The notes under the pieces are model-generated. The model did no database searches. It worked only from the letters and a program-made list of their open reading frames with translations, and had not been told where the DNA came from. The position numbers and the translations under genes are program-made. Shown one piece after another: positions 1 through 64,000 of a stretch of DNA of 64,000 nucleotides (position 1 is the stretch's first letter; every line of letters starts with the position of its first letter). Location: contig CAMJDZ010000001.1 in NCBI GenBank assembly GCA_946404545.1, positions 1 through 64,000 on the forward strand. Direction: 5' to 3'. Source of the stretch: an uncultured Candidatus Saccharibacteria bacterium. Lineage in GTDB: Bacteria; Patescibacteriota; Saccharimonadia; Saccharimonadales; Saccharimonadaceae.

Positions 1-545
1 GCCGGATTCAAACAGGGTTTCTCGTGCCCCGTCCTACTTGTGAAAACACATATAAGTTCTAATAGTTGTTTTCGCATACTGGGCTTTCACCATCTTTGGC
101 GCGCCATTCAAACGCTTCCGCTAACAACTACGAATCTTACCCACTCAGTTAACGCTGTTGGTTTTTATGCCGAACGGTCAAGCAAGCTTAACTGCTCAGC
201 ATAAAAATTGTGTAAACACGCAACACCCCTGATAACTCTGGTCGTTAAACCGTAAGGTTATCTTGAGGTTTAGACTATTCCAATTTCGCTCGCCACTACT
301 TTCGGAATCATTGGTTATTTTCTTTTCCTCAACCTACTAAGATGATTCAGTTCGGCTGGTTCCCGTCTCATTACCCTATGTGTTCAGCTAAAGGCAATAC
401 AGCATGACCTGTATTAGGTTTCCCCATTCGGAAATCTCCGGATCAAAGCTTGTTCTCAGCTACCCGAAGCTTATCGCAGAGTTCTACGTCCTTCATCGGT
501 TGCAAATGTCAAGGCATCCACTATCAGTGCCCTTATGTACCTTTT
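1..545 (-). rRNA. rrl: 23S ribosomal RNA, 5' part
   Basis: Read on the minus strand, this is the 5' domain of bacterial 23S rRNA. The hallmark GTGGATGCCTTGACA-type start lies at about 505-522, followed by the conserved CGATGAAGGACGT, CCGAATGGGGAAACC and GGAACCAGCCGAACTGA-like segments of domain I. The gene runs off the left edge of the window. The mature 5' end is set at about 545 by counting back from the conserved motif as in E. coli, so it is approximate by several bases. Upstream there is no 16S rRNA, no tRNA and no ITS; the next gene is a membrane protein at 846. The 23S therefore appears transcribed alone from the promoter at 755-783. Confidence 0.95.
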
Positions 546-550
546 TATGC

Positions 551-592
551 ATTGACTTAACTAGTAATTGAAGTTCAATTACTGCCGTCAAT
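551..592 (-). other. Long inverted repeat just upstream of 23S 5' end
   Basis: A perfect 10-bp inverted repeat with a one-base centre lies at 563-583 (AGTAATTGAA and its complement). It is framed by a second complementary pair, ATTGAC (551-556) and GTCAAT (587-592). It would fold into a hairpin in the 23S precursor a few bases before the mature end. A processing signal is the likely role (inference). Confidence 0.55.
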
Positions 593-754
593 TAAATTTC
601 CTATTGTTGTCTAATTCCAAATTGTTAAAAGATAAATTTTTAAGACGAAAGAAAACAAGCTGATTTTTACAAATATAGTTTGTTTCCTCGCAGTTATTTA
701 TCAAACTATGTTCAGTGGTTCGTCAAAATCGAACTTGAATCAAAAACTGTATCT

Positions 755-783
755 ATCTTAGCGCATTTTTCCGGGCAATGCAA
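755..783 (-). promoter_or_regulatory. Promoter of the solitary 23S rRNA gene
   Basis: On the minus strand there is TTGCAT (783-778), exactly 17 bp, then TAAGAT (760-755). Transcription would start near 748, giving about 200 nt of leader before mature 23S. Upstream at about 814-828 is a small hairpin (TGCCA, A5, TGGCA) followed by A-rich sequence; it could weakly end transcription from the 846-1733 gene. Confidence 0.65.
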
Positions 784-845
784 GTACTTTTTTGTAGATT
801 TTTGGACTTTTTTGCCATTTTTTGGCATTTTAGGAGTCAAAATGG

Positions 846-1733
846 CTATTTTAGGTAGTCATAGCACCGATCTTGTCGGATTCGGCGCTCATATTGCAGC
901 ATCGCCTCCATGTCGGATTGCGCGTCATCAGTCAATTCCGGCCTTTTATAAGGATTCTGACCAACACAATCGCCGAGTATTCCAAAATAGCCAATTAGGC
1001 CAGCAACCAAGACTAAGATGCAAACAGCGACAACTAATCTTGTTTTCGGCGACAACTTAATCTGCTTCTTTGTAGTGATTGCAAAAACAATAGCGAAAAG
1101 CGGGATTAAAATAACCGATGAAATCATAATATCGAGAGAGATGACGTGCACTGGTATTGATCGCCAAGCGGCATATATTGGGGTGAAGGCCGTAACTAGA
1201 ATCATTAATACTAAGAAGATTAACGACATAATGGCCGAGAGGCGAATCGTTTTCTGCCTACTGGCAATAGTGGCTACCGCAATAAGAAGTGCGACAATGC
1301 CGAGAATGAGCGATATAGGCATACGGAGACGGCCGACCGACTGAAAAACAAGGCTTAATACCGGCAAAAGCATAGAAATAACCAGGGCCATAACCGAAAG
1401 CGCGTCTATTAGGGTTGCCGATGTAGAAGCGTTTTTCGCCGACGACGCCTTCGTGGAGGCGTTTTTCATAGACGGTGTTTTCTCCTTTATAAGCTTGCAG
1501 CTAACAAGTACTACGGCGACAACTACCCCGAGGCATAGGTGCGCGAGGATGAATTTGAGTGTTATTTCGAGACCGCCCAAACCGCAAGAATTGCCACATC
1601 TTCCAGCATCCATAGCAGTGAACACCCATATTAATAACAGCACGACGGCTACTAACACCCAGAACGCCGCCATCGGCGCCGATGGTTTCTTGCTTTCGCC
1701 GAGTATTGGCTTATTATTTGCCTTTTTGCCCAT
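846..1733 (-). CDS. Polytopic membrane protein, unknown function
   Basis: This 295-residue protein has about seven hydrophobic segments (roughly 20-42, 57-80, 108-130, 138-160, 168-190, 198-222, 230-250) and a charged C-terminal tail rich in Asp, Glu and Arg. I do not recognise a family. Its start, MGKKANNKPILGES, closely resembles the start of the upstream frameshifted gene, MSKKAKSKPILAAS. Its start overlaps the upstream gene's end by 20 nt. It is the last gene of a pepN-led minus-strand run that heads into the 23S rRNA promoter. A role in membranes is all that can be said. Confidence 0.75.
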   Translation of the reverse strand: MGKKANNKPILGESKKPSAPMAAFWVLVAVVLLLIWVFTAMDAGRCGNSCGLGGLEITLKFILAHLCLGVVVAVVLVSCKLIKEKTPSMKNASTKASSAKNASTSATLIDALSVMALVISMLLPVLSLVFQSVGRLRMPISLILGIVALLIAVATIASRQKTIRLSAIMSLIFLVLMILVTAFTPIYAAWRSIPVHVISLDIMISSVILIPLFAIVFAITTKKQIKLSPKTRLVVAVCILVLVAGLIGYFGILGDCVGQNPYKRPELTDDAQSDMEAMLQYERRIRQDRCYDYLK

Positions 1734-2192
1734 TTGTTTCCCCTTTCTTCTTACCCGCTAAAGAGTATTTTCTCCAAAAGAAAACAGCCGTCACAGTGAA
1801 ATAGACGGCTAGTCCACCCCAAAGCAGATCGTACGAGAGGCGATTGAGGCAATTGTAACAGAAGGCCACAAAGCCCAAATATATAGCCACCACTATGGTC
1901 GGAACAAGAATCGTCATCACTTCTTTGGTCCTCGGTATACACGAAAGCGCTACGCCGACCTTAACCAACTCACATGCGGCCGCGAGGAGAATAAAGATAG
2001 CAAACAGGAATGCCCCTCTTACAGCCCAAGTCAAACCAGTCGTCGGGATAATTGTTTTAATACCGATGTCTTCCAACCACCATGGCGAGAATAATAAATA
2101 TGATATGCCAGCAATCAGTGAACAGATAAAAGTGGTCTTATATGCCCCTCACTCGCCGCAAGTATCGGCTTACTTTTTGCCTTTTTGCTCAT
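1714..2192 (-). pseudogene. Frameshifted four-TM membrane protein gene
   Basis: Translation from the ATG at 2192 gives MSKKAKSKPILAASEG and then stops at 2115. In another frame, 1714 to about 2135 encodes a continuous membrane protein (a TM segment around ICSLIAGISYLLF, then three more, ending GETNGQKGK). One extra base in the GGGG run near 2149-2152 would join the two into about 159 residues with four TM segments, the size and layout of the 164-residue neighbour upstream. No ATG or GTG exists in the second frame before 2076. So it is a decayed gene, a sequencing error in a short G run, or a -1 recoding site. The start overlaps the previous gene by 23 nt; an AAGAAAGG-like SD precedes it. Confidence 0.65.
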
Positions 2193-2664
2193 TTTCGCCT
2201 TTCTTATATGCGCTTCTGCAATATATATGATATAGCCAGGCAATAATATAATGAGCGCCGAGGCCAATGCCAAGAACATAGCTACCATCAACCTTGAGCG
2301 CTTGACTGCAGAGATTCGTGACGGCAATGAATATAGCTGCGAATATATCCACCATAAATATCTTCAGCATATCTATTATTCTGTCTATGTTTGAGAAGAA
2401 GATAAATGCCTTGCGAGTATAAGTATAAATCGCCACACCTGCACTAAGGCCTAAAGCAACCATTAAAGGCAGGCTAACGTACATACCCTGCATGCCGCCT
2501 GGAGCCTGCTGCTCCAAAATGAGAAAGACGATAGCGAGCACATAGCCTATCCCGCCGATGACAGTTAGCTTAATTGCCTCTTTACAAATATCGGATAGCG
2601 GCAGTTCTCTGGAGCGCTTGGAATCCGTTATTATCTTCCATATTGTAGCAGCCGCCCTAAGCAT
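2170..2664 (-). CDS. Four-TM membrane protein, unknown function
   Basis: A 164-residue protein with four hydrophobic segments (about 33-52, 60-83, 103-122, 128-148) and a lysine-rich tail ending KKGENEQKGKK. The same kind of tail (GETNGQKGK) ends the frameshifted downstream gene, so the two look like tandem duplicates. It starts one base after the pepN stop, with AGGAGTGA as SD inside the pepN 3' end, so it is very probably co-transcribed and coupled to pepN. I do not recognise a family. Confidence 0.75.
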   Translation of the reverse strand: MLRAAATIWKIITDSKRSRELPLSDICKEAIKLTVIGGIGYVLAIVFLILEQQAPGGMQGMYVSLPLMVALGLSAGVAIYTYTRKAFIFFSNIDRIIDMLKIFMVDIFAAIFIAVTNLCSQALKVDGSYVLGIGLGAHYIIAWLYHIYCRSAYKKGENEQKGKK

Positions 2665-2665
2665 C

Positions 2666-5041
2666 TTACTTCACTCCTAAATACTCATAAATTGCGTCTT
2701 TATCGGAGGCGATGAGCTTCAAACGAGCGTCAATTTCCGAGAAGGCGACGGAAATATCGCGGGCAAGAATCTTTTCCTTGGCGTGGCGCTTGAAGAATTC
2801 TTTGAATTTTTCAGCATCTTCTTCGGTCTGGGCATAGTAAGCCATATAGCGCGGATAATCGGCGATTGTCTTGTCGCCTTCCTCTTTGTAGAGCCATTCC
2901 CAGTTTTTATAAGCCCAGTCAAATGCTTCTTTGCGAATTTCGTGGTTGCGCAAGAGGCGCAAGTAGAAACGGAGGCGATCCTGCGGTCGAATAGTCTTGT
3001 CCTCGAGTTTCGCGAAGTAGCTGAGAGCGATTTCGCGGTCGCGTACTCCGGTGAGCGCCCCCATCAAATCGCCCTTCAAGGCAGCGTCAGGGGTGGCGCA
3101 ATAGATACCGAAGTATTTAAGCGACAAATCCGAATGTTCGCGCACGAGCGTCGAAGCAATAATCCAGCGCAAATCTGGGTTTAATTTCGCAACATATATA
3201 TTACTGTATTCTTCCTCAATCGCTTCGGTATATTCTTCGTCGCCAGCAAAATGCATCAGCGCCATAATAATTGGGCGAAGCTTCATATCGTCAACTGGCT
3301 CGCCAGATTTCGCTTTTACACCGAGGCGCTCATAGTTTGGCATCGCGATTTTGCGGACAAACTTCTTAAATTGGCGCTTTTCCTTACTCTTTGGCACGAA
3401 GAAAATCTTGAGATCATTAATGATAGCACTGAGCAATTCCCAGATAAGTGGGTCGGTTTCGTTCGCGAAAGCCTCGAGGAGCGGCAAGAGCGAGACGCTC
3501 GCAGCGCGCTTTGTCTGCGCAAGGAGACGGCGGTCCATCAAGAGGCGCAGCTTCTCTTCGCGGCCAAGCTGTGCGAGCCAGCTAAGCTTATCTTCGAGCT
3601 CGGCTTCGCTGAGATTATAAATATAGTGGCCGGTGAGGTCGTCCTTTAGCTCCTTGATTGGGTATTTTTCGCCCGCATCTTTGCCAGTAAGCAGGAAGCG
3701 CTCCTGTTTGCCCTCGGTAATCACCGGGTAGCCAGACTGCGTGAGCCATGGCGTCATGAATTTCTTTACATCGAAATCCGCATATGGACTCAAAGCATCC
3801 CAGAGGTCATCCGCCTCAGTATTGCTATATTTGTGCTTTTCAAAGTAATCGGCGAGACCCTTAAAGAAGTTTGGTTCGCCCATTGTGCGCATGAGCATCA
3901 AGAGCAGGCGCGAACCTTTACCATAAACAATCGCGCCATCAAAGAGATTCGTAATATCCTCAACGTTCTTCACCTCGACTTTCACCGGCTGAACACCTGG
4001 CAAGCAGTCGCGTTGCAAAGAGCCGAGCACAGCGGAAGTATAGAAATCATCCCAAGCGGAAAGCTCCGGGCGCACTTTGTCGGTTGCATAGCTTTCCATC
4101 ATATTAGCGAAGGACTCGTTGAGCCAGAGGTCGTTCCACCACTTCATCGTGACGAGATCGCCAAACCACATGTGCGAAAGTTCGTGCGCAATCACAATCG
4201 CGACGTATTGTTTCTGGTCAAAGGAAGACTTTTCGTTTGCAAGCATCGCGATTTCGCGGAAAGTAACGAGGCCCCAGTTCTCCATCGCGCCCGCCTCGAA
4301 ATCTGGTACCGCGAGAAGGTCCATCTTTGGTAATGGGAATGGGGTCTTGAAGCAATCATCGTAAAAGTCGAGAACGTCGGCGGCAAAATTGCCCGCAAAC
4401 TCGAGGTCTTTGACGCTCTGGTTGGCGCAGGCATAGGCGGTGATTTTCACGCCATGCTTCGAAGTCGTCTCATAGCCAACGAAATCGCCAACAGCGAATG
4501 CAACCAGATAGGTCGACATCTTCGGCGTCTCTTCAAACACGATAGTTTTCGTGTCGCCTTCGATTTTTTCTTCGATGGCTGGCATATTCGAAATAATCGT
4601 ATCGGTTGGAATATCAGAGGAAATCGTGAGCTTAAAGACGGCTTTTGCCTCTGGTTCATCGACACATGGGAAGCATTCGCGCGCATAGTGCGATTCAAAC
4701 TGAGTGGAGACCATTTTGCGGGTTTTGCCCCTGTAATCATAAGTTGAGAGATAAACGCCTTCCATGTCAGCTTCGATTGGCGCGAAGTATTCAACCTCGA
4801 TGATGTTTTCGCCTTTTTTGGCACCTTCGAGCTCAATAACACCGTGGGCGCGACGATAATCCGCCTCTTCGCCATTCAATTTCAGGCTGCGGATAGCAAG
4901 TTTCTCTGCGTGTAATTTGATTTTTGACGTTTTCGCTTCGCCGATTATTTTTGCCTTGGAAGCCAATTCGGTCTTTTCGGCGTTGATATGTAAATCTAGT
5001 TCGTAGCGGCTCGGCGCAAAATAGTCAAAAAATCTCTCCAT
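2666..5041 (-). CDS. pepN: M1 family aminopeptidase N
   Basis: A 791-residue zinc aminopeptidase that would trim N-terminal residues from peptides in the cytoplasm. The exopeptidase motif GAMEN (about residue 253) and the zinc motif HELSHMWFGD (about 288) with the downstream NESFA glutamate, 18 residues later, are all intact. The N-terminal beta domain and the helical C-terminal domain bring it to the usual M1 length. On its promoter, TAAAAT (5054-5049) lies 7 nt before the ATG, preceded by TGC as an extended -10, so the mRNA is predicted leaderless. It heads the run pepN, 2664, frameshifted 2192, 846. For an organism with almost no amino-acid synthesis, peptide breakdown is an expected supply route (inference). 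Confidence 0.95.
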   Translation of the reverse strand: MERFFDYFAPSRYELDLHINAEKTELASKAKIIGEAKTSKIKLHAEKLAIRSLKLNGEEADYRRAHGVIELEGAKKGENIIEVEYFAPIEADMEGVYLSTYDYRGKTRKMVSTQFESHYARECFPCVDEPEAKAVFKLTISSDIPTDTIISNMPAIEEKIEGDTKTIVFEETPKMSTYLVAFAVGDFVGYETTSKHGVKITAYACANQSVKDLEFAGNFAADVLDFYDDCFKTPFPLPKMDLLAVPDFEAGAMENWGLVTFREIAMLANEKSSFDQKQYVAIVIAHELSHMWFGDLVTMKWWNDLWLNESFANMMESYATDKVRPELSAWDDFYTSAVLGSLQRDCLPGVQPVKVEVKNVEDITNLFDGAIVYGKGSRLLLMLMRTMGEPNFFKGLADYFEKHKYSNTEADDLWDALSPYADFDVKKFMTPWLTQSGYPVITEGKQERFLLTGKDAGEKYPIKELKDDLTGHYIYNLSEAELEDKLSWLAQLGREEKLRLLMDRRLLAQTKRAASVSLLPLLEAFANETDPLIWELLSAIINDLKIFFVPKSKEKRQFKKFVRKIAMPNYERLGVKAKSGEPVDDMKLRPIIMALMHFAGDEEYTEAIEEEYSNIYVAKLNPDLRWIIASTLVREHSDLSLKYFGIYCATPDAALKGDLMGALTGVRDREIALSYFAKLEDKTIRPQDRLRFYLRLLRNHEIRKEAFDWAYKNWEWLYKEEGDKTIADYPRYMAYYAQTEEDAEKFKEFFKRHAKEKILARDISVAFSEIDARLKLIASDKDAIYEYLGVK

Positions 5042-5083
5042 ACCTTTAATTTTAGCATGGAGAGAGGTTTTTCGCTTGTGCTT

Positions 5084-6274
5084 TTACTCTTCGTTGAGGA
5101 AGGCCTGAGCGCGGTAGATCATCTGATCGGTTTCGTCAGTAAAGACGATGTAGATAGGCTTGCTATCTGGGGTAGAGATGAGCGCATGGCGGCCTTCGAA
5201 GACTGGATTGAGGTTCTTTTCTTCATCAAGCTTGAAGCCAAGGTAGCCCATCTTCTGAGTGACAAAGCGGCGGATTTCATCCGAGCGCTCGCCGATGGTA
5301 CCAGCAAAGACCAAGGCATCACAGCCACCAAGGCTAGCAGCCATCTGGCCAACATAAGCCTGGATGCGATAAACGAAAATGGAGTGCGCCATCGTTGCGC
5401 GGAGGTCACCCTCGTCGCGCTTCTGGATAATCTCGCGCATATCGTCGGTGCAACCAGAAAGACCGAGGAGACCGCACTTCTTGTTGAGATAAAGGAGGAA
5501 TTCCTCGTCGCTTTCAATCTTCAAAGCCTTTTTGAGGCCGAGCGCAGCGGCAACATCAATCGTACCAACGCGGGTAGACATTGCGAGACCTTCGAGTGGG
5601 GTGTAGCCCATCGAGTTGTCCATTGCTTTGCCGTTGTAGATAGCGGAAACGGACGAACCGGAACCGAGATGCATCGCCACGAGCTTCTCTGGAAGAATGC
5701 CCTGCTCCTTCATGTAGCGGGAGATGAAGGCATAAGAGAGACCATGGAAGCCATAGCGCTTGATTTCGGTCTGATCAGCAAGCTCCATGTCGAAGCTGTA
5801 ATACTTCATCGTGTCTGGCTTTTCCCAGTGGAAAGCAGAGTCGGAAACAGAAATAATCTTCACATCCTTGAAGGATTCGCGGATACCGCGGATTTCGTTC
5901 GCGGTGGTTGGAACGTGAACCGGATTGCGCTTTTCGGCAATCTTGAGGTTCTTCATGTATTCTTCGTCAACGATGTGGTCCTTGGTGAAGTAATCGCCAG
6001 GGGCGACAATGCGGACAACCACGGCGGCAAGCTTGTGCTGCTCGGTGGTATATTCTTCCTCTTTGAGGATGCGCGGAACGTCGGCAATCGCCTCGTTGAG
6101 ATCCTTGATTGCGGTCTTGATGTCCTTTTTGTTGCCTTTGGCATCTTTGAGGGTACAAACGACCTTCTTGCCAACGTATTCAAAGTGAAGCTGCGCTAAG
6201 AGTTCTTCGCCGTCGTAAAGCGCATATTTACGACTGGCGCTGCCCGGGTTAGTAATTAAAATCAATTTGCTCAT
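5084..6274 (-). CDS. ackA: Acetate kinase
   Basis: A protein of about 396 residues converting acetyl phosphate and ADP to acetate and ATP. Conserved acetokinase segments are visible: ITNPGSASRKYALY at the start, the RYGFHGLSY block, the HLGSGSSVSAI phosphate loop, the MGYTPLEGLAMSTRVGTID block and FAGTIGERSDEIR near the end. The start chosen is the ATG at 6274 (MSKLILI), because TATAAT (6287-6282) lies 7 nt upstream; a longer reading frame from 6301 would run through this promoter. The mRNA is therefore predicted leaderless. With the split phosphoketolase (26862-28953) and Pta (43285) it completes an acetate-forming ATP-generating route, though the three loci are far apart. Confidence 0.95.
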   Translation of the reverse strand: MSKLILITNPGSASRKYALYDGEELLAQLHFEYVGKKVVCTLKDAKGNKKDIKTAIKDLNEAIADVPRILKEEEYTTEQHKLAAVVVRIVAPGDYFTKDHIVDEEYMKNLKIAEKRNPVHVPTTANEIRGIRESFKDVKIISVSDSAFHWEKPDTMKYYSFDMELADQTEIKRYGFHGLSYAFISRYMKEQGILPEKLVAMHLGSGSSVSAIYNGKAMDNSMGYTPLEGLAMSTRVGTIDVAAALGLKKALKIESDEEFLLYLNKKCGLLGLSGCTDDMREIIQKRDEGDLRATMAHSIFVYRIQAYVGQMAASLGGCDALVFAGTIGERSDEIRRFVTQKMGYLGFKLDEEKNLNPVFEGRHALISTPDSKPIYIVFTDETDQMIYRAQAFLNEE

Positions 6275-6314
6275 AAAACTAATTATACCACCTATCCGCA
6301 TAAGAGGTAGGCTC

Positions 6315-6343
6315 TTGACAATACATAAGCTTTTTGGTATAAT
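6315..6343 (+). promoter_or_regulatory. Promoter of the DUF3841 gene
   Basis: TTGACA (6315-6320), 17 bp, TATAAT (6338-6343): a consensus sigma-70-type promoter. TSS is predicted near 6350, leaving a leader of about 34 nt with AGAGGTG as SD. It is divergent from the ackA promoter. Confidence 0.8.
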
Positions 6344-6383
6344 TAGAAGATACTTAGTACTTTTTCAGAAAGAGGTGATTTGC

Positions 6384-6953
6384 TTGAAATTAGTCACAAT
6401 TCAACCCATCGAAGTCTTAACAGCCTTAAGAAAAACCGGAACGTTCTCTAGCAGCTATGCCGAAACAGTCGGTATAGAAGAAGACTGCCGCAATCAGATC
6501 TCCAACGCTTTTGCTTGGTATATCGATCAAATGAAGGCACGCGTGGGCGCCGCACCCGATGGCGTCTATTATCCCATCTGGGCATGGTATAAGAACGACG
6601 ATAGTTCTTTATACGATGGTACATGGGGTGAAGCCGGAAAGACTTATGCCCGAATCGAAATCGAGGTCGAAGACGAACGCGTCTTATTATCCGATTTTCT
6701 GGAGTGGCATAATCCGCTCAACAACTTTCCCTGTTGTGAGGGCGAGACAGACGAAGAACTTGACGCTTCATACGACGCCATCGTTGCTGGCGGCGAAGAA
6801 GCAATCAAGGAATCTTGGTCAAAAATCTTTGACGTGTCGAAGAGCGATTGCATTCAAGCAACCTTCTGGGAGTTACGCTCAGAAGACATCCTCTCTTATG
6901 AAACGTTTGTTTCAAAGGGTGACTCTTTCGATGCTAAGGAGTTGGACGCCTAG
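6384..6953 (+). CDS. DUF3841 family protein
   Basis: A 189-residue soluble protein. The start MKLVTIQPIEVLTALRKTG, the segment YPIWAWY near residue 65 and VLLSDFLEWHNPLNN near 100 are characteristic of DUF3841 proteins as I know them; their biochemical role is unknown. The start is TTG at 6384, chosen because AGAGGTG sits 7 nt before it and the promoter at 6315-6343 rules out the longer frame from 6267. The gene is a self-contained cassette with its own consensus promoter and a terminator whose loop contains the stop codon. It lies at the head of the array of small unknown genes, but I see no clear sequence similarity to them. Confidence 0.8.
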   Translation: MKLVTIQPIEVLTALRKTGTFSSSYAETVGIEEDCRNQISNAFAWYIDQMKARVGAAPDGVYYPIWAWYKNDDSSLYDGTWGEAGKTYARIEIEVEDERVLLSDFLEWHNPLNNFPCCEGETDEELDASYDAIVAGGEEAIKESWSKIFDVSKSDCIQATFWELRSEDILSYETFVSKGDSFDAKELDA

Positions 6954-6967
6954 TCCAACTCTTTTTT
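6939..6967 (+). terminator. Terminator of the DUF3841 gene
   Basis: GAGTTGGAC (6939-6947) pairs with GTCCAACTC (6953-6961) and is followed by T6. The TAG stop codon (6951-6953) lies in the loop. Confidence 0.9.
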
Positions 6968-6979
6968 ATGGCCCGTTCA

Positions 6980-7077
6980 TTGACTTTATAGATAAAAAAT
7001 GCCATAATTACCCCATTATAGCCGCAGAGCGGCTAAGTTTTTTACGAGCATCCACATTCTCAAGGAGGTGAGGAAAA
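6980..7077 (+). promoter_or_regulatory. Promoter and hairpin leader of the 7078 gene
   Basis: TTGACT (6980-6985), 17 bp, CATAAT (7003-7008) with a TGC extension; TSS near 7015. About 5 nt into the RNA is a hairpin, AGCCGC/GCGGCT (7020-7034), followed by T6 at 7038-7043. It could be a 5' stabiliser or a weak attenuator. The SD is AAGGAGGTGAGG at about 7062-7073. Confidence 0.7.
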
Positions 7078-7572
7078 ATGTGGGAATATAAGTATAAAAA
7101 AGACCTAATTGATAAGAAAGACCCTGTGCTGAAGGAGCTTATTGAAATTTGCGACCCGGTATTTGCTAATACCGTGCTCACATTCAATACTGGCAGCATT
7201 GAATGTTGTGGCGATTTCCTGGTGCGCCTCGTTATCTATAGAGGTGACAAGAATAATCGGACTGATTTGTATCGTTTCGACATCTTCCCTGAAGATAGAG
7301 ACGGTACCGACCCCCAGGGGCTCACAGATATTCATCTTTGCATGAGTATTAAAAAGCGAATCATGACCCCGCTCGCCGATGAAGACAACGGTAAAATCAC
7401 CGGATTCGGCGACTACAAGATTGGTTTCACAGCTTGGTATCGCGACAAGAGATCGGAGATTCCTTCAATGGATGGTATTGTCACACATTTCAGCGCAGAG
7501 CAGCTCAGGAAAAATGTCACTGAGAGGCTCGAGAACGCCCTCGCGACATCTTGCTTCTTCAGAGGCCGATAG
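7078..7572 (+). CDS. Small soluble protein, paralogue array member 1
   Basis: A 164-residue protein with no signal peptide or TM segment and no family I recognise. Layout: an N-terminal helix (DPVLKELIEICDPVF), a beta-rich middle with the segment IMTPLADEDNGKI, and a C-terminal helix ending ERLENALATSCFF. The same layout recurs in 7586, 8168, 8800 and 10215; the PL..DEDN segment is shared most clearly with 8800 (IAPLCHFDEDNEL). It is co-transcribed with 7586, whose SD overlaps its stop codon. A divergent gene family is inferred; function unknown. Confidence 0.75.
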   Translation: MWEYKYKKDLIDKKDPVLKELIEICDPVFANTVLTFNTGSIECCGDFLVRLVIYRGDKNNRTDLYRFDIFPEDRDGTDPQGLTDIHLCMSIKKRIMTPLADEDNGKITGFGDYKIGFTAWYRDKRSEIPSMDGIVTHFSAEQLRKNVTERLENALATSCFFRGR

Positions 7573-7585
7573 GAGGTGAAGTTTG

Positions 7586-8011
7586 ATGGAAGTGTACTAC
7601 TCGCACGAAAAGCGTGCGGACGATGGCGAGCTTTTCAAGCTCATATATCGAGCCGCGACACATGCATTTGCGCACCATGGAAGTTCGACACTGCGGCTGC
7701 GCCTAACAATTCTGTTTGGCGGCGGCAATATGATTTGTCTCGCAAGCAACAAAAGCGACCTCTATCGAAACTACAACGATGCAGAGGATCGCCGCGACAC
7801 AGAGCGCATCATGGACCTCAGGCGAATCGTTCATCCGAAAGAGGATAGTAATGTGATAAATTATTATGACGAATTTCTTTGCATCCAGGCGGTTGCCAAC
7901 AGCGACCCGTCCATACATTGGTATGAACCATACCCGGAGCTCAAGAAGGCGTTTATGGACGAATTCGAGAAGATTCTGGCCACAACGGACAATTTCTGCT
8001 TATTCAATTAG
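7586..8011 (+). CDS. Small soluble protein, paralogue array member 2
   Basis: A 141-residue soluble protein starting MEVYYSHEKRADDGELFKL. The ATG at 7586 is preferred to the TTG at 7583 because AGGAGGTG (7571-7578) is 7 nt before it. The SD overlaps the stop of the 7078 gene (7570-7572), so the pair is translationally coupled. It keeps the array layout: N-terminal helix, beta strands (RLRLTILFGGG), and a C-terminal helix EFEKILATTDNFC resembling the ends of its neighbours. It is the shortest member. Function unknown. Confidence 0.75.
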   Translation: MEVYYSHEKRADDGELFKLIYRAATHAFAHHGSSTLRLRLTILFGGGNMICLASNKSDLYRNYNDAEDRRDTERIMDLRRIVHPKEDSNVINYYDEFLCIQAVANSDPSIHWYEPYPELKKAFMDEFEKILATTDNFCLFN

Positions 8012-8020
8012 GTGTAATAA

Positions 8021-8048
8021 AGGCCTCGCTACTAAAGCGGGGCTTTTT
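8021..8048 (+). terminator. Terminator of the 7078-7586 pair
   Basis: GCCTCGCT (8023-8030) pairs with AGCGGGGC (8036-8043), with one G-T pair, followed by T5. Confidence 0.85.
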
Positions 8049-8074
8049 GTCGCCGCTTAGTGGGGGGGTGGCTA

Positions 8075-8167
8075 TTGACTTTTTAAACCACTTATGCCAT
8101 AATATACTTATCTAGCCTTTCGAGGCCTTTTGTAATTTAAAAATCCCTAGAAACGAGGTGTACCTTT
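8075..8167 (+). promoter_or_regulatory. Promoter and hairpin leader of the 8168 gene
   Basis: TTGACT (8075-8080), 17 bp, CATAAT (8098-8103) with TGC before it; TSS near 8110. A small hairpin, GCCT-TTCG-AGGC (8115-8126), lies a few bases into the RNA and is followed by CTTTT. SD CGAGGTG at 8154-8160. Confidence 0.7.
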
Positions 8168-8668
8168 ATGATTAAACTCTTCTCTAGCGACGAAAACACC
8201 GTTGGTATTCCTGAACATTTGAAGCCAATTACGGACATCGTCAACAATCTCTGCTTCCAGTACAAGGCTAACATCGACGCCCTTGGCGTTTCGGTAGAAT
8301 TCAACTGGCGCAACGCCAACGAACCGCAGGTAGAGAGCCTCGGTAACTTCGAGGCGGGTTGCGCAGATGACCCCAATGACGAGAAACAGGTAAAAAAGCA
8401 GTTTTCGATTGTTTTACTCGAAAAGCGATGGATCAGCGGGGAATGCTGCCTCGGTCTCGATACGGACGAGTTCTGCAGTATCGATTTCGAAGTTCGCTAC
8501 AATCCCCACCCTGCCTTCGATTATTCGGAGACCTATGCAAAGAAGTTTATCCTTGAGTTAAAGAATAACATCAAGAGATGCTACGCCGATTCATCAAGCC
8601 ATGTCTGCCTGACAGACTACAAGATTTACCCTGAAATCGACAGGGTTTTCCGTAGCTGGGATTACTAA
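8168..8668 (+). CDS. Small soluble protein, paralogue array member 3
   Basis: A 166-residue soluble protein of unknown function. It starts with a helix (LKPITDIVNNLCFQ) and strands, has a central FSIVLLEKRW segment, and a C-terminal helix KKFILELKNNIKRCYADSSSHVC, matching the helix-plus-SSD pattern of the 8800 gene (LIRAISSSDDFAF). Cys is unusually common (six or more) for a cytoplasmic protein of this size. A monocistronic cassette with its own promoter, leader hairpin and terminator. Confidence 0.75.
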   Translation: MIKLFSSDENTVGIPEHLKPITDIVNNLCFQYKANIDALGVSVEFNWRNANEPQVESLGNFEAGCADDPNDEKQVKKQFSIVLLEKRWISGECCLGLDTDEFCSIDFEVRYNPHPAFDYSETYAKKFILELKNNIKRCYADSSSHVCLTDYKIYPEIDRVFRSWDY

Positions 8669-8675
8669 CAAATTC

Positions 8676-8699
8676 GGGACCTCATCGAGGTCCCTTTTT
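8676..8699 (+). terminator. Terminator of the 8168 gene
   Basis: GGGACCTC (8676-8683), loop ATC, GAGGTCCC (8687-8694), then T5. Confidence 0.92.
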
Positions 8700-8721
8700 G
8701 TAGCCTTTCGAGAGATCGTTA

Positions 8722-8799
8722 TTGACTTTGGTGTGAAGTATGCCATAATCGAAGAACAATCTACGTCATTCTTCCGGACGTCAGAGGAGGTGAAATCGT
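8722..8799 (+). promoter_or_regulatory. Promoter and leader of the 8800 gene
   Basis: TTGACT (8722-8727), 16 bp, CATAAT (8744-8749) with TGC before it; TSS near 8756. A short hairpin ACGTC/GACGT (8763-8781) is close to the RNA 5' end. SD AGGAGGTGA at about 8785-8793. Confidence 0.7.
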
Positions 8800-9507
8800 A
8801 TGGAAGAAGTAACTTTAAAGAGGAGAGTTATAGGCAAAACCCGGAAAAAGTGCGACGAGCGCGTCCTGAAGCTTATTCAGCAGGTAGCCGAAAAGTGTTT
8901 GCCGATTCTCGGAGGCGGTCTCGACTGGGCAGACTACGTGCTGAATTTCAACATCAAAAAGGAGAAGAAAAGACTCGATTATGACGAATGGGCGGTCCAT
9001 TACGCTCGCGACGAGAGCTACTTCCCCGAACAGTTCGGCAATGTTTACCAGACAAACTTTGTGCACATGATGATAGCCCCGCTGTGCCATTTCGACGAAG
9101 ACAATGAGCTGAAGCTCGAAAAAGACAAGTGGTGGATTGAAGTCTCTTGCCACGATGGATCGATTTCCGAATGGAGAGCAAACCCTCACGGAATGAAGGT
9201 GCCCGTTGACAAAGACGATGTTCCGAAGGAACATGCAAAGTATTCTCACGAGAGAGCCCTCGATTTGCTTGAGTTTGTCGGCGACCAGCTCATCCGCGCC
9301 ATATCTAGTTCGGACGATTTCGCCTTTGCGGTGATTCCGATCAACTTAACGACAGATAAGGTTGATCTGCAAAGTCTCAAGAATTGGAGGAGCTCCATGA
9401 TGAAGCACTGGGAAAAAACCAGAGAAGAAGCCAAGGCAAAGGCTAGCAATTCCAAAAAGACTAACATCGAGGAAAACGACGATCAGACCGGTCTCGGTGG
9501 AGCCTAA
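8800..9507 (+). CDS. Small soluble protein, paralogue array member 4
   Basis: A 235-residue soluble protein. The N-terminal part (DERVLKLIQQVAEKCLPIL, then strands LNFNIKKEK) aligns by eye with the 10215 gene (DPKLVEIFDDVARQVIPSF, then LAFTVKKT). The middle has IAPLCHFDEDNEL, as in the 7078 gene. After the helix LLEFVGDQLIRAISSSDDF it carries a further helix and a hydrophilic, low-complexity tail of about 45 residues (KTREEAKAKASNSKKTN and on). No catalytic motif stands out. Function unknown. Confidence 0.75.
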   Translation: MEEVTLKRRVIGKTRKKCDERVLKLIQQVAEKCLPILGGGLDWADYVLNFNIKKEKKRLDYDEWAVHYARDESYFPEQFGNVYQTNFVHMMIAPLCHFDEDNELKLEKDKWWIEVSCHDGSISEWRANPHGMKVPVDKDDVPKEHAKYSHERALDLLEFVGDQLIRAISSSDDFAFAVIPINLTTDKVDLQSLKNWRSSMMKHWEKTREEAKAKASNSKKTNIEENDDQTGLGGA

Positions 9508-9516
9508 ACTACTATG

Positions 9517-9541
9517 AAACCCGCCATTTTGGCGGGTTTTT
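9517..9541. terminator. Terminator between convergent genes
   Basis: AAACCCGCC (9517-9525), loop ATTTT, GGCGGGTTT (9531-9539), then TT. It ends the 8800 gene and may also serve the Nudix gene on the other strand. Confidence 0.88.
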
Positions 9542-9547
9542 GCATCC

Positions 9548-10084
9548 TTATTGTCGAGCGAGCCAATCGAAGAGAATTTTATACTCAGCTTCGTGGCGGA
9601 CTAATTCCGGAGCGTTACCGTCAATCATCTCCTTAAGCTTCGCAAACGGCACATAAATGACCTCTGAGACCTCTTCTTCCTGGAAGACCATATCTTCCGG
9701 GCCCTTATCGGTGCGAAGAGCAAAAATATCTTTAAACTCATTGTTGATAAACCCCGGGCGCGGACGAGTGCTCGTAGAAGTCTGGCCAATTAACACTAAA
9801 TCGCTGGGGGCGATATCGAGGCCGAGCTCTTCTTTTAGCTCACGTACAGCACAGGCAGTCGCCTCCTCGCCAGCATCCAAATGTCCTGCACAGGAAGCAT
9901 CGAGCATATTTGGATAGCTATCTTTCTGGGGCGCACGCCTCTGGAGAAGAATCTCGCCGTTACGAATAATCCAAATACTGACCGCCTTATGCCAGTCGCC
10001 GTCGCGATGGACTGCGCTACGCGGCTTCGTGATGCCAGTTTTGCTGCCTTTTTCGTCTAAAACGTCAAAATATTCTTCATTCAT
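9548..10084 (-). CDS. Nudix hydrolase, IDI/YfcD type
   Basis: A 178-residue Nudix protein of the isopentenyl-diphosphate isomerase-like group. The Nudix box is complete: GHLDAGE, then seven residues, then RELKEELGL (about residues 67-90), fitting GX5EX7REUXEEXGU. The preceding WHKAVSIWI and ILLQRRAPQKDSYPNMLD are typical of the IDI/YfcD subgroup. Substrate cannot be read from sequence; a true isomerase role is possible but not shown. The start is ATG at 10084 (MNEEYFDVLD), 7 nt after TATAAT (10097-10092), so leaderless; the frame from 10135 would run through the promoter. It interrupts the small-paralogue array on the other strand. Confidence 0.88.
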   Translation of the reverse strand: MNEEYFDVLDEKGSKTGITKPRSAVHRDGDWHKAVSIWIIRNGEILLQRRAPQKDSYPNMLDASCAGHLDAGEEATACAVRELKEELGLDIAPSDLVLIGQTSTSTRPRPGFINNEFKDIFALRTDKGPEDMVFQEEEVSEVIYVPFAKLKEMIDGNAPELVRHEAEYKILFDWLARQ

Positions 10085-10119
10085 TAGTCTAATTATACCA
10101 TACGCGACAGAGGTACGAA

Positions 10120-10214
10120 TTGACTTTTTGCGCAAACTGTGCTATAATATGGTCATATAGCCGTTTGGCTTGTTATTTTTTAGTTTTGTCAGATATTCCA
10201 GGAGGTGACAAATA
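10120..10214 (+). promoter_or_regulatory. Promoter and hairpin leader of the 10215 gene
   Basis: TTGACT (10120-10125), 17 bp, TATAAT (10143-10148) with TGC before it; TSS near 10155. Hairpin AGCC-GTTT-GGCT (10159-10170) starts about 4 nt into the RNA and is followed by a T-rich run. SD CCAGGAGGTGAC at about 10199-10210. Confidence 0.75.
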
Positions 10215-10880
10215 ATGGATTACACATTATACAGGGAGCAGCTAGGAGACATCGACCCAAAGCTCGTCGAGATATTCGACGACGTCGCGAGACAGGTGAT
10301 ACCTTCTTTTAGCGTCGGTTGGGACCTCCAGCCAATGCTCGCTTTCACGGTCAAGAAGACATCTCTTCATAAGGAGAAAGATTGTTTAGGGTGGACCGAC
10401 GACTTTGATGGCTCAAGCATCATCTATGCCACAAACCACTCCATCATCCCAGGGAAGTCAATTGATTATCTCGATTGGAGTCTTGGTGGCAAACAAATGA
10501 ATTTTCTCATTGCTCGAGCACCCGTTTTCAATTGCGAAACACGCGTGGCCGGCAACTACTATACCCTGTTCGTCGAATGCGTGGAAACTACTACGCTTGA
10601 AAAGCTAAAAGACGATCGTTATGGTAGTAAGAATACGAGAGACGAGAAGGCGAAAAACTACGAGAAGGGCCTGCTCGACCGCACCAAAGAAATCTTGAAG
10701 ATGAAATTGTTGCAGTCTAACGATTACGTCATCGCCGAGACAACTCTTCGTAAGTTCGATTCACTTCTCCTCACTCAGTTGCGCGAGGCCTTCGTAAAAT
10801 TCCAGAGAGCAACATCCAATGCTTTCAAAAACATCAGCAAGGAATTTGCGTCATTGACCGAAGAAGAATCTGCCGACTAG
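10215..10880 (+). CDS. Small soluble protein, paralogue array member 5
   Basis: A 221-residue soluble protein of unknown function. Its start resembles the 8800 gene: an acidic helix (DPKLVEIFDDVARQVIPSF) leading into strands (LAFTVKKT). Later come a beta segment (YYTLFVECVETTTLEKL), a lysine-rich stretch, the helix DRTKEILKMKLLQSNDYVIAE matching the helix-plus-SSD block of the others, and a C-terminal helix. It is monocistronic, with its own strong promoter, 5' hairpin and terminator. Confidence 0.75.
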   Translation: MDYTLYREQLGDIDPKLVEIFDDVARQVIPSFSVGWDLQPMLAFTVKKTSLHKEKDCLGWTDDFDGSSIIYATNHSIIPGKSIDYLDWSLGGKQMNFLIARAPVFNCETRVAGNYYTLFVECVETTTLEKLKDDRYGSKNTRDEKAKNYEKGLLDRTKEILKMKLLQSNDYVIAETTLRKFDSLLLTQLREAFVKFQRATSNAFKNISKEFASLTEEESAD

Positions 10881-10889
10881 ACAAGACAC

Positions 10890-10920
10890 AAAAAAGAGCC
10901 CCGTTTGAGGCTCTTTTTTA
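10890..10920. terminator. Bidirectional terminator between 10215 gene and tsf
   Basis: AAAAAAGAGCC (10890-10900) pairs with GGCTCTTTTTT (10909-10919). Symmetric A and T tracts suit both strands. Confidence 0.92.
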
Positions 10921-10931
10921 TTGCATTCTAA

Positions 10932-11528
10932 TTACTCAGTAACACCGAGCTCGATGCGCTTGAACTGCTTGACGTTGATGTTTTCACCGGTCTTCGCAAT
11001 CGCTTCTTTGATAACGTCAGCGATAGTCTTGCTATCGTCAAAGACAAATGGCTGAGCCATGAGGACGCGATCAGAGAATTTCTTTGCAATCTTGGATTTG
11101 ACAATCATCTCCTTCTTGTCTGCAGGTTCTTTGCCAGTGAGGCTAGCTTCTGCTTCCTTGACGGCTTCGTTGTAGATATCTTCTGGAATATCTTCGTAAA
11201 CGTTCCACTGTGGGTTCATAGAAGCAACCTGAACTGCGATATTGTGAGCCAAAGTATTGAATTCTTCGGTCTTTGCAACGAAAGAAGTTTCGCAGTTGAG
11301 CTCAATGATAGCAGCGATACGGTTGTCATGAACGTAAGCCGTTACGATACCTTCGCGAGTCTCGCGGTCGCCGCGCTTCTCTGCCTTGGTGAGGCCTTTT
11401 TCGCGCATAGCCTTGAGAGCCTTATCGAAATCGCCGTCAGCTTCAACGAGCGCTTTCTTTGCATCAGTAAGACCCACACCGGAGAGCTCTTTGAGTTTTT
11501 TGATTGATTCAATGGTAATTTCTGCCAT
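10932..11528 (-). CDS. tsf: Elongation factor Ts
   Basis: A 198-residue nucleotide exchange factor for EF-Tu. The N-terminal UBA-like block (IKKLKELSGVGLTDAKKALVE), the core TDFVAK-type segment (ELNCETSFVAKTEEF, about residues 78-92) and the single dimerisation core are present. It is the short form, about 200 residues, as in Thermus, rather than the 280-residue form of E. coli. It follows rpsB by 21 nt with AAGGAG as SD, the usual rpsB-tsf operon. Confidence 0.97.
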   Translation of the reverse strand: MAEITIESIKKLKELSGVGLTDAKKALVEADGDFDKALKAMREKGLTKAEKRGDRETREGIVTAYVHDNRIAAIIELNCETSFVAKTEEFNTLAHNIAVQVASMNPQWNVYEDIPEDIYNEAVKEAEASLTGKEPADKKEMIVKSKIAKKFSDRVLMAQPFVFDDSKTIADVIKEAIAKTGENINVKQFKRIELGVTE

Positions 11529-11549
11529 TTTTATAGCTCCTTTTACTAA

Positions 11550-12248
11550 TTATTTTGCAATCTTAGCTTTGCCTTCTTTGATAGCGGCGGCAAAGTAATC
11601 GAGAATAAGTTTGACAGACTTGATAGCGTCGTCGTTTGCTGGGATTGGGAACTCAACCTCGCTTGGGTCGGTGTTCGTATCGCAGATAGCGAAGACTGGG
11701 ATATTGAGAGTCTTTGCTTCCTTGACGGCGTTCTTGTCCTGAATCATATCAGTGACAATAACTGCAACTGGCTGTTCAGCCATTTCCTTGATACCGCTGT
11801 AGCGCTCGTTGAGCGTATCGATCTCTTCCTGATAGCGCTGAACCTCAAGCTTGTTGTAACGCTTTTCGAGTTCACCGGAAGCCATGCGGCGTTCGAGATC
11901 CTTGAGTTTGCGAATCTGCTTGGTCATCGTTTCGACGTTGGTAAGCATACCGCCAACCCAACGAACGGTAACGTATGGCATGTCGACAGACTCAGCTGCT
12001 TCTTTGACAGCGTCCTTGAGCTGCTTCTTCGTGCCGACGAAGAGAATCTTCTTGCCCTTTGCGGCGAGCTTGGTGAGCTCTGGGAGAGCCTCATCGAGAG
12101 CCTCGACGGTCTTTTCAAGGTTGATAATATGAGCGCCTTCGCGCTTGCTGTGGATGTACGGAGCCATCTTTGGGTGCCAGCGGCTGGTCTTGTGACCAAA
12201 ATGTGCGCCAGCAGCAAGAAGCTCCTTGATATCTGCATTTACAGGCAT
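11550..12248 (-). CDS. rpsB: 30S ribosomal protein S2
   Basis: A 232-residue small-subunit protein. Typical S2 blocks: LLAAGAHFGHKTSRWHPKM at the start, YIHSKREGAHIINLEKT, ILFVGTKKQ near 70, the VRWVGGMLTN block near 97 and IPVFAICDTNTDP near 190. It leads the rpsB-tsf pair. SD is AAAGGAGAAGG; its leader has a strong hairpin. Confidence 0.98.
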   Translation of the reverse strand: MPVNADIKELLAAGAHFGHKTSRWHPKMAPYIHSKREGAHIINLEKTVEALDEALPELTKLAAKGKKILFVGTKKQLKDAVKEAAESVDMPYVTVRWVGGMLTNVETMTKQIRKLKDLERRMASGELEKRYNKLEVQRYQEEIDTLNERYSGIKEMAEQPVAVIVTDMIQDKNAVKEAKTLNIPVFAICDTNTDPSEVEFPIPANDDAIKSVKLILDYFAAAIKEGKAKIAK

Positions 12249-12320
12249 CTTGTACCTTCTCCTTTGCTACCTCTGGTAGCTGTTTCATTAAAATTAATTA
12301 CTCGGCTATTATAACACGAA
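12249..12320 (-). promoter_or_regulatory. rpsB promoter and leader hairpin
   Basis: On the minus strand TATAAT lies at about 12313-12308; no good -35 was found. The leader carries GCTACC-AGA-GGTAGC (about 12283-12269) just before the SD. Autogenous control by S2 is known for rpsB leaders in other bacteria; here only the hairpin is seen. Confidence 0.5.
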
Positions 12321-12343
12321 TTTTCAGAGAAGGCTAGTACTTT

Positions 12344-13558
12344 TTAGTCTTCGTAGCCAACGAGCGTGACGACGGCAGTCTTCGTGTCGTCGCCGCGGCG
12401 ATAAGTAATCTCGACTTTGTCGCCGACCTGGTATTCGCCGACTAGTGTAGAAATCGAGCCGGCGCGGCCAATTTCAATGTTGCCGACCTTCGTAATAATG
12501 TCACCTTTTTCAATACCCGCTTCATCCGCTGGGCCGCCGGCGATCACCTTGCTGACGTACGCACCCTTCGAAACTGGAAGATTATTTTTCTTGGCAAGCG
12601 ACGCGGTCACGGTCGTATAGGATAAATTCAAAACAGCGCGCTCGGCGGATTTACCCGCAATGATGCGATTGAGCATGCCTTTGGTAGCGGAAATTGGAAT
12701 GGCGAAGCCGAGGCCGTTAGCCGAAGTCGAAACGGCAGTATTAATGCCAATAACATCACCGGCCGCGTTGACAAGTGGGCCGCCAGAGTTGCCCGGGTTA
12801 ATCGCGGCGTCGGTCTGGAGCATGTCAGTGAGCTGCTCGGAGTTTTGACCGTTGGAATCAGTTGCCTCGAGCGAGCGGCCAGTGCCAGAAATCACGCCCT
12901 GAGTGACAGTGTTCTGATAGGCGCCGAGGGCATTACCAATAGCGAGCACTGGCTGGCCAACAGCAATCGTCTTCGAATCGCCAAGCGTCACGGTCGGCAA
13001 ATCTTTTGCGCCCTTGATTTTGAGATAAGCGACGTCGTTGAGCGGATCAGTGCCGACAATTTCGACATCCGTATAAGTATCGCCAGCATCAGTAATGACC
13101 TGAACCTTCGAAGCGCCGTCGATGACGTGCTTGTTTGTAAGGACATAGCCATCTTTCGTCACAATCATGCCGGTACCGGCAGACTGCTGCGTGCTGCTGC
13201 CGCCATTGCGGAGCAAATCATAATAGCTACTCGCACGGCTTTCGGAAATAATCGAAACAACTGCCGGCGTGACTTTACTGACAATATTCGCGATCGAAGT
13301 CTCTTCGAATTCGACCGAGTTGCCCTGGTAGTAACCGTCCGCCGATACCGTCGAAACGGTCGTGGCGCCATTGCCGCCTTTGAGAATCGCGATGAGGCCG
13401 AGCGTGATGCCGGCTGCGCCAATAAGCAGCGAAATAAAACATAAAGCGATGAGGCCGCCGTTGCCGCGCTTGCGTGGCTCTGGAGCCTTGGCTGGCTCGT
13501 CTTTTTTCATAATGTTCTTGTTGCCGTAATTGCGCCAATCTTCAGTTTTGTTTTCCAT
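12344..13558 (-). CDS. htrA: HtrA/DegP-type membrane-anchored serine protease
   Basis: A 404-residue protein: a cytoplasmic N-terminus, one TM segment (about 36-60), a trypsin-like domain and one PDZ domain (about 305-400). The triad is visible: His in TNKHVID, Asp in LNDVAYLKI, Ser in GNSGGPLVN. One PDZ and an N-terminal anchor match the DegS/HtrA layout of Gram-positive-type cells; it would degrade or chaperone misfolded proteins outside the membrane. It lies 24 nt after the 13583 gene, with AAGGAGG as SD, so the two form an operon. Its position next to lepB fits a secretion quality-control role (inference). Confidence 0.94.
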   Translation of the reverse strand: MENKTEDWRNYGNKNIMKKDEPAKAPEPRKRGNGGLIALCFISLLIGAAGITLGLIAILKGGNGATTVSTVSADGYYQGNSVEFEETSIANIVSKVTPAVVSIISESRASSYYDLLRNGGSSTQQSAGTGMIVTKDGYVLTNKHVIDGASKVQVITDAGDTYTDVEIVGTDPLNDVAYLKIKGAKDLPTVTLGDSKTIAVGQPVLAIGNALGAYQNTVTQGVISGTGRSLEATDSNGQNSEQLTDMLQTDAAINPGNSGGPLVNAAGDVIGINTAVSTSANGLGFAIPISATKGMLNRIIAGKSAERAVLNLSYTTVTASLAKKNNLPVSKGAYVSKVIAGGPADEAGIEKGDIITKVGNIEIGRAGSISTLVGEYQVGDKVEITYRRGDDTKTAVVTLVGYED

Positions 13559-13582
13559 ATTTATGCCTCCTTTTTGAATAAA

Positions 13583-14374
13583 CTAGATATCAAAACTTGC
13601 TTCCGAGAAGAAGAATATCATCACGAATAAAACGATTGCCGAGAATAATGCCGGCGCAATGATGTCGGTGGCGCGGATTTTGCCATCGTGATGCAGGGCG
13701 GACTTGTAGCCGCGTGCAATCATAAAGAAGATAACACTCGCCGCAATTGGCAGCTGCGGAATCACGAAAGTCGTATCCTCGCTCAGGCGGTAAACAATGC
13801 ACCAATGATAAAAAATCCAGCTCATTTCGCTCATTAATAGACCGCAGATAAAGGTCACGAGCGTGAAGTCATGATCGTCGCCTTGCATTAAGACGTGGCG
13901 GCTCGCGCCATAACCAATGATAAAGGAAATAATAACGCCAAAGATCGGATCGAGCTGCGCGGTCATAATAGCCGTCACAAAGGTACCAAAGAAAATCGCA
14001 AAGAGCGCCTGAACTTCGGTCCAAACCGAATCACTACGTGGCTTGATGATGACAAGCCAAGCAGCATAAATAATCGTCAAAAGAATATGCCAAATATTGA
14101 GGCCGTTGTCCGTACCGGCAATATAAACAAGCAACGCGAGGCTGATGCCAACCGTCAAATCGACGAGGTTTGCCTTGAGGTTTACCCACCAATAACGTGG
14201 ACGAACCGCCACGATGCGCCATTTTGAAAGCAAGACCAAAAGCACGCCAAAAATCCAGTAACCGCTAATTACCGTCAAAGCCGTAGAGATAACCGCCAAA
14301 GCGATATTAAGAATCACGTGAGTTGCGGAACTGAGCGCGTTGCGCCCTTTGCGTAGCATAATAAAGTCTGCCAT
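13583..14374 (-). CDS. Polytopic membrane protein, unknown function
   Basis: A 263-residue integral membrane protein with about seven or eight hydrophobic segments and short loops; the amphipathic start (MADFIMLRKGRNALSSATH) faces the cytoplasm. I recognise no family motif. It is the first gene of an operon with htrA. A TAAAAT hexamer (14389-14384) lies 9 nt before the ATG, so the leader, if any, is only 2-3 nt. A role linked to envelope quality control is a guess from context only. Confidence 0.75.
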   Translation of the reverse strand: MADFIMLRKGRNALSSATHVILNIALAVISTALTVISGYWIFGVLLVLLSKWRIVAVRPRYWWVNLKANLVDLTVGISLALLVYIAGTDNGLNIWHILLTIIYAAWLVIIKPRSDSVWTEVQALFAIFFGTFVTAIMTAQLDPIFGVIISFIIGYGASRHVLMQGDDHDFTLVTFICGLLMSEMSWIFYHWCIVYRLSEDTTFVIPQLPIAASVIFFMIARGYKSALHHDGKIRATDIIAPALFSAIVLFVMIFFFSEASFDI

Positions 14375-14443
14375 AACACTATTATTTTATCACAAAACGG
14401 TCGTGCTCGCGCGCCTTCGCAGTTCTTATGCTAAAATGAAAGA

Positions 14444-15085
14444 ATGGAACAAAAGCCAAGCTTCGCGCAGCGTTATCCGGCGCTCAAAGACATCATTAAC
14501 TTTCTAATTTTTGCCGGCGCAGTCGCCCTTGGCACCTTCATTTTGAATTCGTTTGTTTTCCGCAGTTACAATGTCGTCGGCGTCAGCATGGAGAACACTT
14601 TCCACGACGGCGATCGCGTGATCGTAAATCGCGTGCCGGTTTCGTTGGCGCATCTCGCCGAACAGGAATACATGCCAGAACGCGGCCAGGTAATTGTGTT
14701 CGCGAACGGCGGCAACTCGGCAGTCACAAACTGTAAGCCGCTTCCAAATGTTTCCGATGAATATATCATCAAGCGCGTAATTGCCTTCCCTGGCGAACGC
14801 GTGATGGTTGAGGATGGCGTATTGACGGTCTTTAACGACGAGCACCCAGAAGGATTTCATCCAGATGACAGTACACGCAAATCAAATACGGACGGTCCAA
14901 AAGAATACACTACTGGTACCGTTAATGTAATTGTTCCAGAAGGCGAAATCTTCGTTTCGGGCGATAATCGCGAAGGTTCTAATTCCTACGATTCGCGTAA
15001 CGGCCTCGGTACAATTCCGCTTTGCCGTATCGTTGGTCCGGCTGTAATGCGTATCTTCCCGTTCACTAGTATCCGCTTCTTCTAA
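14444..15085 (+). CDS. lepB: Signal peptidase I
   Basis: A 213-residue type I signal peptidase that cleaves signal peptides outside the membrane. There is one N-terminal TM (about 18-38). Box B carries the catalytic Ser (GVSMENTF, about residue 46); the catalytic Lys is in box D (YIIKRVIAFPGE, about 110); box E is GDNREGSNSYDSR near 175. The length is typical of single-TM Gram-positive-type enzymes. TGCTAAAAT ends 6 nt before the ATG, so the mRNA is predicted leaderless. It would process the BspA-like and vWA proteins encoded nearby. Confidence 0.95.
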   Translation: MEQKPSFAQRYPALKDIINFLIFAGAVALGTFILNSFVFRSYNVVGVSMENTFHDGDRVIVNRVPVSLAHLAEQEYMPERGQVIVFANGGNSAVTNCKPLPNVSDEYIIKRVIAFPGERVMVEDGVLTVFNDEHPEGFHPDDSTRKSNTDGPKEYTTGTVNVIVPEGEIFVSGDNREGSNSYDSRNGLGTIPLCRIVGPAVMRIFPFTSIRFF

Positions 15086-15100
15086 TTATTAACGACAATT

Positions 15101-15130
15101 AAAAAGACCGCTTGGGGAGCGGTCTTTTTT
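15101..15130. terminator. Bidirectional terminator between lepB and the BspA-like gene
   Basis: AAAAAGACCGCT (15101-15112) pairs with AGCGGTCTTTTTT (15118-15130). Confidence 0.92.
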
Positions 15131-15140
15131 GAGGTCTAGA

Positions 15141-18100
15141 TTAGCGACGCTTGCGGCTCGTGATGAGCTTCCAGCCGATGAGGCCAAGACCAGCAGCGAA
15201 GCTACCGCCGAAGATTGCGAGGTATTCGCCGAGGTTATCATTGGTCTTTGGCGTGTCAGGTTTGACTGGATCGTCTGGGACGATTGGGTCATCTGGAACG
15301 ATTGGATCGTCTGGGACGATTGGGTCATCTGGAACCTCGCGTGGGTCAATGTCCGTATCCGGCGTACCGCGAGTATAACCATCCGTGTAGACAATGTTAA
15401 TGATGCGGACGGATGGGTCGTCTTCAGCTGGGACGAGCGCGAAGTCAATTTCAGAGAAGTTCTCGTTACCGAAGTTCAACTCGCTGATTGGGACTGGCGT
15501 ATCGTAGACCGTGCCGAAGGCTGGGTCAGCAGCAACAGTAGCAGCCATCTTCTCGAAGGTGAGCGGCTTGGCGCTGCGGGCGAAGACTACGCCATCATAT
15601 TCCGCCCAGTTATCAGACTCGAGAATGAGACCATCGCGACGGAGACCGTAGACGATGAGGTCGGATTTATCGAAATCGGTTTCATCGTCGTTAAGGAGAA
15701 CCGTTGGCTTGTTCGAGGTGAGATAGAGAACCTCATCGAGTGGGTAGAAGGTACCGGTGATCTCTGGTTTGTTACGAGTAAAGTCAGCATAGGCTTCAGT
15801 TGGTGAGACAGAGTACGCATAGATATCTGCCTGGCCCGGAATCGTGAGGGTGGCTGGGTCGACTGGATCGACTGGGTCAGCATCCGTATCGTCATCGTCA
15901 TCGCCGCCCTGACCGAACCATTCTGGCGCCGTGTAGCCTTCGAGGCCGTCATTCTTCACGACCGTATTACCCCAGATAAAGACCTTCTTAATCTTCGTAT
16001 CGTTCACGAAGGCGCCGTTATCAATGAGAGTAATCTTGTAGTCGACGGTAACTTCTTCGAGGTTGGTGTCGTTATAGAAGGTTGCAACCGGAATAGTATT
16101 GTTGCTAAAGTTGCGCGGAATATCCAAGGTACGAAGCTTTGGCATCCAAGCGAAAGCGAGACCCTGAGTAGTTGCATTGAACTTAGCGGCCGTGAGGTCG
16201 AATTCTTTCGTCGAATCACCCATAGTTTCGAAAGCGGTATTCACGAAGGCGCGCTGGCCGACGTTGACCGTTTCGTTCTTGAGTGCTGGTGAGAACTTGA
16301 TGATATGAAGTTTCTCGGCGTCGAGGAAGGCTTCAGTCTTGATGTCGCGAAGGTTGGCGTTCTGGCTCATATCTACTTCGACGAGGTTAGAGCACTTATC
16401 GAAAGCGCCGTAGGTAATAGCTGGAAGGCTCGTAATCGTCACCTTGTCCATTGGCATGTTATAGAATTCTTGGTGGCCGTTAGTGTCTGCGTAGTATTCG
16501 AGACCAACGAGCATGTTGGATTCGACGACGAGTTCATCGAGATCGACATGCCAGAGTAGCTGGTGGACAAGCTGATCACTCGTCGAGCTGTTCGTTAGAT
16601 CTGGCTTAATCGTAACTTTGTCATAGTGGACATCGACGTTGTTTGCGTTGAAGGCGGACCATTCAATCATGGTGACGGTAGATGGAATCGTGAGCTCATC
16701 GGCCATGTCGGTCTGATAGAAGGCAGCATTACCAACCGTTTCGACGCCCTCTGGGAGCATATTCGTAATGAAGCCCTTGGCTTCCATGAAGGCATTGTTT
16801 TTAATTGTTCTCAAAGAGTTTGGCAAGGAGAATTCGCCGCCAATTTCGGCCCAGAGGAAGCTATTGCTGCCGAATTCTGTGAGACCTTCCTTGATGTCGA
16901 GGCCGCCAATCTTTGCCCACTGGAATGCGCTAGTATCTACCTTGCGAAGCGATGCTGGGAAGGTAATTGGGTTAGTAACCTCGGCGCGCTGGAAGGAGGC
17001 GCCGTTGATTTCTTCGAGTGTGCTTGGAAGAATGAGTGTACCGATCTTCGAGCGATAGAAGGCGCTATTCGTCGTAGTAAGCTGAGTCCAGCCAGCTTCG
17101 CTGAGATCAACCTTTTCGAAGCTAAGCCCAGCGAAGAAGCCGCCGATACCGCCAATATTTTGCGTAGCGTGTGGACCGAAGGTAAGCGTGCCATAAGAAT
17201 CGCCTAGTTCGAGCTGAGTCTCCTGAACGAAGTGTGCATACTTATCGGCATCCCATACTAATGGGTGTTTACTGAATAGCGTATAGAATAGCTCGAGCGG
17301 CTGCTCTTCCTTGCAGTACTTGCTTTCGTATTGCAGATCCTCTGGATGCTCATCATAATAACCGTTTGCCCACTGATAATCGAACCAGCCGCAGTTCTCT
17401 TGCTGGGTTCTGGAGTCGATTTCGACTTTAGCATTCTCGAGACTGCCGGCCCATTCGACGTAGTAAGATGGAATCGTGTAGTAATCTGTACCAAGGCGTT
17501 CAGACGTAGTCGTGTAGGCTTCGTCGAGGTTGACGTCAATCGTAATATTGCGTAGGTTTGCGTTTGCGGCAAATGCGCCTTCGCGAAGCATGGTCAGGCC
17601 ACTCGGCAACAGTACGTCACGAATGCCAGTGTTCATAAATGCGCGCGAACCAATATACTTGAGGTTTGGCGCATTAAGGTCGCCGGTCATGCCGTGATCG
17701 CCCCAGAAAGCTTCATAGCCAACATATTCAAGCGAGCTTGGGAGTTTAGTAATCTTAATCGTCGGAAGCGGATCGTCTTCGCATACGTCATGGAAAAGTT
17801 CCGAGTCCCAGCGACAGTTCTTAGTGTGCGTAATGAGCTCTTCTTGTTCAAATGCGTGCGAACCGATAACCTTAACGGTATCTGGGAGAACGAGCTCTTC
17901 TTGGAGTATCGCATTCACAAAAGCGTGGTGGCTGATAATTTCAAGATTCTGAGGAAGGGAAATTTTGTCGACAATAACATTATTAAAGTATTTGCGCGGA
18001 AGAATCTTCCATGGCATTGCGCTCATATCGATTTCTTCTGCCGAAGTTTGACCGAAGAAGCAGTCAGAAGACGAGGAGGTATCTGAGCTTTGATCCATGA

Positions 18101-20495
18101 TATCCGCCATGTGAACTACCTTCTCCGTGAAGGTAATTTTTCCGAAGTGAGACCAAGTGTTACCAAGGTATGAGCGCGCCTTGATGCCCCAACGCTCCGT
18201 TTCTTCATTGTCGCCAGTGGCATACCCATTGAAGAAGCCAAACTGTAGTCTAAAGTTTTCGAGGCCCGGGTTGGCGCCCGAATCATAAGACTTCGAGTAG
18301 TCTCTAGTTGCCCAAGGGATATATTTATCTGGGCTAAACAAGTCGACATCAAGCGTAATGTTTCTGACGAACGGCGCATTAATGAAGGCTTTTACACCCC
18401 AATATTCAAGAGTGTCGTGAATTGTAATATCGCGGAGCGAAGTGCCAGCGAAGGCAAAGTCGCCAAGATATTTAAGGTTTGGCAAATCGAAGTCGCCACC
18501 CATGTGGTATAGCTCCTGGAAGGCGGAAATACCAATAAACTCGAGGCTGCGAGGGAGATTTACCTGCATATTCACTGCGTAGCTACCCTGGAAGGCGAGG
18601 TTGCCGACACCCTTCAATGTTTCTGGGAGCTGGATTTTTTCGAGATAGCGTCCACTACCCATCTCGCCGTCGAAAGTACCATCTAGAGCCTGCTGAGTTG
18701 GCCACGAAGTACACCAGAAAACGTCATACCAGAAAGCGGAACTACCAACATATTCATAGCCTTCGCCGATGGTGATTTTCTTGAGATTATCGAAATTAGA
18801 GAAGTAAAGTGGCGCAAGAATGTTCTTATAATTGTCGTAGCCAGCGAAATCGGTTTCGAATTTATAGGATTGACCATATGCATAACCGTACGAGTTTTGC
18901 CCCCAGCTGTTTGGCTGCGAACCGCCAGTGTGCTCCTGAGTATGCGTATCGAAGCCCCAGCGGTAATCGTCGTAAGTAACATGCGTTGCGCTAACTGGCT
19001 CGTTCGCCGAATACGGCGCAATAATATTCACTTCTTCGAGCGGATAATTATAGTAATAGCCATCATTGCCGTAGTCCGTATCTCCGCCGCCAACTACAAC
19101 CCAGAACGGAAGGGTTGTACCGCTAGAGAGCGTATCGTAGGCGATTGTAACCTTTTTGAGGTTTTGGTTCTGGGCGAATAGGCCACTCTGAAGGTAATTA
19201 ATGCTTTTAGGAAGATAGAGCTCTCTAATGTCGTTGCCTCTAAAGGCGTGATAGTCAATGCGCTCCATGTTGCCAAAATCCACCTGAGTGAGCTGCGCGC
19301 CTTCGAAGGCACGAGCGCCGATACGCTTTATGTTTGTCCCGGCGAAGCTAATGCCGGCCAGGTTCGTCCCGGCGAAAGTGTCGTCTTGTAAGTAGGTGGC
19401 GTTTTCGCCAAACGAAACATTCTCAATGCTCTGGCAGTCGCGGAAAAGGCCAACGCCGTAATGATCGGTATTAATAACGATATTCTTGACGTTAGTGTTC
19501 TTAAAAATGTCGCCGCCATTGAAGCTGTTGCCATCAACGGTAATCGTGGTGCTGTCGTCAGAGAAAGTCGAACCTTCAAAAGACCCCCAGCCGACATAAT
19601 TGAAGTTGCTCGCCTTGAAATTCGTCATTTTAAGCTTATAGCCAGCAAAGGCTCGACCAACATAGTTTTTGTATGCAACGAAGCCCTTATAGGTACCGTT
19701 GCTAGTGCCGAAACTATTTTGTCTATTCCTGAAATAAGTTTTATTTGGATCATATTCGGAAGCCGGGACCGTACCATAAATGGTTGTTTCGCCATATCCG
19801 ACGATTTCTGGGGTTATCTCGAGAGCCGCACGCTCTTCGGCCGACATGTTAGCCCAGCCACTGATGCGCCCGCTCACATCTTCGATAACATATGGAATTT
19901 CGTCCCAGTCATAATTACAGACGTAGTCGTCGCCGTCCAGATAGAACGAGTTGCATTTCACGCCCTCTATTCTTACGGTCATGCTGTCACCGAGCACCAT
20001 ATTGCTACCGAAGATAAGTTCAGTCTCAACATCCGGGTCAATAATTGGCTGGACGCCAAGAATCTGAATCTTGCTAGTATTGGTCATGTCGAGGACAGTA
20101 GTAGGAACTTCCGCTACGCGGCGAGGGCTAGAGGTGCCGTAGGCGCTGTCCTGCGCGGCGACATCAGCATCGCGCAAGTAATAAGTGTTGAGGTCATTTG
20201 TGGCGCCAGAAATATTGGAGATGAGGTCGGAGAGAGATGGGACCGTAACAGTCGTTTCGTCTACAGGCTTATCATAGAAGCGAATCGTAAGCTTCTGTGG
20301 ATCAACTTGGTTGTCCGTATCAGTAATCAGCTCATATTCCCAGCGAATATCAGTAGCTTGATCTACGTATAGACCAGTTGATGGCACTGGCGCAGCAAAA
20401 GCTTGCCCGCCAAAAATAGTTGATGTTAGTGCGGCTGCCCCAAATACTGCCGCGTGCAATAAAACCCTATTTATTGCGTGTTTGTTTCTACACAT
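15141..20495 (-). CDS. BspA-like LRR_5 giant surface protein with sorting signal
   Basis: About 1784 residues from the ATG at 20495 (MCRNKHAINRV), chosen because AGGAGAG precedes it and the promoter at 20539-20567 excludes the longer frame. It starts with a signal peptide with a predicted cut after GGQAFA. Then comes a long tract of BspA/LRR_5 leucine-rich repeats (pattern LP..L..IG..AF.G..L..I) interrupted by unique loops. Near the C-terminus is a Pro/Asp spacer of PDDPIV repeats, and finally TPKTND, a hydrophobic segment and the tail SRKRR, the layout of a sortase signal with a variant LPXTG box. No sortase gene is in the window. BspA-like repeats mediate adhesion in other bacteria; a host- or surface-binding role is inferred. 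Confidence 0.92.
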   Translation of the reverse strand: MCRNKHAINRVLLHAAVFGAAALTSTIFGGQAFAAPVPSTGLYVDQATDIRWEYELITDTDNQVDPQKLTIRFYDKPVDETTVTVPSLSDLISNISGATNDLNTYYLRDADVAAQDSAYGTSSPRRVAEVPTTVLDMTNTSKIQILGVQPIIDPDVETELIFGSNMVLGDSMTVRIEGVKCNSFYLDGDDYVCNYDWDEIPYVIEDVSGRISGWANMSAEERAALEITPEIVGYGETTIYGTVPASEYDPNKTYFRNRQNSFGTSNGTYKGFVAYKNYVGRAFAGYKLKMTNFKASNFNYVGWGSFEGSTFSDDSTTITVDGNSFNGGDIFKNTNVKNIVINTDHYGVGLFRDCQSIENVSFGENATYLQDDTFAGTNLAGISFAGTNIKRIGARAFEGAQLTQVDFGNMERIDYHAFRGNDIRELYLPKSINYLQSGLFAQNQNLKKVTIAYDTLSSGTTLPFWVVVGGGDTDYGNDGYYYNYPLEEVNIIAPYSANEPVSATHVTYDDYRWGFDTHTQEHTGGSQPNSWGQNSYGYAYGQSYKFETDFAGYDNYKNILAPLYFSNFDNLKKITIGEGYEYVGSSAFWYDVFWCTSWPTQQALDGTFDGEMGSGRYLEKIQLPETLKGVGNLAFQGSYAVNMQVNLPRSLEFIGISAFQELYHMGGDFDLPNLKYLGDFAFAGTSLRDITIHDTLEYWGVKAFINAPFVRNITLDVDLFSPDKYIPWATRDYSKSYDSGANPGLENFRLQFGFFNGYATGDNEETERWGIKARSYLGNTWSHFGKITFTEKVVHMADIMDQSSDTSSSSDCFFGQTSAEEIDMSAMPWKILPRKYFNNVIVDKISLPQNLEIISHHAFVNAILQEELVLPDTVKVIGSHAFEQEELITHTKNCRWDSELFHDVCEDDPLPTIKITKLPSSLEYVGYEAFWGDHGMTGDLNAPNLKYIGSRAFMNTGIRDVLLPSGLTMLREGAFAANANLRNITIDVNLDEAYTTTSERLGTDYYTIPSYYVEWAGSLENAKVEIDSRTQQENCGWFDYQWANGYYDEHPEDLQYESKYCKEEQPLELFYTLFSKHPLVWDADKYAHFVQETQLELGDSYGTLTFGPHATQNIGGIGGFFAGLSFEKVDLSEAGWTQLTTTNSAFYRSKIGTLILPSTLEEINGASFQRAEVTNPITFPASLRKVDTSAFQWAKIGGLDIKEGLTEFGSNSFLWAEIGGEFSLPNSLRTIKNNAFMEAKGFITNMLPEGVETVGNAAFYQTDMADELTIPSTVTMIEWSAFNANNVDVHYDKVTIKPDLTNSSTSDQLVHQLLWHVDLDELVVESNMLVGLEYYADTNGHQEFYNMPMDKVTITSLPAITYGAFDKCSNLVEVDMSQNANLRDIKTEAFLDAEKLHIIKFSPALKNETVNVGQRAFVNTAFETMGDSTKEFDLTAAKFNATTQGLAFAWMPKLRTLDIPRNFSNNTIPVATFYNDTNLEEVTVDYKITLIDNGAFVNDTKIKKVFIWGNTVVKNDGLEGYTAPEWFGQGGDDDDDTDADPVDPVDPATLTIPGQADIYAYSVSPTEAYADFTRNKPEITGTFYPLDEVLYLTSNKPTVLLNDDETDFDKSDLIVYGLRRDGLILESDNWAEYDGVVFARSAKPLTFEKMAATVAADPAFGTVYDTPVPISELNFGNENFSEIDFALVPAEDDPSVRIINIVYTDGYTRGTPDTDIDPREVPDDPIVPDDPIVPDDPIVPDDPVKPDTPKTNDNLGEYLAIFGGSFAAGLGLIGWKLITSRKRR
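15265..15333 (-). repeat. 18-bp tandem repeats encoding PDDPIV
   Basis: About four near-identical 18-bp units encode a PDDPIV/PDDPV spacer between the LRR tract and the sorting signal. Such stalk repeats commonly vary in copy number. Confidence 0.85.
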
Positions 20496-20538
20496 GTATC
20501 TCTCCTGTTTCGTGTGTATTTTTGACCTCTTTGAATCC

Positions 20539-20567
20539 ATTAAAGCATAAGCAATTTGCTTTTGCAA
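20539..20567 (-). promoter_or_regulatory. Promoter of the BspA-like gene
   Basis: TTGCAA (20567-20562), 17 bp, TTTAAT (20544-20539) preceded by TGC. TSS near 20532, leaving a leader of about 37 nt with an AGGAGAG ribosome binding site. Confidence 0.6.
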
Positions 20568-20596
20568 GTACTTTTATATATTTTTGCCAAGGCGAC

Positions 20597-20628
20597 AAAA
20601 AAGTGCGAGTTTATCGCTCGCACTTTTG
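20597..20628 (-). terminator. dnaK terminator
   Basis: On the minus strand AAAAGTGCGAG pairs with CTCGCACTTTT across a 7-nt loop (arms 20617-20627 and 20599-20609), followed by TT. Confidence 0.88.
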
Positions 20629-20641
20629 TTTTGCCGCACTA

Positions 20642-22528
20642 TTATTTGTCGACTACTTCACCTTCAACGGCGCCGTCGTCATCTTTTTTGTCAGAAGATT
20701 TATCATCTTTCTTTTCTTCGGATGCAGCCTGATAGAGTTTAGCGCCAATTGGCATGATAGCATCGTTGAGTGCCTTAGTGGCAGCTTCGAGCTCATCCTT
20801 GTCATCGGCATTCTTCTCAAGCTTTTCCTTTGCTTCGGCGACAGCCTTCTTGATGGTTTCTTTGTCGTCGTCAGAGATCTTGTCCTTGTACTCATCTGGC
20901 ATCTTTTCTGCCTGATAAATCGTGTTTTCGAGGACATTCTTAGCTTCAATGGCTTCCTTTTTCTTCTTATCCTCTTCAGCATGAGCCTCGGCGTCGCGCT
21001 GAGCCTTTTCGATATCTTCCTTGCTCATGTTGCCAGAGTTCTGGATCGTAATGCTCTGCTCTTTGCCGGTGCCCTTATCCTTGGCGGTAACATTCAAGAT
21101 GCCGTTTGCGTCGAGGTTGAAGGTAACTTCGATCTGAGGGATGCCGCGTGGAGCTGGTGCGATACCGTCGAGGATGAAGCGGCCGAGAGATTTGTTGTCG
21201 GCAGCCATTTCGCGCTCGCCCTGGAGGACGTGAATTTCAACCTGTGGCTGATTATCGCTTGCGGTCGAGAAGACCTGAGACTTGCTGGTCGGAATCGTAG
21301 TGTTGCGATCAATAAGTGGAGTGCGAACACCGCCCATAGTTTCGATACCGAGAGTAAGTGGAGTGACATCGAGAAGAAGGACGTCCTTCACGTCGCCAGC
21401 CAAGACGCCACCCTGGATAGCAGCACCGACAGCCACGACCTCGTCTGGGTTCACGCCCTGCATTGGATCCTTGCCAAAGAATTTCTTGACGCGTTCAACG
21501 ACAGCTGGCATGCGGGTCATACCACCAACCATGACAACTTCGGAAATATCGGATGGCTTAAGATCAGCATCCTTCAAAGCACGTTCGACTGGGCCATCGA
21601 GCTGAGCAAGCAGTGGCTCAACGAGCTCTTCGAGCTTAGCGCGGGAAAGCGTGAGCTCGAGGTGCTTAGGACCATCAGCGTCAGCGGTAATATATGGAAG
21701 GTTAATTTCGACTTCCGTAGCGGAGCTGAGCTCTTTCTTCGCCTTCTCAGCCTCATCCTTGATGCGCTGCATAGCGGCTGCGTCCTTGCGGAGATCGACG
21801 CTATTTTCTTTTTCAAATTCACTGAGGATATAATCAACAATCTTATTATCAAAGTCTTCACCGCCGAGGTGAGTATCGCCGTTCGTAGACTTCACTTCAA
21901 AGACACCATCGCCAAGTTCGAGGACGGAAACATCGAAAGTACCGCCACCAAGGTCGAAGACGACGATTTTTTGGTCGTCATTCTTTTCGAGACCGTAAGC
22001 AAGTGCCGCTGCGGTAGGCTCGTTAATAATACGGCGAACTTCGAGACCAGCAATCTTACCAGCATCCTTCGTCGCCTGGCGCTGAGAATCGTCAAAGTAA
22101 GCAGGAACCGTAATAATAGCTTCGGTAACTTTCTCGCCGAGGAAGGCTTCTGCATCAGCCTTAATCTTGCTCAAAATCATTGCGGAAACTTCTTCCGGAG
22201 TGTATTCTTTGCCACCAAATTCAACCGCAACGCCGCTACCCTTCTTAATAATCTTGTATGGAGCGTTCTTTTTGTCGTTCTGGACTTCTTTGTCGTCGAA
22301 CTTGCGGCCGATGAGACGCTTGATACCGTAAATCGTGTTTTCTGGGTTGGTGACGCGCTGGCGTTGTGCGACCTTACCGACGAGGCGATCACCCTTCTTG
22401 GTGATAGCAACAACGGAAGGGGTCGTGCGATCACCTTCGCTGTTCGTGATAACTTCTGGCTTGCCGGCGACCATGTAGGCGAATGCCGAGTTGGTCGTAC
22501 CGAGGTCAATACCGATAATTTTGCTCAT
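20642..22528 (-). CDS. dnaK: Chaperone DnaK (Hsp70)
   Basis: A 628-residue ATP-dependent chaperone. Visible Hsp70 blocks: [14 protein letters not shown] at the start, [11 protein letters not shown] near 166, [15 protein letters not shown] near 190, [10 protein letters not shown] near 330, and the substrate domain block [17 protein letters not shown] near 382. The helical lid ends in an acidic, lysine-rich tail ([14 protein letters not shown]). SD is AGGAGG. No grpE or dnaJ is adjacent; the gene is monocistronic between its own promoter and terminator, under two CIRCE operators. Confidence 0.98.
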
Positions 22529-22558
22529 TTTATCCTCCTGAGATAATTTCTTTGTCGT

Positions 22559-22585
22559 TTAGCACTCACGGTGGGTTAGTGCTAA
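22559..22585. promoter_or_regulatory. CIRCE operator, proximal copy
   Basis: TTAGCACTC (22559-22567), 9 bp, TAGTGCTAA (22577-22585), one mismatch from the CIRCE consensus right arm GAGTGCTAA. It lies in the dnaK leader, downstream of the predicted TSS. It is the known binding site for the repressor HrcA, whose gene is not in the window. Confidence 0.9.
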
Positions 22586-22596
22586 TTCTTAAGACC

Positions 22597-22634
22597 ATTG
22601 TAGTCCATTAGCACTCTACTGTCAAGAGTGCTAA
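22597..22634 (-). promoter_or_regulatory. dnaK promoter overlapped by perfect CIRCE
   Basis: A perfect CIRCE (TTAGCACTC 22608-22616, 9 bp, GAGTGCTAA 22626-22634) covers the promoter TTGACA (22625-22620), 17 bp, TACAAT (22602-22597). HrcA binding here would block RNA polymerase; a second CIRCE downstream should tighten repression. Confidence 0.95.
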
Positions 22635-22657
22635 AACAGGGGTAGAAATGAGATTTT

Positions 22658-23245
22658 TTAGTCTTTTTCGAGCATTTTGACGAAGCTTGGCGTCGTCATG
22701 AGAATTGCGCCAATTACGGAACCAAGGCCGGCTGCAATAAGATCAAACATCGTATCGTCTACGCCGACCGAAATCAGCTGCTGCATGTTTTGCCCGAGGA
22801 ACTTGTCGCTGGCAAACTCAAAGCATTCCCAACCGACTGCCACGAGCATGCAGAGCGAAATGATAAAGAGAATTTTAAAGCCGCGCGGGTTTTTCGTTAC
22901 CTTGAAATAGACGAGCGCATAGTAGCCAATGAGCGCCGAGAGCACGCCCGAACCGAAGTGGACGGCCTTATCGAAATACGGCGCGGTCTTGTACCAGTCG
23001 AGACAGATGCCGAGGTCGAGCGAAATGAAGAGAAAGACATAATAAATAAGCTGAATACGGAACGAAATATGGCTCTTGTAGACCTTTTCGACGACGGGCG
23101 GCAAGAACGGCAAAGCTAGCCCAGCAATGGCGCCGCCCCATTTATTGTAGTTTGGGTCGACAAAGATGCGCACCAAGAATAAGCCGGCCAAAATGATGAA
23201 GCAGGCGCGGATAATATACAGAATTGCTCGTTCGATTTTATTCAT
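22658..23245 (-). CDS. YjdF/DUF2238-like membrane protein
   Basis: About 195 residues with six hydrophobic segments. The motif FDKAVHFGSGVLSALIGYY (about residues 88-106), the WECFEF block and the C-terminal VDDTMFDLIAAGLGSVIGA are the conserved polar sites of YjdF/DUF2238-type membrane proteins; no activity is established for them that I know of. The start is ATG at 23245 (MNKIERAIL), 7 nt after TATAAT (23258-23253). That -10 sits inside the last codons of the upstream vWA gene (Trp-Tyr-Asn-Asn), and the two genes do not overlap (stop at 23247). Confidence 0.75.
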   Translation of the reverse strand: MNKIERAILYIIRACFIILAGLFLVRIFVDPNYNKWGGAIAGLALPFLPPVVEKVYKSHISFRIQLIYYVFLFISLDLGICLDWYKTAPYFDKAVHFGSGVLSALIGYYALVYFKVTKNPRGFKILFIISLCMLVAVGWECFEFASDKFLGQNMQQLISVGVDDTMFDLIAAGLGSVIGAILMTTPSFVKMLEKD

Positions 23246-23246
23246 A

Positions 23247-26200
23247 TTAATTATTATACCAAGTTGGAAGCGTATGAGTAGTCGGGTCAATGCCGGAGAA
23301 TATTGTATTGCGATCACCCTGGCTAACACTGCTGTTGATCTGCCAGCCGTTTAGCGGCGTGTAATCAGAGACGCCAGTACAGTACTGGAATATGTACTTG
23401 ATATCTACGATACTCTCGACATTCCAGTTACGAAGCGCTTCAACGCTCGTAATCGCAGAATCGTTATAGAAAGTCCAGGACGTACGAACCACGTTGCTCA
23501 CGTTCCAACCAGCGAGCGCAGAGATGTCCGTGAGCGAAGTCATGTTATAGAACGACCCGCCAAGGTATTTTAGGTTTGTAGTCCCCCAGCTCTGAATACC
23601 GTTGAGCGAAGTGACTTTCGCATCATTCACGAAGGCGTCTTCCATGTTTCCGAGGAGCGGCATATTCCAAGTGCTTAGACCAGATATATCGGTTAGTTCG
23701 GTCATGTTCTGGAAGGCTTTCCTTATGTGATTGACTTTCGAAACATTCCAGCCAGACAAATCGTTAAGGTCCGTCTCGCTAGTGCCCAAGAACGTGCTGT
23801 CGAGGCTAGTGATATTAGAAACATCCCAGCCGGAAATTGGCTCAAAATCCGTAATTCCATTATCGCCAGCAAACATGCTATCTAAGCTCGTAGCAGTACC
23901 GAGCCCAAGATTGCGAATAGGCTCGAGGCTAGTAATCTTCGGGAGGCCACCGAATGCAGACGCCACGGATTTTACGGACGTCAAACGCCAGTCGCTTAAT
24001 GCGTTGATATTTTCGAGATTTGCGTCGCCATAGAACATACTGTCAATTGACGTAAATGATCCGGTCGGCCAATCCTCAAGACCATGAAGATTGACAAGTT
24101 TCGTCATATAATTGAACATCCCTCTAGCATCCAAAAGACTTAGCGTATCCCATTCGGCTAGGTGTTCGAGTGTAGTAACATTCGGCATACGACAAAACGC
24201 TTCGACGGCATATTCAAGTTTCGAAACGTCCCAGTCTTCAAGCCCCTCAAAATTAGTCAAATTCGGCGCATCCTGGATAAAGTACGTCATATTCTTCAGG
24301 CTATAGGTCTTCCATTTATGCAGAGGCCTGAGGCTGGAAACTTTTGAAACGGCGAGCATGGCACTCATATCTGTTACTTTGCGAACATCCCATTCTTCCA
24401 GCGCGTCTATATCAATAATATTTGGATGGAATGCTCTGGAGAGGCTCGTAAGCTCCGTCGTCGTCCATTCCTCGACACCATCCATACTCCTAAGATTAGG
24501 TGCCTGGAAGGCTCTATACATCGTCTGTACACTTGAAACATCCCAGCCCGCTAGTGGTGAAAGCGAAGATACGGCTGTACCCTCAATGAAGAGAGCGAGT
24601 GTCGTCACATGAGAAACATCCCAACCCGCTAGTGATGCTATGCTAGCAACATTTCTGGCGCCGTAGAAAGTTTGCTCCAGGTTCGTTAGGCTAGGCGTCT
24701 CCCATCCGGCGAGCGCACTAATATCACTAACTCCAGAACCGCGAAAAGCATCATAGAGGCTGACCAGACTAGTGGTATCCCAACCTTCAAGACCCTGGAG
24801 GCTACTGAGGTAGGCTGTATCAGAAAATGTGCGCTCCATCGATGATACATGGCTGACATCCCAACCGGCGAGCGGTGCCACGGACTTAATATTCGAAGAG
24901 TTAAACATGCCGTACATGGAGGTTAAGCTGCTCGTCTGCCAATCTTTGAGTGCACTCAAGTCTTCTGTATGGCTAGCAACGAACATCTCGGTCATGCTCG
25001 TTACGCTCGAAACGTCCCAGTCTTCAAGGCCATCAAGCGTCGTGCAGCCAGAAGGTCTGGCGCCAAAGAGGCCGGTCATATCAACAACGTTCGACACGTC
25101 CCACTTAGCGAGAGGTGTCAGGTCACAAATCTGCATCCCTCTGAAAGTCGAGTTCATGTATTTCAAACTGGAGGTATCCCAGTTCGCGAATGCGCTCAGG
25201 TCTGCACTGCTGCCGAGCGTGCTAAATGCGTAATAGAGATTTTCCACTTTCGAGGCATTTAATTTCGCAAGGTCGGAAATATCCTTCAAATTACTCATGC
25301 CATAAAGGAACGAGGACGAGTTCGGGTTCATATAAATAATGTCGGCGTCCGAGTAGAAATATGCGGTTTTTGTAGTGCTGTCATACCATGTATAGACCGG
25401 CAATTCGGAATCCCGCGTAGATATAGTATTGTTGGCGCTCGGCGTAAAGTCTACCGGAAGAGTGTCTGTGTATTTAAGATTCTCAACATTTCTATAATCA
25501 GAATTCTGCCAGCCAATCGTACGCCCTTCTGCGAGCATTGCAGTCGTGGTTGGCGCGATTGATCCGTCCATCGTCTTACTAATACTCGGCTTTGCCCAAA
25601 GGGCGCGAATAACCACGTCGCCTTCTGGCATGCGGAAATAATCGTCGTTCATGCGCGTTGCATCATCGTTCGCAATCGTCCAAGCCTTGAAGGTATAACC
25701 ATCGCAACTTGGCGTATAGTCGTCGATGCCGACCGTGCTAAAAATAATTTGTTTCGTAGTCGCCGGCACGCTAGACGCATCAGTCGTGCAGCTAGCAGGA
25801 GCGTTCAAGTCATACGAGACATCATATTTAAACTGGATGATTACCGAATCGGTTGTACTAACATTATCGTTATTTGCGCCTTCGATTTTGCTCGTGACAA
25901 TTGAACGATTATTGACCTTGCAGCGCGCATCATTAAGAGCAAAGCACTCATCTTTGACCGTGAGATTTACCGTGAGCGATTGCTTCGTGCCAGAGCGATA
26001 CTTGTTATCCATCGTCCAAAGAACCGTATTGCCCGATGCCTCTGCCTCGCCCATTGTAGCCTCAACTGAATCAACCGAGTAGTAGTCGGAGTTAATTTGG
26101 TTTTCCAATCTAAACTCGCTGTACTTATAACCATCCATCGCCGCTTCAAACAGTACGTCTTCGAAGTTGTCCGTATTTGAAACAAACTGATTATCCGAGA

Positions 26201-26780
26201 CTGAGCGAATGCCCGGAATAACCGTGTCGCCAAGCTCATATTGAATGCCCTGCACGACCGCATATGGGTGCCTGTTTTTGAAGGCTTGGTAATAGCTAGT
26301 ACCGCCGCCAGTAGCTGGAAAATTTTCCATCCAATCGTAAGCGTGTGCCTCGGACGTAAAATCATGATACAGCGACGCCTGATCATTAAAGGTCCCCATC
26401 GCGACGCGGTTGCCGTCTACGATGAGAGTCGGGAGAATGTTCTTGTATGCCGCAAGGTGCTGGCTAATTCTTGCGCCAGTCATCGAGCCAGAGATATCGG
26501 TCATGATGAAGATATCTTTTTTCTTGCCGTCGCCTTTCAAAATCGAATCAACATCGTACTTGACCTGAATTTTGTTTTGCGCCAAAACCGTAGCGCTTTC
26601 ATCAATCTTCCAGGCGCCTTCTTCGCGATTCTCGAAATTTGCATTGGAATTAATCGTGAGGTGTTTGACGGAATCGGCGGACGCAAAATGATTTATCAAG
26701 AATGCAAAAACCGCACCAATCAAAATGGCGCAGGAAAAGCCAAAAAGAAGAATCTTTCTCTGTTTTTTATGTATCGACAT
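23247..26780 (-). CDS. vWA/InlB-like/DUF285 surface protein, vWA truncated
   Basis: A 1177-residue exported protein. N-terminal hydrophobic segment (about 11-30, possible cut after FASA); vWA-like domain with the MIDAS start DISGSM (about 95-100); a beta domain ending in the GTKQSLTVNLTVKD block; an InlB/Listeria-Bacteroides-type repeat (YDLNAPASC... to FRMPEGDVVIRALW, about 310-390); then some 25 DUF285 repeats (WDVS.V..M...F). It ends TLPTWYNN with no anchor. Compared with its two paralogues it lacks about 42 residues after SYYQAF (about 167), including the RRPIVLF-TDG segment that supplies the third MIDAS Asp. Its promoter matches that of 39439. Adhesin role inferred. Confidence 0.88.
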   Translation of the reverse strand: MSIHKKQRKILLFGFSCAILIGAVFAFLINHFASADSVKHLTINSNANFENREEGAWKIDESATVLAQNKIQVKYDVDSILKGDGKKKDIFIMTDISGSMTGARISQHLAAYKNILPTLIVDGNRVAMGTFNDQASLYHDFTSEAHAYDWMENFPATGGGTSYYQAFKNRHPYAVVQGIQYELGDTVIPGIRSVSDNQFVSNTDNFEDVLFEAAMDGYKYSEFRLENQINSDYYSVDSVEATMGEAEASGNTVLWTMDNKYRSGTKQSLTVNLTVKDECFALNDARCKVNNRSIVTSKIEGANNDNVSTTDSVIIQFKYDVSYDLNAPASCTTDASSVPATTKQIIFSTVGIDDYTPSCDGYTFKAWTIANDDATRMNDDYFRMPEGDVVIRALWAKPSISKTMDGSIAPTTTAMLAEGRTIGWQNSDYRNVENLKYTDTLPVDFTPSANNTISTRDSELPVYTWYDSTTKTAYFYSDADIIYMNPNSSSFLYGMSNLKDISDLAKLNASKVENLYYAFSTLGSSADLSAFANWDTSSLKYMNSTFRGMQICDLTPLAKWDVSNVVDMTGLFGARPSGCTTLDGLEDWDVSSVTSMTEMFVASHTEDLSALKDWQTSSLTSMYGMFNSSNIKSVAPLAGWDVSHVSSMERTFSDTAYLSSLQGLEGWDTTSLVSLYDAFRGSGVSDISALAGWETPSLTNLEQTFYGARNVASIASLAGWDVSHVTTLALFIEGTAVSSLSPLAGWDVSSVQTMYRAFQAPNLRSMDGVEEWTTTELTSLSRAFHPNIIDIDALEEWDVRKVTDMSAMLAVSKVSSLRPLHKWKTYSLKNMTYFIQDAPNLTNFEGLEDWDVSKLEYAVEAFCRMPNVTTLEHLAEWDTLSLLDARGMFNYMTKLVNLHGLEDWPTGSFTSIDSMFYGDANLENINALSDWRLTSVKSVASAFGGLPKITSLEPIRNLGLGTATSLDSMFAGDNGITDFEPISGWDVSNITSLDSTFLGTSETDLNDLSGWNVSKVNHIRKAFQNMTELTDISGLSTWNMPLLGNMEDAFVNDAKVTSLNGIQSWGTTNLKYLGGSFYNMTSLTDISALAGWNVSNVVRTSWTFYNDSAITSVEALRNWNVESIVDIKYIFQYCTGVSDYTPLNGWQINSSVSQGDRNTIFSGIDPTTHTLPTWYNN

Positions 26781-26836
26781 AGCAAATAATGAGCTATTTT
26801 CGATTCCATTTTTGTTTTAACCCAACACTTGGTAAA

Positions 26837-26865
26837 AGTATAAGCTTTTTCAGGGAAAAAGTCAA
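26837..26865 (-). promoter_or_regulatory. Promoter of the 23247-26780 surface gene
   Basis: TTGACT (26865-26860), 17 bp, TATACT (26842-26837). The sequence around it (GCTTATACTTTTA and a T5/A5-rich spacer) is nearly the same as at 43253-43281. The -35 overlaps the 3' end of xfp part 2, and the leader is about 50 nt. Confidence 0.75.
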
Positions 26866-28034
26866 GCTTCTTCGTCGAGACCGGTAAGGCTCGCGTGCTG
26901 AGCATTTTGAATGACTTTTTCGCGGAGCTCATGATCAAAATCATAGTGTCCGGTGCGCTCCAAAATATCAGCAGCGAGATGGTAACGCGAAGCAAAATTA
27001 CGCGCCAATTCGTCTAGCGGTGTCGTCGTCGAACCTTCATCGCGGTAACCATGAATCGAGACGCGAATCGGGTTCGTGTAATGCGACACGATCCCGCGCA
27101 TTGTTTCGGCATAGCCGTGGAAGTTGATGATGATCGGCTTGTCGATTGTAAAGTAGTCGTCAAAATCATGCGGACGAAGCTTGCTCGTAGTCGTGCCGAT
27201 CGCACCGTACGAAAGCGCGGAAATGCCCACAAAGCGAATGCGCAAAGTCGGCACTCTTTCTTTGGCGATTTTAATCGCCGCAAGCATCTCTGTCGTCGGA
27301 ATATCGCCGACCGCCGCAACGACAACGTCTGGATTATCATCGGAAGCAAACTGGTAAATCGAGCAGCCCTGCTCTAACTGGAAGCGCGCATGGTTAATGT
27401 CGATCCAGCGCGGCTGCGGATTCTTATTAAATGTTGTAAGGTTTACAACATTTTTAGTTTGCATCATGTATTCCCAGACTGCCACCGCGGAAACATCGTC
27501 GGCTGGGAAGAAACAGTTCACGAGATTCGAAGGCTTCGCGAGCAAGTTTGAAATAATGGCCGGGTTCTGGTGCGTATAGCCGTTGTGGTCCTGGCGCTGC
27601 CAGCAAGAAGTCGAAAGCAAGTTTAGCGACTTAACGTCCGGACGCCATTCGCAAGCACTGCTCTGCTTGAGGAATTTCAAATGCTGGTCGAGCTGCGAAG
27701 AAACGATTGGGAAGAATGATTCATAGGATGTCATACAGCCGCTACCGCCACTCAAAATGTGGCCGGCGAGCACTGCGAAGAGCGTGTTTTCGGAAAGCAT
27801 TTCAATAACGCGACCATCGCGCGCGAGGTTCTTATCCCATGGTTCGATTTTGCCGCCCCATGCGCGGTTCGATGCTTCAAAAACAGTTGCGAGCTTATTC
27901 GAAGTCGTCTCGTCTGGTGAGAAGAAATAAAAATCTGGGTCCTGATACATTTGCTCACGGAGACATTCGCCGAGAGCTAGTGCGCTCGAGTATTCTTCGG
28001 CGCCTGGGTTATCAATCCTCGTGGGCAAATTCAT
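26862..28034 (-). CDS. xfp: Phosphoketolase, Pyr and C-terminal domains (subunit 2)
   Basis: A 390-residue protein equal to the middle and C-terminal domains of xylulose-5-phosphate/fructose-6-phosphate phosphoketolase. Conserved blocks: FFSPDETTSNKL, GCMTSYESFFPIV, SCWQRQDHNGYTHQNP, YFPADD-type VNCFFPADDVSAVAVWE, and the IPIRVSIHGYRDEGSTTTPLD-like end. It begins with its own ATG at 28034, with AAGGAG 7 nt upstream inside the 28012-28953 gene, and overlaps that gene by 23 nt in the +1 frame. The two parts meet at the PP/Pyr domain boundary, so a two-chain enzyme with coupled translation is likely. The alternative is a recent frameshift rescued by a chance SD. Confidence 0.92.
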   Translation of the reverse strand: MNLPTRIDNPGAEEYSSALALGECLREQMYQDPDFYFFSPDETTSNKLATVFEASNRAWGGKIEPWDKNLARDGRVIEMLSENTLFAVLAGHILSGGSGCMTSYESFFPIVSSQLDQHLKFLKQSSACEWRPDVKSLNLLSTSCWQRQDHNGYTHQNPAIISNLLAKPSNLVNCFFPADDVSAVAVWEYMMQTKNVVNLTTFNKNPQPRWIDINHARFQLEQGCSIYQFASDDNPDVVVAAVGDIPTTEMLAAIKIAKERVPTLRIRFVGISALSYGAIGTTTSKLRPHDFDDYFTIDKPIIINFHGYAETMRGIVSHYTNPIRVSIHGYRDEGSTTTPLDELARNFASRYHLAADILERTGHYDFDHELREKVIQNAQHASLTGLDEEA

Positions 28035-28953
28035 GGTAGAGCTCCTTAAAGTTATACGATTTCAGCCATTTTTCTAGCATTTCGAGTTGTTCGCGATCGG
28101 TCTTTGCCTCCGGCAACGGCACCTGGTGTGAAGCGCAGTTCCCTTCGAGCTTCGTGCCAGCGAGTTCGGCCGGGCCAGTGTAGCCTTTTGGCGTTTTCAT
28201 AATAATGAAAGTATTCGGCTTGAGGTTTTGAAGGGCAATCTGGAACTCTTCCGTATTCGTGCCGTCAATGATTACTGGGTCGTAACCAAAACCGCGGAAG
28301 AGTTGCAACAATTCACGCTCACTGCTGCGACCGTAAATTGTCGGGGCGGAAATCTTGTAGCCATTGAGATGGAGAATCGGCAAGACGCGACCGTTCTTAT
28401 CAGAGCGAAGAAGCTTATTGAGGTTGAGGCTCGCAAGCGCCGTAGCGGTTTCGAGCTCGCCATCACCAATCAAAACAGCAATGAATTTTTCTGGTTTACC
28501 TAAAGCCGCACCGTAAGCCGTCGCGAGCGAATAGCCAAGCTCGCCGCCTTCGGAAATCACGTCCGGCGTGAATGGACTAGCATGCGACGGAAAGCCGTAT
28601 GGCCAAGAAAACTTGCCGCAAATAAATTCGAGACCATGGAGATTTGGCGTCGCATCTGGGTAAGCTTCGAGCAAGTCGCCATCGTAGAATAAGTTAGCCT
28701 GCAAAGCCGGGAAGCCATGGCCTGGGCCCAAAATAAATTGCATGTCCGGGAAACGCGCCTTGAGGTTGGCGTAGGCTATGTTGATGCCCGGGCAAGAACC
28801 CCAATGGCCGAGCAAGCGCGGCTTGACGTCGCTGAATTCGAGCGGACGATTGAGCAAAAAGTTATCCTGCAAAAAGATTTGCGCAACCGCCAAATAGTTA
28901 CAAAAACGGATGCGCTGGTTAATCTTTTCGATACTGATGCCCAGCCCGTACAT
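28012..28953 (-). CDS. xfp: Phosphoketolase, thiamine-pyrophosphate (PP) domain (subunit 1)
   Basis: A 313-residue protein equal to the N-terminal, ThDP-binding domain of phosphoketolase. Blocks seen: FCNYLAVAQIFL, PRLLGHWGSCPGINI, GPGHGFPALQANLFYDG, SHASPFTPDVISEGGELGYSL, the ThDP motif IGDGELETATALASLNLNK (about 160-178), PILHLNGYKISAPT and MKTPKGYTGP. It ends KELYHEFAHED. Typical phosphoketolases are one chain of about 800 residues; the two parts here total 703, with shorter loops. TGCTAAAAT (28965-28960) ends 6 nt before the ATG: a predicted leaderless start. The enzyme cleaves xylulose 5-phosphate or fructose 6-phosphate to acetyl phosphate plus a shorter sugar phosphate. Confidence 0.93.
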   Translation of the reverse strand: MYGLGISIEKINQRIRFCNYLAVAQIFLQDNFLLNRPLEFSDVKPRLLGHWGSCPGINIAYANLKARFPDMQFILGPGHGFPALQANLFYDGDLLEAYPDATPNLHGLEFICGKFSWPYGFPSHASPFTPDVISEGGELGYSLATAYGAALGKPEKFIAVLIGDGELETATALASLNLNKLLRSDKNGRVLPILHLNGYKISAPTIYGRSSERELLQLFRGFGYDPVIIDGTNTEEFQIALQNLKPNTFIIMKTPKGYTGPAELAGTKLEGNCASHQVPLPEAKTDREQLEMLEKWLKSYNFKELYHEFAHED

Positions 28954-28977
28954 GCTTTTATTTTAGCATAAACGGGA

Positions 28978-29808
28978 TTAGAAATCGACGCGAAGCAGCC
29001 AGTTTAGAATGGTTTCTTTAAAGATTTTGTTGACCTTTTTTGCCTTGGCGCCGACGATATCGTGGCCGCCAAAAGTTTCAGTAATATTGATGCGCGAATT
29101 CTGCTTTGCCGCGGCGCGAAGATTTGCGCCAATCACGAGCGGATCGAGGCGGCCGTGAATAATCTCCATCGGGACCTTGAGGCCCGTAATCAATGCGTAA
29201 TTGTCTTTGTTGAGAATAATATTATTCATCGTTTCGCGGAAAGCCTGCGTGTCGAGGCTCTTTTTTTCGAAGCTCGACAACGATTCGACGACCGAAGCCA
29301 AGGCGCCGACTGCCTTGCTGCCCGTGTGATGATTGAGTGCCGTATAGAGTTTGTCGTAGAACTGGTCCTGAACGCTCGCCGCTTCGCGCGCCCGAATAAT
29401 TGGTGGCGAAATCAGAATTAGCTGGTCGACCATAATGTCGCCATTTTCGGCGTAGTCCATACCGATCAAACAACCCATCGAGTGACCACAAATAATGAGC
29501 GGCGTAGCAATTTTGAGTTTACGAAGCGTCTTCGTCAAAGTTTTGCGATAGCTCGCGTAGTCATATTTATACCATTTTGGTTTTTCAGATTTGCCAAAAC
29601 CAATTAGGTCCAGCGTTATAAAACGCACTTTCGATAAATCTTTGTCTTTTGTGAGTTCTGGTAGCATATGGCGCCAAGTCGAGTGACTCGCCGCAATGCC
29701 GTGCAAAAAAACGACGGTGATTTCTGGTTTTGAAACGGCGCAGCGATCATAGCGCACGCGCATCCGGAGTGGGATTTTGAGTACTTTGTGGACAAACCAG
29801 TCGTACAT
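28978..29808 (-). CDS. Alpha/beta hydrolase
   Basis: A 276-residue alpha/beta-hydrolase fold protein. The oxyanion block VVFLHGIAASHSTW (about 33-46), the nucleophile elbow CGHSMGCLIG (Ser about 110), the acid region IHGRLDPLV (Asp about 215) and the His in FGGHDIVGAKA (about 245) are all present. Family members are esterases, lipases or C-C hydrolases; the substrate cannot be told. It starts one base after the DHH-phosphoesterase gene ends, so the two are co-transcribed. Confidence 0.9.
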   Translation of the reverse strand: MYDWFVHKVLKIPLRMRVRYDRCAVSKPEITVVFLHGIAASHSTWRHMLPELTKDKDLSKVRFITLDLIGFGKSEKPKWYKYDYASYRKTLTKTLRKLKIATPLIICGHSMGCLIGMDYAENGDIMVDQLILISPPIIRAREAASVQDQFYDKLYTALNHHTGSKAVGALASVVESLSSFEKKSLDTQAFRETMNNIILNKDNYALITGLKVPMEIIHGRLDPLVIGANLRAAAKQNSRINITETFGGHDIVGAKAKKVNKIFKETILNWLLRVDF

Positions 29809-29809
29809 A

Positions 29810-30778
29810 CTACATTTCCAGCAACTTCATCGTTGCAGAAATTAATTCCGGCAAGACAGAATTATAGTCTTCATAAATGCGGAAGCCCGCAGCGTACGGG
29901 TGACCGCCGCCGCCGAAGTAGCCCGCGAGCTGGTCGGCGATTGGTTTGCTAGCACGGATTTTACCAGTCAATTTGCCATCTGGATAAGTCTTAATTGCGA
30001 CTGCGATTTCAACACCTTCGACGAGGCGAAGTTCTTCGAGAATGAGGACATTTGGATTATATTCGTCAGAAAATTCCTGGATATCTTCGAATGGAATCAA
30101 AACCGTCGCAAGCTTGCCGTCGAGATGATACTCGATGCGCTTGATAAGGTCAGCTTTGTAGTCAAGAATGCGTGGCGACTTCTTCATGAATTCGCGGCGA
30201 CGTTCTTCCATCTCGGCAATCTGCGCACCGTCGTCGAGCAAAGTCGCGACTGCGCGGTAATCGTCAGCTGAAGTCGACTGCGAAGTAAGTCCGAGCGTAT
30301 CCGACAAAATGCCATAGACAAGGTGTTCGGCGCACTGTGCATTAATCGCAATGTTTTGCTCGGTAAAAATCTTGAATAGCAAAGCACAGCAGCTGGAAGT
30401 ATTTTCAATAATTCCCTCGTATGGGAAATCCAAATCTGCTTCAGATTCGTGGTGGTCGACGACCAAGACTGGCGCCGTATAAAGACAATTGCGAATTGCA
30501 CCGTCGTCGAGCAATTTGCTCAAAAGCACCGTGCTTGCCGTATCGACAATAATATAAGCGTCGGCTTTGTATGGGAATTCGTTCGTAACGCGATCCCAGC
30601 CCGCAAAATAACGCATGTATTTTGGAATGTCGACTGGGCAATAAAGCGAAACCTCGCAATCGGCCAAGGCTTCTTCGAGTGCCAAAGCAGAGCCCAGCGA
30701 ATCACCGTCCGGGTTTTCGGCTTGGATAACACAGATATGTTTTTTATCTTTAATGAAATTTGAAAAATTATCGTACAT
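29810..30778 (-). CDS. DHH/DHHA1 phosphoesterase, NrnA-like
   Basis: A 322-residue bimetal phosphoesterase. DHH-domain motifs: AENPDGDSLGSALAL (about 20-34), IIVDTAST (about 85), VVDHHESEADL (about 115, the DHH signature). The DHHA1 domain carries GGGGHPYAAGFRIY near 293. Such proteins degrade short oligonucleotides or pAp, or hydrolyse cyclic dinucleotides; length and lack of extra domains fit the NrnA type best. TAAAAT (30791-30786) ends 7 nt before the ATG, so a leaderless mRNA is predicted. Confidence 0.92.
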   Translation of the reverse strand: MYDNFSNFIKDKKHICVIQAENPDGDSLGSALALEEALADCEVSLYCPVDIPKYMRYFAGWDRVTNEFPYKADAYIIVDTASTVLLSKLLDDGAIRNCLYTAPVLVVDHHESEADLDFPYEGIIENTSSCCALLFKIFTEQNIAINAQCAEHLVYGILSDTLGLTSQSTSADDYRAVATLLDDGAQIAEMEERRREFMKKSPRILDYKADLIKRIEYHLDGKLATVLIPFEDIQEFSDEYNPNVLILEELRLVEGVEIAVAIKTYPDGKLTGKIRASKPIADQLAGYFGGGGHPYAAGFRIYEDYNSVLPELISATMKLLEM

Positions 30779-30796
30779 TAAGATAATTTTAACATA

Positions 30797-31042
30797 TTAG
30801 TAAATATAAATGCGACTGCTGTCAACACAACGCAACAATTCCGACAACGAATAGCCGTAATCGCGCAAGTATAGAATGCCCTCGAAATAATCCGAAGTCG
30901 TCTTGCGGCCGTATTTTTCGCCAAAAGCATATTCGCTCTTGAACGCGTAGTCAACCAGCTTGACTACGTAACGCTTCATGCCGTGATCAAACTCCACCTG
31001 CCGACCGCGCCAAAGCAAATCTTTGAGATAGCTCTCCGACAT
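30797..31042 (-). CDS. Small protein, unknown function
   Basis: An 81-residue soluble, Tyr- and Lys-rich protein starting MSESYLKDLLWRGRQ. The ATG at 31042 is chosen because GTGGAGTG lies just upstream and TATACT (about 31080-31075) would start transcription after the alternative ATG at 31084. I recognise no family. The tail DSSRIYIY is hydrophobic. It diverges from tRNA-Trp and precedes the DHH gene on the same strand, which has its own promoter. Confidence 0.6.
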   Translation of the reverse strand: MSESYLKDLLWRGRQVEFDHGMKRYVVKLVDYAFKSEYAFGEKYGRKTTSDYFEGILYLRDYGYSLSELLRCVDSSRIYIY

Positions 31043-31123
31043 TTTGCATACACTCCACTTTTTATTAGATTCAGTATAGCACACAAAATCAGGAGTGGAG
31101 TATGATATAATGTTTTAGTGCAT

Positions 31124-31199
31124 AGGGGCGTAGCTCAGTTGGTAGAGCACTGGTCTCCAAAACCAGGTGTCGCGAGTTCGAGTCTTGCCGCCCCTGCCA
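31124..31199 (+). tRNA. trnW: tRNA-Trp (CCA)
   Basis: A 76-nt tRNA with encoded 3' CCA. Acceptor stem AGGGGCG (31124-31130) with CGCCCCT (31189-31195), discriminator G. D-arm TAGCTCAGTTGGTAGAGC, anticodon stem CTGGT/ACCAG with loop CTCCAAA giving anticodon CCA, and T-arm with GTTCGAGTC. TATAAT at 31106-31111 lies upstream. Confidence 0.97.
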
Positions 31200-31204
31200 G
31201 ATGC

Positions 31205-31232
31205 TCAAGCTTTTCTTTGAAAAGAAAAGCTT
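31205..31232. repeat. 12-bp perfect inverted repeat after tRNA-Trp
   Basis: CAAGCTTTTCTT and its complement around TGAA. It lies 6 nt after the tRNA and has no T-run, so it may be a processing or stabilising hairpin. Confidence 0.65.
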
Positions 31233-31254
31233 GTTAAAAAGAAACTACAGCATG

Positions 31255-31290
31255 GAACAAAAAACAGGCACATGTCCTGATTTTTTGTTC
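31255..31290. terminator. Bidirectional terminator between tRNA-Trp and 31320 gene
   Basis: GAACAAAAAACAGG pairs with CCTGATTTTTTGTTC around CACATGT, with T6 on one strand and A6 on the other. Confidence 0.75.
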
Positions 31291-31319
31291 TGAAAAATAT
31301 ACCGGTCGCGGATTTCTTT

Positions 31320-31862
31320 TTATTTCTTGTAGAGTTCGATATTATAGATTTCGCCGTCCATCAAAGTAATGTCGACAGCGTAGTTTTCGTCGGCATAGGT
31401 CAGATATTTGTAGTGACCAAAATTCGTCACCTTAGTCGTGCCAAAATAAGTCACGAAGTCCGCGATGCGCTTAATCGGATAGCCCCGATATTCGATGATT
31501 ACGTCGTCGATCGTCTTCGACTTTTCGTCGCCAGATTCAGTCGCAAAGAAAGCGAGGCGATCGATATGTTTATTCTCGTCGAGCGAGATTGAAACACCCT
31601 CCCAAAGATATTCATAATCCGCGTCCACGATGCCATGGCGGCGCACTTCGAGCGGCACTTCATCACCTAGTTTATAGCCTTCAAAACTCAACTCGGCATA
31701 GTCGCGTTCCTCTTCGAGCGCGCGGTTATGTGGCATCTCGCGCAGGCCAACCACCAAGATAGTTGCCGTAACGAGGCACAAAAAGAAAAGGACAACAATC
31801 CACATAAAATAGAGTTTGCGACGATGCTCGGCGAGCGAACGGCGGATTTTCTTTTTAGCCAT
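31320..31862 (-). CDS. Membrane-anchored protein, unknown function
   Basis: A 180-residue protein with a basic N-terminus (MAKKKIRRSLAEHRRK), one TM segment (about 19-41) and an extracytoplasmic domain of about 135 residues that looks mostly beta, with many Tyr and acidic residues. No known motif. SD is GGGAAGG; TATAAT lies at 31891-31886, with a weak TTCACC 17 bp upstream. It diverges from the 32005 gene. Confidence 0.7.
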   Translation of the reverse strand: MAKKKIRRSLAEHRRKLYFMWIVVLFFLCLVTATILVVGLREMPHNRALEEERDYAELSFEGYKLGDEVPLEVRRHGIVDADYEYLWEGVSISLDENKHIDRLAFFATESGDEKSKTIDDVIIEYRGYPIKRIADFVTYFGTTKVTNFGHYKYLTYADENYAVDITLMDGEIYNIELYKK

Positions 31863-31915
31863 GACCTTCCCTTTTAACTATAACCATTATACATGATTCA
31901 CCGCGTCGGGTGAAA

Positions 31916-31944
31916 TTGACTTTTTTGACTTGTAGTGGTATAAT
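31916..31944 (+). promoter_or_regulatory. Promoter of the 32005 gene
   Basis: TTGACT (31916-31921), 17 bp, TATAAT (31939-31944) with TGG before it. It is the same type as in the 7078-10215 array. The leader is about 54 nt and ends in CGGAGGTGATT. Confidence 0.8.
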
Positions 31945-32004
31945 AATAAGATAACTTTATTTTAGTCCTTTTACATACATCATTACACACGGAGGTGATT
32001 ATCT

Positions 32005-32583
32005 ATGGCAGTATCTGTTACAGAGTATCGCAGAGCAGTAAAGTTGGCGCGGTGGAGATTATATTCAATGATCAAATACTGGTCATGCCATCCTTTCAAC
32101 TTCAAGGTTTACGAGAGCTATCTTAATACTATTCTGATGGCGATTCTAAATCTAAGGAAGCAGGACTTCGAAGAGCCACTCCCGAGCGATTTGTTCGGCT
32201 GGGAAAAGACCTACTCCAAGGGGATAGATTCATTCAAGGCACTCACTGATCTCTATGAAATCAAGGCGAGCGATGAAGATGTCGAAGCTCAAGAGCATGT
32301 CGAATTCTTAAAAAACGTCCTGGACAATATCAATCCAACCACGTCGCCGACAGTAAATTTCGTCTTGAATGCGGAGCTCGATTTTGTAATCGGAGACGCT
32401 ATGCTAGACGAAGAGTCGAAGGCCGCAGCCCTTATCAAGCGCAAGAAGCTTGATCCAAATTATGAAAAATTTGGAGATAATGCTGATTTCGACGAGTGGG
32501 CAAGCGAATTTGAAGCGAAGAAGAAGGAGGACCAGCTCAAAGAAGAAGACTCCTGCCCCGAAGAGGAGGCGGACCCCTATTAA
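32005..32583 (+). CDS. Small mostly helical protein, unknown function
   Basis: A 192-residue protein without TM segments. The N-terminal half is predicted helical and basic/aromatic (EYRRAVKLARWRLYSMIKYW), the middle is acidic, and the last 45 residues are a charged tail (FEAKKKEDQLKEEDSCPEE). I recognise no family and see no clear similarity to the small-paralogue array, but it uses the same promoter and SD style. It is a monocistronic cassette directly followed by the two ncRNA cassettes. Confidence 0.72.
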   Translation: MAVSVTEYRRAVKLARWRLYSMIKYWSCHPFNFKVYESYLNTILMAILNLRKQDFEEPLPSDLFGWEKTYSKGIDSFKALTDLYEIKASDEDVEAQEHVEFLKNVLDNINPTTSPTVNFVLNAELDFVIGDAMLDEESKAAALIKRKKLDPNYEKFGDNADFDEWASEFEAKKKEDQLKEEDSCPEEEADPY

Positions 32584-32613
32584 CTCTGACACCTTTGAAG
32601 AAAGTAAAGTTTA

Positions 32614-32647
32614 CCCCTGGAGCAAGACGCTCCGGGGGTTATTTTTT
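32614..32647 (+). terminator. Terminator of the 32005 gene
   Basis: CCCC-T-GGAGC (32614-32623) pairs with GCTCC-G-GGGG, followed by TTATTTTTT. Confidence 0.9.
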
Positions 32648-32658
32648 GCCAAAAATGC

Positions 32659-32687
32659 TTGACTTTTTTAACAAAGTGTGCTACAAT
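32659..32687 (+). promoter_or_regulatory. Promoter of ncRNA 1
   Basis: TTGACT (32659-32664), 17 bp, TACAAT (32682-32687) with TGC before it; TSS near 32694. Confidence 0.8.
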
Positions 32688-32693
32688 ATAGAC

Positions 32694-32980
32694 ACTGGTA
32701 GTCTTTTTGACCCAGAATAGATCTTTAAGGCACAGGGACAGAGATAATCTCTTTCCCGCACACAAGAATAATTGGGCAACCGCCAGATCCTTCAGGTGTA
32801 TAACAATGATGTATGACGACAAAATATAACATGGGCGAAATGTTGGCGGCGTCCGTATAAGCACAATTGTTCAACGTTCTGCTCTACGATCGATAGGTCG
32901 TAGGCCCACATAATAGGCTCCTCGGACTCTTATCTCCGGGGGTCTCCCCCCGGATTCATAAGAGCCCGGGGGCTTTTTCT
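32694..32980 (+). ncRNA. Structured non-coding RNA 1, family unknown
   Basis: About 285 nt with a strong promoter, no long frame and several hairpins: a 5'-terminal stem (CTGG/CCAG plus GTC/GAC, about 32695-32715); GGGA.AGAGA/TCTCT.TCCC (32735-32757); CCGCCA paired with distant TGGCGG (about 32780 and 32843); TGGGC with GCCCA; CTACGA/TCGTAG (about 32884-32903). The 3' end holds a nested hairpin (32927-32964) and CCCGGGGGC plus T5; CCCCCGG can pair with CCGGGGG on either side, as in an attenuator. One seven-codon frame (ATG at about 32807) follows AGGTG. I see no signatures of tmRNA, RNase P RNA, SRP RNA or 6S RNA. ORFs crossing it are shadows. Confidence 0.7.
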
Positions 32981-33008
32981 TGCACTATTTTAGAGATTAT
33001 GCTATTAT
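32980..33008 (+). promoter_or_regulatory. Promoter of ncRNA 2
   Basis: TTGCAC (32980-32985), 17 bp, TATTAT (33003-33008) with TGC before it. TSS near 33015. It begins directly at the end of the T-run of ncRNA 1. Confidence 0.7.
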
Positions 33009-33014
33009 ACGCAT

Positions 33015-33338
33015 ATTGTTTGACTTAGCCATCTTGGTATCTTTGGCTATACGAACCTCCATTAGTTCCAAACAATTGCACGTTTTAGTCCTGCCCCAGT
33101 TTGCTGGAAAAAACTGGGAGCTATCGTAAACTACAAAGTTAGCCTCTATGGAGCCTGAAAGATTTGCATAACACCTTGTCAATGTAGGCATCACGAGAGT
33201 TTTCTTCCAAAGAAGATATAAGTTTTTATTCGCTGAAAAGTTCGACCGCTGAGCACGCGACGCCGGCTCCACGTCCTTTCAATGGCTATCTTTCTAGATT
33301 TACGATTGCGGTTGTGCCCATTCGCACAGCCGCTTTTT
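33015..33338 (+). ncRNA. Structured non-coding RNA 2, family unknown
   Basis: About 325 nt between a promoter and a strong terminator, without a credible coding frame. Helices seen: ATTGTTTG (about 33015-33022) with CAAACAAT (about 33069-33076), enclosing TAGCCA/TGGCTA; CCCAGTTT/AAACTGGG (about 33095-33118); TCTTC-CAAA-GAAGA (about 33203-33216); GACG/CGTC (about 33258-33274). A long-range helix closes the 5' domain of about 60 nt. I looked for tRNA-like ends, tag frames and RNase P, SRP and 6S consensus elements and found none. It lies directly upstream of the ABC exporter genes but is separated from them by its own terminator. Confidence 0.68.
33308..33338 (+). terminator. Terminator of ncRNA 2
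   Basis: GCGG-T-TGTGC (33308-33317) pairs with GCACA-G-CCGC (33324-33333), followed by T5. The next -35 begins 2 nt later. Confidence 0.92.
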
Positions 33339-33339
33339 A

Positions 33340-33368
33340 TTGACTTTAAATTTTAATCTTTCTAAGAT
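33340..33368 (+). promoter_or_regulatory. Promoter of the ABC exporter operon
   Basis: TTGACT (33340-33345), 17 bp, TAAGAT (33363-33368). The -10 ends 7 nt before the ATG at 33376, so the mRNA should start at or next to the start codon. Confidence 0.8.
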
Positions 33369-33375
33369 AGAAGAT

Positions 33376-35121
33376 ATGTTCCGGATTCTTCGAAATTTCC
33401 GCAAAATTGATTTTCTGCTGCTTTTTGGTGGCTTTTTGTTGATTGCGGCACAGGTCGGACTTGAGCTCAAAATGCCGGATTACATGTCCGAGATAACGAA
33501 ACTCGTGACGACCGAGGACAGCGCGATGGGCGACATTTACAAAAATGGCGGCATGATGTTACTTTGCGCATTTGTGAGCTTCATCGCAAACATCGGTGCG
33601 GGTTATATTTTTGCGACAATCAGCGCCAGCCTTTCGATGAATACGCGCAAGAAATTATTTGATAAAATCGAACGGCTCGACATGGAGTCGATCAAGCAAT
33701 TCTCGACCAGTAGTTTGATTACGCGCACGACGAATGATATTACGCAGATTCAAATGTTTGTCGCGATGGGCGCACAGATGTTAATTCGCGCGCCGATGTT
33801 TGCGATTTGGGCGATTTCAAAAATGGCCGGCAAAAGCTGGCAGTGGAGTACGATTACCGCGATTGCAGTCGTGATTTTGCTCGCGACGATTATTTCGATT
33901 ATGGCCGTCGTGATTCCGCGCTTCAAGCTCATCCAGAAATTGACCGACCGCATCAACGGAATCTCGCGCGAGAATCTCAAAGGCATTCGTGTTGTGCGCG
34001 CATTTAACGCCGAAAAATATCAGGAAAAGAAATTTGCAAAAGCCAACGGCGAGCTGACCGACATGCAAATTTTCAACGGCCGCATGATGTCGATTATGTC
34101 GCCGACAATGTATTTGATTATGAATGGCATCACGCTCGCAATTTACATTTCTGGCGCTTACATTATTGCGAACGCCGCCGGGCTTGAACGCCTGACTTTG
34201 TTTAGCGACATGATTGTGTTCTCAACCTACGCGATGCACGTGATTATGAGCTTCCTATTTGTCGCAATTACTTTGATGATTTTGCCGCGCGCGCAGGTCT
34301 CGGCAAATCGTATTAATGAAGTGCTTGCAACAAAAATCAATATTCGCGACGGCGAGTTTGATGATAAAACCGCCGAGCGCGGCACGGTTGAATTCCGCAA
34401 CGTTTCGTTTAAATATCCTGATGCCGAAGAATACTTGTTGCGCGACATTTCTTTCAAAGCCAACCCGGGCGAAACGGTCGCATTTATTGGCTCGACTGGC
34501 TCTGGCAAGTCAACGCTCATCAATCTCGTTCCGCGTTTCTATGACGCGACGGACGGCGAGGTTTATGTCGATGGCGTAAATGTACGCGACTACAAAATGA
34601 GTGCACTATATAATCGACTTGGCTACGTTTCGCAGAAGGCCGTGATTTTTAACGGCAGCGTGGCCGATAACATCGCCTACGGCGGCAAAAAGGATGACAA
34701 AAAAATCAAGGACGCCGCAAAGACTGCACAGGCAAAATCTTTCATTGAAAAATTGCCGAAGAAATACCAGGAGCACATTGCGGCGGGCGGTACGAATATT
34801 TCTGGCGGCCAAAAACAACGCCTCGCCATCGCACGCGCAATTGCACGTGATCCGGAAATCTATATTTTCGACGACAGCTTCTCTGCCCTCGATTACAAAA
34901 CCGACGCGGCTTTGCGCAAAGCGCTCAAAGAAAAGACCGGCGACGCCACTTGTTTAATCGTCGCGCAGCGCATCGGCACCATCATGCACGCCGACAAAAT
35001 CATCGTACTCGACGAAGGTCGCTGCGTTGGCATGGGCACCCATAAAGAACTTCTGAAATCCTGCAAAGTTTATAAACAAATTGCGCTTTCGCAATTGTCG
35101 CCGGAGGAACTCAATGTTTAA
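33376..35121 (+). CDS. ABC exporter half-transporter, degenerate-site subunit
   Basis: A 581-residue protein with six TM segments (about 1-310) and a nucleotide-binding domain. Walker A is GSTGSGKST, the signature is ISGGQ, and Walker B is YIFDDSFSALD, where Asp replaces the catalytic Glu. The ATG at 33376 is chosen because the promoter covers the longer frame from 33340. It overlaps the next exporter gene by 8 nt. A non-catalytic Walker B in one of two subunits is typical of heterodimeric exporters such as TM287/288 or LmrCD. Substrate unknown; drugs, lipids or peptides are possible. Confidence 0.93.
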   Translation: MFRILRNFRKIDFLLLFGGFLLIAAQVGLELKMPDYMSEITKLVTTEDSAMGDIYKNGGMMLLCAFVSFIANIGAGYIFATISASLSMNTRKKLFDKIERLDMESIKQFSTSSLITRTTNDITQIQMFVAMGAQMLIRAPMFAIWAISKMAGKSWQWSTITAIAVVILLATIISIMAVVIPRFKLIQKLTDRINGISRENLKGIRVVRAFNAEKYQEKKFAKANGELTDMQIFNGRMMSIMSPTMYLIMNGITLAIYISGAYIIANAAGLERLTLFSDMIVFSTYAMHVIMSFLFVAITLMILPRAQVSANRINEVLATKINIRDGEFDDKTAERGTVEFRNVSFKYPDAEEYLLRDISFKANPGETVAFIGSTGSGKSTLINLVPRFYDATDGEVYVDGVNVRDYKMSALYNRLGYVSQKAVIFNGSVADNIAYGGKKDDKKIKDAAKTAQAKSFIEKLPKKYQEHIAAGGTNISGGQKQRLAIARAIARDPEIYIFDDSFSALDYKTDAALRKALKEKTGDATCLIVAQRIGTIMHADKIIVLDEGRCVGMGTHKELLKSCKVYKQIALSQLSPEELNV

Positions 35122-36913
35122 CGGCGGGAAAGGCGGTCGCGGTAACGCACCGGAAAAAAGCAAAAACTTCGGCGCAGCAATTAAGCGTTTGTTTGGCGAG
35201 CTTGGACATTTACGCATTCTCGTAATTATTAGCGTAGTCTTTGCAATTGCCGGCGCAATCTGCACGATTGTTGCGCCGAATCGCATTGCCGATTTGACGG
35301 ACGAAATTACGATGGGTCTCGTACCGGGCGGCAACATCAACATGGATGCCATTTGGGCAATTGGCACTTTCATGATTATCCTCTATGTCGTCGCCGGCCT
35401 GCTTTCGTTTAGTGGTGGCGTTTTAATGACGCAAGTTTCAAATATCTTCGCACGCAATTTACGCAAACGCATTTCCGAAAAGATTAATCGTTTGCCACTG
35501 AATTACTTCGATCGCCATCAGACCGGCGACATTCTCTCGCGCATCACGAACGATGTCGATACGGTCGCAATGAGTCTCAGCAACTCACTTTCGACGATTG
35601 TGAGCGAAACGGTTTTGATGTTCGGTGTGCTCATTATGATGTTCATTACGAACTGGCAGTTGGCACTCGTCGCCGTCGTCGCGAGCGTGCTCGGCTTTGT
35701 TGGCATGGGCGTGATTCTTGGCAAATCACAAAAGTATTTCTCGATGCGTCAGACTGAGCTCGGCAAGCTCAATGCACACATTGAAGAAATCTATTCCGGC
35801 TTGAACGTCGTGCGTGCATACAATGGTAAGGCCAGCAGCGACGAGAAATTCGATAAACTCAACAGGCGCGTCTATATCGCCAACCAACGCAGCCAATTCC
35901 TGGGCGGTTTGATGCACCCAATCATGGCCTTTATTGGCAACTTTGGCTACGTCGCCGTCTGTGTGATGGGCGCAATTCTTGCGACCCAAAACGTCATCAG
36001 CTTTGGCGTTATCGTCGCATTCATTACTTACGTGCGCCTATTTACTTCCCCACTCTCACGCATCGCGCAATCAATGTCCAACTTGCAGTCCGCCGCCGCC
36101 GCAAGCGAGCGCGTGTTCGAATTCGTCGACGAAAAAGAAATGACGGACGAATCTGAAAAAGCAACGAAAATTAACAAAGATAAAATTCGTGGCAATATTG
36201 AATTCGACAATGTGCGCTTTGGCTACGACAAAGACAAGACGATCATTAAGGGCTTTTCGGCAAAGGCAAAAGCCGGCCAGAAGATTGCTATCGTTGGCCC
36301 GACCGGCGCCGGCAAAACTACAATCGTCAACTTGCTGATGAAATTCTACGACATTAATTCTGGCAAGATTTTGATCGACGGGATTCCGACTAGCGAAATG
36401 AAACGCGAAGAAATTCATTCGCTCTTCACGATGGTGCTGCAGGACACTTGGCTCTTTGCCGGGACGCTCCGCGATAACATTTTGTACAACCGCACCAAGG
36501 TGAGCGACGAGAAAATTATGGAAATTTGCGACACGGTCGGACTTACGCATTTTGTCAAAACTTTGCCGCACGGACTTGATACTGAAATCGCCGAAAACGA
36601 TGCGATTTCGGCCGGCCAAAAGCAGCTCATCACGATTGCGCGCGGCATGGTCGAAGACGCACCATTCCTCATTCTTGACGAAGCAACTTCAAACGTCGAT
36701 ACGCGCACTGAGGAACTCGTCCAAAAAGCCATGGACAAACTCGCCGAGGGCCGCACTTCGTTCATTATCGCGCACCGCTTGTCGACCATTAAAAATGCTG
36801 ACTTAATTCTCGTGATGAACGAAGGCAATATTATCGAATCCGGCAACCACAAGCAACTCATCGCCAAAAATGGCTTCTATGCCGAGCTTTATAACTCGCA
36901 ATTCATCTTATAA
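35114..36913 (+). CDS. ABC exporter half-transporter, catalytic subunit
   Basis: A 599-residue partner of the previous gene: a charged N-terminus of about 20 residues, six TM segments, then an NBD with Walker A GPTGAGKTT, signature ISAGQ (second Gly to Ala), and Walker B FLILDEATSNVDTR with the catalytic Glu. The start is ATG at 35114 (MFNGGKGGRG), with GGAGG upstream; it overlaps the 33376 gene (TAA at 35119-35121), so translation is coupled. Together they should form one heterodimer with one active ATP site, formed by the first subunit's good signature and this subunit's Walker motifs. Confidence 0.93.
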   Translation: MFNGGKGGRGNAPEKSKNFGAAIKRLFGELGHLRILVIISVVFAIAGAICTIVAPNRIADLTDEITMGLVPGGNINMDAIWAIGTFMIILYVVAGLLSFSGGVLMTQVSNIFARNLRKRISEKINRLPLNYFDRHQTGDILSRITNDVDTVAMSLSNSLSTIVSETVLMFGVLIMMFITNWQLALVAVVASVLGFVGMGVILGKSQKYFSMRQTELGKLNAHIEEIYSGLNVVRAYNGKASSDEKFDKLNRRVYIANQRSQFLGGLMHPIMAFIGNFGYVAVCVMGAILATQNVISFGVIVAFITYVRLFTSPLSRIAQSMSNLQSAAAASERVFEFVDEKEMTDESEKATKINKDKIRGNIEFDNVRFGYDKDKTIIKGFSAKAKAGQKIAIVGPTGAGKTTIVNLLMKFYDINSGKILIDGIPTSEMKREEIHSLFTMVLQDTWLFAGTLRDNILYNRTKVSDEKIMEICDTVGLTHFVKTLPHGLDTEIAENDAISAGQKQLITIARGMVEDAPFLILDEATSNVDTRTEELVQKAMDKLAEGRTSFIIAHRLSTIKNADLILVMNEGNIIESGNHKQLIAKNGFYAELYNSQFIL

Positions 36914-36945
36914 AATCATTCCGCTAGTGCTATAATATACAGGTA

Positions 36946-38166
36946 ATGAAAATTCTGATGCTGGGCTGGGAGCTACCACCCCACAACAGTGGTGGATTAG
37001 GCGTAGCTTGTCTGAATCTTTCTAAGTCTCTTGCCAAAATGGGTGCGGACATTGATTTTGTTGTCCCGTATGAAGCCCAACATTCGCTTGATTATATGAA
37101 CGTTTTATCCGCGGTCGACATCGATCCGCTCATTCGTTATGGCGGCGCTTATGAATCGAAAGAAATCGAAGTCAAAAAGTTCCGCAATGAAAATCGCCAA
37201 CAGTTTTTGTCGATTCGCGACATCCAGCATGAGTATTGCGAGTTCATCGAAAAGTATCTAAAAGAACATCATCCGGAAGTTGTCCACGCGCACGACTGGC
37301 TAACCTATGAAGCTGGTATTATTGCGAAAAAAGAATTCGGTATTCCACTCGTTGCACACGTGCACGCGACCGAGTTTGATCGCGGCGGCGCAGACGGCGG
37401 CAATCCACTCATCCATCAAATCGAATACGAAGGTTTGCTTTGGGCCGACCGCATTATTGCTGTGAGTCATGCAACGAAAAATATTATCGTTGAGAAATAT
37501 GGCATTCCGCCAAGCAAAATTGACGTTGCCTACAACGGTTTTGATGCGCCAAAAAATGATCATTACCATTACGATGGCTCGAGCTACCAGTATCTCGAAA
37601 ATTTGAAGAAAAAAGGCTACACGATTGTTTCGACGGTCGGTCGCTTTACGCTCCAAAAAGGTCTTTTCCATTTGATGCGCGCTGCGGCTCGTGCGATTAG
37701 CATTCATCCAAAAATGGTTTTCCTGTTTGCTGGCGACGGCGAACAAAAAGACCAGCTCATGCACATGAGCGCGGATCTAGGCATCGCGAAAAATATCATC
37801 TTCACCGGCTTTATTCGCGGCAAGCAGCTGCGCGACATTTATAGCATTTCCGATATTTTTGTGATGTCTTCCGTATCCGAACCTTTCGGTCTCACCGCCC
37901 TCGAAGCCGCCCATCATGGCAACGCGATTATCGTGACAAAACAATCCGGCGTCGGCGAAGTTTTGAATTCCGTCGTACGCTACGATTATTGGGACGAAGA
38001 CAAGCTCGCAAGCGCCCTCGTCAACATCGCCGAAAGCCCTGCACTCGAAAAATCCTTGCAGACCGGCGTCAGCCATGAATACGCCCGCATCTCTTGGGAT
38101 GACGTGGCGAAAAAGTGTGTCGACGTGTATAATGAAGTGAGACAACATAAGAGAAATCGCTTCTAG
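36946..38166 (+). CDS. GT4-family glycosyltransferase, glycogen-synthase-like
   Basis: A 406-residue GT-B fold enzyme. The start MKILMLGWELPPHNSGGLG with the Gly-rich loop resembles ADP-glucose glycogen synthases and other GT4 enzymes. The C-terminal half has GRFTLQKGLFHLMRAA, FAGDGEQKDQL and SSVSEPFGLTALEAAHHGN with the E-x7-E pattern (SEPFGLTALE). It would transfer an activated sugar, probably glucose, to an alpha-glucan. TATAAT (36931-36936) lies 9 nt before the ATG, so the leader is at most 2-3 nt. It forms an operon with the GH57 gene, suggesting alpha-glucan synthesis and trimming. Confidence 0.9.
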   Translation: MKILMLGWELPPHNSGGLGVACLNLSKSLAKMGADIDFVVPYEAQHSLDYMNVLSAVDIDPLIRYGGAYESKEIEVKKFRNENRQQFLSIRDIQHEYCEFIEKYLKEHHPEVVHAHDWLTYEAGIIAKKEFGIPLVAHVHATEFDRGGADGGNPLIHQIEYEGLLWADRIIAVSHATKNIIVEKYGIPPSKIDVAYNGFDAPKNDHYHYDGSSYQYLENLKKKGYTIVSTVGRFTLQKGLFHLMRAAARAISIHPKMVFLFAGDGEQKDQLMHMSADLGIAKNIIFTGFIRGKQLRDIYSISDIFVMSSVSEPFGLTALEAAHHGNAIIVTKQSGVGEVLNSVVRYDYWDEDKLASALVNIAESPALEKSLQTGVSHEYARISWDDVAKKCVDVYNEVRQHKRNRF

Positions 38167-38199
38167 ATTTTCTCTTCAAAAGCGAGGTAATTACATCTA

Positions 38200-39417
38200 A
38201 TGCGTTCCATAGTCCTATATTTGCACATGCATCAACCGTGGCGCCTCAAGCACTACAATATTTTTTCTGTAGACCACGATCATGACTATTGGACGGAAAA
38301 AGATTATTACGCCGGCACGAATAATGAACGCATTTTCAAAAAGGTTGCCGACAAGTCCTATCGCCCGATGCTTACCCTGCTCGAAAAATGCATCAAAAAA
38401 TACGACGGTTTTAAATTCTCGCTTTCGATTACTGGCACATTTCTAGACCAGGCCGAAAAGTGGGCGCCGGACGTTATTGAAACATTGAAGCGTCTTACGA
38501 AAACCGGCAAAGTCGAAATCGTCGCTGAGACTTATTACCATTCGCTCGCTTTCTTCTATGACCGCACTGAGTTCGAGGCGCAAGTTAAACAACACCAGGA
38601 CCGCATCCATAAGTTGTTTGGCGTAAAATCGCAAGTCTTCCGCAATACCGAGCTTAGCTACAATGACGATCTCGCGAAGTGGGCAGACGAATATGGCTTC
38701 AAAGGCATTCTCGCCGAAGGTTGGGATAAAATTCTCGAATGGCGCAGCCCAAACTACGTTTATCGCCCAGAAGGTTGCAAAAACATTAAGTTGCTCATGA
38801 AAAATTATCGCCTTTCTGACGATATCGCTTTCCGCTTTTCGGACAAGCACTGGAAGGAATGGCCGCTCACGGTCGAAAAGTACATGCGCTGGGTCGAGAC
38901 CGATACTTTACGCGGACCGCTCATCAATCTTTTTATGGATTTCGAAACTTTCGGCGAAAATATTTGGGAAGATACCGGTATCTTCAAGTTCTTTGAGTAC
39001 TTCGTCTATACCTGGCTCAAAGACAAAGACAATAATTTCATGACCGTTTCCGAAGCTTGTGACAGCGCGGAGCCGACAGCGGAGATTTCGATGCCATGGA
39101 CAGTGACTTGGGCTGATACCGAGCGCGATTTAACCGCTTGGCTTGGCAATTCAATGCAGCACGAGGCAATGAAGGCAGCCTATGAATTGAAGTCAGAAAT
39201 TCTCGCTTCAGGCGACCAAAAGCTCATTGAGGATTGGCGCCGCATGCAGACCTCCGATCATCCATACTATATGTGCACGAAGTATTTCAACGACGGCGAT
39301 GTCCACGCCTACTTCTCGCCTTACGATTCCCCGTACGACGCATTCCTATATTACATGAACGCAATCCGCGACATCCGCGGCCGCCTCGATGGCGTAACGA
39401 GACGCAAGAAAAAATAG
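38200..39417 (+). CDS. GH57 family alpha-glucan hydrolase/transferase
   Basis: A 405-residue GH57 enzyme. Family regions: YLHMHQPWRL (start), FSLSITGTFLDQ, ETYYHSLAFFYD, FRNTELSYNDDLA with the nucleophile Glu (about 149), and LFMDFETFGENIW with the acid/base Asp (about 248). GH57 members include alpha-amylases and branching enzymes; the short length fits an amylase-like enzyme. It is 33 nt after the GT4 gene and has no promoter of its own, so they are co-transcribed. The stop codon lies in the stem of the terminator. Confidence 0.92.
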   Translation: MRSIVLYLHMHQPWRLKHYNIFSVDHDHDYWTEKDYYAGTNNERIFKKVADKSYRPMLTLLEKCIKKYDGFKFSLSITGTFLDQAEKWAPDVIETLKRLTKTGKVEIVAETYYHSLAFFYDRTEFEAQVKQHQDRIHKLFGVKSQVFRNTELSYNDDLAKWADEYGFKGILAEGWDKILEWRSPNYVYRPEGCKNIKLLMKNYRLSDDIAFRFSDKHWKEWPLTVEKYMRWVETDTLRGPLINLFMDFETFGENIWEDTGIFKFFEYFVYTWLKDKDNNFMTVSEACDSAEPTAEISMPWTVTWADTERDLTAWLGNSMQHEAMKAAYELKSEILASGDQKLIEDWRRMQTSDHPYYMCTKYFNDGDVHAYFSPYDSPYDAFLYYMNAIRDIRGRLDGVTRRKKK

Positions 39418-39440
39418 CCCCGAAGTTCGGGGCTATTTTT
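39411..39440. terminator. Bidirectional terminator between GH57 and surface gene
   Basis: AAAATAGCCCCGA pairs with TCGGGGCTATTTTT. It contains the stop codon of the GH57 gene and touches that of the minus-strand gene at 39439. Confidence 0.92.
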
Positions 39441-42400
39441 ATTGATACCATTGCGGCAGAGTGGCCGTTGACGACGTGTCGGCAAAAACGCCGCTCTTAT
39501 TGACGTTCGACGGAAGGGTCCAGCCGTCGAGCGGGCTAAAGTCTTCGACACCACTAACACCGCGGAAGGTGTTGCCCAAGTTCGTAACGCTCTCAACATT
39601 CCAGCCACTTAATGCAGCGACGCTCGTGAGCGACGAGGCATTTCTAAACATTTCACTCATGCTACTAACACGGCCAGTGCTCCAGCCGGCGAGCGCCGTA
39701 ATATCCGAAAGACTCGTACAATTACAGAACATATAGTTAAACACCGAGGCATTCGAAGTGTCCCAATCTTCCAAACCGCTAGCCGACGTCAGAGCAGAAT
39801 CGCCGTTGAACAGCTCATCAAGCCTACCGACATTGCCCACTTTCCACCCGCGCAAGCCAGTGATGCTCGTAAGTGTCGGAATGGAGCCGAAGGTATAATA
39901 CATACTCGACGCTTTGATCGTGTTCCAAGCCGAAAGACCATCAAGATTGACAAGCTTCGTCGCCGCAAAGGCACCGTTGAAGTTGGATACCTTGGCGACA
40001 TCCCAGGTTGCGAACGGGGCCGTACTCGTAATTGACGTGCCGCGGAAAGTATTCGAAAGCGTCGTATTGGCGCCAGTACTCCAATTAGTAAGGCCAGTAA
40101 TATCGCTCAAGCTCGAGGCGGAGTAGAATGTTTCGCCCATATTCGTCACGCCGCCCACCGTCCAATTAGCCAGCTGTGCCACACTCGTAAATGCCGTTGA
40201 CCCCTTGAATGTGGCGCTGAAGTTCTGCAATACCGGCGTACGCCAGTCCTGGAGACCGTCAAGGCTTGCGAGGCTCGACGTATAGGCAAAAGTTGATGCC
40301 ATATTCGTCAGAGCTACCGGACGCCAGCTGCTCAGCGCAGATATACTCGCGAGTCGCGAACATTCATTAAATGCCGCCTCCATAGTCGTCACCTTGCTCA
40401 CGTCCCAGTTTTCGAGGCCGTGCAAACTAGTCAAGTTGCTGGCCTGACTGAACACGCGTGCTATATCCGTCAGCTTCTCCGTATTCCAAGACAGAAGCGC
40501 GCTCACATCGGTCAGAGCCGTATCCGATGCGAACATCGATGAAACCGACGCCAGATTCGAGGCATTCCAAGAACCTAGACCGTCCGCGCTCACGATTCTC
40601 GTCTCCCAGAAGGCGCCGCCGAGATTAGTCAGGCTATCGGTCTGCCAATTCGCCAATGACGCTAGCGACGTCACCCCCTTGTCGCGCGCAAAGATGCGAT
40701 AGGCTGACGATAGAGACGTAACGTTCCAGTCAGCAAGACCGTCAATGTTTGTCAGTGACGGACAGTCCATGAAAGTCGAACTCATACTCACGAGCGCAGG
40801 AGTGCGCCAGCCAGACAAGCCGTCGAGATTCGAAATTCTCGTATTCAGGAAGGCGGCGGACATGCTAGTAAGCGCCACCGGGCGCCAATTACTCAGCCCA
40901 TCGAGACTCGTCAGAGAGGTTCGATCATAGAACATATTATCCATCGACAAGACCTGCGAGACATCCCAATTCGAGAGCCCACTAATGTCCATTGAGCTCG
41001 GCTGGCTTGCCCATGCGCTCGCACGGAAGGCGCCGTCTAGATATTTCAAACTGCTCGTAGTCCAACCCGCGAGTGCGGACGTATCAACGAGACTTGAAAC
41101 ACTCTGGAAGGTCGAGGTCATAGAAACGACGTTCGACACATCCCAGTTTTCGAGACCATGCAAATTTGTTAGCTGGCTCACATTGTAAAAGGCATTCGAT
41201 AGAGAGGTTACCGAACTCGTGTCCCAATCAAGTAATGCCGATATGTCCGTTAGGGCGCCGCTGTTATAGGCGAAGTAGCCAAGGTCCGTAACTTTTGAAA
41301 CATCCCAGTTTTCTACACCGTGCAGGCTAGACATACCCGTGCCCAAAAATGCCGATCCGAGCGATACTAGTTCTGGCGTGTCCCATTCTAGAAGCGCAGC
41401 TGGGCTCGTAATGCCTCCGGTTGTTCGATAGAACAGGAAGTCGAGATATTTCACTTTCGAATCGTCAAACTTTCCAACACCCTCAATCGACTTTAGTTTT
41501 TTGAATTCCGCAAATAGGCCGCGCGAGTCTGGATTGAGCTGGACAACATCGGCGTCAGAATAGAAATAGAATGTCCTAGTCTCTGCTACGTAATAACCGT
41601 AAATCGGTAAGTCTGAGCTAGCGTCAGCAAAATTATGCGCGTCATCAAGTGTCGCATCGATTGGCGGCTTATCGGTCGAGTAGACGATGTGCTCGATATT
41701 ATTGAGGCTGCCTGCGGCGGCTGCATAGAGGCTGTCGTAGCCATTCCGCGACGATATCGCCATATGTGTTTGCGGTACCGCTTTCTTGAACATAGCGTAA
41801 GTCGTCGGAGCAATAGTGCCCTCTGTCGTCTTCGAAATCGATAACTTTGACCAGACAGCACGCAAAGTCACGTCTTGTTCTGGCATGCGAAAATAATTGT
41901 CATTGTAACGATAAGTCTCATCACTAATCAACGACCAACCATTGAATTTGTAGCCACTACAGTTTGGCTCATAGTCGGAAATCGCGACGCTCGTATAAAT
42001 AATCTGCTTCGTGGTTGCCGGCGTCGTGTTCGCCTCGGCGTCACAGCCCGTCGGCAAATTCATGTCATAGCTAACGTCGAAACGAAATTTCAGGACCGGC
42101 GTTTCAGTCGTGCTAATCGATTCGTCCGGCGTGTTTAGCAGCTTCGTACTAACATTCGTACGCGTGTTAACTGCGCAAAGGCTATCTTCTTTATCGATAC
42201 AGGCTTGCTTGATATTCAAATTAACGGTCAAGGTTTGCTTAGTGCCGGAGCGCCAAACATTATTCATATTCCAGTTAACGCGATTCTGCGCCACGACAAC
42301 AGTGCCAGCCGTCGCACTAGCGCCAGTAACCTCATAGTAGTCAGAATTTACATAATCGTCCAAGACAAACTCGCTATACTTATAGCCGTCCATTGCTGCT

Positions 42401-43188
42401 TCGAAAATCACATCCTCGACATTCTCAATGTTTGACGTAAATTGATTGTCGGAAACCTTCTTGATCTGCTCAATTACCGTATCGCCCATTTCGAATTGAA
42501 TGCCCTGAATTGCGAGCCATGGATACTTTTGTTTCAAAACGAGATATTCCGGCTCCTCGAGCGGATGATCTTCTACCGGCGCACCGTCCGTAACAAACAG
42601 TACAATCGGTCTGCGGTTTTCGTCATAATTGTAGTTCGAGAAAACGTCGTCAATTTTTTGGACAGCCTTGTAATAATTCGTGCCACCGTTTGCGCCCGGC
42701 AAATTATCGCCGATATACAAACGGAACATGAGGCTATCATTCGTCCAACCGGAAACATCATATACGTCAGAGTTAAAGGCGGCCATCGCCATGCGGTTGT
42801 TGCCATTCCCGCTCGCAAGCATGATATTTCCGAGCGAGATAATTGCGTTCGTGGTCTGATTAATGCGATCAGTCGTCATCGAACCGGAAGTATCCATCAT
42901 GACAAAAATATCTTTGTCCTTACCGTCGCCCTTCAAAATGGACTCGGCTTTAATCTCGAGCTTTGCAGCGTTAACATCGGAGGCTGTCGCGGTTTGCGTA
43001 ACGCGCCAAGAGCCTTGTTCTTGCGCCGCAAAATCTGTGCGCGCGGAATCGATTTGAATCGAAGAATCGAGCGCCCGGCTGATTGAACACATGACAAGAA
43101 AAACACTGATAGCAGAAACAAACAAAACTGCAAAAATAGAAGTAATTTTCAGCAGCCCGTGTTCACTGATTTGTTTTAGCCTAATCAT
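39439..43188 (-). CDS. vWA/InlB-like/DUF285 surface protein
   Basis: A 1249-residue exported protein and the most complete of three paralogues. N-terminal hydrophobic segment (about 15-36); vWA domain with intact MIDAS: DTSGS (99-103), a Thr in GGTNYY (about 164) and VTDGAP (about 198); a beta domain with the GTKQTLTVNLNIK block; an InlB-type repeat (YDMNLPTGC to FRMPEQDVTLRAVW, about 370-450); then many DUF285 repeats of about 23-24 residues (L.GLENWDVS.VT.M...F). It ends TLPQWYQ without an anchor. vWA domains with a MIDAS bind ligands through a metal; adhesion to another cell is a reasonable inference. Confidence 0.9.
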   Translation of the reverse strand: MIRLKQISEHGLLKITSIFAVLFVSAISVFLVMCSISRALDSSIQIDSARTDFAAQEQGSWRVTQTATASDVNAAKLEIKAESILKGDGKDKDIFVMMDTSGSMTTDRINQTTNAIISLGNIMLASGNGNNRMAMAAFNSDVYDVSGWTNDSLMFRLYIGDNLPGANGGTNYYKAVQKIDDVFSNYNYDENRRPIVLFVTDGAPVEDHPLEEPEYLVLKQKYPWLAIQGIQFEMGDTVIEQIKKVSDNQFTSNIENVEDVIFEAAMDGYKYSEFVLDDYVNSDYYEVTGASATAGTVVVAQNRVNWNMNNVWRSGTKQTLTVNLNIKQACIDKEDSLCAVNTRTNVSTKLLNTPDESISTTETPVLKFRFDVSYDMNLPTGCDAEANTTPATTKQIIYTSVAISDYEPNCSGYKFNGWSLISDETYRYNDNYFRMPEQDVTLRAVWSKLSISKTTEGTIAPTTYAMFKKAVPQTHMAISSRNGYDSLYAAAAGSLNNIEHIVYSTDKPPIDATLDDAHNFADASSDLPIYGYYVAETRTFYFYSDADVVQLNPDSRGLFAEFKKLKSIEGVGKFDDSKVKYLDFLFYRTTGGITSPAALLEWDTPELVSLGSAFLGTGMSSLHGVENWDVSKVTDLGYFAYNSGALTDISALLDWDTSSVTSLSNAFYNVSQLTNLHGLENWDVSNVVSMTSTFQSVSSLVDTSALAGWTTSSLKYLDGAFRASAWASQPSSMDISGLSNWDVSQVLSMDNMFYDRTSLTSLDGLSNWRPVALTSMSAAFLNTRISNLDGLSGWRTPALVSMSSTFMDCPSLTNIDGLADWNVTSLSSAYRIFARDKGVTSLASLANWQTDSLTNLGGAFWETRIVSADGLGSWNASNLASVSSMFASDTALTDVSALLSWNTEKLTDIARVFSQASNLTSLHGLENWDVSKVTTMEAAFNECSRLASISALSSWRPVALTNMASTFAYTSSLASLDGLQDWRTPVLQNFSATFKGSTAFTSVAQLANWTVGGVTNMGETFYSASSLSDITGLTNWSTGANTTLSNTFRGTSITSTAPFATWDVAKVSNFNGAFAATKLVNLDGLSAWNTIKASSMYYTFGSIPTLTSITGLRGWKVGNVGRLDELFNGDSALTSASGLEDWDTSNASVFNYMFCNCTSLSDITALAGWSTGRVSSMSEMFRNASSLTSVAALSGWNVESVTNLGNTFRGVSGVEDFSPLDGWTLPSNVNKSGVFADTSSTATLPQWYQ

Positions 43189-43252
43189 CGAAAGACAAAA
43201 TATTTCTTTCGCAGTTTGTTTCTCTTGTTTGTTTAAACTCTACACTAATAAA

Positions 43253-43281
43253 AGTATAAGCGTTTTTGAGTAAAAAGTCAA
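43253..43281 (-). promoter_or_regulatory. Promoter of the 39439-43188 surface gene
   Basis: TTGACT (43281-43276), 17 bp, TATACT (43258-43253). Nearly the same as the promoter at 26837-26865. The leader is about 60 nt. Confidence 0.78.
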
Positions 43282-43284
43282 GTA

Positions 43285-44061
43285 TTATACCAGCTTTTCG
43301 AGGCATTCAGCCGTCAGAATAATATCCTCGACAGTCGAGCCGCGCGAAAGGTCTGAAACAGGCTTATTGAAGCCGAGCAGAATCGGGCCAGCAACAGTGG
43401 CGCCAGCGAATTGCTCAAAGGATTTATAAAGAATATTGCCGACATTGATGTCTGGAGCGATCAGAACATTGGCGCGTCCAGCAACTTCCGAGCCGCCGTG
43501 AGCGGCCGCTTTCTTTTCGCCGACACGAGGATTGACGGCGGCATCAAGCTGCATTTCACCGTCAACGAGAATGTCCGGGCGGCGCGCGCGAATGATTTCT
43601 AGGGTTTCGGCAGTCTTATCGATCGACGGGTCCTTACCGCCAGAGCCGAAGGTCGAGAAGGACAAAATTGCGAGACGCGGAGTGTCGTTTAGGATTTTTG
43701 CGGCAGCGTCGTTTGCATATTCAACGATATCTGCAAGTTGCTCTGCAGTTGGGTTCTTGCAGGTAGCACCATCAGACAAAATGACAGTGCGACCGTCAGG
43801 GAATTTCGCGACGAAGAGGCTCGAAAAAGTTTTGCGGCCTTCCTGCATACCAATCACGTCACGCACCGTCAAAATAACATCGCGCGAAGTAAAATCAATA
43901 CCAGCAATCATTGCGTCAGCAGCACCGTCGATAACTTTTACGGACGCAGTCTGCAAATCTAAATCTTCAGCGATTGGCTCGCAAATGCCCTGCTCTGCCA
44001 ATGCAGCAACAGCAGACTTGATAAATTCATTATTGGCTTCTGGAAAAAGAATCTTATGCAT
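43285..44061 (-). CDS. pta: Phosphate acetyltransferase, compact form
   Basis: A 258-residue enzyme interconverting acetyl phosphate and acetyl-CoA. Characteristic blocks: FSTFGSGGKDPSIDK (about 134-148), DGEMQLDAAVNP, NVLIAPDINVGNILYKSFEQFAGA and GFNKPVSDLSRGSTVEDI near the end. It is about 65 residues shorter than the usual 325-residue Pta; the missing part lies in the N-terminal domain, between CEPIAEDL and the ADAMIAG block, while active-site blocks of the C-terminal domain are kept. TAAAAT (44073-44068) ends 6 nt before the ATG: predicted leaderless. It works with Xfp and AckA. Confidence 0.92.
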   Translation of the reverse strand: MHKILFPEANNEFIKSAVAALAEQGICEPIAEDLDLQTASVKVIDGAADAMIAGIDFTSRDVILTVRDVIGMQEGRKTFSSLFVAKFPDGRTVILSDGATCKNPTAEQLADIVEYANDAAAKILNDTPRLAILSFSTFGSGGKDPSIDKTAETLEIIRARRPDILVDGEMQLDAAVNPRVGEKKAAAHGGSEVAGRANVLIAPDINVGNILYKSFEQFAGATVAGPILLGFNKPVSDLSRGSTVEDIILTAECLEKLV

Positions 44062-44073
44062 AAGCTTATTTTA

Positions 44074-44787
44074 TTATATTTCCCCGAGTCGAACAATCAG
44101 CACGCTTGGATCCAAGGATTTAGAAATGTCCATGCCGAGATTTTCAAATTCGGCTTGATACTTTGTCTTTAGGTCGGCGAGCTTTTTATTTTTGTCGACA
44201 AAACTTTCCTTCGGGCAGACAGCAATACAAGTTGCCGACGACTGAGACAGCTGAATTATTTCGCCGACATATGCATCGAGCTTCTTTTTGATCGGCTCGT
44301 AGTTTTCCGATTCAATTTTGGCGAGGCAATCACGCAGAGCCTGGAAAGCCTGCTGGATTTGATAGAAATTCGCCGCATCGAGCTTTTCCGGATTCACTAA
44401 ATCAATCTCGCTGCTCAGAGTATTTAGCGCAGCACTCAGCTCAAGGAACTCGGCAATTTCGTCTTGTTTTTCTTCGAGCATCGCACGATAGTTTTCGATG
44501 GCGTCGTACACGTCACCGTGACTTTGCTTGATGTAGACATTGCGCGAAAAGCCCGCAAGGCTCTCACTGAAACGCTTGTATGATCGGTCATACAGTGCGC
44601 GGTCGCCCGAATAGAATGATGATGAAATCATGCCGAGCTCGACGGAAATTTCCTCAGCATCTTTGCGTGCGCGTGCGATGTCATGGCTGCGCTTCGAAGT
44701 AAATAATGTCGCAGCTTCAAAAGATGCAAACGCCAAAACTAGTACAAATAGCAGCACGGCAAATTTCTTGCGACGTTTTTCGTTCAT
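44074..44787 (-). CDS. Membrane-anchored coiled-coil protein
   Basis: A 237-residue protein with an N-terminal TM (about 9-29) and a long helical, probably coiled-coil, extracytoplasmic region rich in Glu, Lys, Ala and Leu. Two Cys (in DCLAKIE and TCIAVCPKE) might bond. No known domain recognised. Its start overlaps the acyltransferase stop (ATGA), so the two are coupled and probably act together at the cell surface. Confidence 0.7.
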   Translation of the reverse strand: MNEKRRKKFAVLLFVLVLAFASFEAATLFTSKRSHDIARARKDAEEISVELGMISSSFYSGDRALYDRSYKRFSESLAGFSRNVYIKQSHGDVYDAIENYRAMLEEKQDEIAEFLELSAALNTLSSEIDLVNPEKLDAANFYQIQQAFQALRDCLAKIESENYEPIKKKLDAYVGEIIQLSQSSATCIAVCPKESFVDKNKKLADLKTKYQAEFENLGMDISKSLDPSVLIVRLGEI

Positions 44788-46631
44788 CGGACCCCCCTCA
44801 ACACGTTATTTAACAAGTTCGCGTAGGCTGTGCGGCCTTCCGGATTCAAATGAATATGATCGGCATACATGAGCGACCAATTGTCATGCGCCACTTCCCA
44901 CCAGTCCATAATGTAGACGTCTTTGTACTTCTTGGCAAAGGATTTGAGTGTGGCGTTTTGCGTTTCGCGCGGCTGCAACGGACCAGCATATGCGGTAACC
45001 AAAACTAGCTTATGATTTTTACCAATCACGCCTTTGATATCTGCGAGCATTGATTCGGTAATGTTGCGATAATTCGTCGCGAGGCTCACGACAATCGTAT
45101 TTGGTAATTTACCCGTAGCAGCATAGCCGGCAAGAATACTGGTCGTCGTTTCGATGCCGCGATTTTCTTTTGCATCAACAAATGATTGCGAAATCGTCGC
45201 CTCAATTGCAGCCTTCGCGCCCAAAGTCACCGAGTCGCCAATCACTAAAACTTTCGCCGCATTCGCATTTGGCGCAGCCACCGATTTCGTTGGTGCGAGT
45301 TTTATTTCCGTTTCGGCCGCGAGCTTCAATTGTGCGTCGAGCGTCTCGTTGGTCTGCTCGAGCAATTGCGTCGCCGCAATATAGTCTGCTGCGTCACGCG
45401 TTTTATTAATCACATCTTCATTACTATGCTCTGCTGCAAGATTTAGCTGTTCGGCAATGCTAGAAACTTCCGGCGCGCGCACCAGCGCGGTAACAACAGC
45501 AGCGAGCGCTACTACACCAAGCGTCGCAAAAGAAATACGCATCGGCAAACGAATTTGTTTGAAACTTTGACGCACATTTTTAATGCGTCCTAGCTCATAG
45601 CAAATCAGCGCAAGGAAGAAGCTCGCAATCACATTCACGACCGCATAGCCCCATTCAGCCGTGTCCGGCGAGAGTAACTGCGGCAATAAAATGTAGAGTG
45701 GCCAGTGGAAAATATAAATGCCATAAGAAAGCTTGCCTAAGCTCTCGAAGAAGCGCACGATGCTGAGCGTCTTTTTGCGCGCATGAATATTCTTTTGCAG
45801 TTTAATAATACAAAATATCTGAATCATCGCGATGACAGCCGCAGCCGGCAAAGCTACACAAAACGCGAAGGCGCTATCAAAGTGTGTGAAGAATGCGAGC
45901 GCAATCGCAGCCGCTGAAGTAACTACTAGCATCACGAATGGGAAATGTTTTTTCGTGCGCGGCGCGCGTGGCTGGAAGAAATTGAATACCGCAAATGCGC
46001 CACCCAAACAGAATGCCGCCATGTGCGAATCAATGGCAAAGTAGGCACGATCCGGCATCTCAAATGCGGCGCCATAGAGCGCCATCAAAGCCATCGAGGC
46101 GAGCGCTAAAATAAACAACGTCACGCCATAAAACTTGATTGCGTTTTTCTGTGTCTGGAAAATTTTGCCGTAGAGCTTGAGCAGAAGCGGCGCGAGCAAA
46201 TAGAGCTGGAACAAAAGCGCCAAGAACCAAGTGTGCTCAAACAAATTCGGTAAGAAAGTATTTTCGTAACTACCGCCCGTAATGAGCTCAACAATGTTCG
46301 TCGAAAAAGTCAGTGCCGTCGCCGAATTTACGCGCGCACCAGTCGCAATATCCGCATTCACAAATAGCGTCAAAATCAGCGTCAGTAGCACGCAAATCAA
46401 AAGAGTCGGATAGAGTTTTTTGAGGCGATCCTTAATGAACTGCCAGTAACGGAATTTTGCAAAGAAATCTGACTGGCGGATGAATTTTGAAATCATCAAG
46501 AAACCGGACACACAAAAAAATATTTCCACCGCAATGAAACCCCCCGGCAGAAATTCGCGAAAGAAATGGTAGATCACGATGAACGCGATTGCGAAAAAGC
46601 GCAGCGAATCGATACCTACCAATCTCTTCAT
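44784..46631 (-). CDS. Acyltransferase-3 with SGNH domain, OatA-like
   Basis: About 615 residues: an acyltransferase-3 domain of 10-11 TM segments (start GIDSLRFFAIAFIVIYHFF, with the His in IYHFF; FFCVSGFL) followed by an extracytoplasmic SGNH/GDSL-like domain: VLVIGDSVTLGAKA (Ser), the NYRN block, and the DHIHLNPEG Asp-His pair near the end. This is the layout of peptidoglycan O-acetyltransferase OatA and similar cell-wall glycan acylases. The start is ATG at 46631 (MKRLVGID), 6 nt after TATAAT (46643-46638); the frame from 46676 runs through the promoter. Target polymer not determined. Confidence 0.9.
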   Translation of the reverse strand: MKRLVGIDSLRFFAIAFIVIYHFFREFLPGGFIAVEIFFCVSGFLMISKFIRQSDFFAKFRYWQFIKDRLKKLYPTLLICVLLTLILTLFVNADIATGARVNSATALTFSTNIVELITGGSYENTFLPNLFEHTWFLALLFQLYLLAPLLLKLYGKIFQTQKNAIKFYGVTLFILALASMALMALYGAAFEMPDRAYFAIDSHMAAFCLGGAFAVFNFFQPRAPRTKKHFPFVMLVVTSAAAIALAFFTHFDSAFAFCVALPAAAVIAMIQIFCIIKLQKNIHARKKTLSIVRFFESLGKLSYGIYIFHWPLYILLPQLLSPDTAEWGYAVVNVIASFFLALICYELGRIKNVRQSFKQIRLPMRISFATLGVVALAAVVTALVRAPEVSSIAEQLNLAAEHSNEDVINKTRDAADYIAATQLLEQTNETLDAQLKLAAETEIKLAPTKSVAAPNANAAKVLVIGDSVTLGAKAAIEATISQSFVDAKENRGIETTTSILAGYAATGKLPNTIVVSLATNYRNITESMLADIKGVIGKNHKLVLVTAYAGPLQPRETQNATLKSFAKKYKDVYIMDWWEVAHDNWSLMYADHIHLNPEGRTAYANLLNNVLRGVR

Positions 46632-46699
46632 AGTTTTATTATATAGGGCTTCGCTCTTGATTAAAAACATAAGCATAATGAAAATGCTACAATTGTTTT

Positions 46700-48052
46700 A
46701 TGGAGCAGAATTATTTCTTTTACGACCTAGAAACTTCGGGCCTCAGCCCGCGAACCGACCGCATCATGCAGTTTGCTGGCCAGCGGACAAATATGAACTT
46801 CGAACCAATTGGTGAGCCGGTCAATTTGCTCATCAAACTCGCCGACGATACTCTACCAAGCCCCGGCGCGATTATGGTCACCGGCATCACGCCACAAAGC
46901 ACACAGCTCGATGGTCTGACCGAAGCCGAATTCTGCAAATACGTTTCGAATGAAATCTTCACACCAAACACGATTGCGATTGGCTATAACTCGATTCGCT
47001 TTGATGATGAACACATGCGTTATTGTTTCTGGCGCAACTTTTACGACCCATACGAATGGCAATGGAAAGACGGTCGCAGCAAATGGGACATGCTCGACGT
47101 CGTGCGCATGACGCGCGCTTTGCGCCCGGAAGGCATCAGCTGGCCGGTAACTGACGAAGGCAAAGCCACCAACCGTCTCGAACTCATCACCAAAGAAAAC
47201 GGCATCATGCACGAAAATGCCCACGATGCCCTAGCGGACGTTAATGCCCTGATCGACGTAACGCGCCTGATTCACGACAAGCAGCCACAGCTTTTTAATT
47301 ACCTATTCAAGCTCCGAGAAAAACGCGCCGTTCAGCAACTCGTGAACCTTCAAAATCCGCAGCCGTTTGTTTATACTTGCGGCCAATATTCAAGCGCCAA
47401 CAACAAGACTTCCGTCGCCTACCCGATTGCGCCAGCCAAAAACGGCAACGTATTAGTATTTGATTTGCGCGTCAATCTCGAAGAATTGCTCGCCCAGGAA
47501 GAGCCGAAATTCTTCCCAGTTGTCAAAGAATTGAAATATAATCACTGCCCGGCCGTGGCGCCGATTAACGTACTCAGCGCAGGCGATGGCTGGAAGAAAA
47601 TCAATCTCGACGAAGCGACCATCAAAAAGAATCTGGAGATTCTAATGAAACATCCAGATTTCATCGAACGCATGCGCACCAAGAATGAGGAAAGCACCGA
47701 ATTCCCGCCGGCCGTCGATAGCGAAAGTGCACTCTATGACGGCTTCCTTGACCCGACCGACAAGACAAAATGTCTCGCCATCACACGCGCGACCGTAAAC
47801 GACCTCGCTGATTTTCACCCAGACTTCAACGACCCGCGCCTGCCAGATTTGTTGTTGCATTACAAGGCGCGCAACTTTGCCAATGCTCTGTCCGAAGCGG
47901 AAGCGAAGAAATGGGAAGATTACCGCGTCGCGCGCATCAAGGCCGCGGCCAATAATTACATTCGCGATATCCAGCAACTCGCCGAGCAAGGCAAAGACCC
48001 ATTCCTGCTCGAAGAACTGCAACTTTGGTATCAATCATTATTGCCGTATTAA
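46700..48052 (+). CDS. sbcB: Exodeoxyribonuclease I
   Basis: A 450-residue 3'-5' single-strand DNA exonuclease of the DEDDh group. The ExoI motif FFYDLETSGLSPRTDRIMQFAGQRT at the start gives the first Asp and Glu; IGYNSIRFDDEHMRY near 94-108 gives the second Asp; HDALADVNAL near 175 gives the His and last Asp. The SH3-like and helical C-terminal regions of ExoI follow (ITRATVNDLADFHP). Length is close to E. coli SbcB (475). TGCTACAAT ends 6 nt before the ATG: predicted leaderless. Confidence 0.93.
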   Translation: MEQNYFFYDLETSGLSPRTDRIMQFAGQRTNMNFEPIGEPVNLLIKLADDTLPSPGAIMVTGITPQSTQLDGLTEAEFCKYVSNEIFTPNTIAIGYNSIRFDDEHMRYCFWRNFYDPYEWQWKDGRSKWDMLDVVRMTRALRPEGISWPVTDEGKATNRLELITKENGIMHENAHDALADVNALIDVTRLIHDKQPQLFNYLFKLREKRAVQQLVNLQNPQPFVYTCGQYSSANNKTSVAYPIAPAKNGNVLVFDLRVNLEELLAQEEPKFFPVVKELKYNHCPAVAPINVLSAGDGWKKINLDEATIKKNLEILMKHPDFIERMRTKNEESTEFPPAVDSESALYDGFLDPTDKTKCLAITRATVNDLADFHPDFNDPRLPDLLLHYKARNFANALSEAEAKKWEDYRVARIKAAANNYIRDIQQLAEQGKDPFLLEELQLWYQSLLPY

Positions 48053-48062
48053 AGACATGCGA

Positions 48063-48090
48063 AAAGGCTGGATCCGAGGACCCAGCCTTT
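48063..48090. terminator. Bidirectional terminator between sbcB and 48107 gene
   Basis: AAAGGCTGG (48063-48071) pairs with CCAGCCTTT (48082-48090). Confidence 0.85.
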
Positions 48091-48106
48091 AACTAAGTTA
48101 CACTAC

Positions 48107-48745
48107 TCACCTTTGACGAGTTGCTACTCGCATAGCCCCCTGTGCGGGTCTGGAGGACTTCTTCGCAACCATGTTCCGGGTTGTTGTAGTGGATGACTTC
48201 TTCGTACGATCCTTCATAAGGGAGCGTACAAGTACTCTAAGCATTGTGCTCTTCTCGTGCTCTTCAACGGTTGCACCGATGCCCTTGGCAAAGGCTTCAC
48301 AGTCTCTGAGAGAGAACTTGATTCCTACTCCAAATATCCAGCATGCAAATACTGAATAGAAGAATAAGAGGAGCCCGACTTCAGTGTATGTCGCTAAGGC
48401 AACTATAAATTCGTCGGCAGATGTTCCGGCGTGGTTCATTGACCACTGAACGAGTCCGTTGCCGTGTTCAGCAATTACTACGATAAGTGAGATGATATAC
48501 GAAACAATCGTATACATCAAACGTGTAGCAAAGTTTGCTGTAAAAACAACGTAACGCTTTTTAGTAAAAGTATTACCGGTTTTCAGATCTTTCACTTCAA
48601 CCTCTTTTACCTTCAGGCGAACCGTCTCTGCATATCCGATATAGAATGCAAGGACCGGAATGAGAAGTAGTACTATGAGAACTGCCCAACTAAATGTAGG
48701 TGTAAACTCATGTGCGAAATCTCCTGCTTTTAACATTATATTCAT
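48107..48745 (-). CDS. Membrane protein behind a structured leader
   Basis: A 212-residue protein with three TM segments (about 20-39, 75-93, 110-143) and a basic, Thr/Ser/Arg-rich cytoplasmic tail of about 45 residues (RTKKSSTTTTRNMVAKKSSRP). No family recognised. It stands alone between the terminator at 48063-48090 and a consensus promoter. The SD is TGGAGGT, which the leader can hide by base pairing (see the 48746-48921 feature). Such elaborate control is unusual for this compact genome. Confidence 0.75.
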   Translation of the reverse strand: MNIMLKAGDFAHEFTPTFSWAVLIVLLLIPVLAFYIGYAETVRLKVKEVEVKDLKTGNTFTKKRYVVFTANFATRLMYTIVSYIISLIVVIAEHGNGLVQWSMNHAGTSADEFIVALATYTEVGLLLFFYSVFACWIFGVGIKFSLRDCEAFAKGIGATVEEHEKSTMLRVLVRSLMKDRTKKSSTTTTRNMVAKKSSRPAQGAMRVATRQR

Positions 48746-48921
48746 AGGAATACCTCCAGTATATTTTTTGTTTTACCCGCAGTGCTGGGCTCGATGATTC
48801 AAGTCCAAAACTGCGGATAAAACCCCGCTTGGAGGTTTCCCGTAGTGTAACTTTTCATGTGCTATGATGCCCGAAATAGACATCATAATTACATTATATC
48901 ACAGATTGGCAAAAATGTCAA
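48746..48921 (-). promoter_or_regulatory. Consensus promoter and SD-sequestering leader
   Basis: TTGACA (48921-48916), 17 bp, TATAAT (48898-48893); TSS about 48887. The leader of about 140 nt begins with hairpin TATGATG/CATCATA (48887-48881 with 48869-48863). GGAAACCTCCA (48840-48830) can pair with the SD region TGGAGGTATTCC (48758-48747). Inside that, a 13-bp helix GTTTTATCCGCAG/CTGCGGGTAAAAC (48823-48811 with 48782-48770) has one G-U pair. The SD would then be closed. A ligand- or temperature-sensing switch is inferred; the family is unknown to me. Confidence 0.68.
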
Positions 48922-48953
48922 TATAGCTTATGTTATTTTCGCATTTTGTCAAG

Positions 48954-48986
48954 AAAAAGCCACCCCTGTTAGCGGAGTGGCTTTTA
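48954..48986 (-). terminator. Terminator of the pheS-pheT-FKBP run
   Basis: On the minus strand AAAAGCCACTCC pairs with GGGGTGGCTTTTT around GCTAACA. It lies directly upstream of the promoter region of the 48107 gene. Confidence 0.85.
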
Positions 48987-49000
48987 GTTGGTCTTCCCTG

Positions 49001-49738
49001 TTATTGCTCGTGTTCGCGGATAGAGTAGCCGTAGACCTCCATGCCGATGTTTTCGAGTTCATCGGAAACTTCGACTGGAGATGGCTTCTCAATAAGCATA
49101 ACGATGAATTTGAGCGGCGAGTTGGCCGGGATTGTGCCCTGATCCTTGTCGCCATAGCCCAAAGCGGACGGAATCGTAAGCTCGCGGACACCACCAATAC
49201 GCATACCTTCGAGGCCCTCGATCCAACCCTGAATCATGCCGGTACTACCGTTGAGTGGCGACTTGAGTTTGGTTGGGTTAGTACTGTCATCAAAGGAGGA
49301 GTCGAAGATTGTTTCATCAGAGAGCCAGCCAATGTAATAAGCGGCGTAGTTTACGTCAGTCGATTCGTAGGATTTGCCATCGGCGCTCGTCTTATATTCG
49401 AGTGCGCGGCCAGTGCCGACAACGAGGTCTTTTTTGACGAGATCGGTTGCGCTAGCGGCGTTGAAAGCCTTGACGTTCTGCTTGTACTTTTTGAACTGTT
49501 CATAGTACTTGCCAGAAAGCTCGTCGCCCTGGGCGTCTTTTGCATTCTGATACTCTTCGTAGAGCACGTTGAAACGCGCCATTTTGCGGTTCGTGTCGCT
49601 AGTCGTCGATTCCTGATTCTGATAGTTCAAAACGATACCGACATAGAGCGCAAAGGTGCTAAAAAGCATGAAAACCGCAATCGCGATAATGATGATGCGC
49701 TGTTTCGGAGACGTCTTTCTCTCTTCGTTAACAATCAT
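49001..49738 (-). CDS. Membrane-anchored FKBP-type peptidyl-prolyl isomerase
   Basis: A 245-residue protein: cytoplasmic tail, one TM (about 15-38), a coiled, charged linker (about 45-100) and an FKBP domain (about 100-225) with DETIFDSSFD, MIQGWIEGLEGMRIGGVRELTIPSALGYG and the IPANSPLKFIVMLI end. The key aromatic and Asp positions of the FKBP pocket are kept in part (Tyr in YYIGW; Asp in IFDSSFD). It would assist folding of secreted proteins outside the membrane. It sits 21 nt after pheT, with GGAGG as SD. Confidence 0.9.
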   Translation of the reverse strand: MIVNEERKTSPKQRIIIIAIAVFMLFSTFALYVGIVLNYQNQESTTSDTNRKMARFNVLYEEYQNAKDAQGDELSGKYYEQFKKYKQNVKAFNAASATDLVKKDLVVGTGRALEYKTSADGKSYESTDVNYAAYYIGWLSDETIFDSSFDDSTNPTKLKSPLNGSTGMIQGWIEGLEGMRIGGVRELTIPSALGYGDKDQGTIPANSPLKFIVMLIEKPSPVEVSDELENIGMEVYGYSIREHEQ

Positions 49739-49759
49739 ATTACCTCCAGCCCACCGTTT

Positions 49760-52186
49760 TTATTTGATACTTTCTAATTTATCCATTATATCGGAAATCT
49801 CGGCTTTTGTCAGAGTTTTATCCGGAGCGGCAAACTCGAGATGGAAGCTGAGATTCTTGGTTGAAACACCCTCCGCCTGATAAATGGAAGTTGGGCGAAG
49901 CTTGTAGATGAAGCCGTCGAGCACGGCGCGGATTTTGCTCTCGATAGAAGCGTACTCTACCTCTGGTGCGACCGTAATCGTGAGGTCGCGGGAAACGGAT
50001 GGATAGTTGCTAACGCGATAATCGCGAGCACCTACGCTCTGTTCGTCAATGAGCAAGTCGGCAAGGTTGAGTTCGAAGGCGGCGACGCCACGTGGGAGCT
50101 TGAAGCCGCGCAAAACTTTGCCCTGAATTTCGCCAATGAAGCCAATCGTCTGGTCGCCGACTTTGACAGCGGCGGAGCGCTTTGGTTCGTAGTAGGTATT
50201 CACCGCGTTCGCCTCGAAGGTAGCGAGTTCAAACTTGATGCCGAAGGATTCGAGGAGGCTAGCGAGATATTTCTTTGCGATGTAGTAGTTGCTCTGGCCG
50301 GCCTGATCGATAAATACGAAGCCGAGCTGATGGCTGCCAACTGGCACCTTGTCGTTGTCGACGCCGAGGTTCTTTGGATAGACCTGGTTCATTTCGTAGA
50401 GCGCGAACTTTTCGTGACCAGCGCGAAGATTGCCGTAACTCTTGTCGAGCAAGCTTGGCACGATGCTCTGGCGGATGTGCTGGAGCTCTGGCGAAATCGA
50501 GTTGATAATCTTGTAAGAATTCTCCGGCTTCTGGCCAACCTTTGCCATGAGGTCGCCGTGAACGAAGCTATAAGTCAAAACTTCGTTGGCGCCGCGTGCG
50601 GAAAGATGGTTGCGAATCTGGGTCTTCAAAGCGAAGAGCGGATTTGGATCGGCGGTCGCGTGAAGCGGCAAAACCGGCGCGATATTATCAAAACCAGACA
50701 AGCGGCCGACTTCCTCGATGATATCTTCTGGGATATGAATATCGGTACGCCAGAATGGGACGATTACGGCGAGCTCGTCGCCCTCAACCTTTACCTTGAA
50801 TTCAACGTTTTCGAGAATATACTTGACCGTGTCGCCACTGAAATCGGTACCAAGAAGGCTATTGATTTGCGAGAGCGAGAGCTCAATCTTGAGCGGCTTT
50901 GGCTCGGAAGTCTGCGTATCAAAGAGCGCGAGCGGCTTGAGATACTTGCCGGCTTTCTTTGCGAAGCGCAAAGCGACAGCTTTGGTCTGGCCGGCCGGCT
51001 GACCCTTCGTAAAGCGCGTAATTGCCTCGGAGAAAATACCGTGCGCCATCTGCGTCTTGCGGAGATTATAAAGGCTGAAAGTTGCAGATTCGAGAATGAC
51101 GCGCTTGGTCTTTTCGTCGATCGCAGTCGAAGCACCGCCCATCGCGCCAGCGAGCGCGACTGGAACGTCGTTACTCGTAATGACAATATCATCAGTATTT
51201 AATTCAACGGTCGTGCCATCGAGCAATTCGAGCGTTTCACCCTCTTTGGCGGCACGAACGATAATTTTTGGCGTCTTGCTACCGCCGACCTTCACAAACT
51301 TGTCGTAGTCGAAAGCATGAAGTGGCTGGCCGAAGGCGAGCATCATAATGTTCGTCGCATCAACGATTGGATTGATTGGACGCATGCCGGCACGGGCGAG
51401 CAAAGTCGCATCGTAATCGAGATACGGGTTGACGTTTTCGGCGATTGGCTCAAAGACGATGGCCGTGTAACGCGGGCAGAGTTCTGGATCGGTTTCAATT
51501 TCAAGCTTGACCTTGTCGTCGTTCTTGAAGTTCTGCTCTGGCTCAAGATACCAATCTGGCGAAATATGCTTCTGGCCAAGAATACCGGCAACTTCGCGGC
51601 GGAAACCGAGAATGCCGAAAGTGTCTGGGCGATGAGTCAAAGACTTGTTTTCGATGTCGAGAATTTTATCGTCGAGATTGCGGAAGACTTCAGCGATTGG
51701 TTGACCTGGCTTGGCCCAGCTTGGGTCGAGCTCGACGATACCGGAATGATCGTCGCCAAAATCGAGCTCATCAGCACCGCCCATCATGCCATAGCTGTCG
51801 TACTTGCCGAGCATCTTGCGCATGCCGATCTTGAACGGTTCGTCAGTGTTGTAGGTGCTTGGCACAATTGCGCCTGGAGCAACCCATGCTGCAAGCATGT
51901 CTTTGTGAACATTTGGCGCACCGCACATAACCTGGACGTAGCCGTTTTCGTCGCGTTCAACATCGGATGCTGCGCCGCCATCGTCAATCTTGCAAAGATG
52001 AAGATGCGTACCCTCGATAGGTTCTTCGGATATCACCTGAACGGCGTAAATTTTGTCGTATTTGTGGGTCTGATCAATCACACCCTCGACTTCGACGAGG
52101 CGTGCACCAATCAATTTGACGAGTTCTTCGTCAGAAATACCGTTGGTCTCGAGACCGCTTTTTAGCCAATTAAGTGAAATTAACAT
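49760..52186 (-). CDS. pheT: Phenylalanyl-tRNA synthetase beta subunit
   Basis: An 808-residue subunit of the alpha2-beta2 enzyme charging tRNA-Phe. It has the N-terminal MLISLNWLKSGLETNG start, the tRNA-binding EMAP-like domain (about 40-150, DGGAASDVERDENGYVQVMCGAPNV), the B3/B4 editing domain (about 210-390), the B5 domain, a catalytic-like core (RNHLSARGANEVLTYSFV) and the C-terminal anticodon-binding FDX-ACB domain (YPSVSRDLTITV). Full usual length. Its start overlaps the pheS stop by 7 nt. Confidence 0.97.
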   Translation of the reverse strand: MLISLNWLKSGLETNGISDEELVKLIGARLVEVEGVIDQTHKYDKIYAVQVISEEPIEGTHLHLCKIDDGGAASDVERDENGYVQVMCGAPNVHKDMLAAWVAPGAIVPSTYNTDEPFKIGMRKMLGKYDSYGMMGGADELDFGDDHSGIVELDPSWAKPGQPIAEVFRNLDDKILDIENKSLTHRPDTFGILGFRREVAGILGQKHISPDWYLEPEQNFKNDDKVKLEIETDPELCPRYTAIVFEPIAENVNPYLDYDATLLARAGMRPINPIVDATNIMMLAFGQPLHAFDYDKFVKVGGSKTPKIIVRAAKEGETLELLDGTTVELNTDDIVITSNDVPVALAGAMGGASTAIDEKTKRVILESATFSLYNLRKTQMAHGIFSEAITRFTKGQPAGQTKAVALRFAKKAGKYLKPLALFDTQTSEPKPLKIELSLSQINSLLGTDFSGDTVKYILENVEFKVKVEGDELAVIVPFWRTDIHIPEDIIEEVGRLSGFDNIAPVLPLHATADPNPLFALKTQIRNHLSARGANEVLTYSFVHGDLMAKVGQKPENSYKIINSISPELQHIRQSIVPSLLDKSYGNLRAGHEKFALYEMNQVYPKNLGVDNDKVPVGSHQLGFVFIDQAGQSNYYIAKKYLASLLESFGIKFELATFEANAVNTYYEPKRSAAVKVGDQTIGFIGEIQGKVLRGFKLPRGVAAFELNLADLLIDEQSVGARDYRVSNYPSVSRDLTITVAPEVEYASIESKIRAVLDGFIYKLRPTSIYQAEGVSTKNLSFHLEFAAPDKTLTKAEISDIMDKLESIK

Positions 52187-53142
52187 GCGAACTCCTTCAA
52201 GAAATCAAGTTTTGCGGATTCGAGATAGCGGATATCGTTGAGCTGATAGCGAAGCATAATCAAGCGATCAATACCGCCACCCCATGCGAAGCCCTGATAC
52301 TTGGTCGGGTCAATACCGGCATTCTTCAAAACATTCGGATGAATCATGCCGCAACCGAGCATCTCGAGCCAGCCATCGCCTTTGCCGCCGAGCGACTTTG
52401 GTTTTTCGATCAAGAACTCGAGGCTTGGTTCCGTGAATGGGAAGTAGCCTGGCTGGGTCTTAATATTAAGCTTCTGACCGTAGTATTTTTCAAAGAATTC
52501 GCGAAGAATTGCAAGCATGTTGCCAAGCGTGCAATCCTCAGAAACATAGACGCCCTCGCACTGGTAGAAAGTGTGTTCGTGAGTAGCATCGACGTCCTCG
52601 TTGCGATAGACGCGGCCCGGAACAGCGACAGCAATTGCCTTGCCCTCGGCGAGCTTGTAAGCATTCGCCTTCAGGACGCGGTTCTGCATTGTACTGGTAT
52701 GAGCTGGTGGAATAAAGCCTTCTTCAGTGCGGAAGGTATCGTAACCATCACGTGCAGGGTGGCCCTTCGCAAAGTTGAGGCTATCAAACATATGGTATTC
52801 GTCGTCAAGCTGAACAGATTCGGCAATATCAAAACCCATGCTCTGATAAATCGCAATCACGCGATCGAGCTCAGTCATAAGCGGATGTTTGCTACCAAAA
52901 TCAGCGGTCAAAAACTCCGGCATCTGTCCGTTAATATCACATGGCGCGCTAATATCGAGTGGCGCGACATCTTCCTGTTCGGCAGCGGCCTCGGCGGCTG
53001 CGATTTCGGCGTTTAGTTGCTGTTTTTTGATGTTTAATTGTTTGCCAAAATCTGCACGTTGGTCGGCCGGCAGGTCCTTGATTTTCGCATATTCTGCGCC
53101 GAGTTTTTTAAGCTCGTTTTTCAGTTCCTGTAATGTGGCCAT
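52180..53142 (-). CDS. pheS: Phenylalanyl-tRNA synthetase alpha subunit
   Basis: A 320-residue catalytic subunit. An N-terminal coiled coil (about 1-65; slightly short), then class II motifs: HPLMTELDRVIAIYQSMGF (motif 1 region), the motif 2 region LLRTHTS-like variant FIPPAHTSTMQNRVLKAN, YRNEDVDATHEHTFYQCEGVYV, and the motif 3 region FAWGGGIDRLIMLRYQLNDIR. TGCTAAAAT lies 9 nt before the ATG, so only a very short leader is expected. It heads pheS-pheT-FKBP. Confidence 0.97.
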   Translation of the reverse strand: MATLQELKNELKKLGAEYAKIKDLPADQRADFGKQLNIKKQQLNAEIAAAEAAAEQEDVAPLDISAPCDINGQMPEFLTADFGSKHPLMTELDRVIAIYQSMGFDIAESVQLDDEYHMFDSLNFAKGHPARDGYDTFRTEEGFIPPAHTSTMQNRVLKANAYKLAEGKAIAVAVPGRVYRNEDVDATHEHTFYQCEGVYVSEDCTLGNMLAILREFFEKYYGQKLNIKTQPGYFPFTEPSLEFLIEKPKSLGGKGDGWLEMLGCGMIHPNVLKNAGIDPTKYQGFAWGGGIDRLIMLRYQLNDIRYLESAKLDFLKEFAC

Positions 53143-53173
53143 AATAGATTTATTTTAGCATATTATCAGAGAT

Positions 53174-53199
53174 AAAAAAACGCCCGCTTTTCGCGGGCG
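53174..53199 (-). terminator. Terminator of the 53211 gene
   Basis: On the minus strand CGCCCGC-GAAAA-GCGGGCG followed by T7. Confidence 0.92.
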
Positions 53200-53210
53200 A
53201 AGACTTGAAT

Positions 53211-53438
53211 CTAGTGAATCACGAAGATAATGACGAGCGAGATTGCGGCGAGCACGATTAGCAGGAACCAGAACCAGCTGAAGCGATTGGTCTTTTGCAT
53301 GTGCTTGAGGTACTCGGAATCTTCCACGAAATCATGATCATCACGCTGCGCGGTCTTTTCGGCACGCTCGCGCAAATCAGCGCTAATGCGATTGCCAAGC
53401 TTGCTGCGCTCTTCATCTTTTTCAACTAAAATTCCCAC
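53211..53438 (-). CDS. Small tail-anchored membrane protein
   Basis: A 75-residue protein: a charged, helical N-terminal part of about 50 residues (ERSKLGNRISADLRERAEK) and a C-terminal TM (about 53-74) with almost nothing after it. The start is GTG at 53438 with AGGAGG 5 nt upstream. TATACT lies at about 53468-53463. No family recognised. It diverges from the vWA surface gene at 53536. Confidence 0.75.
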   Translation of the reverse strand: MGILVEKDEERSKLGNRISADLRERAEKTAQRDDHDFVEDSEYLKHMQKTNRFSWFWFLLIVLAAISLVIIFVIH

Positions 53439-53493
53439 AAAACCTCCTAAAATTACTTAACCAGTATAGCACGAAAAATAGCCTTTTATAAGA

Positions 53494-53522
53494 TTGACGT
53501 TTTTCCCCAATCCGCTTATAAT
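53494..53522 (+). promoter_or_regulatory. Promoter of the 53536 surface gene
   Basis: TTGACG (53494-53499), 17 bp, TATAAT (53517-53522), preceded by GCT as in the other two vWA genes (GCTTATA). TSS near 53529. Confidence 0.78.
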
Positions 53523-53535
53523 TAAAATAGAGTGT

Positions 53536-56500
53536 TTGGGAAACAAAAACTGCGAAGAAAGAGTTGAGAAAATAAAAAGACTCAAGAAATCTGCGACTTT
53601 TTCTAATGCCGCAAAACGGCTCGTATTTTGCGGGCTTTTTGGTGTTTTCGTCGCCGCAGGTATCCTTGGGTATTCTTTCTTCGCTTCCGCCCTCGTCGAA
53701 CCAGTTCGTAGCGTTGAGACTACATCGAATAATTTGAGCTTTGAGAACGGCGATGCTGGCGCTTGGAAAATCACCAAGAGCGCCAAGTGGGTCGCGCGCG
53801 GCAAAGCCAGGATTACAATTGAAGCCGACTCGATAGCAAAAGACGACGAGCGCCCGAAGGACATTTTGCTCGTGCTCGACACTTCCGGCTCGATGATTGG
53901 CCCGCGCCTCACGCAGGCCAAAGAGGACATTCAAAACCTCGTGACGACTTTGATGGCCGAAAACAATGCGCGCTTTGGTCTAGTGACTTTCAACTCGAGC
54001 GCAACGCTCGTTCGAGACCTAACCGACAATCGCCAAGCAATCATTGACGATATCGCGGGCATTAGCGTTTATGGCCAGACGAATTATTACCAGGCCATCC
54101 TCAATATGGAGCATATTTTCGAGAACTACGACTTCACCGCTGGCCGCCGCCCGATTGTGCTCTTTATGACCGATGGCGATCCGAATATTGATGCGCCTTT
54201 GCAGGTCCCTGAATATCAGGTCTTCAAGTCGCTATATCCGGAAGTTTCCGTGCGTGGCATCCAGTACGAAGTCGGCGAGGAAATCCGCCCAAGCATCAAG
54301 GACGTCACTGATTCGCAATGGACCGCAGACATCGACGCGCTGCGCGACGTGCTCTGGCGCGCAATTGCCGAGGATTCTTATATTTACGACGAATTCACAG
54401 TGACTGATTTTATCGACGACACTTACTACACGATTGATTCCGAAGCAAACATCAGCTCGACGCTCGGCACGTATAGCCTCGACTACGACGGCACGACACC
54501 AAAAGTCACCTGGAATCTTGGCGGAGTTTATCATAGCGGCACAAAAGAAAAGCTTGAGATTGACGTCAAGATTCGCGACCAGTATTACGACGAAGACGAC
54601 GGGCGCTACCCGACCAACAAACACATCGACATTCAGTCTGTTTTACACGATGCGCCGAACGAAAACGTCACGAGCAACAAGACACCAATCTTAAAACTCA
54701 AGTATGAAGTTGTTATGAATAACAACGTCCCGGATTCTAGTTGTACTGCGCATATTTCCTCAGAAAAACATGTCGTCTTTGACCCAGTCGACATGGAATA
54801 CACGACCGGCGAATGGTGCGGCGACTTCTCGACGCACGGTTGGGATTTGGGCGACGACAGCATCGTGCGCATTGGTTCCGATTACTTCGTGATGCCAGAA
54901 CAGGACGTTTCACTAAAAGCAGTTTGGCGCAAAACCACGATCGAAAAATCAATGGCGGGCGAGCCACAAGGAACGCGCGCTGCATACCTGCGCAACGGCG
55001 AATACGTCAACCTTCTCATGAAAAATTTGGTTCCGGGCGCAAACGCAACGAGCCATTTCCTCGATCACGATACGACTATCAAGGCCTTTAAGCGTGCCTT
55101 GTCGAAGCCGGATGATTTCGAGACCAGACAAAAGGTTCTCTTGTCGCAGGAGAGCTCGGAGTTCCCGATTTACGCCTGGCTCGGAAATGACGGTGAAACG
55201 ATTTACTATTGGACCGACACCGACGATATTTATATGAGCGGTCACTCAAACAGCTTCTTTGAAGCCTTTGATGAAATCGAGGATGTTTCCGGCCTCGCCG
55301 ACTTTGATACGTCCCGCGTCGAGTCGCTCGGCTGGATGTTTAAGGGCTGCGACAAGCTAACCGACATCAGCCCGATGAGCGACTGGTACTTGCCGAAACT
55401 CAACGAATTGACTGGTATCTTCGAAGGTGCCTCATCGCTCGAAAATATCGACGCGCTGAGCAGCTGGCGCACTCCGGAGCTCAAATACGCCGACACATTA
55501 TTCTTTAAGGCCACAAACCTCACCTCAATTGCCGGTATGCTCGATTGGGGCGTAACGAAAGTCACGATTATCCGAGATATGCTACGCGATGCATCGAGCC
55601 TAACGAGCTTGCATGGTCTAGAAAATTGGGACGCCTCCCATATTACTGACGCCAACAACGCCATGTGGGGCTGCCACAGCCTGACCGATATTTCGGCGCT
55701 CGCAAACTGGCAAACCAACAGCCTGACGACCATGGAATATATGTTAAAGGATACTTATGTTCTGGAAAATCTTGCGCCGCTCGCCGGCTGGGACGTGAGC
55801 AACGTGACCGACTTTGAAGGCGTATTCTCGTTCGCCGAAGCCATCCCTAATCTGGATGCACTGGCAAACTGGAACGTGAGTAAGGGCGAAAACTTCAATG
55901 GCATGTTCGACAATACCTATGCCCTCACCGATATCTCCGGCCTCGCCAATTGGAGACCGAATAACGCAAAGACAATGTTTGGCATGTTCTTTAATGCGCG
56001 AGCGCTCGAAAGTGCCGACGGTCTGGAAAACTGGGAAATCGACGATGTAACCACGCTCGGAAACTTCTTTATGAACTGCTATAAGCTCAACGATATTTCT
56101 GCGCTCGCTAACTGGGCGGATCATCTCGATAATGTCGAGACGATTAGCGGCTTCTTCTCTGACGACAGAGTCCTCGAAGACATTTCACCGATCACAGATT
56201 GGGTGATGCCAAAAGTCACCGACATGAGTGCTACTTTCCGCGGCATGAAGGCGGTCACGAGTTACGCGCCGCTCGCCGATTGGGACACGAGCAAGGTAAC
56301 GACGATGGCCGAGATGTTTGGCTGGTCAAATATCGACGACCTTGAGGCGCTCAGAAACTGGGATGTCAGCAAGGTCGAAAACATGAAGTTCCTCTTCCAT
56401 AACTGCCCTGGGATTACGTCTTTGGAGCCAATCGCAAATTGGAATGTCGTGAGCGTCAAGGATATTAACGGCATCTTCCGCTATCTCCAGTATGTCACCT

Positions 56501-56856
56501 CGCTCGAGCCGATGCGTAATTGGGGCCCGAAGCTCAGTAATCATCTCGTCGACATCCAGTATGCCTTTGAGGGCATGATGGGCGTCACCGATATCTCGCC
56601 ACTTAGCACCTGGGATGTCTCGAATGTTACGAATATGGCCGGCGCGCTTGGCGGCATTCTGATGACCAACCTAGACGCGATTGGTGACTGGGATGTGAGT
56701 AAAGTAACGGATATGCATGAGCTGTTCTGCTACTGCTACAACCTAACCGACGCCTCGGCAATCGAAGACTGGAATGTTGGCGGTCGCGAGGTAAATATGG
56801 AAGCAACCTTCTTTGATACCGCGCTTACAAGCTATCCTGCCTGGTATCAAGATTAA
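53536..56856 (+). CDS. vWA/InlB-like/DUF285 surface protein
   Basis: About 1106 residues. The frame is open from 53494, but that ATG coincides with the -35 box, so the start must lie later; the first in-frame start codon after the TSS is TTG at 53536, without a clear SD (start uncertain). N-terminal hydrophobic segment (about 29-51, possible cut after FASA); vWA domain with DTSGS (115-119), GQTNYY and FMTDGDP (intact MIDAS); a beta domain with the GTKEKLEIDVKI block; an InlB-like repeat that is shorter and more divergent, ending VMPEQDVSLKAVW; then about 20 DUF285 repeats. It ends SYPAWYQD. Same family as 23247 and 39439. Confidence 0.88.
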   Translation: MGNKNCEERVEKIKRLKKSATFSNAAKRLVFCGLFGVFVAAGILGYSFFASALVEPVRSVETTSNNLSFENGDAGAWKITKSAKWVARGKARITIEADSIAKDDERPKDILLVLDTSGSMIGPRLTQAKEDIQNLVTTLMAENNARFGLVTFNSSATLVRDLTDNRQAIIDDIAGISVYGQTNYYQAILNMEHIFENYDFTAGRRPIVLFMTDGDPNIDAPLQVPEYQVFKSLYPEVSVRGIQYEVGEEIRPSIKDVTDSQWTADIDALRDVLWRAIAEDSYIYDEFTVTDFIDDTYYTIDSEANISSTLGTYSLDYDGTTPKVTWNLGGVYHSGTKEKLEIDVKIRDQYYDEDDGRYPTNKHIDIQSVLHDAPNENVTSNKTPILKLKYEVVMNNNVPDSSCTAHISSEKHVVFDPVDMEYTTGEWCGDFSTHGWDLGDDSIVRIGSDYFVMPEQDVSLKAVWRKTTIEKSMAGEPQGTRAAYLRNGEYVNLLMKNLVPGANATSHFLDHDTTIKAFKRALSKPDDFETRQKVLLSQESSEFPIYAWLGNDGETIYYWTDTDDIYMSGHSNSFFEAFDEIEDVSGLADFDTSRVESLGWMFKGCDKLTDISPMSDWYLPKLNELTGIFEGASSLENIDALSSWRTPELKYADTLFFKATNLTSIAGMLDWGVTKVTIIRDMLRDASSLTSLHGLENWDASHITDANNAMWGCHSLTDISALANWQTNSLTTMEYMLKDTYVLENLAPLAGWDVSNVTDFEGVFSFAEAIPNLDALANWNVSKGENFNGMFDNTYALTDISGLANWRPNNAKTMFGMFFNARALESADGLENWEIDDVTTLGNFFMNCYKLNDISALANWADHLDNVETISGFFSDDRVLEDISPITDWVMPKVTDMSATFRGMKAVTSYAPLADWDTSKVTTMAEMFGWSNIDDLEALRNWDVSKVENMKFLFHNCPGITSLEPIANWNVVSVKDINGIFRYLQYVTSLEPMRNWGPKLSNHLVDIQYAFEGMMGVTDISPLSTWDVSNVTNMAGALGGILMTNLDAIGDWDVSKVTDMHELFCYCYNLTDASAIEDWNVGGREVNMEATFFDTALTSYPAWYQD

Positions 56857-56915
56857 GCACTACCGTTCTTACAGAGTATGCTATAATTGATGCATATACA
56901 TTTAAAGGAGGTGTA

Positions 56916-57932
56916 ATGGCAACAACCAAAGCCAAGTCGGCCAAGAAGCCTGCTGCGAAGAAAACCGTAGCAAAGAAACCAGCTTCAAAGTCGATTAAGA
57001 CAGTCAAGGCTGCCAAAGTGGCTCCAAAAAAAGTCACAACAGCCAAAGCAGAAAAGGTGGGCGCAGTAAAAACCAAAATCGTCTCCGAGAAAGCCACGAC
57101 TGGCAAAACTAACCCAGTCAAGGAATTCTTTGCTCGTAAGGGCGATCCAAACGAAAACATCTTGACGATCTTCAAGGATACCAAGATCATCGGTGCTATC
57201 ATCGGTGAAATCATCGGTACGGGTCTCGTCACCGCCGTCGCTTTGACGCTCGGTCTCTTCAACCCACTCTATTTGATCTTCGCCTACATCGGCATCACCG
57301 CGGGCGTGTTTGCACTCTCTGGTGCACATCTCAACCCATTGGTTACCGCCGGTATGATGGCTAGCCGTCGTGTTTCAGCAATCCGTGGCGTGCTCTATAT
57401 CATCGCACAGCTCATCGGTGCCTGGCTCGGCTTCCTTATCGTCAGCGCTTTCTACCACGCAGGTATCGATAGCGGCAACATTAGCGCAGAGACTACTTTG
57501 CTCCCAACGCTTACCGCAGCTGATGGTCTCGCAGCCAACGTAGAAGGTTTCAGCTTCTTCTGGCCAATCACGATGATCGAGTTCATCGGCGCAATCATCA
57601 TTGCGTTCTTCTTCGCACGCGCACTTGATTACAAGCGCGGTGCATTCACCTTCGCAGCAGTCGTTGCAGGTGGCGTTTTCCTCGCAATGCTCTTCGCAGT
57701 TGTCATTAGCGGCAACTTCCTTGGCATTCAGCAGAACGTCTTTATTATGAACCCAGCAGCAGCGTTCATGTATGGCCTCTTGCCAACCAGCGCTGAAGGT
57801 ATGGACTCGCTCTTTGGCCAGCTCATGCCAATGCTCGTAACCTACGTCATCTTCCCAATCGTTGGTGGCGTACTCGGCTTCTACCTTTCCGACTTTGCAA
57901 ACAAGCTCAGCGGCAAAGAACTCAAAGCCTAA
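56916..57932 (+). CDS. MIP-family channel with histone-H1-like N-terminal tail
   Basis: A 338-residue protein. The first 75 residues are Lys/Ala/Pro/Thr-rich (AKSAKKPAAKKTVAKKP and on), like the tail of histone H1. The rest is a six-TM major intrinsic protein. The first pore motif is NPL instead of NPA (GAHLNPLVTAGM, about 134-145); the second keeps NPA but the following selectivity Arg is Ala (MNPAAAFMYG, about 284-293). So the pore is unlike ordinary AqpZ or GlpF, and the solute (water, glycerol, other) is unclear. SD AAAGGAGGTG; TATGCTATAAT at about 56877-56887. Confidence 0.9.
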   Translation: MATTKAKSAKKPAAKKTVAKKPASKSIKTVKAAKVAPKKVTTAKAEKVGAVKTKIVSEKATTGKTNPVKEFFARKGDPNENILTIFKDTKIIGAIIGEIIGTGLVTAVALTLGLFNPLYLIFAYIGITAGVFALSGAHLNPLVTAGMMASRRVSAIRGVLYIIAQLIGAWLGFLIVSAFYHAGIDSGNISAETTLLPTLTAADGLAANVEGFSFFWPITMIEFIGAIIIAFFFARALDYKRGAFTFAAVVAGGVFLAMLFAVVISGNFLGIQQNVFIMNPAAAFMYGLLPTSAEGMDSLFGQLMPMLVTYVIFPIVGGVLGFYLSDFANKLSGKELKA

Positions 57933-57946
57933 AACCGTTCAAGATT

Positions 57947-57977
57947 CAAAATACCACTCCTTTCGGGGTGGTATTTT
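57947..57977. terminator. Bidirectional terminator between MIP and M16 genes
   Basis: AAAATACCACTCC pairs with GGGGTGGTATTTTT around TTTC. Confidence 0.9.
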
Positions 57978-57994
57978 TGTATGCCAGCAGGCGT

Positions 57995-59272
57995 TTAAAT
58001 AATGCCGATAATCTTGTCCCAAAGACTTTCGAGGAAAGCTTTGTTGGCATCGCTCACGGCAGTGAGACCGGAGATACCAGACTGAACGAAGATGCGCGCG
58101 AGCTGGACAATCGTGCTCTTATCAATCGCTTCAATCATCTTGGTCGATTCGGTCATTGGCTCATAAGTGCCAGTCGTAATATAGTCACGAAGATAATAAT
58201 TGCTGATTTGTTCAGCAGTCTGCGCAAGCATCTGCTGGCGGCCGAGTGCATAAGTCTTGGCAGCCTGAATATCTGCTTCACTGATGTCGCCATTAATAAT
58301 TTTACCGAGTTCGACAGCAATGAGATCGAAGAGGTCGGACGCGTTTTCGGCATTCACTTCCCCATCAAAATCCCAGGTGCTCGACCAGCGATCGGATTCG
58401 GTCTGCGAGCCCATGCCATAAACGAGGCCGCGTTTGCGGGCGGCGCCGAGAATCTTGCTGTTCATCGTGCCGTTCAAAATATGATTCAAACAACCCATCG
58501 CGTACTGTTCGGCCGGCTCTAGCGAGCGGCGAATCACGAACGAAAAACCAAAGCTCATGTTACTGGCGTCTTTGCGGCGCACAATCACCGGCTCGGTCGC
58601 ATGATAATTTGAAAGTGGAATCTCAAACTTTTCGCCCTCTTTCAAATCCCAGTTTTCGAGCATATTAACAATCTTGCGTTTGCGGCCATGCAAGTTGCCC
58701 GTAATGATAAACTGCATATTTTTTGCAGTATGCGTGCGGCGATGGTGGTCGCGCACGTCTTTGAGTTCGATATTATTAATCGTCTTTAGACGTTCGCCAT
58801 AGGTCAAAACTTCTTCGCCGAGCGACTGTTGGAGCTTTGGCCAAATGAGGCGAGCATATTCGTTCTGATAACCAGTTAGCTCGGAGCGGACGTTGCCCTT
58901 TTCGCTCGCCAGCTCTTCTTCGTTAAAGCGCGGTTTTGCGACGGCAAGTTCCTGCAATTCGAGAATGCGTTGCCATTCAAAATCTGCACACTCAGCTTCG
59001 TAAGCAATAAAATAGTCCGAAGTCCAGGCGTTATGATAAGCGCCATTCTTCGTAAACTCGGCTTCGTAGGCCTGCTCGTCGCGGTACTCCGCGTTGCGGC
59101 CAAAGGCCATGTGTTCCATGAGGTGAGCAACTTCATAAATCTCTGGTTTTTTGACAAACTTGTTGCCAGCACGGAAAATAATCCGGATATTCAAAACCGG
59201 CGATTCCGGAGCGTCAATCAAAAGACCACTCGCTCCGGATTTGAGCTTAACTTCCTCAATAGTGTGTTTCAA
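57995..59272 (-). CDS. M16 family zinc peptidase
   Basis: A 425-residue insulinase-type protein. The inverted zinc motif HxxEH is present (EVAHLMEHMAFGRNAEY, about 47-63), with a downstream Glu in the LASEKGNVRSEL block (about 125). The second, inactive half (from about 230, SFGFSFVIRRS) follows, as in single-chain processing-peptidase-like M16 proteins. It starts with TTG at 59272, two nucleotides after the secA stop, with only a weak AGGTAG SD, so it depends on secA translation. Substrate unknown; peptide degradation or processing. Confidence 0.9.
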   Translation of the reverse strand: MKHTIEEVKLKSGASGLLIDAPESPVLNIRIIFRAGNKFVKKPEIYEVAHLMEHMAFGRNAEYRDEQAYEAEFTKNGAYHNAWTSDYFIAYEAECADFEWQRILELQELAVAKPRFNEEELASEKGNVRSELTGYQNEYARLIWPKLQQSLGEEVLTYGERLKTINNIELKDVRDHHRRTHTAKNMQFIITGNLHGRKRKIVNMLENWDLKEGEKFEIPLSNYHATEPVIVRRKDASNMSFGFSFVIRRSLEPAEQYAMGCLNHILNGTMNSKILGAARKRGLVYGMGSQTESDRWSSTWDFDGEVNAENASDLFDLIAVELGKIINGDISEADIQAAKTYALGRQQMLAQTAEQISNYYLRDYITTGTYEPMTESTKMIEAIDKSTIVQLARIFVQSGISGLTAVSDANKAFLESLWDKIIGII

Positions 59273-59274
59273 AA

Positions 59275-62157
59275 CTACCTACGACCTTTTTTCTTGTTCT
59301 GGCGCGCCTGCTTCTTGGACTTGCGGGCAGCGTTGCGCTTGGCATTGCGATCAGAGTTCGAGGCACCGGACTTTTTGCTCGTGCCCACGTTCGAGCGACG
59401 TTCAGCAGCCTTGCCTACGCCATGCTCATCTTTCATAAATTCGTCGTCCATATTTTTAACACCGGCGGAAACTTCGTTGACGCCCTTTTCGGTTGCGCCT
59501 TCAGCCATCTTAGTAAGTTCAGTGTCGTACTTTTCGTCGGAGACTTCAGCAACTTCCTGCAAACGGAGGGTAAGGAGAATCTTCATCACTTCCTCGCGGA
59601 GAGCGCGCTGGAGACCATCGAAGAGCTTCTGGGATTCAGAGCGATACTCGACGAGTGGATCGCGCTGACCGACGGAGCGCCAGTGAATGCCCTCGCGGAG
59701 ATGCTGCATGTTTTCGAGGTGCTGCATCCAGAGCGTATCGAGAACGTTGAGATAAACCTCACGCTCAATCTTGCGCATAGTATCTTCACCAAATTCAAGC
59801 TCTTTGTCGCGATACATTTCTTCGACAGCAGCGAGTGCGAGCTTGTTGCGGTCTTTTTCGCGGCGCATGATGCCGATAGAACTAATCAAATCTTCATCAA
59901 GATCAAAGACACGCTTGAAGTTTTCGACAAACTTCTTGTTGATGCGAGAGCTGAACTGAACGAGCTCAGCGATTTCATCTTTGTAAAGGCGCGTAATTTC
60001 TGGACGAATATTATCACCGTCGAGAATCTTGCGGCGCATCGTATAGACAACCTTACGGTGGCGGTTAATAACGTTATCGTACTGAACAACGTTCTTGCGG
60101 CTATCGAAGTTAAAACCTTCGATGCGCTTCTGGGCAGACTCCAAGGTCTTGCTCACCATGCGGTTGCGAAGTGGCATATCATCAACACCGAGGTGCTTCA
60201 TAATCATCGAAATGCGATCGCCCTGGAAGATGCGCATGAGGTCGTCTTCGCAGCTCACGAAGAACTGAGTCGTACCCGGATCGCCCTGGCGGCCACCACG
60301 ACCGCGGAGCTGGTTATCGACGCGGCGGGAATCATGACGAGCCGTGCCAATCACAGCGAGACCGCCGAGTTCGACGACACCCTTGCCGAGCTTAATATCG
60401 GTACCACGACCTGCCATGTTGGTTGCGAGAGTGACGGCACCCTTTTCACCAGCCTTGGCAATAATCGCAGCCTCACGCTCGTTGTTTTTTGCGTTCAAAA
60501 TCTCAAATGGAATACCTTCGTGCTCGAGATAAGCAGCGATGCGTTCGTTGTTTGCAATCGAGTCAGAACCAACGAGAACTGGCTGACCACGATCATGGAA
60601 TTTCTTGATTTCACCAGCAATTGCCTTGAGCTTGGCGGCTTCGGTGCGGTAGATCAAATCATCCTTATCGACACGAATAATTGGCTTGTTTGGTGGAATC
60701 TGAATCACATCAAGCGCGTAAATCTGTTGGAATTCCTCTGCCTCAGTAAATGCCGTACCGGTCATACCGGAAAGCTTGTTGTAGAGACGGAAGAAGTTCT
60801 GGAAGGAAATCGTAGCGAGGGTAGTAGACTCTTCGCGAACCTGGACGCCTTCTTTTGCCTCGATTGCTTGATGGAGACCTTCGTTGTAGCGGCGGCCATG
60901 CATCAGACGACCGGTGTGCTCATCAACAATCATGACTTCGCCAGAGTTGGTGACGACATAATCCTTGTCGCGCTTGAACAAAGTCTCAGCGCGGAGGGCC
61001 TGCTCGAGGTGGTAAACGATACGAGTATTGTCGGTGCTATAGAGAGTCTCGATGCCGAGAATCTTCTGGACCTTTTCGACACCAGCATCAGTCAAAGCAA
61101 CCGTGCGGCGCTTTTCGTCGACAATGTAATCCTCGTCAGCGAGCTGAGCGCAAACCTTAGCAAACTGGTAGTAGCTTTCTGGATTGTCGGCAGCTGGAGC
61201 GGAAATGATGAGCGGCGTACGAGCTTCATCAATCAAGATGGAGTCGACCTCATCGACGATCGCGAAGTTCAATTCGCGCTGGCGGAGATATTCGGCATCC
61301 TTGACCATGTTATCGCGGAGATAGTCGAAGCCAAATTCGTTGTTCGTACCGTAAGTGATATCGCAGAGATAAGCTTCCTTGCGGGTGCACGGCTTCAAAT
61401 GACGCATGCGTGGATCGTCGTGGTCCTCGTTTTCGTAAGACTTATCGTATTTGAAGCTTGCTTCATTAATAATGACACCGACGGAGAGGCCGAGGAAGTC
61501 ATAGAGCTCACCCATCCAGCCCGCGTCACGCTGAGCAAGGTAATCGTTAACGGTCACGACATGGACGCCACGACCAGTCAAAGCATTGAGATATGCCGGG
61601 AGGGTTGCGACGAGAGTCTTACCTTCACCAGTTTTCATCTCGGCGACGTTGCCTTCATGAAGTGCGATACCACCAATGAGCTGAACGTCGAATGGACGGA
61701 GCTTCAAAACGCGGTCGCTGGCTTCGCGAACGAGGGCGAATGCCTCTGGCAAAATCTGATCGAGCACCTTGTTATCGGCAGCAATGCGTGCCTTTTTGTC
61801 GATTTTCTTTGGCTTCTTGTCGGCTTTCTTCTTGGCATCTTTTGCCTTAACGCTAGCCTTAGCCTTCTCGGCCTGAGCCTGCTTGTTGAGCTTGTCAAAA
61901 CGGCTTTTGAGCTTCTCGGTCTGAGCAGCAAGCTCTTTCTTGTCCATCTTGGCATATTTATTACCAAGTTTATTAATTTCTTCAACGCGCTTTTTCAAGC
62001 GATGCAAAGTCTTTTTCTGTGCATCACCAAAAATATGCTGTAAAACTTTGGTCGTTGCGGTCTTATCGGCCAATTTATCGGTTGGTTTTTTCTCTTTCAC
62101 TACCTTTTTCTTGGCAGGTTTTTCCACCCGTTTCTGTACTGACTTCCTCTCTTTCAT
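59275..62157 (-). CDS. secA: Preprotein translocase ATPase SecA
   Basis: A 960-residue motor that pushes preproteins through SecYEG. Walker A MKTGEGKTLVATLPAYL, the DEAD-like IVDEVDSILIDEARTPLIIS block, the preprotein cross-linking domain, TNMAGRGTDIKLG and LRGRGGRQGDPGTTQFFVS of NBD2 are intact. Unusual parts: a basic N-terminal extension of about 35 residues, a Lys/Ala-rich insertion of about 45 residues near 95-140 (KAKASVKAKDAKKKADKK), and a basic C-terminal tail (KSKKQARQNKKKGRR) instead of the zinc-binding Cys motif. TATACT (62169-62164) ends 6 nt before the ATG: predicted leaderless. Confidence 0.97.
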   Translation of the reverse strand: MKERKSVQKRVEKPAKKKVVKEKKPTDKLADKTATTKVLQHIFGDAQKKTLHRLKKRVEEINKLGNKYAKMDKKELAAQTEKLKSRFDKLNKQAQAEKAKASVKAKDAKKKADKKPKKIDKKARIAADNKVLDQILPEAFALVREASDRVLKLRPFDVQLIGGIALHEGNVAEMKTGEGKTLVATLPAYLNALTGRGVHVVTVNDYLAQRDAGWMGELYDFLGLSVGVIINEASFKYDKSYENEDHDDPRMRHLKPCTRKEAYLCDITYGTNNEFGFDYLRDNMVKDAEYLRQRELNFAIVDEVDSILIDEARTPLIISAPAADNPESYYQFAKVCAQLADEDYIVDEKRRTVALTDAGVEKVQKILGIETLYSTDNTRIVYHLEQALRAETLFKRDKDYVVTNSGEVMIVDEHTGRLMHGRRYNEGLHQAIEAKEGVQVREESTTLATISFQNFFRLYNKLSGMTGTAFTEAEEFQQIYALDVIQIPPNKPIIRVDKDDLIYRTEAAKLKAIAGEIKKFHDRGQPVLVGSDSIANNERIAAYLEHEGIPFEILNAKNNEREAAIIAKAGEKGAVTLATNMAGRGTDIKLGKGVVELGGLAVIGTARHDSRRVDNQLRGRGGRQGDPGTTQFFVSCEDDLMRIFQGDRISMIMKHLGVDDMPLRNRMVSKTLESAQKRIEGFNFDSRKNVVQYDNVINRHRKVVYTMRRKILDGDNIRPEITRLYKDEIAELVQFSSRINKKFVENFKRVFDLDEDLISSIGIMRREKDRNKLALAAVEEMYRDKELEFGEDTMRKIEREVYLNVLDTLWMQHLENMQHLREGIHWRSVGQRDPLVEYRSESQKLFDGLQRALREEVMKILLTLRLQEVAEVSDEKYDTELTKMAEGATEKGVNEVSAGVKNMDDEFMKDEHGVGKAAERRSNVGTSKKSGASNSDRNAKRNAARKSKKQARQNKKKGRR

Positions 62158-62178
62158 CGTTCTAGTATAGCACGGAGC

Positions 62179-62535
62179 TTACTTCTTTAAGAAGCGCTTG
62201 AGCAATCCTTTCTTGTCGTAGTTAGTTTTCTCAGTCTTAAAACGACGAATCTGGCCGTCAAGCTTGGCTTCGAGAATATCGATACCGGCGTAAACATTGG
62301 ATGCCTGATCCTTTGCAGCGAGCACCTTGCCGCCTGGAATATCCATCGAGACGGAAATTTCGTACTTGTTGCCATGAGCGCGGTCAACTTCGGTAACAAC
62401 AACCTTTACGACGACGTCTTTGCGGTTGTCGCGTGGAAGATGACGATCGAGCTTGCCAATGCGCTTAATAATATACTTGCGGAAACTTTCCTCAACTTTA
62501 TAATTCGAGCCGCTAATATCAATATTTTCAATCAT
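62179..62535 (-). CDS. hpf: Ribosome hibernation-promoting factor
   Basis: A 118-residue HPF/RaiA-type protein (short form, without the C-terminal dimerisation domain of long HPF). Start MIENIDISGSNYKVEESFRKYIIKRIGKLDRHL; the ribosome-binding fold continues through VVTEVDRAHGNKYEISVSMDIPGG and ASNVYAGIDILEAKLDGQIRRFK. It would dock in the small subunit and silence idle ribosomes. It begins directly after the serS stop with AAAGGAG as SD, in one operon. Confidence 0.95.
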   Translation of the reverse strand: MIENIDISGSNYKVEESFRKYIIKRIGKLDRHLPRDNRKDVVVKVVVTEVDRAHGNKYEISVSMDIPGGKVLAAKDQASNVYAGIDILEAKLDGQIRRFKTEKTNYDKKGLLKRFLKK

Positions 62536-63837
62536 TTAGATAGTCTCCTTTCCATCTAGATATTTTTGAAGAACCTTTGGCACGCGCACCGTCATGTCAG
62601 GGTTCTGATAATTTTCAATGATTGCAATCATAATACGACCAAGCGCAAAAGCGGTTGCGTCGTTAGTATGAACGAGTTCAAGGTCACCATTGTCGCGGCG
62701 AACGCGAGTCTGGAGACGGCGAGACTGATAATCGGTCATGTAATCGGCAGTGTGGGTCTCGCGATATTTACCCTGGCCAGGAAGCCAAACTTCCATATCA
62801 ATGCCACGAGCATCTGGCTTACCAATATCAAACGTGCATTTGCGAATCACTCGATAAGGAAGTTCGAGCTGCTCGATGAGCCAGCGCTGAATTACAACAA
62901 AGAGTTCGTGCTCGGCGCGGGAAGTTTCCTTCGTAGAGAAGCTTTCCATTTCGAGCTTGTCGAACTGATGCATACGAATGATGCCCTCCATATCTTTGCC
63001 GTAGGTACCGGCTTCCTGGCGGAAGCTAGTAGCGTAGCCGAGATAGCGGATTGGCATTTCTTTTTCTTCAAAAATTTCGCCAGCATGCATGGAGCCGAGA
63101 ACATGCTCAGCACTACCCTGAAGCCAGAGTTCCTCGCCTTCAATCTTGTAGCGATCTTCGCGTGGCTCGAGGCGATCCATTGCATCATACATCTCAGTAC
63201 GAAGCATGAGTGGTGGTAAAACAATCGTGAATGGCTTCTCGGAAACTTTGCCCTGGAGGCCAGCTTTTTCGATAATCTCCTTGATGACGGTTTCGCTCGA
63301 AAGGCTATTCATGACGAAGTTGACGATTGCCATCTGGAGCTTGACCATGTCGCCCTTGATGTAGGCGAAACGAGCACCAGCAACCTTGCTTGCGCGCTCC
63401 TTATCAATCCAACCACGGGCCTGACCGATTTCGTAATGATTCTTTGGGTCCTTGATATCTGGAATTTCACCACAAACTTCGGCGACCTGGTTGTCGTCTT
63501 CACTAAGACCGATTGGTACGTCGTCTTCGTAGACGTTTGGCACCTGTTTAAGCTTCGAGATGAAGTCAGCTTCAATCTCGGCGAGCTTTGGCTCTTTTTC
63601 GGCAAGCTGGGCCTTCAAAGCTTTGCCCTGCTCAATTAATTTCGGGTCTGGTTTGCCGCCCTTCATCTGGGCAGACACTTGATTGCGCTCCTGGCGGAGG
63701 GCATCAATTTCTCTTGATAGTTCCTTGCGAGAATCGTCGAGCTTCAAAATCTCGTCGAGATCAATCTCGTAGGCTTTGTTGCGGATTGCATCCTCGACTT
63801 TCTGACGATTCGCACGGATGTAATTAATGTCTAACAT
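62536..63837 (-). CDS. serS: Seryl-tRNA synthetase
   Basis: A 433-residue class II synthetase. N-terminal MLDINYIRANRQKVEDAIRNK and a long coiled-coil arm (about 30-100) that holds tRNA-Ser. The core has the motif 2 block YRQEAGTYGKDMEGIIRMHQF-like segment (FRQEAGTYGKDMEGI, about 275-290), FDIGKPDARGIDMEVWLPGQ and the motif 3 region FALGRIMIAIIENYQ. TATACT (63852-63847) lies 9 nt before the ATG, so the leader is short or absent. It leads serS-hpf. Confidence 0.97.
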   Translation of the reverse strand: MLDINYIRANRQKVEDAIRNKAYEIDLDEILKLDDSRKELSREIDALRQERNQVSAQMKGGKPDPKLIEQGKALKAQLAEKEPKLAEIEADFISKLKQVPNVYEDDVPIGLSEDDNQVAEVCGEIPDIKDPKNHYEIGQARGWIDKERASKVAGARFAYIKGDMVKLQMAIVNFVMNSLSSETVIKEIIEKAGLQGKVSEKPFTIVLPPLMLRTEMYDAMDRLEPREDRYKIEGEELWLQGSAEHVLGSMHAGEIFEEKEMPIRYLGYATSFRQEAGTYGKDMEGIIRMHQFDKLEMESFSTKETSRAEHELFVVIQRWLIEQLELPYRVIRKCTFDIGKPDARGIDMEVWLPGQGKYRETHTADYMTDYQSRRLQTRVRRDNGDLELVHTNDATAFALGRIMIAIIENYQNPDMTVRVPKVLQKYLDGKETI

Positions 63838-63909
63838 ACTAGATATAGTATAACATATCTGTTCGGCTTTGGCGCGGTGTTACTCTCTTGCTTATGGTAA
63901 TATGAAAGT

Positions 63910-64000
63910 ATGTACAAAAAGCTCCGCGATTACACAAAATTTATCGAAAAAGCATCCGAAAACCCGACGCCGGAATTGGCCGCATGTCATCAGGCGATGC
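63910..64000 (+). CDS. Partial gene at right edge, unknown
   Basis: An open frame from ATG 63910 runs off the window after 30 codons (MYKKLRDYTKFIEKASENP...). TAATAT (63898-63903) ends 6 nt before the ATG, the same leaderless pattern as many genes here, which supports it being a real gene. No -35 is obvious. Too short to identify. Confidence 0.55.
   Translation, partial: MYKKLRDYTKFIEKASENPTPELAACHQAM

Follow-up and report, generated by a model that had tools for sequence, protein, structure and literature searches.

In alphaproteobacteria, the small RNAs alpha-r14/NfeR1 and the 'cuckoo' sRNAs cover the Shine-Dalgarno (SD) sequence of mRNAs and thereby repress translation, ntrB being repressed by NfeR1/alpha-r14 (PMC10746234). 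In Listeria, LhrC1-5 are multicopy sRNAs of 111-114 nt, present as nearly identical copies (PMC4132741). The csRNAs of Streptococcus pneumoniae also occur in several copies, as independent short transcripts with CU-rich sites that block SDs. The large ornate RNAs OLE, GOLLD, ROOL and HEARO are long and highly folded, lack a coding frame and are of unknown biochemistry. For Saccharibacteria, no description of small regulatory RNAs was found in the open-access literature searched, the coverage of which was incomplete.

The locus analysed here belongs to an uncultured Candidatus Saccharibacteria bacterium (GCA_946404545.1, contig CAMJDZ010000001.1, positions 1 to 64,000 of the forward strand; this whole 64-kb stretch is hereafter named the window) and contains two tandem units, compared below with their counterparts in the genus. 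They resemble alpha-r14/NfeR1 and the cuckoo RNAs in the presence of a conserved anti-SD motif in unpaired regions, between stems that are highly different in sequence (PMC10746234). However, those RNAs consist of three hairpins with CCUCCUCCC in each loop, whereas the units of this genus are 167-429 nt long (median 299, n=45), form long-range helices and carry pieces of CACCUCCUUUC. Neither CCUCCUCCC nor CCTCCTCCC was present in any of the units (absent from 45/45), and membership in this group is not met (other phylum, no Rfam match). They resemble LhrC1-5 in being multicopy, with every copy a short transcript of its own (inferred for the units) and with CU-rich sites that block SDs in LhrC and would do so here (PMC4132741). 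In contrast to the near-identical 111-114 nt LhrC copies, the units are large and unlike each other within a locus; LhrC membership is not met either, in the absence of such copies and of an Rfam match. Like the large ornate RNAs, the units are long, highly folded and without a coding frame. However, they lack an Rfam match at gathering score, and it is their architecture and short motifs that are conserved, not their sequence. The reading that we favour, with moderate confidence (probability about 0.55 for the reading as a whole), is that they are tandem trans-acting sRNAs that would block ribosome-binding sites, and that they form a fast-diverging, tandemly duplicated RNA family, so far restricted to one Saccharibacteria genus. 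Transcription, action in trans and translational repression are inferred.

Organization of the locus

Two complete promoter-RNA-terminator units are located on the + strand of the window, at 32659-32979 and 32980-33338, between a 192-aa ORF (32005-32583) and an ABC exporter half-transporter (33376..35121, +) that is the conserved downstream neighbour. The earlier note, made from the sequence alone, had proposed two structured RNAs here, each with a precise promoter and a terminator. The RNA1 promoter (32659..32687, +; TTGACT-17-TACAAT with an extended -10 TG) was a strong match in the promoter scan, is 29/29 identical in the related genome G008, and belongs to a sequence type found repeatedly across the genus. 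The RNA1 gene (win_1; 32688..32979, +; about 291 nt, terminator included) ends in an intrinsic terminator at about 32916..32979 (+), formed by a long GC hairpin plus T5. The RNA2 promoter (32980..33008, +; TTGCAC-17-TATTAT with an extended -10, TGC) was recognized by eye; its -35 box is weak (3/6 matches) and it was absent from the promoter scanner output. The RNA2 gene (win_2; 33009..33338, +; about 330 nt, terminator included) finishes with an intrinsic terminator (33308..33338, +). The claim of one terminator per unit was thus confirmed, as was the first promoter, whereas the second is present, if weaker than implied. A third promoter (33340..33368, +; TTGACT-17-TAAGAT), the exporter's own, lies directly after the RNA2 terminator, several relatives being arranged alike. 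Therefore, both RNAs are separate units.

An unlikely alternative is a structured cis-acting 5' leader, riboswitch- or attenuator-like, that would control the ABC exporter through a regulated terminator; RNA2 and, in relatives, the single units would be such leaders. Their location immediately before the exporter, and the terminator lying between the two, fit this possibility. Against it, a promoter of the exporter's own follows the terminator at once, both in the window and in several relatives, and RNA1 stops at its own upstream terminator, after which a new promoter follows, up to five units being placed serially. Moreover, a ligand aptamer would retain a core sequence, whereas the units diverge past alignment.

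Some additional features of the region were observed. Conservation of the promoter extends genus-wide beyond the two hexamers, the spacer being also kept as about TTGACTTTTTTnnCAAAGTGTGCTATAAT upstream of many different genes (32659-32687 in the window, loci L003-L020). The 192-aa gene (32005-32583, +) is a divergence island, with 77.5% nucleotide identity and many gaps with respect to G008, the flanks being 96-98% identical; it is present in only 2/45 genomes of the genus, and neither a Pfam nor an NCBIfam match was obtained for it. The ABC exporter (33376-36913) appears to have been acquired by horizontal transfer: a search of 24 further families belonging to the order did not retrieve it (E<=1e-80), whereas proteins 64-68% identical to it occur in gut Bacilli/Clostridia MAGs. 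Elsewhere in the window, positions 53866-56856 (+) encode a large protein, probably located at the surface, in which a von Willebrand A domain is combined with six DUF285 stretches of the Mycoplasma type.

Coding capacity, selection and comparison with known RNA classes

No ORF with a ribosome-binding site was found in RNA1 or RNA2 on either strand. A single further genome of the genus, G008, contains the locus with 95% identity, and single-base indels between the window and G008 break every reading frame in both RNA1 and RNA2; the previous claim that no credible coding frame exists was thus upheld. Only 4/242 positions of the RNA1 body were substituted in this comparison, versus 20/116 synonymous sites of the adjacent membrane-protein gene (Fisher p = 1.5e-7; the synonymous total of about 116 is approximate). 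Outside its 5' domain, 4/118 positions of RNA2 differed (p = 4.5e-4). The 5' domain itself is variable (7/65), with 33045-33060, through ACCUCC, unchanged. The G008 contig stops inside RNA2, and the last part of this RNA is therefore outside the comparison. Given the few substitutions relative to synonymous sites and the frame-breaking indels, purifying selection acts on RNA1 and on most of that part of RNA2 for which G008 sequence is available, and neither codes for protein. That both units are real structured non-coding RNA genes is very likely; transcript data are lacking, and their transcription is inferred.

It could be argued that the slot is hypervariable and its cargo protein-coding, the units being either mRNAs of short peptides that evolve fast or genes in decay. 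In favour of this, a genuine gene for a small membrane protein, with a good ribosome-binding site, does occupy the slot in some relatives, and the neighbouring 192-aa gene is hypervariable. Against it, SDs on the RNA strand are depleted rather than enriched (GGAGG, 4 vs 7 expected), the mini-ORFs are few and not conserved between related units, and indels occur in all frames with respect to G008 though RNA1 is otherwise conserved. We consider this explanation very unlikely, and RNA-strand mini-ORFs were rejected as candidates. Coding on the reverse strand, where an anti-SD reads as an SD, was also rejected: the 75 sites gave just 26 combinations with a start codon within 3-10 nt, and most of the frames were tiny.

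The earlier note had excluded tmRNA, RNase P, SRP and 6S RNA by eye and had proposed an Rfam search together with a comparison of syntenic relatives. In the Rfam search no match at gathering score was obtained for RNA1 or RNA2, and at lax E-values only terminator hairpins were matched; the loci of 20 relatives gave no match except tRNA. RNase P RNA, tmRNA and 6S RNA, which have a similar length range, were the housekeeping candidates. RNase P RNA is missing from the assembly of the window genome (G000), most likely as a result of an assembly gap, and this made RNA1 and RNA2 brief candidates. This identity was rejected, since a canonical gene (type A, about 240 bits with the RF00010 model) is located elsewhere in 42/45 genomes of the genus, the window giving no match. 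tmRNA was rejected as well: neither RF00023 nor ARAGORN gave a match at the locus, and the true tmRNA is located elsewhere (G000:C14). No Rfam SRP model matched RNA1 or RNA2 at gathering score. RF00013 gave no 6S RNA match; this model was positive in only 5/14 control genomes, and a divergent 6S RNA is not excluded by this result alone. The exclusion by eye was thus supported by Rfam, with tmRNA at another locus of this genome, RNase P RNA at another locus in relatives, and a divergent 6S RNA still possible.

Tandem units and recurring architecture in the genus

The slot preceding the same ABC exporter was compared in 45 genomes of the genus, which comprises UBA2834-type Saccharibacteria (records including UBA2834, UBA3304, UBA4387 and rumen/gut MAGs). 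Between one and five tandem units were found in 28 of them (27 including the window, plus G008), 45 units in total, with borders set by hand; coming from a single genus, they do not represent independent samples. Exporter orthologues occur in 43/45 genomes. The comparison with syntenic relatives thus revealed the same arrangement, a genus-wide tandem family that the earlier note had missed. The longest arrays, those of G064 and G068 (L061, L063), consist of four and five different units in series; these non-coding stretches measure about 1.2-1.6 kb, the genomes themselves 0.7-0.9 Mb. In place of units, the slot of one subclade (L040, L042-L045, L055) contains a gene for a small membrane protein with an acidic tail; this gene has a strong ribosome-binding site and its own promoter and terminator. 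The exporter is present without RNA units in some relatives; it was consequently rejected as a strict partner of the units, and the link between the two may be only positional.

Beyond close relatives, unit sequences are mostly unalignable between subclades, and what unites the family is synteny, architecture and the anti-SD motif, not sequence. This is why such genes are overlooked by sequence and covariance searches: a covariance model (R1) built from three unit-1 RNAs found only its own three loci in the genus, and paralogues elsewhere are neither shown nor excluded. No sequence similar to the units was found in phage and viral collections.

Many compensatory-looking helices had been described for both RNAs, a claim that holds only in part, compensation being invisible in one sequence. 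The fold z-scores of RNA1 and RNA2 were -5.1 and -3.4, respectively, and -2.1 and -1.5 after removal of the terminators. The single-sequence fold signal thus comes mostly from the terminators, and the evidence for structure rests on the relatives. The mean fold z over the units was -4.4, and perfect Watson-Crick helices of >=10 bp spanning >=100 nt were found in 11/45 units, as compared with 1.3% of shuffled sequences. In RNA2-like and single units, long-range helices lie at similar relative positions and are formed by unrelated sequences: GATTCTGTAGA/TCTACAGAATC in G012, GACTTCGGAC/GTCCGAAGTC in G065, CTACGACGGTG/CACCGTCGTAG in G006, CGATAGTGGCCAA/TTGGCCACTATCG in G022 and ATCGTAAA/TTTACGAT in the RNA2 of the window (33123-33130 / 33299-33306). 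The complete helix closing the core of RNA2 is formed by AUCGUAAACUACAAAGUUAGCC (33123..33144, +) and GGCUAUCUUUCUAGAUUUACGAU (33284..33306, +). The 5' domain of RNA2 (33015..33076, +) consists of a stem, AUUGUUUG/CAAACAAU, around a hairpin together with the first of the two anti-SD sites; this stem pair is retained as a wobble in G008, and analogous stems of other sequence were found in G012, G033 and G026.

Another recurring element was observed in the unit-1 RNAs of eight genomes, where a conserved AUUACCY (AUUACUC in one) is placed, in 8/8 cases, as a 3' bulge that separates two helices. All nine pair positions examined in the flanking helices vary, with 2-4 standard pair types each. Since each helix was read from the fold of the sequence that contains it, counting pair types does not by itself constitute proof; the stronger structural argument is the topology that these units share around a constant AUUACCY. 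The three chance occurrences of AUUACCY in other units lack the bulge fold. The fold z-scores of the AUUACCY units were mostly -1.6 to -4.1, with the exception of G026 (0.1), and the RNA1 of the window does not contain this motif. The description 'two tandem structured ncRNAs of unknown family' thus held, on the basis of the absence of an Rfam match, the selection on RNA1 and the architecture that recurs in relatives.

Ribosomal-tail motifs and proposed mode of action

All 4096 hexamers were counted in the unit bodies without terminators and compared with dinucleotide shuffles. CTCCTT, TCCTTT, ACCTCC, CACCTC, CCTTTC and CCTCCT occupied ranks 1, 2, 3, 5, 7 and 8 of the enrichment. These six are consecutive windows of CACCUCCUUUC, the canonical 3' tail of bacterial 16S rRNA (anti-SD). 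These motifs, which the earlier note did not report, are enriched specifically on the RNA strand: a set of four hexamers occurred 71 times versus about 11 expected, and 4 times on the antisense strand, with a density of 6.7/kb on the RNA strand, 0.38 on the opposite strand and 0.1-0.9 in controls. No motif excess was observed in coding regions, in the whole window or in other loci of the genus. They are also accessible, with an unpaired probability of 0.59, versus 0.43 overall and 0.47 for other pyrimidine hexamers. The window genome does use SDs, as GGAGG precedes 10 ORFs of the window versus 0.3 expected. The 16S tail pattern itself was found in 0/45 genomes of the genus, probably since the 16S genes are unassembled or otherwise missing from the sequences searched.

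Two such sites are present in the RNA2 of the window. Site 1 (33055..33060, +) is ACCUCC (GAACCUCCAUUAG), with a mean unpaired probability of 0.67, and remains unchanged in G008 amid an otherwise variable domain; site 2 (33274..33280, +) is UCCUUUC, a piece of the 16S tail with a mean unpaired probability of 0.72. RNA1 contains no exact anti-SD hexamer, only a degenerate CU site, AUCCUUCAGG (32787..32796, +), at the place where the unit 1 of relatives has (C/U)UCCUUUCA; this homology was established by eye and is weak. Seven of the 45 units lack CCTCC, CTCCTT and TCCTTTC altogether.

Protein sponges provide another possible, albeit unlikely, explanation: an RNA-binding protein would recognize the CU-rich motifs and be titrated by the tandem RNAs, with a logic like that of CsrB/RsmZ, instead of acting as antisense. 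The presence of several motif copies per RNA and several RNAs per locus fits, and the LhrC authors raise the same analogy (PMC4132741). However, the enrichment follows the exact order of the 16S tail, including the purine-containing CACCTC/ACCTCC, and not general pyrimidine runs (pyrimidine hexamers are 4.6-fold enriched inside the tail and only 1.3-fold outside), and no known CU-binding regulator was identified in the analysis.

In the antisense reading that we favour, each RNA would be a compact helix scaffold, often closed by a long-range helix, that exposes short unpaired pieces of the 16S rRNA 3' tail, CACCUCCUUUC. These pieces would pair in trans with the SD sequences of mRNAs and ribosome binding would be blocked. 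The bases flanking the anti-SD pieces would give the choice of target, and the range of targets would be broadened or tuned by tandem copies that differ in these bases. That RNA1 acts like RNA2 is inferred and constitutes the weakest point, given that only a degenerate site is present in RNA1. Predicted pairing of RNA2 site 1 with the start regions of the window was no better than that of flank-shuffled controls, and no target is shown, the search being limited to the 64-kb window. The best duplex of this site was formed with the gene at 8800-9507 (-24.1 kcal/mol) and spans both the SD and the start codon; 143/1000 flank shuffles were as good.

The absence of a specific target in the window would also fit a ribosome-directed RNA, in which the copies of the 16S tail act globally, without chosen targets, either by sequestering SD-bearing mRNAs or by helping idle ribosomes. 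The strict identity to the 16S tail next to hypervariable flanks supports such a role. We regard it as improbable, however: the pieces are short and there is often one per RNA, and a global blocker would require extreme abundance.

A bolder version of the trans-acting reading, which we consider somewhat less likely than not, is that the units represent an undescribed genus-wide family of multi-copy ribosomal-tail mimics reprogramming translation in a host-dependent, reduced bacterium. The same joint claim includes the premise that their sequence would be nearly free to drift while selection would retain the folding architecture and the exposed 16S rRNA 3' tail copies. If confirmed, the favoured reading would add another independent case of tandem RNAs borrowing the mRNA-recognition sequence of the ribosome, and would offer a concrete entry to gene control in reduced, probably epibiotic bacteria.

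Behind the anti-SD pieces, the second strongest conserved element is UUGUUCA. In RNA1 it is located at 32867..32873 (+), position 180 of the window unit, and it is common to RNA1 and five unit-1 RNAs at a similar position (159-202 in unit-1 RNAs).
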